A DNA stretch of 35,213 nucleotides from Methanomicrobiales archaeon HGW-Methanomicrobiales-6 (GTDB lineage: Archaea > Halobacteriota > Methanomicrobia > Methanomicrobiales > Methanoculleaceae). Position 1 is the first letter of the stretch. Every line of letters begins with the position of its first letter. Shown here piece by piece: positions 1 to 35,213 of this stretch. The stretch lies in contig PGYH01000007.1 of the NCBI GenBank assembly GCA_002839575.1, positions 1-35,213 on the forward strand. Reading direction: 5' to 3'. The notes beneath the pieces were generated by a model. It saw nothing but the letters and a program-made list of their open reading frames with translations. It did no database searches and was not told the origin of the DNA. The translations under genes and the position numbers were made by a program.

Positions 1-393
1 GCAATCTCTTGCTCCCGTATCCGTGAACGTATGGCAATCCCGTATGAAGTCCGTAAGGATCTTCACTCCCTGCTCGTTCCTATTCAACGTCTCGGTCAGG
101 TTCAGGATCCTGTCGGAGAATGAGATGACAAATATCAGGAAACCCAGAAACGCAATCACGTTTCTCGTGTCCTGCTGAGCGTGAAAGGGAAGCGACAATG
201 ATTGCAGGATTGTGGGATCCGCAATACTCAAAAACGCAATCGATGCCGAGAAGAAGAGAATGGAGAGCGATAGGCCGCTGGAGATCCATTTGTATTTCCT
301 GCACTGGTATGAGCAGATCTCCCTGATCAGCCCGGCCTTGTCCGCTAACCTGTTAATCTCGTAAACACAGTCCTCTACTGTTTTTCCACCCAT
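1..393 (-). CDS. SLATT-like two-helix membrane protein, partial (3' end outside window)
   Basis: The frame is open from an ATG at 393 to the left edge without a stop, so about 131 residues are visible and the C-terminus is missing. GAGG lies about 6-10 bases upstream of the ATG and an in-frame TGA lies just before it, fixing the start. The protein has a charged N-terminal helix with Cys residues (about 1-35), a hydrophobic segment around residues 38-58, a short loop, a second segment around 75-92, then a charged helix (begins SDRILNLTETLNR). Helix, two adjacent membrane segments and cytosolic helix is the layout of the SLATT superfamily, whose members are proposed membrane effectors in nucleotide-signal or SLOG-linked immunity. 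No partner (CD-NTase, SLOG) is visible because the window ends here. The assignment is by architecture only and could be another 2TM family. Confidence 0.6.
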   Translation of the reverse strand, partial: MGGKTVEDCVYEINRLADKAGLIREICSYQCRKYKWISSGLSLSILFFSASIAFLSIADPTILQSLSLPFHAQQDTRNVIAFLGFLIFVISFSDRILNLTETLNRNEQGVKILTDFIRDCHTFTDTGARDC

Positions 394-742
394 TCGAGTC
401 CCTCACAAGTAACAATTCACGAAATACGCTCCAATTCGTTTTTGAGTTCACTCTGTCCCGGATCGACGTAAAAGGGCGTAACGGAAAAGCCTGCCGACAA
501 AAAACGGTGCAAACAAGCGGCGGGATCAGTACCTCCGCCGGAGAGAAGCAAGCACCGTGTTGACATTGTTGAACCATCTAAAGAAATTAATTGATTGGAT
601 ATATTCGTTTCGAAACTTCTTTTGTCCTGAATCGTTCTGGGAGCGGTTATCTGGCGTATCCGGTTCGGCAGGGCTCAACCTCAAACCGGCAAGCAGCCAA
701 AAAACAGATGACAGATCCTCACCCACGTCTCTTCCAAGAACC
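394..742. other. 349-base intergenic region, no convincing gene
   Basis: This stretch separates the leftward SLATT-like gene from the rightward small membrane protein gene. It is less GC-rich than the genes around it, mainly at 540-620. A TATA-like GATATATTCG lies at 597-606 on the + strand and could drive the gene at 743 with a leader of about 115 bases. Reading frames crossing it have unusual start codons and no protein-like composition, so none is called. Confidence 0.5.
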
Positions 743-934
743 ATGGCAAACGACACCGGCACCCTGGCAATCACCATCTCCCTCCTCGGCATCGCGTTCG
801 TGCTACACTTCTCGGCAGCACCCTGCTACTTCATCGGATCGGCGCCGACGGGGTTCGGCACCGGGACGCTCGGCCTGCTCATCTGCGTCCTCGGGGTAAT
901 CCTCGCCGGTCTTGCCGCTGCGAGAGGGGAGTGA
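743..934 (+). CDS. small hydrophobic membrane protein, 63 residues
   Basis: The frame starts with ATG (MANDTGTLAI) and encodes two hydrophobic segments, residues about 7-32 and 41-60, separated by a Gly-rich turn (GSAPTGFGTGTLG), ending RGE. The frame stays open upstream to a TTG at 557, but that extension is hydrophilic and low-complexity, so the internal ATG is preferred. A possible CAAGAA lies upstream and no strong ribosome site is seen. The gene converges on the pyrimidine reductase gene, which ends 10 bases downstream on the other strand. No family was recognised. The two-helix hairpin suggests a membrane-embedded small protein of unknown role. Confidence 0.5.
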   Translation: MANDTGTLAITISLLGIAFVLHFSAAPCYFIGSAPTGFGTGTLGLLICVLGVILAGLAAARGE

Positions 935-944
935 AGGCCGCCCC

Positions 945-1610
945 TCACTTCTTCACTGCGTAGACGAGGTGCACCGTGCCCTGCTCCATCGTCACGGCTT
1001 TCCGGAGTTCGAGCGCCGTCCGCCCCCCGGCCTTATTGAAGAGCTTCTTCTCCCCCTCGCCGACGACGACCGGATGGACGATCAGGCTGATCGTATCCGC
1101 GATCCTCTCGCGGATCAGGACGTCGTTTAAGTCGGGGCCGGAATCGGAGACCACCCGCGTGATGCCGAACCGGTCCCCGAGCTCCCGGAGAGCCGCCCCA
1201 AGATCCACCCGGCTCCTGCCGCACCGGATGAACGGGTACTTCCGCTCGCAGAGATAGTCGAGGTAATCCTCCGGCGTCGTCTCCGAGACGAGGATGACGA
1301 CGTCTTTAGTGTGCTCCATGTTCCGGTAGAAGTGGAGCAGGTTTTTGAGCACGCCCCTGCTGTCGACGATGACGCAGAGGGGGCGGCGGTCGTCCGGCCG
1401 CATTTCGGGCCGGTGCCGGTCCGCCTCTGCCTCCGGCAGGGTGATGTCCATGAAGAGCTCGATCCCGGACTTTGCCGTGGCCGAACCCGCGAGGACCGCT
1501 CCCGGCTCGAAGGCCAGGAGCGCGCCGTAGTGCAGCCCGAGATCGACCTCGAAGCCCCTTACCGCGTGATCGAGGCTCACGCTGTTGTGAATGATGACTT
1601 CCGGGTACAT
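945..1610 (-). CDS. RibD C-terminal-type pyrimidine reductase (riboflavin/F420 precursor pathway)
   Basis: The 221-residue product matches in length and pattern the archaeal 2,5-diamino-6-ribosylamino-4(3H)-pyrimidinone 5'-phosphate reductase, a dihydrofolate-reductase-like enzyme with the RibD C-terminal fold. It uses NAD(P)H to reduce the ribose side chain early in riboflavin and coenzyme F420 synthesis. Visible marks are the N-terminal IIHNSVSLDHAVRGF strand-helix, RPLCVIVDSRG near 77-86, and the late SDSGPDLNDVLI and ISLIVHPVVVGEG segments, corresponding to the usual glycine-rich cofactor loop and final strands. SDSGP in place of the common EGG is a divergence from many homologues. The start is the ATG at 1610; no clear ribosome site precedes it, so a leaderless transcript is plausible. 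The frame continues upstream without family resemblance. It is divergent from the dNTP triphosphohydrolase gene. Confidence 0.82.
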   Translation of the reverse strand: MYPEVIIHNSVSLDHAVRGFEVDLGLHYGALLAFEPGAVLAGSATAKSGIELFMDITLPEAEADRHRPEMRPDDRRPLCVIVDSRGVLKNLLHFYRNMEHTKDVVILVSETTPEDYLDYLCERKYPFIRCGRSRVDLGAALRELGDRFGITRVVSDSGPDLNDVLIRERIADTISLIVHPVVVGEGEKKLFNKAGGRTALELRKAVTMEQGTVHLVYAVKK

Positions 1611-1751
1611 GCGGGAAGGGTACGTGCATCGGGGATATAGCCTGCGCGGATCTCTACCCGATACAGAAAGCCCTATCCCCTTTCCCGGCCGAGGACTCTC
1701 TACCGGAGGGTGGCCCGACCGAACCCGGCCTGCCTTCCCGGAGGATACCCG

Positions 1752-2957
1752 ATGGAGATCCCGCAGAGTATCTTTGACCGTATGGAACGGAGCATGGCCG
1801 ACCGTGAATCCCTCCTCTCGCCCCGGGCGACCCGGAACGCCGATTACCTCAGGCGGTCCGGCTGCAAACCCGAGGACCCGGTCATCCGGCCGCCGTTCTT
1901 CCGGGACGCCGACCGGATTGTCCACTCGAAGGCCTACTCGCGCTACATCGACAAGACACAGGTATTCTACCTCGTCGAGAACGACCACATCACCCACCGC
2001 GTCCTCCACGTCCAGCTCGTCTCGAAGATCGGGAGGACGATCGGAAGAGCTCTTTGCCTGAATGAGGACCTGATCGAGGCGATCGCCCTCGGCCACGACA
2101 TCGGCCACGTGCCCTATGGCCACCTCGGCGAGAAGTTCCTCGACGAGCTCTGCGCCGAACACAGGCTCGGGGGGTTTAAGCACAACGTCCAGAGCGTCCG
2201 GTTCCTCGACGTCGTCGAGGACTGCGACCTCACGCTGCAGGTGCTGGACGGGATCCTCTGCCACAACGGCGAAACCAACGACCGTATCCTCACGGTCGAG
2301 GGCCAGGCCGACTGGGACTCGTTTGCGGAGAAACTGGCGCGGATCGAGGCCGGGGGCGATGCGCTCCCTCTCACCGCCGAGGGGTGCGTCGTCCGGTGCG
2401 CCGACAGCATCTCCTATCTCGGCCGTGATCTTGCGGACGCCCTCGAGGTCGAGGTCATCGATGAACGGGATCTCGAGGACTTCCCGGAGAACTGCATGCG
2501 CCTCTTCGGTATCGCCGGGCGAAAGAAGGAAGATTTCTCAGAAGTTAACCAAAGAGTGCTCGACGTCCTGATCCGCGACATCATCGCCGTGAGTTACGAT
2601 GCCGACTGCATCGCCTTCTCGGAGGAGGCGTCGGCGTGCGTCGCGGCCTTCAAAGAGTTCAATATGCAGCACATCTACGAAAACCCAAGGCTCCTCGCGA
2701 ACCAGAAGAAGATCCGGTTCATGTTCCGGTACCTCTTCGACCGAATCCTTGAGGATATCGCAGAAGAGCGCGAGGCTTCACCGGTCTATGAGGATCTCAT
2801 CAACGCACCGTGGGCGTCCCCGCGGTACATCGCCACCGCCGCGCCGGAAGAACTCGCGCGGGATTTCATCGCCGGGATGACCGATCGCTACTTCGAGTGG
2901 GTCTTCCAACAGAGCATCTTCCCGGAGAGAGTCCGGTCGAGATACCGGGGGTGGTGA
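1752..2957 (+). CDS. HD-domain deoxynucleoside triphosphohydrolase-like protein
   Basis: This 401-residue protein belongs to the dGTPase-type HD hydrolases, which cleave dNTPs to deoxynucleosides and triphosphate. The N-terminal RDADRIVHSKAYSRYIDKTQ (about 51-70) is the family's Arg/His/Lys nucleotide-binding segment. The metal-binding residues follow: His82 (THRVLH), the HD pair at 115-116 in GHDIGHVPYGHLGE, His144 (FKHN) and a downstream Asp in CVVRCADSISYLGRD. The C-terminal half is helical and less conserved. GGAGG at 1740-1744 sits 7 bases before the ATG, so this start is chosen over an in-frame ATG at 1710. The true substrate could be any dNTP; related proteins act in nucleotide-pool control and, in some bacteria, phage restriction. 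The downstream gene has its own promoter. Confidence 0.87.
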   Translation: MEIPQSIFDRMERSMADRESLLSPRATRNADYLRRSGCKPEDPVIRPPFFRDADRIVHSKAYSRYIDKTQVFYLVENDHITHRVLHVQLVSKIGRTIGRALCLNEDLIEAIALGHDIGHVPYGHLGEKFLDELCAEHRLGGFKHNVQSVRFLDVVEDCDLTLQVLDGILCHNGETNDRILTVEGQADWDSFAEKLARIEAGGDALPLTAEGCVVRCADSISYLGRDLADALEVEVIDERDLEDFPENCMRLFGIAGRKKEDFSEVNQRVLDVLIRDIIAVSYDADCIAFSEEASACVAAFKEFNMQHIYENPRLLANQKKIRFMFRYLFDRILEDIAEEREASPVYEDLINAPWASPRYIATAAPEELARDFIAGMTDRYFEWVFQQSIFPERVRSRYRGW

Positions 2958-3064
2958 ACCCCCGTGGCCGGTGGTTGAAGTGGGGTTTCATCTGCCCATT
3001 ATCGCTTTATTTGCCCGAAAATTCTGTTTAAAACCCGTGGATGTAACCCGATGGTTCCTACGTA

Positions 3065-3073
3065 TTTTTATAT
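3065..3073 (+). promoter_or_regulatory. TATA box of the small lipoprotein gene
   Basis: TTTTTATAT is centred about 25 bases before the ATG at 3094. That is the distance expected for archaeal transcription starting at or next to the start codon, so the transcript is probably leaderless. Confidence 0.65.
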
Positions 3074-3093
3074 CGCGCTGAGCAACGCATACC

Positions 3094-3435
3094 ATGAATA
3101 AGCGAATCCTTATTCTCGGTCTGGCTGCGGCGCTCGTCCTGACGGCCGGTTGTATGGGACTTGGCGGCCCCAGCCCAAAGGTCGTGGAGGACTCCATGGT
3201 CACAGATATCAGCCTATCCAAAGGGCTCGGATATAACGTGAACGCGGTAATCCAGAATGACGGGGGCGACGGCGACGTCACCGTGACGATGAAACTGATC
3301 GATGAGGAGAAGGGTTTCGTCCGGGACGAGGTCTCGACGGTGGTCTCCATCCCTTCAGGGGAGACAAAGAAGGTCAGCCTCACGCTGGACGGGGACATCG
3401 GCCGGGATTACGGGTACAGGATTGAGGTGAGTTAG
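3094..3435 (+). CDS. small secreted lipoprotein, 113 residues
   Basis: The N-terminus has a positively charged MNKR, a hydrophobic core and a lipobox LTAGC ending at Cys20, so the protein is probably lipid-anchored on the outer face of the membrane. The mature part (about 93 residues) contains alternating strands such as GYNVNAVIQNDGGDGDVTVTMKL and a Ser-Gly-Glu-Thr turn (IPSGETKKVSLTL). This looks like a single immunoglobulin-like beta-sandwich of the FxLYD/CARDB sort, where NVNAVIQNDG matches the usual 'extension of a neutral N-G' strand. A TATA box lies 25 bases upstream. No enzymatic motif is present. Function is unknown; similar small lipoproteins are common in methanogens. Confidence 0.75.
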   Translation: MNKRILILGLAAALVLTAGCMGLGGPSPKVVEDSMVTDISLSKGLGYNVNAVIQNDGGDGDVTVTMKLIDEEKGFVRDEVSTVVSIPSGETKKVSLTLDGDIGRDYGYRIEVS

Positions 3436-3564
3436 GCGGAGGGCGTTTCTTCTGGACCGGACTTCCGGCCCTGATTACGGGGGTTCAGGCCCCCTCCCCG
3501 ACCCGATACGATGAGGCTGAAGCATACCAGAGCCATTTTTTTACCCCTCCCCCTAATGGGAAGT

Positions 3565-6500
3565 ATGGAACTGTTCCCGGGGATCTACGAGCAGGTCATC
3601 AGCGAATATCTCGCATCGAAGCTCTCCGGTCCGGAAAAGGAAGGAAGAGTTTTTAAAGATCCTCTTGCACGCTTCGATCCCCAGACCGTCCTCTCGCGAT
3701 ATCTCGCGAAGATCCTCAGAACGGCTCTCCAGTCTGCCGATGAGGCAGGAGCATCGCTTGAAGAGCAGGTCCTGATCTGCAACCGCCTCATCGAACACCT
3801 CGGTACCGAACTACGGGATAAGACTCTTGAACAGTGTAAGATCACGCCCGAAGCAAAGGTCTTGCTCGCCCTTGTGGAGCGCAATCGCCTCTCTGCGCTT
3901 AATATTACTGCACCCACCCGCCCCGAGACGTCCATCGCGCAGAGCAGCCTCTTCACCGGGTCTCCCGGAGAGCCCGGGCTCGTGGATGAACTCAGGAAGG
4001 AGATCCGGACCGCCGATCGTGTTGACCTCCTCATTTCGTTCATCAAGTGGAGCGGGCTCCGGCTGATTCTCGACGATTTAAAAGAATTTGTCAGGCATGG
4101 CCAGCTTCGGGTGATCACGACCTCGTACACCGGGGCAACCGATATCAAGGCGGTGGAGGCCCTTGCAGCCCTTCGGAACACCGCCGTCCGGATATCCTAC
4201 GATACCGACAGAACCCGGCTGCACGCGAAGACCTACACATTCCACAGGAACAACGGCTTCTCCACATCCTATATCGGGTCGTCCAACCTCTCGAACCCTG
4301 CGATAACGAGCGGTCTCGAGTGGAACGTCAAGGTCACCGAGCAGGACTCATATGATATCATCCAGAGGATCGAGAAGACGTTTGAGACCTACTGGAAAGA
4401 CCCGGAGTTCATCGAATACACGCCGGAGAGCCGGGAGCGGTTGCAGCGTGCCCTCTCAAAGGAGAGGCGGAGCGAGATTGATCTCCGCCCGGTCTTCGAT
4501 ATCAGGCCCTACTATTACCAGAAAGAGATCCTCGAGCGGCTGAAGGCGGAGCGGGAACTGCACAACAACTACAAAAATCTCATAGTCGCCGCCACCGGGA
4601 CGGGGAAGACGGTCATATCGGCGTTTGACTACAAAGGCCTCGTCCAGAGGCCGGGAGAATATCCCCGTCTGCTCTTCGTTGCTCACCGTGAGGAGATCCT
4701 GAAACAGAGCCTCCAGGTCTTCCGGGGGGTTCTCAAAGACCCGAACTTCGGGGATCTCCTCGTCGGAGGGAGCGAACCTGCGCAGATCGAGCATCTCTTC
4801 ACCTCAATCCAGAGCCTGAACAGCAGAAACCTCCCGAAAATCACGCCCCCGGGCTATTACGACATGATCATCGTCGACGAGTTCCATCATGCCGCTGCGC
4901 CCTCATACCAGAGGCTGCTCACTCACTACACCCCGGGAGTCCTCCTCGGACTCACCGCAACACCGGAACGCATGGACAATCTTGACATTCTCCAGTATTT
5001 CAACGAAAAGATCTCTGCTGAGATCCGGCTTCCTGAGGCAATCAACCGGAAACTGCTCGCCCCATTCCATTACTTCGGTGTCACCGATGTTGTCGACCTC
5101 GATACCGTGCCTTGGAAGCGGGGAACCTATGATCCCGCCGAGCTCTCCAGGCTCTACACCGGGAACCAGCAGCGGGCAGACCTGATCATCAGGGCTGTGC
5201 AGGACTACACGACCGATCTCCACGAGATCATCGGGCTCGGGTTCTGCGTCTCCGTTGAGCACGCTGAATACATGGCTGCAGCGTTCCGGGAGGCGGGTAT
5301 CCCTGCGGCCTGCCTTCACGCCGGAAGTTCACGGGAAGAACGTTCCACCATCCAGAAGCGGCTGGTCACCCGGGAGATCCACTTCATCTTCGTCGTCGAC
5401 CTCTACAACGAAGGCGTTGATATCCCCGAGGTGAACACCATCCTCTTCCTCCGTCCCACCGAGAGCCTCACGGTCTTTATCCAGCAATTCGGGCGGGGGC
5501 TCCGTCTCTCGGACGGGAAAGAGTGCCTGACGGTTCTCGACTTTGTTGGCAATCACAACAAAAACTTCCCGTTCGGTGAGAGGATTGCAGCGCTTCTCTC
5601 CCCTGGCGGGAAAACCCTGGTAGAACAGGTCTCTCGTGACTCCTACTCGCTTCCGAAGGGTTGTTATATCCACTTCGAGGAGAAGGCCCGGGAGAGGGTT
5701 CTTGCAAACATCAGGGCAAACATAACGAATCGGGCCACGCTCATCCGCAAGATCCGTTCGTTTGAAGATGAGACCGGCGAACCCCTCAGTTTCAAGAAAT
5801 TCCTCCAGCGTTACAGCCTGCAGCCTCTCGATGTTTACCGAAGGGGCACGTTCTGTTCGTTGGCTGCAGAGGCGAGCGTATACCCTGAAGTTTACGAGGA
5901 TGAACGCCTCTTTTCCAGGGCGGCTGCACTCAGGCTGGCGACGCTGAATTCCCCGGAAGCAATCCGCTTCATCAGGGCCGTGCTCTCCGACCCTCGCCAT
6001 TACTCCCCGGCGGCCCTCTCGGACCGCGAGAAGAACATGCTGGCACTCTTCTACTACTCGCTCAACGATGGATTTCTTCGTGACGAGAATATGGGTATTG
6101 AAGAGATCTTCTCCGATCTCTTTGCATACGATGAGATCCGGCGCGAGATCTGCGATCTCTTGGAGTATAACGGGGCACATATCGAGTTCCTTCCAAAACC
6201 CGTCGATCTCGGTTTCGAGAACGCCCTCGAACTCCACTCTACGTACACCCGGGCCCAGGCTTTTGCAGCACTCGGCCACTATACCCTGACCCGGAAACCG
6301 GCGGGGGGCAGCCGGGAGGGGGTTGTGTACCTGGAGGATAAGAAGGCCGACGTGTTCCTGGTCACCCTGAATAAGACCGAGGAGCACTACTCGCCCACAA
6401 CGATGTACAAGGACTACGCGGTCAACGAGAACCTCTTTCACTGGCAGTCCCAGAGCACCACTTCGGTGTCTTCGCCGACCGGCCGGCGCTATATCGAGCA

Positions 6501-6699
6501 TGAACGGTGGGGGAGCAAGGTCCTTCTCTTCGTCCGCGAGTACAATAAGGTCGGCGGCGTCACGCAACCGTATCTCTTCCTCGGCACCGCCCGGTACGTC
6601 TCCCACGAGGGGAGCCGGCCGATGAGCATTACCTGGGAACTCGATGACCCGATGCCGCCGGGCTTCTTCCTGAAAGCGAATAAGATGGTGGTTGGATAG
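3565..6699 (+). CDS. PLD-nuclease / SF2 helicase / DUF3427 protein
   Basis: A large protein of about 1044 residues with three parts. Residues about 135-290 form a phospholipase-D-type nuclease half-site with LHAKTYTF (HxK, near 220) and GSSNLSNP (near 238). Residues about 310-660 form a superfamily II helicase with Walker A ATGTGKTVIS (near 343), Walker B/DEAH-like IIVDEFHH, motif III LGLTATPERMD, and motif VI QQFGRGLRL. The rest matches the DUF3427 C-terminal region. The ATG at 3565 (MELFPGIYEQ) is chosen because family members begin with a similar PGxYE segment; ATGs at 3511 and 3556 are in-frame alternatives. Such proteins are DNA-dependent ATPases with a nuclease module, often found in defence islands. 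Here it stands alone, flanked by unrelated genes. The DNA processed is unknown. Confidence 0.88.
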   Translation: MELFPGIYEQVISEYLASKLSGPEKEGRVFKDPLARFDPQTVLSRYLAKILRTALQSADEAGASLEEQVLICNRLIEHLGTELRDKTLEQCKITPEAKVLLALVERNRLSALNITAPTRPETSIAQSSLFTGSPGEPGLVDELRKEIRTADRVDLLISFIKWSGLRLILDDLKEFVRHGQLRVITTSYTGATDIKAVEALAALRNTAVRISYDTDRTRLHAKTYTFHRNNGFSTSYIGSSNLSNPAITSGLEWNVKVTEQDSYDIIQRIEKTFETYWKDPEFIEYTPESRERLQRALSKERRSEIDLRPVFDIRPYYYQKEILERLKAERELHNNYKNLIVAATGTGKTVISAFDYKGLVQRPGEYPRLLFVAHREEILKQSLQVFRGVLKDPNFGDLLVGGSEPAQIEHLFTSIQSLNSRNLPKITPPGYYDMIIVDEFHHAAAPSYQRLLTHYTPGVLLGLTATPERMDNLDILQYFNEKISAEIRLPEAINRKLLAPFHYFGVTDVVDLDTVPWKRGTYDPAELSRLYTGNQQRADLIIRAVQDYTTDLHEIIGLGFCVSVEHAEYMAAAFREAGIPAACLHAGSSREERSTIQKRLVTREIHFIFVVDLYNEGVDIPEVNTILFLRPTESLTVFIQQFGRGLRLSDGKECLTVLDFVGNHNKNFPFGERIAALLSPGGKTLVEQVSRDSYSLPKGCYIHFEEKARERVLANIRANITNRATLIRKIRSFEDETGEPLSFKKFLQRYSLQPLDVYRRGTFCSLAAEASVYPEVYEDERLFSRAAALRLATLNSPEAIRFIRAVLSDPRHYSPAALSDREKNMLALFYYSLNDGFLRDENMGIEEIFSDLFAYDEIRREICDLLEYNGAHIEFLPKPVDLGFENALELHSTYTRAQAFAALGHYTLTRKPAGGSREGVVYLEDKKADVFLVTLNKTEEHYSPTTMYKDYAVNENLFHWQSQSTTSVSSPTGRRYIEHERWGSKVLLFVREYNKVGGVTQPYLFLGTARYVSHEGSRPMSITWELDDPMPPGFFLKANKMVVG

Positions 6700-6786
6700 C
6701 GCCCTGCCGAAACATACATCGCGGCCGGCGTCGGATCATGAATGAATGAACCCCTGCTTGCCTGGAGGAGGCGTGGTACAATCCCG

Positions 6787-7593
6787 ATGAACCACCGGTG
6801 CCCGGTCGTCCTGGTCCACGGGTGGCGGAGCCATCCCGGCATCTGGAACCGCCTTGCCCCCGCGCTCTCGGAGGCCGGTGTGCCCTTCTGGAGGTTCGAC
6901 CACACCGCGATGCAGGGTGCCGGAACGGAGACGATCGCTCTTGCCCTCCAGGACTACATCCGCGCAAAAAGGGAGGAGACCGGATACGGCGGCCCGGTCG
7001 ACATCGTCTGCCACTCGATGGGGACGTGCATCGCCCGGTACCTCCTCGAAGTCCTCGACTGCGATAAACGGGAGGAAGATGTCCGGCAGCTCGTCGGGAT
7101 CGGCCCCCCGAACAACGGCTCGGCCATGGCCGAACTCTTCAACGACCCCGAACGGGGTCCGGAGGTGATCCGGCGGCTTAGCGGGGTGTTCGTGCCGCAG
7201 GACTACGACCCCCGGGAGGACACCATCGTCCAGGAGTTCCGGCCCGGGAGCCGGATCGTTGCGGCGCTCCGGGCCGCCGGGACCCGCGACGACATCGACT
7301 ACCGGATCGTCCTCGGCGCGAACCTCACCGCGACCCCGGCGTTCTTCCCGGTCTTCGACGGCCGGACCTGGGCGATCGACCCGGACGGCGGTTGGCGGAC
7401 GACGTATGCCGGCGACGGCATCGTTCCCCACTCCGACTCGCACCTCCCGGGTGCACTGGTGGACGTCCTCCCTGGAGACCCGGCGAACCTCGCCCGAAAC
7501 CCGGAGTTCTACTGCCACACCATGCTGCCGAGAAACCCCGAGGTCGTCGCCCGCGTCACGGAGTACCTCTCGCCCTCCTCACCTTCGCTGTAA
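6787..7593 (+). CDS. alpha/beta-hydrolase (lipase/esterase-like)
   Basis: The 268-residue protein opens with the core strand PVVLVHGW (residues 6-13, oxyanion-hole HG) and carries the nucleophile elbow CHSMG with Ser77, where Cys replaces the usual first Gly. A candidate acid is Asp in GDGIVPHSDS and the candidate catalytic His is in YCHTMLPRN near the C-terminus. The layout resembles triacylglycerol lipase-like hydrolases with a short cap, and there is no signal peptide, so it is probably cytoplasmic. GGAGGAGG at 6764-6771 is 15 bases before this ATG, a little far; an in-frame ATG at 6742 would add 15 residues lacking family features. The last 15 bases overlap the 3' end of the convergent gene. 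The substrate cannot be read from sequence. Confidence 0.82.
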   Translation: MNHRCPVVLVHGWRSHPGIWNRLAPALSEAGVPFWRFDHTAMQGAGTETIALALQDYIRAKREETGYGGPVDIVCHSMGTCIARYLLEVLDCDKREEDVRQLVGIGPPNNGSAMAELFNDPERGPEVIRRLSGVFVPQDYDPREDTIVQEFRPGSRIVAALRAAGTRDDIDYRIVLGANLTATPAFFPVFDGRTWAIDPDGGWRTTYAGDGIVPHSDSHLPGALVDVLPGDPANLARNPEFYCHTMLPRNPEVVARVTEYLSPSSPSL

Positions 7594-7869
7594 GGCCTGC
7601 CGTGCGGCCTCCGCCCAGGTGTTGATCGCCCGCTCGAGATCCTCCCCGGCCTTGCGCGCCGCCTGCTCGATGCGTTCGTGCCCCTCGGGCGTCCCTAAGA
7701 GGTGGTGGCCCGCGTTCATTACATCGTTGACCGCTCTTCGGACCGACTCTGATGCCTCGTGCATACGGTCATCAACGGTAGGAGAGGCCGGTGCCGGCTC
7801 CTCCTCCGGTGCGGGGGCGGGGTCGACGACCCACCGCCCCTGTTCAAAGCGACCTTCAGTCTCGCTCAT
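7579..7869 (-). CDS. acidic helical protein, 96 residues, unknown function
   Basis: The product has a Pro/Ala/Glu-rich N-terminal linker (DPAPAPEEEPAPASP, about 17-30) followed by one long amphipathic helical region (about 33-94) rich in Ala, Glu and Arg, ending RQALQRR. No signal peptide or membrane segment is present. On the minus strand, GGTTTTTATCCC near 7888-7899 is a TATA-like box about 25 bases before the ATG at 7869, which supports this as a real, probably leaderless gene. It converges on and overlaps the hydrolase gene by 15 bases. No family was recognised; a coiled-coil structural or adaptor protein is a guess. Confidence 0.65.
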   Translation of the reverse strand: MSETEGRFEQGRWVVDPAPAPEEEPAPASPTVDDRMHEASESVRRAVNDVMNAGHHLLGTPEGHERIEQAARKAGEDLERAINTWAEAARQALQRR

Positions 7870-8154
7870 AAACGTGGGTGTAGGTCTGCCCGGGATAAAA
7901 ACCTGGCTCTTTCACATCGCCTCTCCCCTATCGGCCGGTCAACACCGGGTGGTACCGGCAGGCCCGGGGCGCGGTTCTTTCCGCACCCGGGATTGCCCGG
8001 TTCGGCGCCGTAAATGTCGGCTCCCGGCACGCATCGGAAGTGGAACGGCATGATCGCCAGACCCTGAACGTAAATACATCGGTTCATCATCCCCGGGGTC
8101 CGGGACGGTCCCGGTGCGCAGGTTCATCTACTTGCGAGGTCCAGGAGAAGGACA

Positions 8155-8724
8155 ATGGTCAGGGTTGCTGACCCCAAGACATGCGAGCGGGCTCTCTCCC
8201 CGGGCACCTGCTGGTTCCGGATCGTGCGAGCCACTGCGTTCGTGCTCATCTTTATCCTGGTGATTCCGCTCTTTCTCGGCCTCGCGTTCGGCGTGTCCCC
8301 TGCGGCGGTCTTCGCCCTCATCGGATCGACCCTCCTCCTCCAGGCGGCCGCGGCCGTCGTCGGCCTCTCGCTCGGGCTGCACCCGGCGGCCGTCCTCGTC
8401 TTCCTGCTATCGGTGGCCGCCGCCGTTCTGGTCGGCATCCTCGAGGTCTGCGACCTCTTTGCCGGGCGCTCCCGGATGATCCAGGGTTTTCTCTCGAAGA
8501 TCGATGCGAAGACCGGGAGTGTCGATTACCTGAAGCGCTACGGCGCCCTGATGCTGATCCCGGTCATCTGGATCCCCGGGATTGCCCTCTACGGAACCCC
8601 CGTCGTCGCGTGGGCCTTCCAGTACCCGCGGCGGGTCTCTCTCCTCTGCATGCTCGCCGGGTGGGCAATTGCGATCCTCGTGGTCATGGCGGCGACGATG
8701 GGGCTCGTTCGCCTGGCGTTCTGA
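8155..8724 (+). CDS. integral membrane protein, small multidrug export-like
   Basis: This 189-residue protein has about five hydrophobic segments: near 25-45, 48-68, 72-97, 128-152 and 160-187. A cytoplasmic loop (DLFAGRSRMIQGFLSKIDAK) precedes the motif LIPVIWIPGIALYGTP, which resembles the Pro/Gly-rich re-entrant helix of the small multi-drug export family and of distant DedA-like proteins. AGGAGAAGG at 8143-8151 sits a few bases before the ATG, so the start is well supported. A T-rich TTTTTT at 8750-8755 may end transcription. The family call is by pattern only and the substrate is unknown. Confidence 0.65.
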   Translation: MVRVADPKTCERALSPGTCWFRIVRATAFVLIFILVIPLFLGLAFGVSPAAVFALIGSTLLLQAAAAVVGLSLGLHPAAVLVFLLSVAAAVLVGILEVCDLFAGRSRMIQGFLSKIDAKTGSVDYLKRYGALMLIPVIWIPGIALYGTPVVAWAFQYPRRVSLLCMLAGWAIAILVVMAATMGLVRLAF

Positions 8725-8781
8725 TCCCCGGGCAGGCAGGCAGGAAGATTTTTTCCCGCCGGGCACAAGAGATCGATACCC

Positions 8782-9573
8782 ATGAACAGCGACCTGAAGG
8801 CGGCCGTCCTCGAACGGTGCCGGAGGATGGAGATCCCGCTCGTCGGGGTCGCGGGGACGGACCGGTGGGAGAACCCCCCGTTCCAACCCTGGATGCCGGA
8901 AGAGTTCTACCCGCAGTCGATCTTTCCCGAGGCCCGGTCGGTGATCGTCATCGGCCTCCCGGTCCACCTCCCGGTGCTCGAGACCTCCCCCTCCATCTAC
9001 TATCACGAACTCTATAAGACCATCAACACCCTGCTCGACCAGTACACCTACCGGCTCGCCTCCTTCCTCAACGACGAGGGCTACCCGTCGGTCTTCGTCC
9101 CGCGGGACGGCTACGGGAGCATCGAGGTGCTCCAGAAGAACCCTGTCGCCTTCTTCTCGCACCGTCACGCCGCCTTCCTCGCAGGGCTCGGGACTTTCGG
9201 CGTGAACAACACCCTCCTCACGCCGGAGTACGGCCCCCGGGTCAGGTTCGGCTCGGTCCTCACCGCTGCGGACCTCCCGCCCAATCCGCTGCTCGTGGAA
9301 GACCTCTGCACCCGGTGCATGCTCTGCGTCGACGCCTGTCCCGCGGGCGCGCTCGACGAGCGGGACTACCCCGAAGGTCTCACCGACAAGGCGGCCTGCG
9401 CAGCAAACAGCGCCGAACTCGCCCGGCATCACATCTCCCCCTGCGGGATCTGCATCAAAGTCTGCCCGGTTGGAGAGGACCGGCGGCACTACGGCCGGAG
9501 AACCCCTGCAGGGGACGGGGATCCGCGCTACCGGCGTGCCCGGGAGCACGTGCAAAAGTTCGGCGGGCTGTAA
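8782..9573 (+). CDS. epoxyqueuosine reductase (QueG)-like 4Fe-4S protein
   Basis: The 263-residue protein has an N-terminal QueG-like domain with RSVIVIGLPV (about 52-61) and the conserved GLGTFGVNNTLLTPEYGPRV loop (about 135-153). A ferredoxin-like domain follows, with Cys176, 179, 182 and 186 (CTRCMLCVDACP) and Cys206, 221, 224 and 228 (CGICIKVCP), enough for two 4Fe-4S clusters. QueG itself reduces epoxyqueuosine in tRNA with cobalamin. Archaea make archaeosine rather than queuosine, so this homologue may reduce something else or may activate a corrinoid protein. It is shorter than bacterial QueG (about 350-380 residues), lacking the C-terminal HEAT-like part. The gene is monocistronic, with a stem-loop at its stop codon. 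Confidence 0.75.
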   Translation: MNSDLKAAVLERCRRMEIPLVGVAGTDRWENPPFQPWMPEEFYPQSIFPEARSVIVIGLPVHLPVLETSPSIYYHELYKTINTLLDQYTYRLASFLNDEGYPSVFVPRDGYGSIEVLQKNPVAFFSHRHAAFLAGLGTFGVNNTLLTPEYGPRVRFGSVLTAADLPPNPLLVEDLCTRCMLCVDACPAGALDERDYPEGLTDKAACAANSAELARHHISPCGICIKVCPVGEDRRHYGRRTPAGDGDPRYRRAREHVQKFGGL

Positions 9574-9603
9574 GCCCGCCAAAAAAGGATTATTCTTTTC
9601 TTA
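9562..9603. terminator. stem-loop with T-rich tail between convergent genes
   Basis: GGCGGGCT at 9562-9569 and AGCCCGCC at 9573-9580 are perfect inverted repeats with a 3-base loop, and the stop codon TAA lies inside. Six A and then TTCTTTTCTTA follow, so the element could end transcription of the + strand gene. The minus-strand gene ends at 9590, beyond the stem. Confidence 0.6.
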
Positions 9604-10279
9604 CTTTACCCATCAACTGGTCCATCATCTCCGGTGCCCGGTCGCGCAGGCCGAGCCCGACGATGATGGCGATCGCCGCACCGAGGCCGAGCCCGACTCC
9701 CCATGCGATCGGGACGACGAAGACATAGATGATCGAGAGGTCGAGCATGAGCTGCTGGAGCGCGAGGATGGCGACGACGAAGTAAAGGAACGCCCGTAGC
9801 AGCATCGTGATCAGCCCGAAGCCCTGGATGCTCTGCACCTCCCCCATGTTCTGGAGGATGTCTATCAGCCAGTCGATCAGGATGAATCCGGCGACCAGGA
9901 TGATGAGGAACGCGACGACGTTCGGGATGTATGCCACGATGGCCGCGACCGCCGTCGTCAGGGCAGGGATCTGCAGGACGCTGACCGCTGTGAGGATTGC
10001 GATGAGGTAGATGAACCAGCGGACGATGAAGTCGAAAAGGCGGCTTATGTTCATCGTGGAACGTTCGATCTGCTGGCCGACTGATGTCTTCCGAAGCGCG
10101 TCGTCGACGCCGATTCTGTCGAGGACTTCGGAAACAACTCTTCCAAGGATACGCCCGAGGATCCAGCCGATGATGAGGATGACGATCGCTGCAATGAGGT
10201 TTGGCAGAAACAAAATGACATTGCGAGCCAGTTCTTCAACAGGCTCAAACACCTGAGCCGAGAGGTCTCCATTTGTCAC
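9590..10279 (-). CDS. mechanosensitive channel-like membrane protein
   Basis: The 229-residue protein has an N-terminal membrane helix (LPNLIAAIVILIIGWILGRI, about 26-45) of the conserved-TM-helix type, an amphipathic stretch with the motif RIGVDDALRK, and three or four more membrane segments ending in the Gly/Ala-rich GLGLGAAIAIIVGLGLRDRA. This pattern is typical of archaeal MscS-related or 'conserved TM helix' proteins that lack the full MscS cytoplasmic cage. The start is GTG at 10279, with GGTGAT 4-10 bases upstream and a TATA box near 10312-10323, so the promoter, ribosome site and start agree. A role in osmotic adaptation is inferred, not shown. Confidence 0.78.
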   Translation of the reverse strand: MTNGDLSAQVFEPVEELARNVILFLPNLIAAIVILIIGWILGRILGRVVSEVLDRIGVDDALRKTSVGQQIERSTMNISRLFDFIVRWFIYLIAILTAVSVLQIPALTTAVAAIVAYIPNVVAFLIILVAGFILIDWLIDILQNMGEVQSIQGFGLITMLLRAFLYFVVAILALQQLMLDLSIIYVFVVPIAWGVGLGLGAAIAIIVGLGLRDRAPEMMDQLMGKVRKE

Positions 10280-10482
10280 GGTATATCACCGGGGGAAGGA
10301 TATGGTCCGTACTATATAAACCTTGATGTTCCCGCCACCCGGGGAGCGCGGGGAGACCGCTGCCGGGGGAGTGCGAGCACGAGCGAGTTTGAGCTCCCCA
10401 AAGTGCACCGGACAGGAACTTGAAAACCTGGAACGTTTCGAAAGACGACTTCTCAGAAAGAGGGCGAGGGGCGGTGGAGAGG
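10280..10482. other. 203-base intergenic region with promoter and GC-rich stretch
   Basis: This region lies between the start of the mechanosensitive-like gene (leftward) and the 3' end of the RND exporter gene (also leftward). It holds the TATA box at 10312-10323. GGGGAG at about 10339-10344 faces GAGCTCCCC near 10391-10399, which could form a stem. No gene is seen. Confidence 0.4.
10312..10323 (-). promoter_or_regulatory. TATA box for the mechanosensitive-like gene
   Basis: On the minus strand GGTTTATATAGT is centred about 37 bases before the GTG at 10279. This gives a transcript start near 10290 with a leader of about 11 bases that contains GGTGAT. Confidence 0.6.
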
Positions 10483-12741
10483 TTACTCCGGGACCCCGGC
10501 CGCCGCTACGACCCGGGAACGCCCGGTATAGCGGTACATCAGGGCAAGGATCGCCGGCATGACGACGATTGCGCCCACGAGCGAGAACCCTACCGATATG
10601 ACCGTCACGATCCCGAAGTTGCTGATGATGTTGAAGGTCGAGAAGGTGAGTGCCGAGAACCCGAAGACCGTCGTCAGCCCGGAGACCGTGATGGCCGTCC
10701 CGATCTTCTGCACGGCGGTCTGGATGGCGTCGAGGAACTCCGTGCCCCTGGCGAGTTCCTCCTCGCATCGCTCCATGATCAGGATGGTATACTCGGACGC
10801 GACGCCGATCGTCATCGACCCGAGGACGGCGGTCAGCGGCGTGTAGTCGAGACCGAGGAGGTACATGATCGCGCCGTTCCAGCCCACGATGAAGACGATC
10901 GGGATGACCGGCGAGACGGCACCGAATTTCCGGTAGACGAGAACCAGGAAGCCGAGGATGAAGGCAAACCCGAGCACGGTCATATACACCCTGGACTCGC
11001 TGATGTCGTCCATGACGGCGGCAAACATCTCCATCTGACCGGTGACCTTCACCGTCACGCCGGCCGGGGGGTTGTTCCACGCAACGTCGCTCTGTATCCT
11101 CCCGACGAGGTCACGTGCGGCACTCATCTCCATGTCGACCGTCGAGAACTCAAGCACTGCCTCCAGATTCCCGTTGAGGTATCGGGAGAGCGTCTCCTCC
11201 GGGATCCGGGCAGTAACATTGTCGACCGCCCTCTCGGTCGAGGGGAGCACGCCGCCGTTGTACTCCCTGATCAGGGTCGCGACACTCGTCACCCCGGTTA
11301 TCTTGTCGTTATGCTCCTGCTCGTAGGCCCCCAGCTGATCTATCCAGGCAAGTGTCTCCGGGGAGAGGACGTCGTCCGCGAGCACGACGACCGGGATGGT
11401 GCTCGTCGAACCCATGACCCGGGTAAGTTTCTCGAGGGAGCGAAGGGCGGGCATATCGTCGGGGACGAAGGTTTTCTCGTCCGCACTGACGGGCACGCTC
11501 TGGTCGAGGTAAAAGCCCCCTGCCGCGACCGTCGCAAAGATCAGGATGACCGGGATCGGGTATTTCGCGACGGTGTAGGCGAGCCTGCCGAGGAGGCGGT
11601 CGTAACGCTCGATGAGAGATTCCCCGCCCGCCGGTTCGGATCCGACGGCTGCGGCCTCCTTCCTCGGCCGGTAGCGGGTGACGATCGCAAAGACCGGGAC
11701 GATGATGAGCGCCGCGACATAGCAGGAGACAACCCCGATGGTGCAGACCATCCCGAAGTCGGCCACCATCGGCACCGGGGCAAAGAACATCGCGATGAAC
11801 CCGAGCGCCGTCGCCGACATCGCGATCAGGATCGACGGCCCCATCTGCGTGACGGTGGCCCATACGGCCTCCGGGATCGTGCCGTGCCGGATCTCCTCGT
11901 CGAACCGGGCATGGAGCTGGATCGCGTAGTCGATCCCGATCCCGATCAGCACCGGGAACGCCCCGACCACCACCATGCTGATGGGAATACCGAAGAGACC
12001 CATGAACCCGAAGGTCATGATCAGCCCGACGGCCACGATCCCGACCGGGAGCAGGCGGTAGCGGACGTGGGAGAAGAGGAACGTCACCGCGAGAACCATC
12101 AGGACCATGGCCACCAGGATCAGCATGCCCGTCTCGGATCCCATCGCCTCGCCCATCTCCAGCGAGAACGCAGGGTTGCCGGATACCGTGACCGTGAGCC
12201 CTGGCGGGGGCTCCGATATGCCGACGATGGTCTTGATGTTCCCGACAACCTGCTGTTGCGCCTCCATGGTGACGCCGGGCTCAAGGGCGATGACGCTGAT
12301 CGTCATCAGGTCCGAGGGGAGCATCCTCTCGACCATTTCGGGGGGAGCCTGAGCGATGATCGCGTCGATCTCCGCCGTGGACGACGGCAGGGTGCCGCCG
12401 TTCGCCTGTTTCAAGAGGTCGACGACGCCGGAGACCTCGTCGACGTAGCGTTCGTTCCTGAGGTCTTCCTGGAGATGGTCGATGTACCTGAGAATCTCGG
12501 TACTCCTGACGCTATCCGTCTCGTAGATGAGCATGATTGCGTCGGAGCCGTAGGTCTCCATATAGTGGTCGAGCATCGCGCCGCGGGGTGTGCTCTTGTC
12601 GAGGTAGGCGTCGTCGCTGGTCTCCATCGAGACCATCGAGAGCCCGAAGCATGCCAGGATGAATATGGCCGCGGCAACCCCGGCGACGGTCCAGGTATGG
12701 TTGTTAATGGCGGCAGCGAGCCACTCATAGGGATTTTTCAT
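10483..12741 (-). CDS. RND-superfamily exporter, archaeal HAE3/MMPL type
   Basis: The 752-residue protein shows the internal duplication of RND permeases, each half having one membrane helix, a large extracytoplasmic loop and five to six membrane helices. The first half has AAAIFILACFGLSMVSMETSDD (helix 1) and the transport motif GIGIDYAIQLHARF (about 267-280). The second repeats it as ASEYTILIMERCEEELARG. Acidic residues in the membrane motifs are the proton-relay candidates. Length fits archaeal HAE3-type exporters proposed to move lipids or hydrophobic compounds. The ATG at 12741 overlaps the stop codon of the upstream small gene (ATGA), so the two are cotranscribed. The substrate is unknown. 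Confidence 0.9.
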   Translation of the reverse strand: MKNPYEWLAAAINNHTWTVAGVAAAIFILACFGLSMVSMETSDDAYLDKSTPRGAMLDHYMETYGSDAIMLIYETDSVRSTEILRYIDHLQEDLRNERYVDEVSGVVDLLKQANGGTLPSSTAEIDAIIAQAPPEMVERMLPSDLMTISVIALEPGVTMEAQQQVVGNIKTIVGISEPPPGLTVTVSGNPAFSLEMGEAMGSETGMLILVAMVLMVLAVTFLFSHVRYRLLPVGIVAVGLIMTFGFMGLFGIPISMVVVGAFPVLIGIGIDYAIQLHARFDEEIRHGTIPEAVWATVTQMGPSILIAMSATALGFIAMFFAPVPMVADFGMVCTIGVVSCYVAALIIVPVFAIVTRYRPRKEAAAVGSEPAGGESLIERYDRLLGRLAYTVAKYPIPVILIFATVAAGGFYLDQSVPVSADEKTFVPDDMPALRSLEKLTRVMGSTSTIPVVVLADDVLSPETLAWIDQLGAYEQEHNDKITGVTSVATLIREYNGGVLPSTERAVDNVTARIPEETLSRYLNGNLEAVLEFSTVDMEMSAARDLVGRIQSDVAWNNPPAGVTVKVTGQMEMFAAVMDDISESRVYMTVLGFAFILGFLVLVYRKFGAVSPVIPIVFIVGWNGAIMYLLGLDYTPLTAVLGSMTIGVASEYTILIMERCEEELARGTEFLDAIQTAVQKIGTAITVSGLTTVFGFSALTFSTFNIISNFGIVTVISVGFSLVGAIVVMPAILALMYRYTGRSRVVAAAGVPE

Positions 12742-13157
12742 GCGTGCTCCTCCGCCGCCTTTTCCCCGTACTCGCCGATGATCGCCATGGTCACCGCGTG
12801 AGCAATCTCGCTGTCGCTTCTTCCGGCGGGCTCAATCCCGTACTCCTCCGCTGTGCGCCGGAGTCTTGCGGGGTCGAGGACCCGGTAGCCGCTGCCCGCT
12901 TCTGCGGATTTTGTCGTTTCGGTGAGGACGGACGAGAGCAGGGATGCCGTGCCCTCCTCGTCCATGGCGAGACGGTGGAGCAGGGCCACGGCTCGCTGGT
13001 AGTCTGCCGGGGGGAGGAATCCGGCTTCGATCCAGATCTGGCCGGTCTCTTCAAAGAAAAGTTCTTTGTAGAGTGCTTTGCGGTGGGCCGGTCTCCGGCA
13101 CCGGGTTTCTTCGGAACCCCGGCGAGACCCGATGTTGCAGGTGGTTGCGCAGTTCAC
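12738..13157 (-). CDS. uncharacterised 139-residue protein upstream of the RND exporter
   Basis: The frame ends in an ATGA overlap with the exporter gene. The preferred start is GTG at 13157: GAGGAC sits about 5-7 bases upstream, and a TATA-like GATATAGG lies near 13243-13250. The first 20 residues hold two Cys (NCATTCNIG). The rest is helical: ETGQIWIEAGFLPP, then LLHRLAMDEEGTASLL, then GYRVLDPARLRRTAEEYG and GRSDSEIAHAVTM. The last two segments remind of the helical part of Ni-Fe-S CO dehydrogenase (CooS), where a 'Y-I-D-L-A-GI-GR-EIA' pattern occurs. The resemblance is weak and there are no cluster ligands, so this is no CODH. Its role may be to regulate or assist the exporter. Confidence 0.55.
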   Translation of the reverse strand: MNCATTCNIGSRRGSEETRCRRPAHRKALYKELFFEETGQIWIEAGFLPPADYQRAVALLHRLAMDEEGTASLLSSVLTETTKSAEAGSGYRVLDPARLRRTAEEYGIEPAGRSDSEIAHAVTMAIIGEYGEKAAEEHA

Positions 13158-13339
13158 GTCTGTCCTCGTTATAAGTGGCTCATCTGATGAGGGTAGTATT
13201 TTCAAGGGACAGGATATGAACCTGCTGCAACCCGGGCGGGGACCTATATCGGACTCTGCTTCCCCGGTGTGATTCCCTGCAGCCGGTTCACGTGTGCTTC
13301 CCATACAGTACTCTGGAATACCCGGGGATTTAATGTTCT

Positions 13340-13355
13340 CCCGTACATGTACGGG
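13340..13355. promoter_or_regulatory. perfect 16-bp palindrome, operator candidate
   Basis: CCCGTACATGTACGGG reads the same on both strands. It lies between a TATA-like TTTAAT (13329-13334) and the ATG at 13386, around the expected transcription start near 13357. A dimeric regulator bound here would block transcription. The HTH gene just downstream makes autoregulation the first guess. Confidence 0.55.
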
Positions 13356-13385
13356 GTTAATAGGGGGCGGCGTCCCACACGGTGT

Positions 13386-14066
13386 ATGCGCAAGATGATC
13401 CTCGAGGTCCGTCCGAAGGATCCGCTGATGGGCATGCCCGCCGATGCTCCCGATCTCAACCGGGCGGTGAAAGAGTTCCTGGACAGGGTCGAATCTGTAA
13501 AGATGATCGAGTTCCTCAAAGTGGACTTCAGCTGTGGAGAGGAGACGGTGGTTGCCGAGATTACGGTGAAAGAGGGATACACCGCGAGCGACCTTGAGCT
13601 CCCGGAAATTCTCGGTTCTCTTGAGGTGCTCAAGGCCGACGGCCGGACGTATACCTGCTTTCTACGATGCGTCGTCCGGGACGAGTTCCTGCTGGAGAAG
13701 ATGCGCGAGTTCGACATGGACGTCATCTGGACATCACCCCTGTACAAGTCCCGCGACCTGCATGTCTACGCCTGCATCGGCGATGCCGAGGACCTGAACA
13801 AAGTCCTCCGCCTCATGTCCACCTACGGCGAGGTCCAGAACGTCATCTTCGAGGAGGCAACCTTTTCCAACGACCCGCTCTCGGGGCTCACCCGGAGGCA
13901 GAGAGATCTTTTGCTCGCGGCAAAACAGTACGGCTACTACGAGTATCCCCGCAGGATCAACAGCCAGCAGCTGGCGGAGAAGGTGGGCATCAGCAAAGCC
14001 ACCGCGATCGAGCACCTGCGAAAGGCAGAAGCACGGCTCATCTCCACGCTCCTTGCCGGCTACTGA
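13386..14066 (+). CDS. HTH_10 (bacterio-opsin activator-type) transcription regulator
   Basis: The 226-residue protein has a two-part N-terminal sensor-like region (about 1-160) with alternating strands and helices, including DEFLLEKMREFDMDVIWTSP and VYACIGDAEDLNKVLRLM. It ends in a helix-turn-helix beginning at LTRRQRDLLLAAKQYGYYEYPR (about 170) and INSQQLAEKVGISKATAIEHLRKAEARL, the hallmark of the HTH_10/Bat family widespread in archaea. The family usually activates genes in response to a small signal. The start is the ATG at 13386, with another at 13395. It is divergent from the RND-associated gene, so it may control that operon through the palindrome in the shared region. A stem-loop follows the stop. 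Confidence 0.82.
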   Translation: MRKMILEVRPKDPLMGMPADAPDLNRAVKEFLDRVESVKMIEFLKVDFSCGEETVVAEITVKEGYTASDLELPEILGSLEVLKADGRTYTCFLRCVVRDEFLLEKMREFDMDVIWTSPLYKSRDLHVYACIGDAEDLNKVLRLMSTYGEVQNVIFEEATFSNDPLSGLTRRQRDLLLAAKQYGYYEYPRRINSQQLAEKVGISKATAIEHLRKAEARLISTLLAGY

Positions 14067-14100
14067 CGGCAGGAGCCATCCGTTGCCGGAGAGGTGTACC

Positions 14101-14134
14101 GGGCGGCTGGCCGGTCCCGTCCGGCCCAGCCGCC
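14101..14134 (+). terminator. GC-rich hairpin after the HTH_10 gene
   Basis: GGCGGCTGGCCGG and CCGGCCCAGCCGCC form an almost perfect inverted repeat with a one-base bulge and a 6-base loop. It lies 35 bases after the stop codon. There is no T tract, so it may stabilise the mRNA end rather than terminate transcription by itself. Confidence 0.4.
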
Positions 14135-14139
14135 GGATA

Positions 14140-14177
14140 CGTTACAGGACATGCTGATCGTTACAGGACATGCTGAT
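14140..14177. repeat. exact 19-bp tandem duplication
   Basis: CGTTACAGGACATGCTGAT occurs twice, end to end, at 14140-14158 and 14159-14177. Unit length 19 means no frame is preserved. It is probably a recent slippage or repair event in noncoding DNA, though paired regulator sites are possible. Confidence 0.85.
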
Positions 14178-14446
14178 GATGGTTCTCCCGGCTTTCGGAG
14201 GGTGGATACATCTGAACATCTGGTTCTGGTGGTATCGCTCTTGCGTTCTGCTCTCGTTCGTCCTTGCCGGGGCAGCCTTCCTCGAAGGTGGGTATGTCCG
14301 GCCCGGCGTTCCAGCCTGCGGCGTACGCCTGGCCTCTGGCGGGCGGCTGCTCCGGTGGACAGTCTTGCGAGAGATGAGTTCTCTCTCGCCGGTATATCCG
14401 TCTCTTTCCGGAAACCATAAGAGTGTTGCAACTCAATAGAGGTGCA

Positions 14447-15199
14447 ATGGTTGCCGAAATAGTTCCCGGACTCCGCACTCTCGGGATGAACGAGTACGAA
14501 GCAAGCGTCTACTCCACGCTCGTCGGGCTGCAGAAGGCGACCGCGCGGGACATCCACGAGGTGAGCGGAGTACCCCGGGGACGGATCTACGAGATCTTAA
14601 ACGACCTGGCCCGCCGGGGTTTCATCGCGGTTGAGGAAGGATCTCCCACCTCCTACTACGTGCTCGACATCGACGTTGCCTTCGACCGGCTCAAAGACGA
14701 CTACATCCGGTCCCTCGAAAAGACCCGCGAGGCGTTAAAGAGCCTCTCGGTCAAACCGCGTCTCCCTCCCGATTCGTTCTTCATCCTCAGGAGCGGCTGG
14801 GCGATCGAGAACCATCTCTCCTCGCTCTTCCGCCGGGTAAAGAAGAGCATGGTGATCCTCTGCTACGATCCGGCGTTTCTCCGGAAGCACTATGCGGCCA
14901 TCAAACCGCTCAAGCGCAAGATCGACCTCTACGTGGTCGTACGGAAGAAGGAAGATTATGTCGACATCCGGCTTCCGATCTATGAGGCCAGGGGTGCCGT
15001 GCTCGAACTCCTCGAGACCCCGGCGGTGAACGAGTCCGCAATGGGCTTGAGGAAGGATGAGTGCTCCATACTGGTCGACGGCCGTGACTTCTTCGTCATC
15101 GCCACCGCGGGATCCGGGCGGCACGCGGTGATCGGCTCGGATATGCCGCTCATCGGTTACATGCAGAAGACGATCGTCGAGCGGCTTAATGAGGCGTGA
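14447..15199 (+). CDS. TrmB-family transcription regulator
   Basis: The 250-residue protein begins with a winged helix-turn-helix of the TrmB type: LRTLGMNEYEASVYSTLVGL (about 9-28), TARDIHEVSGVPRGRIYEIL (about 33-52) and the wing RRGFIAVEEG. A helical linker (IRSLEKTREALKSL) and an alpha/beta C-terminal domain follow (about 100-250, including SMVILCYDPAFLRKHY). TrmB proteins control sugar transport and metabolism by binding sugars or related ligands; this C-terminal part looks like the PLD-like TrmB C domain (TrmB_2-type). GAGGTG ends 2 bases before the ATG. A cis target is not obvious. It does not appear to be cotranscribed with neighbours and could act on the sugar genes elsewhere in the window. 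Confidence 0.83.
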   Translation: MVAEIVPGLRTLGMNEYEASVYSTLVGLQKATARDIHEVSGVPRGRIYEILNDLARRGFIAVEEGSPTSYYVLDIDVAFDRLKDDYIRSLEKTREALKSLSVKPRLPPDSFFILRSGWAIENHLSSLFRRVKKSMVILCYDPAFLRKHYAAIKPLKRKIDLYVVVRKKEDYVDIRLPIYEARGAVLELLETPAVNESAMGLRKDECSILVDGRDFFVIATAGSGRHAVIGSDMPLIGYMQKTIVERLNEA

Positions 15200-15274
15200 G
15201 GGGGCGGCCGGTTGGGTCAGGGGGGCATGCCCTTCCTGGGTAACTTTCGGCGATCACCCGCCCTGCCTCCATGG

Positions 15275-15634
15275 TTAACTCTCGTTTTGCCTGTCGGGAG
15301 TGTGGACTGCCTTTAGCCGTTCCTTAAGTGTCGGGATGTCGGAATGCGCCGTTTCCCAGACAATCTCAAGACTGACGCCGAAATAGTGGTGGATAAGTTT
15401 GTCCCGCATTCCAGCGATGAAACGCCATGGAACTTCGGGATATCGTTCTTTGAACGGCTCCGGAAGGTTCTTCACCGCCTCTCCGAGGATCTCCAGGTTC
15501 CTCGTGACCGCATCCTGTGTCCTGGTATCGGCAAGAAACTCATCGTAGGTCATATCGGAGGTATACCGGAGGATGCGCTCGACGGCCTCGGCGATGTCGC
15601 CACAGAGAAGGCGGATGTCCGACCGTTCAGGCAT
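15275..15634 (-). CDS. hepT: HepT-like ribonuclease toxin (DUF86)
   Basis: The 119-residue all-helical protein carries the signature R-x4-H-x-Y in RDKLIHHYF (residues near 75-83), with [11 protein letters not shown] upstream, as in HepT/DUF86. HepT toxins of the type VII pair form a complex with the MntA nucleotidyltransferase, which modifies the toxin's Tyr with AMP to neutralise it. The gene overlaps the 3' end of the antitoxin gene by 8 bases and follows it in the same operon, the normal arrangement. The start [10 protein letters not shown] is the ATG at 15634. The key residues are intact, so it is probably functional. Confidence 0.88.
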
Positions 15635-15920
15635 ACGCGACCTCGGCGGTTACCTGCTCACGGATAAGCGGTTTAAGGGCGTCAGGCGTCACCAGGTCGA
15701 CGGGAGCGCCGAGGCGAAGCGAGAGATACTCTTCGAGTTCGACGAAGGTGAAGAACCCGATCGGCCGGGAGAACTCGACGAGGATGTCGATGTCGCTTGT
15801 CTCGGTCTGCTCGCCACGTGCGACCGAGCCGAAGATACCGATCCGGCTGACTGAGAACCGCGTGGAGAGCTCACTTTTAAGCCGTTGCAGAGTCGTGAAG
15901 ACTTCTTCCCGGGACGGCAT
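15627..15920 (-). CDS. mntA: MntA-like minimal nucleotidyltransferase antitoxin
   Basis: The 97-residue protein is a minimal nucleotidyltransferase with the core [22 protein letters not shown], then ten residues, then DxD, the metal- and ATP-binding motif. It is expected to AMPylate the partner HepT. A TATA-like CATTAATACC near 15944-15953 on the minus strand is about 26 bases before the ATG at 15920, so the transcript may be leaderless. It precedes and overlaps hepT. Such pairs stabilise DNA or abort phage infection; here it is chromosomal with no sign of other mobile genes nearby. Confidence 0.88.
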
Positions 15921-15995
15921 GGTTACTGGTATTCTGTCGGAGAGGTATTAATGAGTTGCTGCAAGAGGAGTGGGCGGCCGGTCGCCGCCGCCTCC

Positions 15996-17300
15996 TTACG
16001 CGCTCTCCGGGTTTACAACCCGTCCTGCAAAGAGGATCGTGTCGGAATCCTCCTCGACGATAAGGAAGACGAACGGGTGGTCCGCCCGGAAGACGGGTGT
16101 TTTGTCCTCCATGGGTGCGCTCGCCAGGTTCATGACGACACCGGTCGCCGCCGCGGCCTCGGTGCCCTCCTCGTTCACGTCGACGAATGCCTTATGGACG
16201 ACGTCGCTGATGAAGAGGTCTTCTGTCCCATCCATTCCCGAGAAGTTGGCCGCATTGGTAAATGCTGTTGGCATTCCCATAGTCGCAAGCACCTGCGGGA
16301 GGCTGTACGTCGTCTCAAGCGTGAACTTCGGGAAGACGACCCTGACGCGCTGGTCGATCATTGAGTCCTGGATCCCGGAGAGCGTCCTGGCGTCGAGAGC
16401 CTCCTCGGCAGCCGTCAGGTTATCTTCCTGCGGGAGGAGGACGAGCATCGAGAGTTCCGTTCCGTCGGCGTGCGCATACGGCATCCTGAGCACCTGGAGG
16501 CTCTCGGTCTCGGTATACCCGTAGATTGCATCCTCGTCTGTGCGGTGCATCATCTGGACCTGCACCGTCTCCCCCGGAGCGACCCGGAACTCCTCCTCGG
16601 TCGTCTCGGCGGGGTCGAACTGCTTGACCCAGGTGCCCTTGAAGTAGATCGCGTTCGTGATCACGAGCCGGGTCATCGGATCGACTGAACCCGCCGGAAG
16701 GAGGTCGCGGATCTTATCCTCGGTCTTCTCCTCCACCCAGCGGTTGATAGTCGCACGCGACCCCTCAGGGTCGTTGATGAAGTCGAGGTTCGTGACATTT
16801 GCCCTGTACCACCGTGCGGCCGTATCGACGTACTCCGGGAGGAACGGGTAGGTTTCCTCAGCCCAGAGAGCATTTGCGGTGCGGAGGGTGTAATTCTCGT
16901 CCCCGCTGTTCAGGACGGCATCAAGCCCGGCAAACCCTGCACGCCGGAGAGTCTCGTTCTGTGGCAGGTGGAGCACCGACCCGATCTCGTCGGCGGTCGT
17001 GCCCCGGGCGCCCTCGTAGGTGATCGCGAGGGCCGAGGAGATGCTGTAGGGCGAGAAGAAGATGTTCTTGCCCGCATTCCCCGGGTCGCTTGCGAGGTGC
17101 CGGTAGAGGTCGGCCGCGAACCGGTTGTTCCCCGCCGAGACGTTGCCTGTGCCTTCCGCAACCGGCCCCGGCGTCTCCTGCCCGGCGGGAGGGGCCGACT
17201 GCCCGGACGTGGTTTGCGGCGTATCGGTGCACCCGGCAACGATGCAGCCGATCACGATGAGGCCTGCGAGAAGCAGCAGGCCGCTGATCCTTCTGTTCAT
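15996..17300 (-). CDS. serpin (serine protease inhibitor), lipoprotein
   Basis: The 434-residue protein begins with a signal peptide and lipobox VAGC (Cys24), then a Thr/Pro/Gly-rich linker (about 25-55), so it is predicted to be membrane-anchored outside the cell. The rest is a complete serpin fold: NIFFSPYSISSALAITYEGA, NALWAEETYPFLPEY, ITNAIYFKGTWVKQFDP, ELSMLVLLPQE and FPKFTLETTYSL. The hinge of the reactive centre loop is EEGTEAAAATGVVM (about 377-390), with small residues needed for inhibitory insertion, then NLASAPMEDK, and DHPFVFLI closes it. P1 is uncertain; small or hydrophobic residues suggest subtilisin- or elastase-like targets. ATAATTAT at 17323-17330 is placed for a leaderless start at 17300. 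The gene is 70 bases downstream of the GH15 gene. Confidence 0.92.
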   Translation of the reverse strand: MNRRISGLLLLAGLIVIGCIVAGCTDTPQTTSGQSAPPAGQETPGPVAEGTGNVSAGNNRFAADLYRHLASDPGNAGKNIFFSPYSISSALAITYEGARGTTADEIGSVLHLPQNETLRRAGFAGLDAVLNSGDENYTLRTANALWAEETYPFLPEYVDTAARWYRANVTNLDFINDPEGSRATINRWVEEKTEDKIRDLLPAGSVDPMTRLVITNAIYFKGTWVKQFDPAETTEEEFRVAPGETVQVQMMHRTDEDAIYGYTETESLQVLRMPYAHADGTELSMLVLLPQEDNLTAAEEALDARTLSGIQDSMIDQRVRVVFPKFTLETTYSLPQVLATMGMPTAFTNAANFSGMDGTEDLFISDVVHKAFVDVNEEGTEAAAATGVVMNLASAPMEDKTPVFRADHPFVFLIVEEDSDTILFAGRVVNPESA

Positions 17301-17322
17301 GCTGTGTGATATGGCACACCGG

Positions 17323-17330
17323 ATAATTAT
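17323..17330 (-). promoter_or_regulatory. TATA box of the serpin gene
   Basis: ATAATTAT on the minus strand is centred about 26 bases before the ATG at 17300. A leaderless mRNA is expected, so the serpin can be transcribed separately from the upstream GH15 operon. Confidence 0.55.
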
Positions 17331-17370
17331 GCCTGGCGTTAACGACGAACGTCTTCGAAGTCTTGCCCCC

Positions 17371-19287
17371 TCAGACGGGCATCTTCTGGACGCGCCCCCC
17401 TTCGAGTTCCGCACGGTGCTCCGGTGTCCCTATGGGTGCGTGTCCCGGAATCGGTTTTCCTTCGGCGTAGGCAAGGTAGAGAGCGCTGTTGACAAGGCCG
17501 ATATGCGTGAATGCCTGGGGGAAGTTGCCGAGGAACTCTCCCGTCGCCGGGTCGAACTGCTCGGGGTAGAGGCCCACGTGGTTCGCGCGGTCTACCATCC
17601 TCTGAAAGAGCGGTTGCGCCTCCCCGACCCGGCCCGAGAGTGCGAGGCAGTCGATGAGCCAGAACGTGCAGAGCCCGAACGCGCCTTCTTCCCCGGGAAT
17701 GCCGTCGTCCACCCGGTAGCGGTAGACAAGACCGTTCTCCATCAGCCCCTCCATCGTCGCGTCGATCGTCCCCTGGACCCGCTCATCATCAAAGGGGAGG
17801 AACTCGAGCAGCCCGATACGGAGGTTCGCGGCATCCAGATCCTTCGACCCATACGACTGGACGAACGCGCCCACCTCCGCATCGTAGCCCTGTTCGAGGA
17901 TCTGCCGTTTTATTGCCGTAGCGCCTCGCGCCCACCGCTTTTTGTCCCCCTGGAGACCGTATCGGTCGACGAGGTGAACCGCCCGGTCGAGGGCCACCCA
18001 GAGCATCACCTTCGAGTAGACATAGTGGCGCTCCTCGCCCCGGATCTCCCAGATCCCGTGGTCGGGTTCTTTCCGGAGGGAGCATGCCTCGTCCGCGACC
18101 CTGGAGAGGAACGCCATCTCCTTCTCCGGGAGTTCGTACCCCCGCCGGAGGAGCTCGTACGCGGTGTTGAGGAGTTCCCCGTAGATCTCGAGCTGGAGCT
18201 GTTTGGCGGCGCCGTTCCCGATCCTGACCGGGCGCGAACCCCGGTAGCCCTCGAGGTGGGGAAGTTCCTCTTCATCGAGGTCGGTCCACCCGTGGATGCT
18301 GTACATGAGATGGAGCCCCGGCCCTTCTTCGGCATGTATCTCCGAAACTCGCTCCATCCAGGCGAGGAGATCGATCGCCTCCTCGTCATGCCCGAGAGCG
18401 ATGAGCGCCTGCGCCGTCATGGCCGAGTCGCGGATCCAGGAGAACCGGTAGTCCCAGTTCCGCACGCCCCCGATATCCTCGGGGAGCGACGTCGTCGGTG
18501 CGGCGGCGATCGCACCCGTCGCCGTGTTCGTCAGCAGTTTGAGAGCGAGTTCGGACCGGACGAGGAGCGGCAGCAGGTCGCCCGCCCACTCCTCTGCGCG
18601 TGCGGCCCCGCTCCCGTGCGCCCACGCCCGCCATACCTCCCTCGTCTGCTTCTCCACGGCCTCCGCCCCGTCGGGCGCGTACGTCAGATCTTCGGTCCCC
18701 CACCGGGCTATCAGGACGCGCTGTTCGCCGTCCCGCATCGGGATCATCGCCCGGAGTGTGTGCCCGCCCTCTTCGCTCCCGATCTCCCCGGCACCTTCGA
18801 GGCCGAAGAGGGTCATGTCGTCTCTCCCGTCGGTTGCGAGCCAGCCGCCGGGGATCCGCGAGACCCCGGTCGTCCCGCGGGCATAATCGAACCGGGGCGA
18901 CCACTCGACCGCCGCCTCCACGCTTCCCCGGTTGCACTCGAGGATGCGGTAGAGTTCTGGCGGGGCGAACGAGCCTGCGCGCCCCTCGATATCCCCGGAG
19001 AGCGGCATCAGATCGGTCACCACGAGTGTCCCCGCGTCGCCGGAGAACTCCGTCTTGAGGATGTTGGTCTCCTCGACGTACCGTTGCCGCCCGCGTCCAG
19101 CACTCGGGATCGAGACCCTGAACCTGCCGCCCCGCCGGGCATCGAGCAGGGCGGCAAAGACGCTTGTCCGGTCGAGGTAGGGAAAGCAGCACCAATCGAT
19201 CGAGCCGTCTGTCCCGACAAGCGCCGCCGTCCTGAGGTTCCCGATGACGGCATAGTCGCTGATAGGTTTGTAGCCGTTCTTCTGCAT
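17371..19287 (-). CDS. glycoside hydrolase family 15 (glucoamylase/trehalase-like)
   Basis: The 638-residue protein has the N-terminal beta-sandwich of archaeal/bacterial GH15 (ISDYAVIGNLRTAALVGTDG, DWCCFPYLD) and the (alpha/alpha)6 catalytic domain with NWDYRFSWIRDSAM (about 277-290), GYRGSRPVRIGNGA (about 347-360), GIWEIRGEERHYVYSK (about 411-426, general acid Glu) and EEGAFGLCTFWLID (about 533-546, general base Glu). LGNFPQAFTHIGL near 586 completes the family signature. There is no signal peptide, so the substrate is intracellular: trehalose, glycogen fragments or another alpha-glucoside. It starts 4 bases after the stop of an LLM oxidoreductase gene, so it is probably cotranscribed and translationally coupled. 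Trehalase versus glucoamylase cannot be decided here. Confidence 0.93.
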   Translation of the reverse strand: MQKNGYKPISDYAVIGNLRTAALVGTDGSIDWCCFPYLDRTSVFAALLDARRGGRFRVSIPSAGRGRQRYVEETNILKTEFSGDAGTLVVTDLMPLSGDIEGRAGSFAPPELYRILECNRGSVEAAVEWSPRFDYARGTTGVSRIPGGWLATDGRDDMTLFGLEGAGEIGSEEGGHTLRAMIPMRDGEQRVLIARWGTEDLTYAPDGAEAVEKQTREVWRAWAHGSGAARAEEWAGDLLPLLVRSELALKLLTNTATGAIAAAPTTSLPEDIGGVRNWDYRFSWIRDSAMTAQALIALGHDEEAIDLLAWMERVSEIHAEEGPGLHLMYSIHGWTDLDEEELPHLEGYRGSRPVRIGNGAAKQLQLEIYGELLNTAYELLRRGYELPEKEMAFLSRVADEACSLRKEPDHGIWEIRGEERHYVYSKVMLWVALDRAVHLVDRYGLQGDKKRWARGATAIKRQILEQGYDAEVGAFVQSYGSKDLDAANLRIGLLEFLPFDDERVQGTIDATMEGLMENGLVYRYRVDDGIPGEEGAFGLCTFWLIDCLALSGRVGEAQPLFQRMVDRANHVGLYPEQFDPATGEFLGNFPQAFTHIGLVNSALYLAYAEGKPIPGHAPIGTPEHRAELEGGRVQKMPV

Positions 19288-19291
19288 ACGA

Positions 19292-20263
19292 TCACCTGCC
19301 GACCGCGGGGAGAACCTCGCGCCCGAAGTCCTCGATGAACGCGGTCTGGTCTTTTGTCACGTTATGGAGGTAGATCCGGTCGATCCCGAGATCAAGGAAC
19401 TCCTGCAGCCGCTCGATGTGCCGGTCGAGGTCCGCCGAGATCAGGATCTTCTCCTGGAGGTCTTCGTCCCTGACGAACCCGCCTGCGGCGTCGAACTCTC
19501 GCGGCGTCCTGAGCTCGGTGATGAGCCCGCCGCCGAGCATCATGTTCCGCCACTGGTCGTGCGCCCCCCGGATCGCCTCCTCGCCGTCCCGCCCGTAGGC
19601 GACGTCCAGTTTGAGATAGACCGGTTTCCCCTCTCCCCCGCCCCTGCGGAAGAGGTCGATGATCTCCGCGAGCCGGCAGAGCGGCTTTGCCAGGGTGATG
19701 AGGCCGTCCGCCCACCCGCCGACCCATTCTGCGGTGCTGCAGGCGTTCGCCGCCGCGAGAAGGAGCGGGGGCTCCGAGGGTCGGGTGTAGAGCCGGGCTC
19801 TCTCGACCCTGACGGCGCCGTCGCGTGTCACGGTCTCCCCCGCCCAGAGGTCGCGCATCACACCGGCGCACTGGAGCAGCCGGTCGTTGCGCTCTCCCCG
19901 GCCGGGCCAGCGTTCGCCGATGATCCCTTCGTTGAGCAGTTCCCCGCTCCCGATGCTCACCCAGAACCGGCCCGGGAAGATCACGGCGAGCGTTGCGGCC
20001 GCATGAGCGACGATTGCCGGGTGGTAGCGGTAGCCCGGGGCGGTGATGATCCCGAACGGCATCTTCTCCGTGGCGTGCATTGCCGCACCGAGCCACGACC
20101 AGGCAAACCCGCTCTCCCCCTGCCTCTCGCTCCAGGGGTGGAAGTGCTCTGAGGAGAGCACCGAGTGGAACCCCGCGGTCTCTGCCGCTTTTACGTGTTC
20201 GAGCAGTTCCCCCGGCCCGAACTGCTCGTGGGAAGCGTAGTAGCCGATCCTGTTCCTATCCAT
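19292..20263 (-). CDS. LLM-class flavin oxidoreductase (F420-G6PDH-like), copy 1
   Basis: The 323-residue protein is a luciferase-like monooxygenase-fold enzyme. It starts IGYYASHEQFGPGELLEHVK, contains SSEHFHPWSERQGESGFAWSW (split here over residues about 39-59), and VSIGSGELLNEGIIGERWPG. These match the group related to F420-dependent glucose-6-phosphate dehydrogenase and the TIGR03885-type flavinoid oxidoreductases. F420 is abundant in methanogens and is the probable cofactor, but FMN is possible. GGAGGT at 20271-20276 precedes the ATG by about 7 bases. The second paralogue ends 43 bases upstream and GH15 begins 4 bases downstream. The two paralogues share a perfect 41-base DNA stretch, so they arose by tandem duplication or exchange sequence. 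Confidence 0.86.
   Translation of the reverse strand: MDRNRIGYYASHEQFGPGELLEHVKAAETAGFHSVLSSEHFHPWSERQGESGFAWSWLGAAMHATEKMPFGIITAPGYRYHPAIVAHAAATLAVIFPGRFWVSIGSGELLNEGIIGERWPGRGERNDRLLQCAGVMRDLWAGETVTRDGAVRVERARLYTRPSEPPLLLAAANACSTAEWVGGWADGLITLAKPLCRLAEIIDLFRRGGGEGKPVYLKLDVAYGRDGEEAIRGAHDQWRNMMLGGGLITELRTPREFDAAGGFVRDEDLQEKILISADLDRHIERLQEFLDLGIDRIYLHNVTKDQTAFIEDFGREVLPAVGR
20082..20122. repeat. 41-base perfect repeat, copy in first LLM gene
   Basis: This segment is identical, base for base, to 21115-21155 in the second LLM gene and lies in the same reading frame. It encodes the segment QGESGFAWSWLGAA. Flanking DNA differs, so the identity is local. Confidence 0.85.
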
Positions 20264-20306
20264 ACCTGAACCTCCGGTTAACTCCCGTCGTGCTCCGGTC
20301 CTCCCG

Positions 20307-21302
20307 TCACGCCGCCGGAAGAGGGGCCGTGCGGGTCAGGGCCGGCAGCACCTCTCTGCCGAAGTCCTCGATGAATGCCTCCTGCTCCCGGTTGACGTTG
20401 TGGAGGTAGAGTCGGGTGAATCCGAGCTCTATGTCGGTCTTTAACCATTCGGCGTGTTCTCTGAGGTCCGCCGAGGTGCGCACCTCGCTTGCGACCTCTT
20501 CTGCGGTGATGAACTCCGCGGCCGCGTCGAGGTGTTCGGGCGTTCGGAGGTTCTCGAGCACTGGCCCGGAGAGGATGTTTGCCCGCCACTGGTCATGCGC
20601 CCCCTGCACGGCCTCTTCGTGGCTCCGGGCGTAGGAGAGGTCGACCTTGAGATAGAGTGGTTTCCCCTCCCCGCCGCCGCGGTGGAACGCCTCCATGATC
20701 TTTCCGAGTTGCTTCTCTGGCCTTGCGGTGGTAATAAGACCGTCCGCCCACCCGCCCAGCCACTCAGCCGTTTCGGGGGAGAGGGCGGCGCCTATCAGCG
20801 CCGGCGGTTCGGCAGGACGGGTATAGAGATGCGCCTCGACGGTGCGTATCAGGCCTGCGGTCGTCACGGTCTCGCCCGCCCAGAGCCTGCGCATGATCGT
20901 CGCGGCCTCGAGCAACCGCTCGTTCCGCTCCTCTTTTGGGGGCCAGGGATCGCCCGTGATCCCCTCGTTGAGGAGCTGGCCGCTCCCGACGGCGACGAAG
21001 AACCTGCCGGGGAACATCTCCGCAAGGGTCGCTGCCGCCTGTGCGGCGATGGCGGGGTGGTAGCGCTGCACGGGCGCACAGACGACGCCTGCGGAGAGTG
21101 AGGTCGCCTGGAGCGCCGCACCGAGCCACGACCAGGCAAACCCGCTCTCCCCCTGGGCGGGGGTCCAGGGGTTGAAGTGATCCGACGAGAGCATGCTCTG
21201 GAACCCGGCTTTCTCAGCACGTTGTGCGAGGTGTAGCAGCGCGCCCGGGGGAAACTGTTCGTGCGATGCGTGATACCCTATCGTCACTTCTGATCCTGCC
21301 AT
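20307..21302 (-). CDS. LLM-class flavin oxidoreductase (F420-G6PDH-like), copy 2
   Basis: The 331-residue protein is clearly homologous to the next gene downstream: IGYHASHEQFPPGALLHLAQ, SSDHFNPWTPAQGESGFAW and VAVGSGQLLNEGITGDPWPP. The shared segments cover the cofactor-binding barrel. GGAGG stands about 7 bases before the ATG at 21302, and a TATA box near 21363-21376 gives it a promoter, so it is likely the first gene of an operon with the second copy and GH15. Between the copies the C-terminal halves differ more than the N-terminal ones, which suggests different substrates on the same cofactor chemistry. An F420-dependent sugar or sugar-phosphate oxidoreductase is the most likely role. Confidence 0.86.
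   Translation of the reverse strand: MAGSEVTIGYHASHEQFPPGALLHLAQRAEKAGFQSMLSSDHFNPWTPAQGESGFAWSWLGAALQATSLSAGVVCAPVQRYHPAIAAQAAATLAEMFPGRFFVAVGSGQLLNEGITGDPWPPKEERNERLLEAATIMRRLWAGETVTTAGLIRTVEAHLYTRPAEPPALIGAALSPETAEWLGGWADGLITTARPEKQLGKIMEAFHRGGGEGKPLYLKVDLSYARSHEEAVQGAHDQWRANILSGPVLENLRTPEHLDAAAEFITAEEVASEVRTSADLREHAEWLKTDIELGFTRLYLHNVNREQEAFIEDFGREVLPALTRTAPLPAA
21115..21155. repeat. 41-base perfect repeat, copy in second LLM gene
   Basis: Identical to 20082-20122. Retention of synonymous positions as well as codons means recent gene conversion or duplication rather than protein-level selection alone. Confidence 0.85.
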
Positions 21303-21362
21303 GATACCGCCTCCGTATCGGTCCGCCTTCCGTGAACCGGTGGCCAGACAGGGTTCCCGGGT

Positions 21363-21376
21363 ATTTAATATATACC
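21363..21376 (-). promoter_or_regulatory. TATA box of the LLM-LLM-GH15 operon
   Basis: On the minus strand the sequence reads GTATATATTAAATA. It is about 60-70 bases before the ATG at 21302, giving a leader of about 40 bases with GGAGG. The stop codon of the upstream holin-like frame falls inside this box. Confidence 0.6.
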
Positions 21377-21796
21377 GGTGTGGCTGAGATCCGGCACCAC
21401 ACGCTCCGGACCGGCGACGCTGCCGCTAAAGGGACTGTGACACCTGGCGGAGACAGGGGTCCGGGGTGCAGGGAGGCACCCTGCTCCAACTGCGGGAGGC
21501 ATCGAAGCGGGCAGCTGCCCGGGACGCCCGGAGTCACGTTTTTTTGCGAAATGGTTGTAGAGCAGCCTGAAGATGCCTGCAGCTGCGAACCCGTCGATGA
21601 CCCCCCATACGAGGCCGATGACGCTTCCTTTCGGGCTGCCGCGGTATCCGGGGTATATCCGGCCGATGAGTTCTCCGTACCGGCTGCCCCTTCCCCGCTT
21701 ATCCCGCGTGAGAAGCAGCCACCAGGTCAGGAGAACTATGCCTGATCCCCAGAAGAGCCCTCCTGCGAGGGCAAACGCTTTCAGATCGAGCTTCAT
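21365..21796 (-). CDS. holin-like small membrane protein with probable frameshifted 3' end
   Basis: The first 84 residues have two membrane segments, FALAGGLFWGSGIVLLTWW (about 8-26) and GSVIGLVWGVIDGFAAAGIF (about 57-76), with GRIYPGYRGSPKGS between. This is the pattern of archaeal small proteins often annotated as phage-holin-like, normally under 100 residues and ending soon after LYN. Here the frame runs on for about 57 residues of Pro/Ser/Arg-rich sequence to a stop at 21365, inside the next gene's TATA box. The change begins at a run of seven A (minus strand, 21539-21545). One extra A would give KKT and a TGA at 21534-21536, an 87-residue protein. Ribosome site GGAGGAG precedes the ATG. 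The function is unknown and there is no lysis cassette. Confidence 0.7.
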   Translation of the reverse strand: MKLDLKAFALAGGLFWGSGIVLLTWWLLLTRDKRGRGSRYGELIGRIYPGYRGSPKGSVIGLVWGVIDGFAAAGIFRLLYNHFAKKRDSGRPGQLPASMPPAVGAGCLPAPRTPVSARCHSPFSGSVAGPERVVPDLSHTGIY

Positions 21797-21920
21797 CCCA
21801 TCGTCTCCTCCCCTTGCCGGGGCGCACCCCTCTCGTTTCGGGTGTAAAGAAGGTGCCGCACGCCGGGCGGGCATACTTCCACGGCTCCCGGGAGGCCGGC
21901 ACCGGTGAACGCCGTCCCCT

Positions 21921-23309
21921 TCATGCCAGTCCCAGAACCTCGATGTAGATGTAGTAGACCGAGAAGGCTGCAAAGAATACACCCACGGCGAAGGTCAGGA
22001 TGGTGACAGAAAGGGATGGCCGGAACTCCCGCGGAAGTGTCTGCCTGTTCAGGTAGAGCGTCGCGAACGCGACCACTGGGATGTGGATCGCCTCGACGAT
22101 CCCCGCCATGCCGAGAAAGGTGACGGGTTCCGGCCAGACGACGATGAAGATGAGCGGCAGGACTCCCATCAGCCCGAGCAGGTAGACGTAGCGGTAGAAC
22201 CGCATCGAGATCCATCGCCCCGCAGTCTTCACCTGGCGGGCGATGAAGATCGATCCCTGGCCGAGCATCCTGGTCCAGCCGTCGAGGTTCGCGACGATGG
22301 TGCTCCAGAAGGCGAAGAACGCGGCAAGGATCATCAGCCATGTTCCCGGCGCCCCCCAGACGTCCCCGAGGAGGACCGAGAGGACCGCGGTCACTTCCGG
22401 GCCCTGGGGGAGGAGGCCCTGCGGCTGGAGGAGTTCGGCGCCCAGGATGAGGAGCGCGATGAGCAGGATGAGGACGATACTCGAGGCGATGGTCGTGGAA
22501 ACGGTCATGATCCGGATCCAGTCGCGTATCCGCCCGGTCTCGGTCGGAGAGAGGTGCCCGATATCCGGCAGGTCCTCTTCCTCGATGACCGCCTCCTCCC
22601 CTCCCCGCCTGTGGACGGTGTAGTAGGCGGAACCGTAGCCCCGGGCCGTGAGCCAGTAGGAGTACCAGATGAGGCCGGCGGCCCCCGACATCATGAACCC
22701 GATCCAGGGGAGGAGTTCGGCGAAGTCGACGTCGGGGGGGAGGGCCGGCACCAGGCCGGCGGCGAGCGGTTCGGTGCCGGGGAAGACGAAGGCTGCGGTG
22801 ATGACCAGGGCGACGATGATGACGATGGCCATCACGATAGAGGCGTATTCGACACCTTTGTACCTCCCGAAGAAGACCAGGACGAGCGAGATCAGCAGGA
22901 ATATGATTGCCCACGCCACGAACCCTCCGGGAAGGGCGAGGATGATCGCCGAACTCGCGGCCCCCGCCATGCCGGTGATGGTGGTGACCGCGACGAAGAT
23001 CTGCGGGAGGATGATGATCCAGACACCCCAGTTCTTCGGCCCGGGGAGGTTCTTGATTCCCTGGAGGAGCGATCCTCCCGTCACGACCGCGTATCGCCCG
23101 ATTTCGCGGGCGAGCAGCGCCTTGAGGAATATCGCGAGGATGAGTGTCCAGAGGACGGTATAGCCGTAGAGCGAGGCGATCCGCGGAGTGAAGAGGAGTT
23201 CCCCGGTCGCGATGGCCGAGATCATCCAGATGATCGCGGGCCCTATCCATTTGACGACCTCCCGCCCGCGGGGGGCCGGGGGGACAATGGTCCGGTCTTC
23301 GTCTGCCAT
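21921..23309 (-). CDS. Nramp-family-like transporter without the usual metal-binding motifs
   Basis: The protein (about 462 residues) has about eleven hydrophobic segments with Nramp-like order, starting IGPAIIWMISAIATGELLFTPR (membrane helix 1) and including MAGAASSAIILALPGGF, GFMMSGAAGLIWYSYWL (about helix 6) and ILAAFFAFWSTIVANLDGWTRML. Classical Nramp proteins bind metal with DPGN in helix 1 and A/M-P-H in helix 6; here those positions read ATGE and MSGA. This suggests a different cation or another substrate, as in Nramp-related proteins. CTTATGTAT near 23337-23345 is a TATA box, which excludes the upstream ATG at 23342. ATG at 23315 and 23309 both fit; 23309 is listed. Its stop is 125 bases before the next gene. 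Confidence 0.78.
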   Translation of the reverse strand: MADEDRTIVPPAPRGREVVKWIGPAIIWMISAIATGELLFTPRIASLYGYTVLWTLILAIFLKALLAREIGRYAVVTGGSLLQGIKNLPGPKNWGVWIIILPQIFVAVTTITGMAGAASSAIILALPGGFVAWAIIFLLISLVLVFFGRYKGVEYASIVMAIVIIVALVITAAFVFPGTEPLAAGLVPALPPDVDFAELLPWIGFMMSGAAGLIWYSYWLTARGYGSAYYTVHRRGGEEAVIEEEDLPDIGHLSPTETGRIRDWIRIMTVSTTIASSIVLILLIALLILGAELLQPQGLLPQGPEVTAVLSVLLGDVWGAPGTWLMILAAFFAFWSTIVANLDGWTRMLGQGSIFIARQVKTAGRWISMRFYRYVYLLGLMGVLPLIFIVVWPEPVTFLGMAGIVEAIHIPVVAFATLYLNRQTLPREFRPSLSVTILTFAVGVFFAAFSVYYIYIEVLGLA

Positions 23310-23405
23310 GGGCATTCTGCCCTGCAGGGTCCGGGCATACATAAGTCTTGCCGCGGTGACCTGACCCGCGGAGGCCGGGCCCGGTGGGAAAAAGTGGGGT
23401 TGTTC

Positions 23406-23528
23406 TCAGGCGGCGGCTGCGGGCTGCCCCGGAGAAGTGCCGTCGGAGAGCCGCTTGATGAAGAGCCGGGCCCAGATGTATGCAACGATACCGCCGGCGA
23501 CCTGCCAGCACCCGGGTAGCTGCGGCAT
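23406..23528 (-). CDS. short membrane protein, 40 residues
   Basis: A short frame begins MPQLPGCWQVAGGIVAYIWA and continues RLFIKRLSDGT, ending in PAAAA before a TGA. It has one hydrophobic helix with an adjacent basic stretch, as in small membrane proteins. On the minus strand CGGTATACAT at 23551-23560 is centred about 27 bases before the ATG, so a leaderless transcript is expected. That promoter agreement is the main reason to call it. No homologue is recognised. It lies between the Nramp-like gene and a decayed ORF, with its own promoter. Confidence 0.55.
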   Translation of the reverse strand: MPQLPGCWQVAGGIVAYIWARLFIKRLSDGTSPGQPAAAA

Positions 23529-23550
23529 ATCCGGGACAGGTCGACGACTG

Positions 23551-23560
23551 ATGTATACCG
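23551..23560 (-). promoter_or_regulatory. TATA box of the 40-residue gene
   Basis: CGGTATACAT on the minus strand, centred about 27 bases before the ATG at 23528. The spacing supports a leaderless start. Confidence 0.5.
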
Positions 23561-23579
23561 GGGCGATCCGGCTACGTGA

Positions 23580-23924
23580 TCACTGTTGCCCGAGCTTCTG
23601 ATACGCCCACTCTACAACCTCAATGAACTGCTGATACCCTGTTTCATCTATCAGGGCGCGGAGTGGAATCCTGGGGAGAGGGGGATGTCCATCACCAGGT
23701 ACCTGAACACCGGGGATCGCGTTAAGCATATGGAAGAACTCTCGAAGCGTCTTTTCGTCGGTGAACGAGCCCCTGCAGATCAGCCTCATACTCGTAGAGC
23801 GTCTCCTCATTGGTACCAGTGTGTCGTCTTCTGAGACGAGATAAACAGGATCATCATGTATCTCCCTTCTAGGTGGACGTATCTCTGGGCTGCTCTGGTT
23901 ATTGCTGAACTGAGTGTTGCAGGG
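23580..23924 (-). pseudogene. 5'-truncated remnant of an unknown gene
   Basis: The minus-strand frame is open from just after a TAG at 23927-23925 to the TGA at 23580-23582, about 114 codons, and reads like coding sequence throughout, including SPEIRPPRREIHDDPVYLV, then SEDDTLVPMRRRS, then GSFTDEKTLREFFHML, and GYQQFIEVVEWAYQKLGQQ at the end. The first ATG in frame is only at 23810, after about 38 protein-like codons, and no GTG or TTG with a ribosome site is seen upstream. The likely explanation is a gene that lost its 5' end; a 76-residue product from 23810 is possible. It is more AT-rich than its neighbours, as foreign DNA often is here. No family was recognised. Confidence 0.45.
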
Positions 23925-24031
23925 CTATTGCGTGTGCCTGTTCGCCCTGTAGAATAGCGTTAGTGCTTGATACCTGAAGGTGCCGAATTGTTTGAGAGGA
24001 GAGACCCCTTCCCATCCCTCAAAAAGAGTTG

Positions 24032-24286
24032 TCACACCATCTGCTCGCGGGCAACGCCCTTTCCCGCAAGAATATCCCGCAAATGCTCTCGGCCGCTCGG
24101 CTCCGGGATCTCCCGCCCTTCTTCCCGGGCGGTTTCGAGCCAGAGGTCGATAGCTACCTTTACTTCGCGGAGTGCCTCCTCTTCGGTCTCGCCGAACGCG
24201 GAGCAGCCGGGAAGCTCCGGGACGACGGCGATGAACCCCTCGTCCTCGTCGCTGAAGAAGATCTCGATCGCGTATTTATGCGGCAT
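24032..24286 (-). CDS. hicB: HicB-like antitoxin
   Basis: The 84-residue protein starts MPHKYAIEIFFSDEDEGFIA, has VPELPGCSAFGETEEEALRE (the HicB partial RNase-H-like fold signature) and ends in a charged tail without an obvious DNA-binding helix. HicB binds and blocks HicA. GGAGGG lies just before the ATG at 24286, so the longer frame from 24316 is not chosen. It overlaps the HicA gene by 11 bases. Order is toxin first, antitoxin second, as common for HicAB. Confidence 0.87.
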   Translation of the reverse strand: MPHKYAIEIFFSDEDEGFIAVVPELPGCSAFGETEEEALREVKVAIDLWLETAREEGREIPEPSGREHLRDILAGKGVAREQMV

Positions 24287-24533
24287 CTTCGCCCTCCAAC
24301 AGAGTATAGTGCTCAATGATCTTAAGAAGTTGTCTTACCTGGTACGGCTTTGCTTTACCCTTCACGTTCTGGAAGTTGAGGATCTCAGGAATCCCGTCGC
24401 GCACGTAAACAATGTGGCTGCCTTTCCCGCCCTTCCGGTGAAACCCAAAGACCTCCGCCGCACGGCAGAGGTCTTCGAACCGCACGTTCTTCGGGTTGTG
24501 CTTCAGATGCTCGTAGATTTCACGCCGGTTCAT
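24276..24533 (-). CDS. hicA: HicA-like mRNA interferase toxin
   Basis: The 85-residue protein contains GFHRKGGKGSHIVYVRDG, the double-stranded-RNA-binding-like core of HicA with the conserved Gly-Ser-His (His being catalytic), and a C-terminal helix KAKPYQVRQLLKIIEHY. It is expected to cleave mRNA until bound by HicB. The N-terminal RREIYEHLKHNPKNVRFEDL is slightly longer than in minimal HicA proteins of about 60 residues. The ATG at 24533 overlaps the stop codon of the upstream small gene (ATGA); a GTG at 24542 is an alternative. Third in a possible three-gene unit. Confidence 0.82.
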   Translation of the reverse strand: MNRREIYEHLKHNPKNVRFEDLCRAAEVFGFHRKGGKGSHIVYVRDGIPEILNFQNVKGKAKPYQVRQLLKIIEHYTLLEGEDAA

Positions 24534-24715
24534 GCGGAGCACCCTTGCAGTTCACCTCGCCTGATCTTCTCCTCGATCAACTCGTTCTGCAGCATCCGCA
24601 CGAGCTCCAGGTTCTCGAGCACGCCCTTGCGTATCGCCTCCTGCGTATCCACCCCGTCGCAGCGGTGGAGTTTGTCTGGTATATGGGTGAACTCGAAGAC
24701 CTCGCGGTCGCGCAA
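24530..24715 (-). CDS. small helical protein upstream of hicAB
   Basis: The frame of 61 residues is charged and helical (GVLENLELVRMLQNELIEEK, EKIRRGELQG) and ends in an ATGA overlap with hicA, so it is translationally coupled to the toxin. The first usable codon is TTG at 24715; the frame remains open upstream for 12 more codons (through HRYDQTLL) up to a TGA, with no ATG or GTG. A TATA-like box at 24771-24783 suits transcription of the whole set. No homologue is recognised. It may be a third toxin-antitoxin component or a truncated gene that lost its start. Confidence 0.5.
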   Translation of the reverse strand: MRDREVFEFTHIPDKLHRCDGVDTQEAIRKGVLENLELVRMLQNELIEEKIRRGELQGCSA

Positions 24716-24770
24716 GAGCGTCTGGTCGTAGCGATGAGTCTCTCTGCCTCATGAGTAAGCAATCAGAGAG

Positions 24771-24783
24771 CGGTTATATGAAC
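24771..24783 (-). promoter_or_regulatory. TATA-like box upstream of the hicAB locus
   Basis: On the minus strand the sequence reads GTTCATATAACCG. It is about 55-65 bases before the TTG at 24715 and is the only good TATA-like element found upstream of the locus. Confidence 0.4.
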
Positions 24784-25031
24784 CCGCGCCGCGGTCAGGG
24801 TGAAAGTGAACGAGTACATCTAGCAGCACCCCTGGCATGGTGTATAACAATTTTACGACGCAATATCCGGGATCGGAGAATCCTGCCGATGTTCGACAGT
24901 CTTTGAAGGCTATTTGGAGGGCCTGGATGGATAGGCGTTCTTGAGGAATAGCCGATTCAAACTAATCCAGACAGCAGATGCTTATATCTCCTGCAGAAAT
25001 CACGGTAAGCAGTTGTGAGGGAAAATAAGAA
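24784..25031. other. intergenic region, no gene seen
   Basis: About 250 bases of moderate GC content between the hicAB promoter and the 3' end of tRNA-His. It holds AT-rich stretches (around 24841-24866 and 24955-24985) but no plausible coding frame or repeat. It may be the remains of a broken mobile insertion beside the tRNA gene; that is speculation. Confidence 0.35.
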
Positions 25032-25104
25032 GGCCAGGGCCGAGATTCGAACCCGGGTCGAGGGATCCACAGTCCCTTAGGATAACCGACTACCCCACCC
25101 TGGC
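25032..25104 (-). tRNA. tRNA-His (anticodon GTG)
   Basis: The 73-base gene on the minus strand begins GCCAGGG and ends CCCTGGC plus discriminator C73, forming a perfect 7-bp acceptor stem. The anticodon stem AGGGA/TCCCT encloses the loop CTGTGGA, giving anticodon GTG. GTTCGAATC is the T loop. C73 is the histidine identity base. CCA is not encoded (the next base is T). The base at -1 in the gene is T, not the G-1 that histidyl-tRNA synthetase needs. TTTAATCAAAT near 25132-25143 on the minus strand is the likely TATA element. Confidence 0.93.
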
Positions 25105-25467
25105 AAGGTACTCATAACAATTGGCAGTCGGATTTGATTAAAGTATCTCTTCACCGAGCCCGCGTTACGTACCTCCTGGGAAATCAGGGGCGCATATCCG
25201 GCCGGGCTTGCCGGCGGTCACGCGATTTCTGGAGTGTCCGGCAGCCGTGCCGCCCGGCTCGGCCGCCTCTGGCTATGAAGGATAGATGCCGGGGTGAATT
25301 ATTAATAGACGCCATGTTCTATAACGTACCAGTGTTCCGGGCGCCGAGCGACGCCCCGGGGGTAGGGGAATCACCCTGACTCTGGCGTGATTCGGGAAAA
25401 AGGCGGTCAATATTCCGGATTTTTCGGGTTTATTCGTCCATATAGTATATACCGGAAGGTGATTATC
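25105..25467. other. 363-base region upstream of aIF5B, with a stem-loop
   Basis: Frames such as 25134-25379 are rich in Arg and lack a start signal, so no protein is called. GAATCAC at 25368-25374 faces GTGATTC at 25387-25393, a perfect 7-bp pair, and CCGGGCG/CGCCCCGG near 25338-25360 forms another stem. A TATA-like TTATTAATA lies at about 25297-25306. These could be part of a long aIF5B leader or a small RNA. Confidence 0.4.
25132..25143 (-). promoter_or_regulatory. TATA-like element of tRNA-His
   Basis: On the minus strand CTTTAATCAAAT lies about 30-38 bases before the mature 5' end, giving a start a few bases upstream of the tRNA. Confidence 0.45.
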
Positions 25468-27249
25468 ATGGCAAAGGAATCAACGATCAGGACCCCCATC
25501 GTCTGCGTGATGGGCCACGTAGATCACGGCAAGACATCACTCCTGGACCGGATCCGGGGCTCGTCTGTGGTATCTACCGAAGAAGGCGAGATTACACAGC
25601 ACATCGGCGCCACGCTTGTTCCCATCGACGCAGTCACCCGCATGGGCGGAGCCCTGAGCAAGGTCAGCGTCAACGTCCCGGGCCTCCTCTTCATCGACAC
25701 CCCCGGGCACCATGCCTTCACCACGCTGCGTGCGCGCGGCGGGGCGCTTGCCGACATGGCGATCGTCGTGGTGGACATCAACGAGGGCTTCCGCCCCCAG
25801 ACGATCGAGGCGCTCCAGATCCTGCGCAACTACAAGACGCCGTTCGTGATTGCAGCGAACAAGGTCGACCGCATCCACGGCTGGCGCATTCAGGAGAATC
25901 AGCCGTTCTTGAAGACGTTTGCGCAGCAGAACGAGCGCGTCCAGGGTATGGTCGAGACGAAGGTGTATGAACTCGTCGGCAAACTCTCCGACCTCGGGTT
26001 CAACTCCGAACGGTTCGACCGGGTCTCGGACTTTGCGCGGAACATCTGCATCGTGCCGACGAGCGCCATCACCGGGGAAGGCATCCCTGATATCCTCATG
26101 GTGCTGATCGGGCTTGCCCAGCGTTACATGACCGAGAGCCTCAAGGTCAGCGCCGACGGCCCCGGCGCCGGCACCGTGCTCGAGGTGAAGGAGGAGCGGG
26201 GGCTCGGGATGACGCTTGATCTGATCCTCTACGACGGCACCCTCAAGGTCGGGGACGAGATCGTCGTCGCAGGGAACGAACAGATCATCGAGACGAAAGT
26301 ACGCTCCCTCTTAAAACCCCGCCCGATGAGTGAGATCCTGATCGAGGAACGGTTCGAGCGCGTCAAATCCGTCACCGCCGCTGCGGGTATCAAGGTCGCC
26401 GCCCCGAAACTCGACGGGGTCATTGCGGGCTCCCCCCTCCGGGCCATCCGGAGCGGCAACCGGGACGAGGTGATCGAGCAGGTCCGGCGTGAAGTCCAGG
26501 ACGTCGAGGTGAACCTCTCCGACGTCGGCGTCATCATCCGGGCGGACACCATCGGTGCTCTCGAAGCCCTCTCGAAAGAACTCGAGGGTCACCAGATCCA
26601 GGTGATGCGGGCGACCGTGGGGCCGGTCACCCGCCACGACGTCATCGAGGCGGGGACGATCAAGGACCCCCTCTACAGCGCGATCATCGCCTTCAATACC
26701 CCTGTCCTGCCGGACGCGGTCGACGCCCTCGCGGATACGGCGATGTCCCACGTCAGCATATTCGAGGGCGGGGTCATCTACCAACTCATCGACGACTACG
26801 TCGAGTGGCGCGACGAGAAGAAGCAGGAACTCGAGCGGCAGAAGTTCGAGAAGCTGATCATGCCCGCCAAGATCCGGATCCTCCCCAACTGCGTCTTCCG
26901 CCAGAGCAACCCGGCGGTGGTCGGTGTCCGGGTCCTCGGGGGGAAACTCCAGAGCGGGGTCGACCTCGCCCTCCCGAGTGGCAAGAAGGTCGGCCGCATC
27001 AAGCAGATCCAGGCAAAAAACGAGTCGGTTCAGGAGGCGGAAGCGGGCAAGGAGGTGGCGATCTCGATCGAAGGGCCGACGGTCGGCCGCCAGATCAACG
27101 TCGACGACGACCTCTACGTGGATATCCCGGAGCGGCACGTGAAGGTGATTGAGCGGGAGATGATCGATAACTTAAGCCCGAGCCTGCGCGAGGCTCTGGA
27201 GGAGTTCACCACCCTCAAGCGCCGGGAAGACCCCTTCTGGGGGAAGTGA
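25468..27249 (+). CDS. infB: translation initiation factor aIF5B (archaeal IF-2)
   Basis: The 593-residue GTPase promotes subunit joining and places initiator tRNA on the ribosome. G-domain motifs are complete: GHVDHGKT (16-23), THIG-like switch I in ITQHIGATL (42-50), DTPGH (77-81), NKVD (131-134) and SAITGEG. Domain II (VLEVKEERGLGMTLDLILYDG) and the C-terminal domains III-IV follow, including FRQSNPAVVGVRVLGG and the end helix PSLREALEEF. AGGTGAT about 7 bases upstream supports the ATG at 25468; the frame is open further upstream without family sequence. TATA-like candidates are TTTATT at 25427-25432 and ATATAGTATATA at 25441-25451. The length is typical for archaea. Confidence 0.97.
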   Translation: MAKESTIRTPIVCVMGHVDHGKTSLLDRIRGSSVVSTEEGEITQHIGATLVPIDAVTRMGGALSKVSVNVPGLLFIDTPGHHAFTTLRARGGALADMAIVVVDINEGFRPQTIEALQILRNYKTPFVIAANKVDRIHGWRIQENQPFLKTFAQQNERVQGMVETKVYELVGKLSDLGFNSERFDRVSDFARNICIVPTSAITGEGIPDILMVLIGLAQRYMTESLKVSADGPGAGTVLEVKEERGLGMTLDLILYDGTLKVGDEIVVAGNEQIIETKVRSLLKPRPMSEILIEERFERVKSVTAAAGIKVAAPKLDGVIAGSPLRAIRSGNRDEVIEQVRREVQDVEVNLSDVGVIIRADTIGALEALSKELEGHQIQVMRATVGPVTRHDVIEAGTIKDPLYSAIIAFNTPVLPDAVDALADTAMSHVSIFEGGVIYQLIDDYVEWRDEKKQELERQKFEKLIMPAKIRILPNCVFRQSNPAVVGVRVLGGKLQSGVDLALPSGKKVGRIKQIQAKNESVQEAEAGKEVAISIEGPTVGRQINVDDDLYVDIPERHVKVIEREMIDNLSPSLREALEEFTTLKRREDPFWGK

Positions 27250-27313
27250 CCCGTTCGGGGAACGCGCGGGTCTCTTCCGCCCGCCGCTCCCCTCGAACCC
27301 TGCAGAGGTAGTC

Positions 27314-27321
27314 TTTTAATA
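27314..27321 (+). promoter_or_regulatory. TATA box of the S6e gene
   Basis: TTTTAATA is centred about 48 bases before the ATG at 27366, giving a leader of about 22 bases that includes AAGGAG at 27352-27357. Confidence 0.55.
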
Positions 27322-27365
27322 CCATATTCTCAAATTGTATAGGTACTTTCGAAGGAGTCGTCAAC

Positions 27366-27764
27366 ATGGCAGATTTCAAAATCATACTATCAGACCCGGA
27401 GACCGGACGTTCATATAAGATCGATGCGACCGGTCCCACCGCAGGAGCGCTCATCGGCAAGCGTATCGGAGACGAGATCGACGGGGGCATCCTCGGCTTT
27501 ACGGGCTACACGGTCAAGATCACCGGCGCCACGGACAAGACCGGCATTCCTGCACGTCGCGACCTGCCCGGCCCGTCAAGGAGGAGGCTTCTCCTCTCCA
27601 AGGGCGTCGGGTTCCACCCGGTCATGGACGGGGAGCGCCGCAGGAAATCGGTGCGGGGCAACGAGATCAGCGCCGATATCGTCCAGCTCAACGCCGCCGT
27701 CAAAGAGAGCGGTCCAAAACCCTTAGCAGAATACTTTAGCCAGCCCGAGGCGGCTGCTGAATAA
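27366..27764 (+). CDS. rps6e: 30S ribosomal protein S6e
   Basis: The 132-residue protein shows the S6e pattern: MADFKIILSDPETGRSYKID, the central GKRIGDEIDGGILGFTGY and KTGIPARRDLPGPSRRRLLL, and GERRRKSVRGNEISADIVQLN at the end. It binds the small ribosomal subunit. AAGGAG lies 8 bases before the ATG. It follows aIF5B by 116 bases with its own TATA box, so it can be transcribed independently or by read-through. T-rich TCTTTTCTT follows the stop at 27778-27786 and may be its terminator. C-terminal PEAAAE is an extension beyond the core. Confidence 0.97.
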   Translation: MADFKIILSDPETGRSYKIDATGPTAGALIGKRIGDEIDGGILGFTGYTVKITGATDKTGIPARRDLPGPSRRRLLLSKGVGFHPVMDGERRRKSVRGNEISADIVQLNAAVKESGPKPLAEYFSQPEAAAE

Positions 27765-27844
27765 ATCAGCACCCCAATCTTTTCTTGAAATCCGTTGTTC
27801 CCGCAGAGGCCGCGGGACGATCCGCCACGTGAGGGGTAATTGCT

Positions 27845-28843
27845 CTACCGGCCGCGCCAGGGCTCCCTGAGCGTGGCGGGGCAGCGGTCGCGGAGGAGGC
27901 ATGCCCCGCAGTCGCGGGGGTGGGTCGGGCACCCGCACGCCGCGGCGTACGCGGCGGTGAGCGCCGCCTGGGCTTCTCCACCATATGCAGCGGTGAGCCC
28001 TGCCGCCCGGGCGGCAACCTCGTCCGGCACCGTCTCGGGGTAGTAGCCGCTCCAGGCCACGTCCTCGAGCCCGGCCTCACGGCAGACCGCAGAGAGGTGC
28101 TCCATCTCCTCCCTCGACGGCCCCGGGTGGTAGTAGAGGACGTTGTTCGGTCGAAAGCCGATAAGCCGGTAGGGCACGCCCGGGTCGAGCGAGGCGATGA
28201 ACGCCGCGATCCTGCCCACCTCCCTATCGGTCATGCCGGGGATCACGACCGTCCGAAACACCCTGATTCGGTCTCTCCCCTCGTGCACGAGGTACTCTGC
28301 GTTCCTGAGCACCGGGCCCACCGGCGCTCCCGTGAGGGCGCGGTGGACCGGGTCCGACCACGCCTTGATCTCGAGGGTGATCGTCCGGCAGAGGCCGACG
28401 ATCCGCTCCATCGCCGCCTCCGTCGCGAACCCGCCGGTCGATATCCCGATCCCGAGATCGAGGCCCTGCCGCTTCACCTCGCTCGCCACCTCTTCGATGT
28501 AGGGGAGGTGGATGATCGGGTCGCCGCCCGTAAAGCCGAGCGTCCGGATACGGGGCCCCCTGTAAGCGGCAATCCGCTCCCGGGCGTCGGCAACCAGCGC
28601 CGCCGCGGGCACATAACCGGCGTAGTGCCACCCGGGATCGGGGTACTGCGAGATCCGGTAAGCGTTGCAGTGGAGGCAACGGTAACAGCACCCGAGCAGG
28701 GTGACGATGTAACTCGCAAGAGAGCCCGAACACATCGTCGCCGCCACCTCCGCCCGGCCGACGCGGCATACCCCCCGCTCTCGGCGGAGGCGGTCGGCAC
28801 CGCACCTCCACTCGCAGAGGCGGCAGGACTCGAGATCATCCAT
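27845..28843 (-). CDS. radical SAM protein with Cys-rich N- and C-terminal segments
   Basis: The 332-residue protein has the radical SAM cluster motif CxxxCxxC as Cys52, Cys56 and Cys59 in GCCYRCLHCNAYR, with TLGFTGGDP (SAM-binding GGE-like), TLEIKAWSDPVHRAL and RVFRTVVIPGMTD after it, the pattern of pyruvate-formate-lyase-activating-type enzymes. Flanking segments are Cys-rich: CRLCEWRC (Cys7, 10, 14) plus Cys26, and CGCPTHPRDCGACLLRDRC near the end. These could carry extra Fe-S clusters or zinc. The start is taken as ATG at 28843; ATG at 28867 is possible. It is divergent from the TrmO gene. The substrate is unknown and no glycyl-radical partner lies nearby. Confidence 0.85.
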   Translation of the reverse strand: MDDLESCRLCEWRCGADRLRRERGVCRVGRAEVAATMCSGSLASYIVTLLGCCYRCLHCNAYRISQYPDPGWHYAGYVPAAALVADARERIAAYRGPRIRTLGFTGGDPIIHLPYIEEVASEVKRQGLDLGIGISTGGFATEAAMERIVGLCRTITLEIKAWSDPVHRALTGAPVGPVLRNAEYLVHEGRDRIRVFRTVVIPGMTDREVGRIAAFIASLDPGVPYRLIGFRPNNVLYYHPGPSREEMEHLSAVCREAGLEDVAWSGYYPETVPDEVAARAAGLTAAYGGEAQAALTAAYAAACGCPTHPRDCGACLLRDRCPATLREPWRGR

Positions 28844-28996
28844 ACTATTCCCTGGCTGCACATGCATGATAGCCTTTGGGACGCTGACACGATGGGGGTG
28901 GGGAGCGGCGAACTGTCTATGTTACCTTCGGTGCAACTATTCGCGAGAGCATGCCAATATACGAACATGCAAACACAATCGCCTGGCCCCGGCGGC

Positions 28997-29518
28997 ATGA
29001 TCCTGCGGCCCGTGGGGTTCGTCCGAAATACCGTGCAGGAACCCTTTCTCGTCGCCGGCAGGGACGGCATCTCGACGCGGGAAGGGCCTGCCGCGAGCAG
29101 GGATCATGTCAGGAGCGTGAAAGAGGCCGTCTCGGATATTGTTATCGACGAGAATCGCATCGCGCTGCTTGACGGCATCGAGGATTACTCCCATATCACG
29201 GTGCTGTACTGGGGGCATAAAGTGCCGGAGGAGAGCAGGTCCGTCGACCGCGTGCACCCGATGGGCAGGACTGACATCCCGTTAAAGGGGATCTTCTCGA
29301 CCTGCAGCCCCGCCCGTCCCAACCCCGTGCTTGCGACCATTGTTGCGCTGCACACGCGGCGGGGAAACGTTCTCGAGGTTACCGGGCTCGACGCCGTCGA
29401 CGGCAGCCCGGTCATCGACATCAAACCCTACGTCCCGGCCCAGTACCCGAAAGGCGGCGTGCGGATCCCCGCGTGGATGGACGGGCTCATGAAAGAGGTG
29501 AACGACCGGCAGGCGTGA
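28997..29518 (+). CDS. trmO: tRNA (N6-threonylcarbamoyladenosine37-N6)-methyltransferase TrmO
   Basis: The 173-residue protein matches TrmO/TsaA, which methylates t6A37 of tRNA using S-adenosylmethionine. Key strands and motifs are ILRPVGFVRNTVQEP at the N-terminus, VLYWGHKVPEESRSVDRVHP, and IFSTCSPARPNPVLATIVAL, the family's FxTxSxxRPNP motif with Cys in the usual Arg position. The end PYVPAQYP is the conserved substrate-binding tail. The ATG at 28997 is the family-compatible start; an in-frame ATG at 28967 lies 10 codons upstream. The gene is divergent from the radical SAM gene and convergent to the DUF2240 gene, with a short A-rich stretch between. Confidence 0.88.
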   Translation: MILRPVGFVRNTVQEPFLVAGRDGISTREGPAASRDHVRSVKEAVSDIVIDENRIALLDGIEDYSHITVLYWGHKVPEESRSVDRVHPMGRTDIPLKGIFSTCSPARPNPVLATIVALHTRRGNVLEVTGLDAVDGSPVIDIKPYVPAQYPKGGVRIPAWMDGLMKEVNDRQA

Positions 29519-29552
29519 ATTGTTTCTGTGTGGCAGAAAAAAGGATTGGGGC

Positions 29553-30020
29553 CTATCTCTTCTTCGCGACCGATTTTTCCAGGGCGGGTAGTTTGTCCTC
29601 GAACGCCACCCCGTATTTCTTCGCGAGGATGACCACCGCCGCCTCCACCCGGAGATTGCCGTCGAAGTTGTCGGCGACGATCCGGTGGAGTTCGGCGACG
29701 ACCTCCTGGGGCGGCTTCTCCGTCGCGGCGGCGATCCGCCCGATCAGCTCCTCGTAGGGGCTCTCCGACGCTGCGAGGACGTCGGAGGTGGGCTTGAACC
29801 CGAGCGGTATCGAGACCTCGGCAACGTCGAAGAGCGGCCGGATGGCTCCTCCGTCCACCTCGATGAGCCCCTCCGCCTTCGCCCGGTCCAGGAGCTGATT
29901 CGCCTGCTCCTTGTTCATCCATTTCCGGTCGATGGCGATATAAAAGACGAACTCGCTCCTCTGCAGCCGATCTTTACGCATGTGCTTGAACGGCGCGGCA
30001 ACCGCAATCTTGACACTCAC
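29553..30020 (-). CDS. DUF2240-family archaeal protein
   Basis: The 155-residue protein begins SVKIAVAAPFKHMRKDRLQ, then SEFVFYIAIDRKWMNKEQAN, a helix-rich region, and ends ILAKKYGVAFEDKLPALEKS. This layout, with the N-terminal helical DNA-binding-like part followed by the GLIEVDGGAIRPLFDVAEVSIPLGFKP strand region, fits archaeal DUF2240. The start is a GTG at 30020, overlapping the stop codon of the upstream gene (GTGA), so translation is coupled. The function is unknown. The winged-helix-like N-terminus suggests nucleic acid binding. Confidence 0.78.
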   Translation of the reverse strand: MSVKIAVAAPFKHMRKDRLQRSEFVFYIAIDRKWMNKEQANQLLDRAKAEGLIEVDGGAIRPLFDVAEVSIPLGFKPTSDVLAASESPYEELIGRIAAATEKPPQEVVAELHRIVADNFDGNLRVEAAVVILAKKYGVAFEDKLPALEKSVAKKR

Positions 30021-30439
30021 TCGCAGGCACCCTTGAGCATCGTTCGCAGGTCCATCGCGTCCAGATCCCCGCTACGGCCCTCCTTCGCGACGTAACACTC
30101 CGTCACCGGACCCTTATCGACGATCCGGAGGAAGAAGACGTTCTCCTTGACCGGCAGCCTCTTTTCGGGGGTGAGCAGCGTCCTCTGCAGGTCGATCCGG
30201 AAGTCCGCCATCTCGGAGACCCTCTCGGCGAGCGGCACCAGGGCGTCGAGGTCCAGGAACTGCGTCCGCCCGTCCGCGACCTGAACGAGCATCCGTTCCT
30301 TGACGAGGCCGTCGGCGCCCCGTACGGTCGTGTGGGTGTCGTGCATCCGTGCGATGCAGGCGAGGACCTCCCGGAACGGCCGGACAAGTTCAAAGTCGAG
30401 GTCGATGGATTGGGGGAAACGATGGTATATCCTGCGCAT
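30017..30439 (-). CDS. conserved-looking archaeal protein of unknown function
   Basis: The 140-residue product begins MRRIYHRFPQSIDLDFELVR and continues with a mixed alpha/beta pattern, including RMLVQVADGRTQFLDLDALV, DLQRTLLTPEKRLPVKENVF and FFLRIVDKGPVTECYVAKEG near the end. No catalytic motif or membrane segment is visible. ATG at 30439 is the first in-frame ATG after a noncoding-looking stretch. Four-base overlap (GTGA) with the DUF2240 gene makes an operon of two. The shared region with the divergent metallophosphatase gene carries a tandem duplication. I do not recognise the family. Confidence 0.7.
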   Translation of the reverse strand: MRRIYHRFPQSIDLDFELVRPFREVLACIARMHDTHTTVRGADGLVKERMLVQVADGRTQFLDLDALVPLAERVSEMADFRIDLQRTLLTPEKRLPVKENVFFLRIVDKGPVTECYVAKEGRSGDLDAMDLRTMLKGACE

Positions 30440-30460
30440 CACTAGAATTGAGGTCTGCGG

Positions 30461-30490
30461 AACGTAAAAAGGATGAACGTAAAAAGGATG
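30461..30490. repeat. exact 15-bp tandem duplication in a divergent promoter region
   Basis: AACGTAAAAAGGATG occurs twice, at 30461-30475 and 30476-30490. It lies between the unknown gene (start 30439, leftward) and the metallophosphatase gene (start 30544, rightward). The A-rich core could alter promoter strength for either gene. Confidence 0.85.
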
Positions 30491-30543
30491 TGATCCCGCC
30501 GGAGACACAAAGGTTTTTGGCACATCTTCCCATCCCTGCACCC

Positions 30544-31983
30544 ATGACCGACCACCTCACGCTTCTGCAGATGAACGATTCGCACGGGTACCTGGAACCG
30601 CACCAGGAACTATTCTATGCCGGCGGGCCGCCGGTGTACCGGACGGCAGGCGGGTATGCCCGGATTGCCGCCCTCCTCGAAGAGGCCCGTGACGAGCGGC
30701 CGGGAACTGTGCTCGCGTTCGACTGCGGCGACACCATCCACGGGACCTACCCTGCCGTCCGGTCGGAAGGCGAAGCGCTCGTCCCGGTCCTGAACGCTCT
30801 CGCCTTCGATGCCATGACCGCCCACTGGGAGTTCGCCTACGGCCCGGAGCAGTTCCGGAACGTGGCCGGGAGGCTCGATTACCCGGTCCTCGCCGACAAC
30901 TGCTACGACGATGCGACTGGCGACCCGGTCTTTTTCCCGTACACGGTTTGCGAGACCGACGACCTGCAGGTAGGCGTCATCGGCATCGCCGCCACCATCG
31001 TCGACAAGGTGATGCCGGACTCCTTCTCGGAAGGGATCCATTTCTCCCTGGGGAACGCCGAACTCCCGGGCCATATCGCCCATCTCCGCGAAGAGGAGGG
31101 GGTGGATCTCGTCGTGGTGATATCGCACCTCGGGTTTCCGCAGGAGGTGAAACTCGCCCGCGAGACGGACGGGATCGACGTCCTCCTCTCGGGGCACACC
31201 CACAACCGGCTTTTTGAACCAGCGGTCGTCAACGACACCGTCATCATTCAGTCGGGCTGTCACGCCTCCTTCCTCGGGCGGCTCGACCTTACGGTCGAGA
31301 ACCGGCGGGTGAAGAAGTTCGACCACGAACTCATCGTTGTCGGTGAAGAGATCCGGCCTCACCCGGAGGTCGAGGAGATGGTCGAGGGGATCGTGGAACC
31401 CCACCGCGAGTACCTCTCCCGTGTCGTCGGGGAGACCCGGACGGGTCTTAACCGGAACACGGTTCTCGAGGCCACGATGGACAACCTGCTCCTGCAGGCG
31501 CTCATCGACGCCACGGGTGCAGAGATGGCGTTCTCGAACGGCTGGCGCTACGGCGCCCCGGTGCCGCCCGGCCCGGTCACACAAAACGATCTCTGGGATA
31601 TCATCCCGGTCAACCCCCCGGTCTCGACGACCGAGATCACCGGCCGGGAACTTAAGGCGATGATGGAAGAGAACCTTGAGCGGACCTTTTCGCGCGACCC
31701 CTACCAGCAGATGGGCGGCTACGTGAAGCGGTGCATGGGGGTCAACCTCTACTGCAAGATAGAGAATCCGGCCGGCCTGCGGATCCAGGAGTTCTTTGCG
31801 GGCGGCAAAAGACTCGAGTTGGACGCCGTCTACCGCGCGGCGTTCGTCACCGGGCAAGGCGTGCCGCCGAAGTACGGGAAGAACCGGGAGAATCTCGATA
31901 TCCGGGCGATCGAGGCGCTCGAACGCTATCTCTCGGGCGGCCCCGTCAGCGCCGAACTTCGCGGGAGCGTGACGGCGATATGA
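30544..31983 (+). CDS. 5'-nucleotidase/SoxB-like metallophosphatase
   Basis: The 479-residue protein has the two-domain 5'-nucleotidase layout. Metal-binding motifs are MNDSHGY (Asp12, His14), FDCGDTIHG (Asp near 60), SHLG (His near 195) and SGHTHN (217-221). In classical 5'-nucleotidases the next motif is GNHEFD, with the catalytic His; here it is AHWEFAYG (93-100), lacking the Asn-His pair. SoxB thiosulfohydrolases carry a similar GHWE-type motif as far as I recall, so the SoxB side of the family is the better guess. The C-terminal domain (from about 295) includes NTVLEATMDNLLLQALIDAT and AFSNGWRYGAP. There is no signal peptide, so it is cytoplasmic. ATGA overlap couples it to a DsrE gene. 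Confidence 0.8.
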   Translation: MTDHLTLLQMNDSHGYLEPHQELFYAGGPPVYRTAGGYARIAALLEEARDERPGTVLAFDCGDTIHGTYPAVRSEGEALVPVLNALAFDAMTAHWEFAYGPEQFRNVAGRLDYPVLADNCYDDATGDPVFFPYTVCETDDLQVGVIGIAATIVDKVMPDSFSEGIHFSLGNAELPGHIAHLREEEGVDLVVVISHLGFPQEVKLARETDGIDVLLSGHTHNRLFEPAVVNDTVIIQSGCHASFLGRLDLTVENRRVKKFDHELIVVGEEIRPHPEVEEMVEGIVEPHREYLSRVVGETRTGLNRNTVLEATMDNLLLQALIDATGAEMAFSNGWRYGAPVPPGPVTQNDLWDIIPVNPPVSTTEITGRELKAMMEENLERTFSRDPYQQMGGYVKRCMGVNLYCKIENPAGLRIQEFFAGGKRLELDAVYRAAFVTGQGVPPKYGKNRENLDIRAIEALERYLSGGPVSAELRGSVTAI

Positions 31984-32318
31984 CCCCCTCCCCGCGGGTC
32001 GTCGTCCACCTGGACGAGCGCGAGAAGGCGGCCCTTGTGCTGCGGAATACAAAGAACCTCCTCGAAGATCTTGCAGGTGTCGAGGTTGAGGTGGTCGCCC
32101 ATGCCGACGGGGTGGAACCTCTACGCACCGGCAGCCCGCAGGCGGCGCTCATGGCGCAACTTGCGGATCGGGGTGTCCGGTTCGTCGTCTGCGAGAATAC
32201 TCTCCGTTCCCGGGATTTGTCGGAGAAAGACTTTCCTGGCTACGTTGAAACCGTCCCGTCCGCGATCGTGGAGCTGGTCGTCAGGCAGGCCGAAGGCTGG
32301 CACTATCTCCGGCCGTAA
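31980..32318 (+). CDS. DsrE-family protein
   Basis: The 112-residue protein is a DsrE/F-like fold: VVVHLDEREKAALVLRNTKN, VEVVAHADGVEPLRTG, LADRGVRFVVCENTLRSRDL with Cys71 at the position of the sulfur-carrying Cys in DsrE-type sulfurtransferases, and VPSAIVELVVRQAEGWHYLRP at the end. It overlaps the metallophosphatase stop codon by 4 bases (ATGA), so the two are coupled. The pairing of a SoxB-like hydrolase with a sulfur-carrier fold points to sulfur metabolism. A run of A followed by TATATTA after the stop may be a terminator or promoter element. Confidence 0.85.
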   Translation: MTPSPRVVVHLDEREKAALVLRNTKNLLEDLAGVEVEVVAHADGVEPLRTGSPQAALMAQLADRGVRFVVCENTLRSRDLSEKDFPGYVETVPSAIVELVVRQAEGWHYLRP

Positions 32319-32329
32319 AAAAGGGTATA

Positions 32330-32707
32330 TTATGCGAGCAGAACGGCGTTGACGACGCCGTCCTGACTCGGTCTGCTGACGATCCGCGCGCGCCCCATCT
32401 CGGTCTTGATGATGGCGCCCTTCGTCAGGAGGTTCCGCCGGACGTAGTTCGGGTTGGCGCTGTTCGCCTCGACCGTCTCGATCTTCGCCTTTTTGGTCTC
32501 GCCGGTTGCGGGGTTCGAAACCGTCGCGTAGTCTACCCGGAGTGCCCGGACCTTCTGGTTGCCGCCGAAGGTGCGGACAATTCTCCTGCGTTCTTCACCG
32601 ATGTGCGTCTCTGCCGGAGCTCTTCCGATCTCCGTTCTCTTCTTGCCCTGGGAGGTGTGATAGCGTCCGCCCGACGGCTTCCGTACTGATCTTCCTTGCC
32701 ACTGCAT
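32330..32707 (-). CDS. rps8e: 30S ribosomal protein S8e
   Basis: The 125-residue protein has the S8e pattern: MQWQGRSVRKPSGGRYHTSQ, GKKRTEIGRAPAETHIGEER, VRALRVDYATVSNPATGETK and a tail IIKTEMGRARIVSRPSQDG ending AVLLA. GGTGG lies about 5-8 bases before the ATG. It converges with the DsrE gene (11 bases apart) and lies downstream of hypB on the same strand, separated by 106 bases. Length is normal for archaeal S8e. Confidence 0.97.
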   Translation of the reverse strand: MQWQGRSVRKPSGGRYHTSQGKKRTEIGRAPAETHIGEERRRIVRTFGGNQKVRALRVDYATVSNPATGETKKAKIETVEANSANPNYVRRNLLTKGAIIKTEMGRARIVSRPSQDGVVNAVLLA

Positions 32708-32813
32708 GTGACCACCGAAATACTCTGCTGAGGACGCAATACCCTTCAGGGGGTAGCAATCTCCTCGTTAAAGTGCTATAACTATTCGAGACCGGGATAT
32801 TTAACTCTGCTGA

Positions 32814-33461
32814 TCACGCGAGAATTGCGTCCAGCAGCGCCTCGAGTCCTTCCCCGGCCTTCATGTTCGTCCGGAAAACCCGCATTTCCGGGTTGTAGCG
32901 ACGCATATCCGCCTCCATCCGGTCGAGGTCGGCGCCGACGAACGGGGCGAGGTCGACCTTGTTGATGACGCCGATGTTGCTGCTCCGAAACATCATCGGG
33001 TGCTTGTTTACTACATCGTCTCCTTCCGTCGAGCTGACGACGACGATTCTCTTCTCGGCGCCCAGCCGGAAATCGGTTGGGCAGACCATGTTGCCGACGT
33101 TCTCGATGAAGAGAATGTCAATCTCATCGAGCGGAAGGTGCTCGATGGCGTGCTCCACCAGGTGTGCGTCGAGGTGGCACTCCTTCCCGGTGTTCGCGTT
33201 GTAAGCCGGGACGTTGAGGGCGACGATCCGCCTGAAATCGTCGTCGCCATAGACATCTCCGGCGATGGCACCGGCCCGGAGCCCCCGCTCCCGGATCAGC
33301 GGCACGAGCCGCTCGATAAGGGCGGTCTTCCCGGACCCGATGGCGCCGAGGAGGTCGAATGCCCGGATGCCGTGACCCCTGAGCAGGTTTGCATTGGCGT
33401 CTGCAATGCGGTTGTTGACGTCATAGATGTCCTTCTCCACATGGACGTCGATGTGATGCAT
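32814..33461 (-). CDS. hypB: hydrogenase/urease nickel incorporation GTPase HypB
   Basis: The 215-residue protein is a SIMIBI GTPase that loads nickel into NiFe-hydrogenases. GAIGSGKT (39-46) is the Walker A motif, with Asp/Glu in IENVGNMVCP and the base-recognition NKVD in GVINKVDLAPF. The internal KECHLDAH supplies the Cys-His metal site. Like many archaeal HypB proteins it lacks the His-rich N-terminus and the CxxGC motif. The start MHHIDVHVEK is the ATG at 33461, which suits the TATA box 28 bases upstream; the ATG at 33479 would place the start within the promoter. HypB is needed here because methanogens depend on hydrogenases. It is divergent from srp19. Confidence 0.95.
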   Translation of the reverse strand: MHHIDVHVEKDIYDVNNRIADANANLLRGHGIRAFDLLGAIGSGKTALIERLVPLIRERGLRAGAIAGDVYGDDDFRRIVALNVPAYNANTGKECHLDAHLVEHAIEHLPLDEIDILFIENVGNMVCPTDFRLGAEKRIVVVSSTEGDDVVNKHPMMFRSSNIGVINKVDLAPFVGADLDRMEADMRRYNPEMRVFRTNMKAGEGLEALLDAILA

Positions 33462-33484
33462 GGTAGGTACTGTGATCATGATCT

Positions 33485-33492
33485 GTTTATAG
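33485..33492. promoter_or_regulatory. shared TATA element between hypB and srp19
   Basis: TTTATAGG reads as a TATA box rightward (srp19) and CCTATAAA leftward (hypB). Its centre is about 28 bases from both ATG codons (33461 and 33517), so both genes may be transcribed from one core with leaderless mRNAs. Confidence 0.55.
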
Positions 33493-33516
33493 GTTAACTA
33501 CCCAGATCATACAACA

Positions 33517-33789
33517 ATGAGCGCTGAACGCATCCTGTACCCCTGTTACTTCGACGCAACGCTCGAGCGGCGGGAGGGGCGCCGCGTCGCAAAAAGTCTC
33601 GGCGTAAAGTCCCCGGATCTTCCCGCCATCGAGGCTGTTCTCCGGAAGATGAAGGTCCCGCACCGGGTGGAGGAGCACCATCATCCCGCACGGTGGGCGG
33701 AGCGCGAGGGCCGGATCGTGGCGGAATGGGATGGGAGCAAGGAAGACCTGATCCGGAAGGTTGCCCGCGGTCTTGTCGGCCGGAAGTGA
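33517..33789 (+). CDS. srp19: signal recognition particle subunit SRP19
   Basis: The 90-residue protein begins RILYPCYFDATLERREGRRV, has AKSLGVKSPDLPAIEAVLRK and ends DLIRKVARGLVGRK, the archaeal SRP19 pattern that binds and organises the 7S RNA for SRP54. The usual basic residues are present. The ATG is about 28 bases after the TATA core, so the mRNA is probably leaderless. The PHP gene starts 5 bases after the stop, making a two-gene unit. Confidence 0.95.
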   Translation: MSAERILYPCYFDATLERREGRRVAKSLGVKSPDLPAIEAVLRKMKVPHRVEEHHHPARWAEREGRIVAEWDGSKEDLIRKVARGLVGRK

Positions 33790-33794
33790 CCACG

Positions 33795-34439
33795 ATGTAC
33801 GACCTGCACACTCACACTAGCCTCTCCGACGGCGAACTCCTCCCAACGGAGCTGCTCCGCCGGGCTGCTGTGCTCGGCTACGACACCCTCGCCATCACCG
33901 ACCACGCGGACGCCTCCAACCTCGCGCATCTGGTGGAGGCGGTGGGAAGGTGCCGGGAATCAGCACGGTGCTACTGCGTGGACCTGCTCGTCGGGGTGGA
34001 ACTCACCCATGTCCCGCCGCCCCTGATCCCGGCGTTTGCGCGCGAAGCAAAACGGCTCGGTGCCGACATCGTCGTGGTCCACGGTGAGACGGTGGTGGAA
34101 CCGGTCACCCCCGGGACCAACCATGCTGCCTGCACGTGCGAATACGTGGACGTGCTTGCTCACCCGGGACTTATAGCGGTCGAAGACGTCCGCGCGGCCA
34201 GGGAGCACGGGGTAGCGCTTGAGATAACTTCCCGGGCGGGGCACAACCGCACCAACGGTTACGTGGTGCGGGTGGGGCGGGAAGCCGGCTGCCGGCTTGT
34301 GGTCGATTCCGATACGCATGCGCCGTCTGATCTAATGTCAAAGGAAACCCGGTGGGTCGTAGCGCTCGGCGCTGGATTGACGGAGGCTGAATCCCGGGAG
34401 GCTCTCTCTCTGGATATAAATCGGCTTCTTCAGAAGTGA
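33795..34439 (+). CDS. PHP-domain metal-dependent phosphatase (histidinol-phosphatase-type)
   Basis: The 214-residue protein has the PHP fold. Metal-binding motifs are YDLHTHTSLSDGE (HxH at 5-7), AITDHAD (near 34-40), VGVELTHVPP (Glu), VDVLAHPG and the late DSDTHAP. It lacks a polymerase or tRNA domain and matches small PHP phosphoesterases in archaea. It may hydrolyse histidinol phosphate or nucleotide substrates. The start at 33795 follows the SRP19 stop by 5 bases, so it is cotranscribed; a longer frame starting at 33693 overlaps SRP19 and has no family sequence. Confidence 0.87.
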   Translation: MYDLHTHTSLSDGELLPTELLRRAAVLGYDTLAITDHADASNLAHLVEAVGRCRESARCYCVDLLVGVELTHVPPPLIPAFAREAKRLGADIVVVHGETVVEPVTPGTNHAACTCEYVDVLAHPGLIAVEDVRAAREHGVALEITSRAGHNRTNGYVVRVGREAGCRLVVDSDTHAPSDLMSKETRWVVALGAGLTEAESREALSLDINRLLQK

Positions 34440-34467
34440 GATGTGGTATTTATATTTTAGCAAAACA

Positions 34468-34476
34468 TTTTTATAT
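34468..34476 (+). promoter_or_regulatory. TATA box of the gar1-tfb unit
   Basis: TTTTTATAT is followed by a second AT-rich stretch ATATATATATG at 34489-34499. The first suits a transcript start near 34500 and a leader of about 42 bases with GAGGT at 34531-34535. Confidence 0.6.
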
Positions 34477-34541
34477 CATTAGTGTCAATATATATATGTT
34501 ACTAAATACTTCCAACTATAGTATCCCCTAGAGGTTGCAGT

Positions 34542-34766
34542 TTGCGGCTAATCGGACGTTCAGTAAGTGTTTGCGGCAATCGCTTGTTAATCTTGCGATG
34601 TGATGCTGCACAGTTGCCCCGCCTCTACGGTGAGGCAGTAGATCGCCGGTTGAAACCCGTAGGGAAGGTAGTTGACATCTTTGGGAATATATCATCTCCC
34701 TATGCCGTAGTTCTCTGCTACAATGGCTGCTCCGTACAGGTTGGCGAGAAGATATTTGCAAAATAG
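34542..34766 (+). CDS. gar1: H/ACA RNP component Gar1
   Basis: The 74-residue protein matches archaeal Gar1: RLIGRSVSVCGNRLLILRCD, then GEAVDRRLKPVGKVVDIFGN with the GKV-DIFG core and SSPYAVVLCYNG. Gar1 is part of the H/ACA complex that makes pseudouridines in RNA with Cbf5, Nop10 and L7Ae. The start is TTG at 34542 (read as Met), with GAGGT about 6 bases upstream; no in-frame ATG is available. It precedes TFB by 11 bases. Their neighbourhood is common in archaea. Confidence 0.9.
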   Translation: MRLIGRSVSVCGNRLLILRCDAAQLPRLYGEAVDRRLKPVGKVVDIFGNISSPYAVVLCYNGCSVQVGEKIFAK

Positions 34767-34777
34767 GTGTATAATCG

Positions 34778-35213
34778 ATGGCAGAAGTAGAAAAATTAAA
34801 ACAGCTGCAGTTGCAGCGCGAGGCCCTGAAGAAAAGAGGGGAGCAGAAAGTCAAGGAGACGGAGAAGAAGCGCACCGAGGAGAGCGTTCAGTCCGTCTGC
34901 CCCGAGTGCGGCAGCCGCCAGCTCGTTCATGACTACGAGCGTGCCGAGCTCGTGTGCCAGAACTGTGGTCTCGTCCTCGACGAGGAATTCATCGACCGCG
35001 GCCCCGAATGGCGCGCATTCGATCACGACCAGCGCATGAAGCGCTCCCGTGTCGGCGCACCGATGACGTTCACGATCCACGACAAGGGTCTCTCGACGAT
35101 GATCGACTGGCGGAACCGCGACTCCTACGGCCGCGCGATCTCGAGCAAGAACCGCGCCCAGCTCTACCGGCTCCGGAAGTGGCAGCGGCGTATCCGGGTC
35201 TCGAACGCGACCG
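34778..35213 (+). CDS. tfb: transcription initiation factor TFB, partial (3' end outside window)
   Basis: The first 145 residues are visible. A charged, helical extension of 40 residues ([20 protein letters not shown]) is unusual in length. Then comes the zinc ribbon CPECGSRQL (Cys41, Cys44) and CQNCGLV (Cys60, Cys63), and the B-finger/linker [21 protein letters not shown], which enters the RNA polymerase cleft. The start of the first cyclin-like repeat ([20 protein letters not shown]) is seen before the window ends. AGGTGT precedes the ATG by about 7 bases. It is likely cotranscribed with gar1. TFB recruits polymerase to the TATA/TBP complex. Confidence 0.97.

Follow-up and report, generated by a model that had tools for sequence, protein, structure and literature searches.

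The window, a 35,213-nucleotide stretch of a contig from Methanomicrobiales archaeon HGW-Methanomicrobiales-6, carries two overlapping genes on its forward (+) strand, at 30544..31983 and 31980..32318. The first encodes a SoxB-like cytoplasmic hydrolase of the metallophosphoesterase fold (P0001, 479 aa), recognised from its open reading frame, the SoxB profile TIGR04486, PDB matches and a predicted structure. The second encodes a DsrE-family protein (P0002, 112 aa), assigned through PF02635 (E 2.9e-10; 40.8 bits against a gathering cut-off of 22.7), with MTH1491 (1l1s) as its best PDB match (4e-21). The stop codon of the hydrolase and the start codon of the DsrE gene overlap by 4 bases, the ATGA within GCG-ATATGA. 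On the other side of the hydrolase lie a divergent gene of no assigned family and a DUF2240 gene, while a ribosomal protein S8e gene is found downstream of the pair on the opposite strand. In the space common to the hydrolase and the divergent gene, just 5' of the hydrolase start, AACGTAAAAAGGATG occurs twice in near-tandem (window 30461-30490). The best named matches of P0001 are to Methanoculleus species, at 93-95% identity, and the host is, judging by these sequences, a Methanoculleus-type methanogen.

P0001 resembles the UshA, YfkN and CpdB 5'-nucleotidases (the NHE type) in its two-domain fold, in the DxH, GD and GHxH motifs and in its Pfam domains, 5_nucleotid_C and Metallophos. Its metal-binding motifs comprise DSH at residues 12-14 (30577..30585, +), of which D12 and H14 are invariant in 37 homologues; GD at residues 62-63 (30727..30732, +), invariant in the same number; SHLG at residues 194-197 (31123..31134, +), where the invariant His195 is a putative metal ligand; and GHTH at residues 217-220 (31192..31203, +), with His218, invariant, and His220, nearly so, as further putative ligands. 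The departure from the nucleotidases lies in AHWEFAYG, residues 93-100 (30820..30843, +). In the alignment, nucleotidase GNHE corresponds to AHWE in P0001 and to SHWE in SoxB, with His94 occupying the position of the Asn ligand and Trp95 that of the catalytic His; the Asn at this position in nucleotidases is normally a metal ligand. As H94 is invariant and W95 nearly so across 37 diverse homologues, the HWE of P0001 is not a product of chance. A sequence-only reading of this DNA had proposed that AHWEFAYG stands in place of the nucleotidase GNHEFD, that the DSH, GD, SHLG and GHTH motifs remain, that the classical catalytic Asn-His pair is absent, and that SoxB carries a similar HWE-type motif. 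The first two points hold exactly as described, the third can be sharpened to the replacement of Asn by His94 and of the catalytic His by Trp95, and for the fourth the alignment reveals an identical pair of changes in canonical SoxB.

The correspondence with SoxB extends beyond this motif, since the contexts of R335 and R396 and a DPYxQxGG segment are common to P0001 and SoxB and are not found in the nucleotidases. In 4uwq, the disulfide-linked SoxB-SoxYZ complex, a Cys stands at exactly the position of the Trp, which suggests that the motif Trp lies where the substrate-bearing cysteine arrives; statements on the SoxB active site made here rest on the alignment and on published work (PMC5336275).

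Independent tests show that the resemblance of P0001 to SoxB is real. The best NCBIfam model is SoxB TIGR04486 (332.3 bits, E 4.3e-99), with the next best at 107 bits, and it hits every one of the 37 family members tested. Among PDB sequences, too, the top match is a SoxB, 2wdc from Thermus thermophilus (E 2e-48), ahead of the nucleotidases. An AlphaFold2 model of P0001 (mean pLDDT 93.8, pTM 0.92) confirms the predicted metallophosphoesterase fold, and its best Foldseek matches are SoxB structures at TM 0.91-0.92, with nucleotidases slightly behind. P0001 thus shares with SoxB (TIGR04486; 2wdc, 4uwq) the fold (TM 0.91), His-Trp-Glu, the metal-ligand motifs, and the C-terminal Arg and GG segments. 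It is nevertheless not a canonical SoxB: its profile score falls below the curated cut-off of 550 bits, canonical SoxBs scoring 726-860, it is some 80-90 residues shorter, and it has Cys239 where SoxB has Ser. The profile match begins only at position 111 of 556, and the N-terminus of the translated frame is MTDHLTLLQMNDSHGY; with DSH already at residue 12, a signal peptide has no room in P0001. The name SoxB is also borne by an unrelated cytochrome oxidase of Sulfolobales.

The phylogenetic position was assessed with a tree of 75 proteins, built under LG+C20 with the motif columns removed and with the nucleotidases as the outgroup on which the root relies. The GNHE/GNHD nucleotidases split from all proteins with a Trp-type motif (the P0001 family, SoxB and the GNW proteins) at 98/95, and at 100/100 once long branches were removed. 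Canonical SoxB (100/100) and the P0001 family (100/98) form separate clades, and the two persist without the long branches (99/99 and 100/99). The GNWE/GNWD proteins group with the P0001 family, with support that weakens to 94/76 without long branches. P0001 is therefore a member of a distinct, unnamed clade on the SoxB side. The kinship with SoxB over nucleotidases favoured by the sequence-only reading is upheld by profile, PDB, Foldseek and trees alike, and the clustering inside ordinary nucleotidases that would have spoken against it did not occur. On its question whether the HWE branch is monophyletic, the HWE-bearing proteins were not recovered as a single clade in the motif-free trees, where the GNW proteins group with the P0001 family, although the AU test leaves room for a single origin (p 0.134). 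The idea that HWE is a strict synapomorphy uniting SoxB with the P0001 clade was accordingly set aside. The Trp is the shared mark of the SoxB-side branch, within which the change of Asn to His may have arisen once or twice.

The GNWD/GNWE relatives comprise proteins of Sporosarcina and Cohnella, proteins of 550-571 aa in Pontibacter and Runella, and haloarchaeal proteins of 594 aa. Like the P0001 family they have Trp for the catalytic His and sulfur genes as neighbours; unlike it they keep the Asn ligand, show ~30-41% identity, and in some cases carry extra N-terminal sequence. Haloarchaeal GNWD relatives at six loci (594-745 aa) represent another unnamed group on the SoxB side.

At least 258 candidate relatives of P0001 emerged when 84,980 species were scanned by pattern plus tblastn. 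Among the best 80 of these, identity ranges from 95% in Methanoculleus down to 56-64% in other phyla, including Chloroflexi, Bacillota, Bacteroidota, Nitrospirota, Alphaproteobacteria, Bathyarchaeota, Asgard and Thermoplasmatota; the Pontibacter and Neobacillus homologues are 57-58% identical. The clade is widespread but sparse: within Bacillota a match above 470 bits occurs in 4 of 249 genomes, the next proteins dropping to 251 bits, and in the phylum of the window 17 of 295 genomes exceed 560 bits, with a gap down to 165 bits. Archaeal and bacterial members are intermixed in the tree, and orthologues reside on plasmids of Bradyrhizobium, Bosea, Sphingobium, Novosphingobium, Pontibacter and Hymenobacter, several of them conjugative, which together make horizontal transfer of the family likely. 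Two bins labelled Chloroflexi and Micrarchaeota encode proteins 64-68% identical to the methanogen one, and these and some other oddly labelled metagenome bins may reflect contamination or mis-binning. On a plasmid of Pontibacter akesuensis, and at one further locus (L112), three paralogues of the fold (a 550-aa GNWE, a 480-aa HWE and a 540-aa GNHD protein) occur in one sulfur cluster with DsrE, TlpA, rhodanese and a putative sulfate exporter. A literature search of partial coverage returned no paper on the P0001 clade in archaea.

Outside the genus of the window, the neighbours of the family were collected as runs of genes on the same strand spaced by no more than 200 bp, giving 79 genes, among which the commonest families are Rhodanese (9), Sulf_transp (6), Lactamase_B (5) and DsrE (5). 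The identical procedure applied to 38 loci of GNHE/GNHD nucleotidases gave 81 control neighbours, with no family exceeding 3 and each of these four at most 1. Rhodanese, Sulf_transp and DsrE together account for 20 of 79 neighbours against 0-3 of 81, corresponding to Fisher p values from 2e-7 (0 in the control) to 7e-5 (3 in the control), which are indicative, because genes of one operon cannot be treated as independent observations and the taxa sampled differ between the family and control sets. At three loci (L073, L074 and L127) the automated collection took a wrong ORF for the family gene.

Individual loci illustrate this enrichment. In an Anaerolineae bin an MBL-rhodanese gene overlaps the family gene by 1 base; at two loci, L078 and L079, a rhodanese and then an MBL-rhodanese follow immediately 3' of it; in a Thermoplasmatota genome DsrE lies 6 bp upstream; and in an Asgard bin YeeE and thioredoxin lie beside it. 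In Sphingobium, YeeE, DUF6691, TauE, TlpA, DsbA and a fusion of a BLH phosphatase-like domain to a pyridine nucleotide-disulphide oxidoreductase are found near the gene, and plasmid relatives sit among annotated YeeE/YedE, TauE, rhodanese, DsrE, TusA and MBL genes. The more distant relatives present a similar picture, with TusA, DsrE/F-like and MBL-fold genes near the GNWD group on Sporosarcina and Cohnella plasmids (~40% identical; with rhodanese in Sporosarcina), DsrE and YeeE around the GNW relative of Runella, and MBL-fold and TauE genes alongside a haloarchaeal GNWD relative. Counting against a sulfur reading, two Methanosarcina loci have a phosphoribosyltransferase-type ORF (scanned in L089) and an alpha/beta hydrolase, with no sulfur genes. 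Proteins of DUF302 and DUF202 turn up repeatedly next to the family gene, at five loci from unrelated hosts, and may be part of the same sulfur systems. Overall, the sulfur linkage of the clade is strongly supported, and the sulfur role first suggested from the window sequence now has the backing of neighbourhoods in many phyla, set against a matched nucleotidase control.

Within the genus, the neighbour of the hydrolase is the DsrE gene. The early description of the next gene as a DsrE-fold protein with Cys71 and a 4-base overlap is correct; Cys71 (32190..32192, +) is invariant in 14 aligned DsrE relatives. Among 25 genus genomes the hydrolase is present in 20, a DsrE match accompanies it in 18 of these, and 5 have neither; in the two hydrolase genomes with no DsrE match, contig ends border or interrupt the hydrolase gene. 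However, six genomes with a complete hydrolase frame have a DsrE gene that is frameshifted, truncated or degenerate, and in one of them Cys71 has become Tyr. Another of the six is assembled in one contig and is 99% complete, so assembly error is no general excuse for the broken frames. Pairwise dN/dS values of the hydrolase have a median of 0.19 with intact DsrE and 0.20 with broken DsrE (0.25 for DsrE itself), indicating purifying selection on the hydrolase in either case. From these sequences DsrE appears to be dispensable, with about six genus genomes holding a decayed DsrE beside an intact hydrolase, and its role as an obligate carrier is doubtful; the pseudogenes likewise weaken DsrE as an obligate partner of any kind. 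Tight pairing is largely limited to the genus of the window, and an adjacent DsrE is uncommon elsewhere, with independent DsrE neighbours in Thermoplasmatota, Chloroflexi and Bacteroidota loci. At L073 an antiporter-like ORF separates the DsrE gene from the hydrolase. Conservation of the pair, put forward earlier as a check, thus holds for 18 of the 20 hydrolase genomes of the genus by DsrE match, and fails in that at least six carry a decayed DsrE and that outside the genus DsrE is one of several partners.

Rhodanese domains are present in all genus members searched, and the genome of the window encodes a 467-aa MBL-rhodanese fusion (L232:1801-3204, -; G000:C97), unlinked to the hydrolase and 45% identical to the fusion close to the family gene in L078, which speaks for the explanation favoured below. 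This fusion has a persulfide-dioxygenase-like architecture, here in a strict anaerobe. Sulf_transp (YeeE) was not found in the 16 genus genomes searched, which counts against the explanation favoured below. SoxY (PF13501) was not found in the genome of the window (searched family by family, 88% complete), in five further genomes of the genus or in two of the order, several of them 99% complete; the same search was positive in three canonical Sox plasmids used as controls, and a canonical Sox pathway in this genome was therefore rejected.

Taken together, P0001 is best explained, with a probability of roughly 0.55, as a putative thiosulfonate (R-S-SO3-) hydrolase of the cytoplasm that would draw on interchangeable sulfur carriers, and which probably splits sulfate from sulfur-sulfonate bonds rather than phosphate from nucleotides. 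We infer the identity of the metals, the reaction, the substrate and the part played by DsrE as a carrier for P0001. The two-metal site would hydrolyse the terminal sulfonate of R-S-SO3- or R-S-S-SO3-, attached either to a small molecule or to the cysteine of a carrier, so that sulfate is set free and a thiol or persulfide stays behind (R-S-S-SO3- + H2O -> R-S-S- + sulfate). In the genus the usual sulfur-carrier partner would be the co-translated DsrE, acting through Cys71, and elsewhere rhodanese, MBL-rhodanese, TusA or YeeE-type proteins would replace it. A methanogen could plausibly use such an enzyme for sulfur assimilation from thiosulfate, or for the removal of sulfite adducts.

Published work provides several points of comparison. 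SoxB has thiosulfohydrolase activity on trithionate as a substrate analogue, and the thiosulfonate group of the carrier coordinates its two manganese ions (PMC5336275). In Erythrobacter flavus 21-3, SoxB has been proposed to release sulfate from tetrathionate independently of SoxYZ, an idea based on genetics and stoichiometry (PMC7608252). The SoxB-like proteins of this strain, possible counterparts of P0001, are SoxB-domain proteins annotated as metallophosphatase/5'-nucleotidase and belong to a cluster upregulated with thiosulfate; two of the three gave no phenotype, their deletion leaving sulfur globules unaffected, which may count against the proposed function (PMC7608252). P0002 shares the DsrE family PF02635 and the conserved Cys with MTH1491 (1l1s) and ST0148 (2pd2), both deposited as hypothetical proteins, and with archaeal DsrE3A, which has two reactive Cys, works with TusA and, like TusA, carries Cys-S-thiosulfonate (PMC4175335). 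According to Liu et al. (2014; PMC4175335), the mechanism by which TusA-bound thiosulfonate loses its sulfonate, through hydrolysis to sulfate or reduction to sulfite, is unknown, and a SoxB-type hydrolase located in the cytoplasm and encoded next to DsrE, TusA, rhodanese or MBL-rhodanese genes fits this gap. A more specific form of the proposal is a SoxYZ-free, carrier-dependent cytoplasmic counterpart of the Sox step, in which DsrE (TusA or rhodanese elsewhere) would hold Cys-S-S-SO3- and the SoxB-like enzyme would remove sulfate; this we advance tentatively, as one possibility.

The alternative that survives best, possible though rather unlikely, is that P0001 is a small-molecule sulfonate hydrolase independent of DsrE, acting on polythionates or low-molecular-weight S-sulfonates such as S-sulfocysteine or coenzyme M-S-sulfonate, perhaps as a means of removing adducts derived from sulfite or thiosulfate, with DsrE only collecting the released sulfane sulfur. 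The decay of DsrE under equal selection on the hydrolase, the interchangeable partners outside the genus and the SoxYZ-independent action proposed in E. flavus (PMC7608252) all accord with it, whereas the translational coupling in most genus genomes and the independent DsrE neighbours argue against it. It is improbable that P0001 is a 5'-nucleotidase or UDP-sugar hydrolase of the ordinary kind whose motif has drifted, as its Pfam domains and the Methanosarcina phosphoribosyltransferase neighbour might imply. UshA, YfkN and CpdB keep GNHE/GNHD, form a separate branch and have neighbours not enriched in sulfur genes, in contrast to P0001; Trp replaces the catalytic His in nearly the whole clade, and the genome encodes a separate GNHE-type enzyme of ~580 aa, so that the nucleotidase niche is already filled. 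More improbable still is a metal-dependent, sulfur-linked protein with another reaction, such as a persulfide-processing hydrolase or a sulfurtransferase acting through Cys239. At least 90% of the family keep this residue, which lies in SGCH (31258..31260, +), canonical SoxB having Ser or a Gly-Ser context at the site, and many neighbouring proteins handle persulfide; in a few members with otherwise intact motifs, however, it is replaced by Ser, Ala or His, and Cys239 as an essential nucleophile was dropped because it is not universal in the family. A true SoxB thiosulfohydrolase of the Sox pathway, transferred into methanogens, is highly improbable, for P0001 has the profile and fold match, HWE and the metal motifs of SoxB, but stands apart from it in curated cut-off, clade, SoxYZ in the genome (SoxY being unmatched in all methanogen genomes searched) and, with no signal peptide, periplasmic export.

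A thiosulfonate hydrolase working with exchangeable carriers would have consequences beyond this locus. Because clade members go by the annotation 5'-nucleotidase or bifunctional metallophosphatase, a probable sulfur enzyme lies hidden in at least a few hundred species, its hosts including strict anaerobes and its vehicles conjugative plasmids. Surveys based on soxB can also, if their thresholds are loose, include methanogens and further non-Sox organisms in their counts. The P0001 family is a direct candidate for the hydrolytic sulfonate release left open in earlier work (PMC4175335). If the carrier-dependent reading is true, it would supply that step for DsrE/TusA thiosulfonates, and would provide methanogens and many other microbes with an internal route from thiosulfate or sulfite adducts to sulfate and persulfide.
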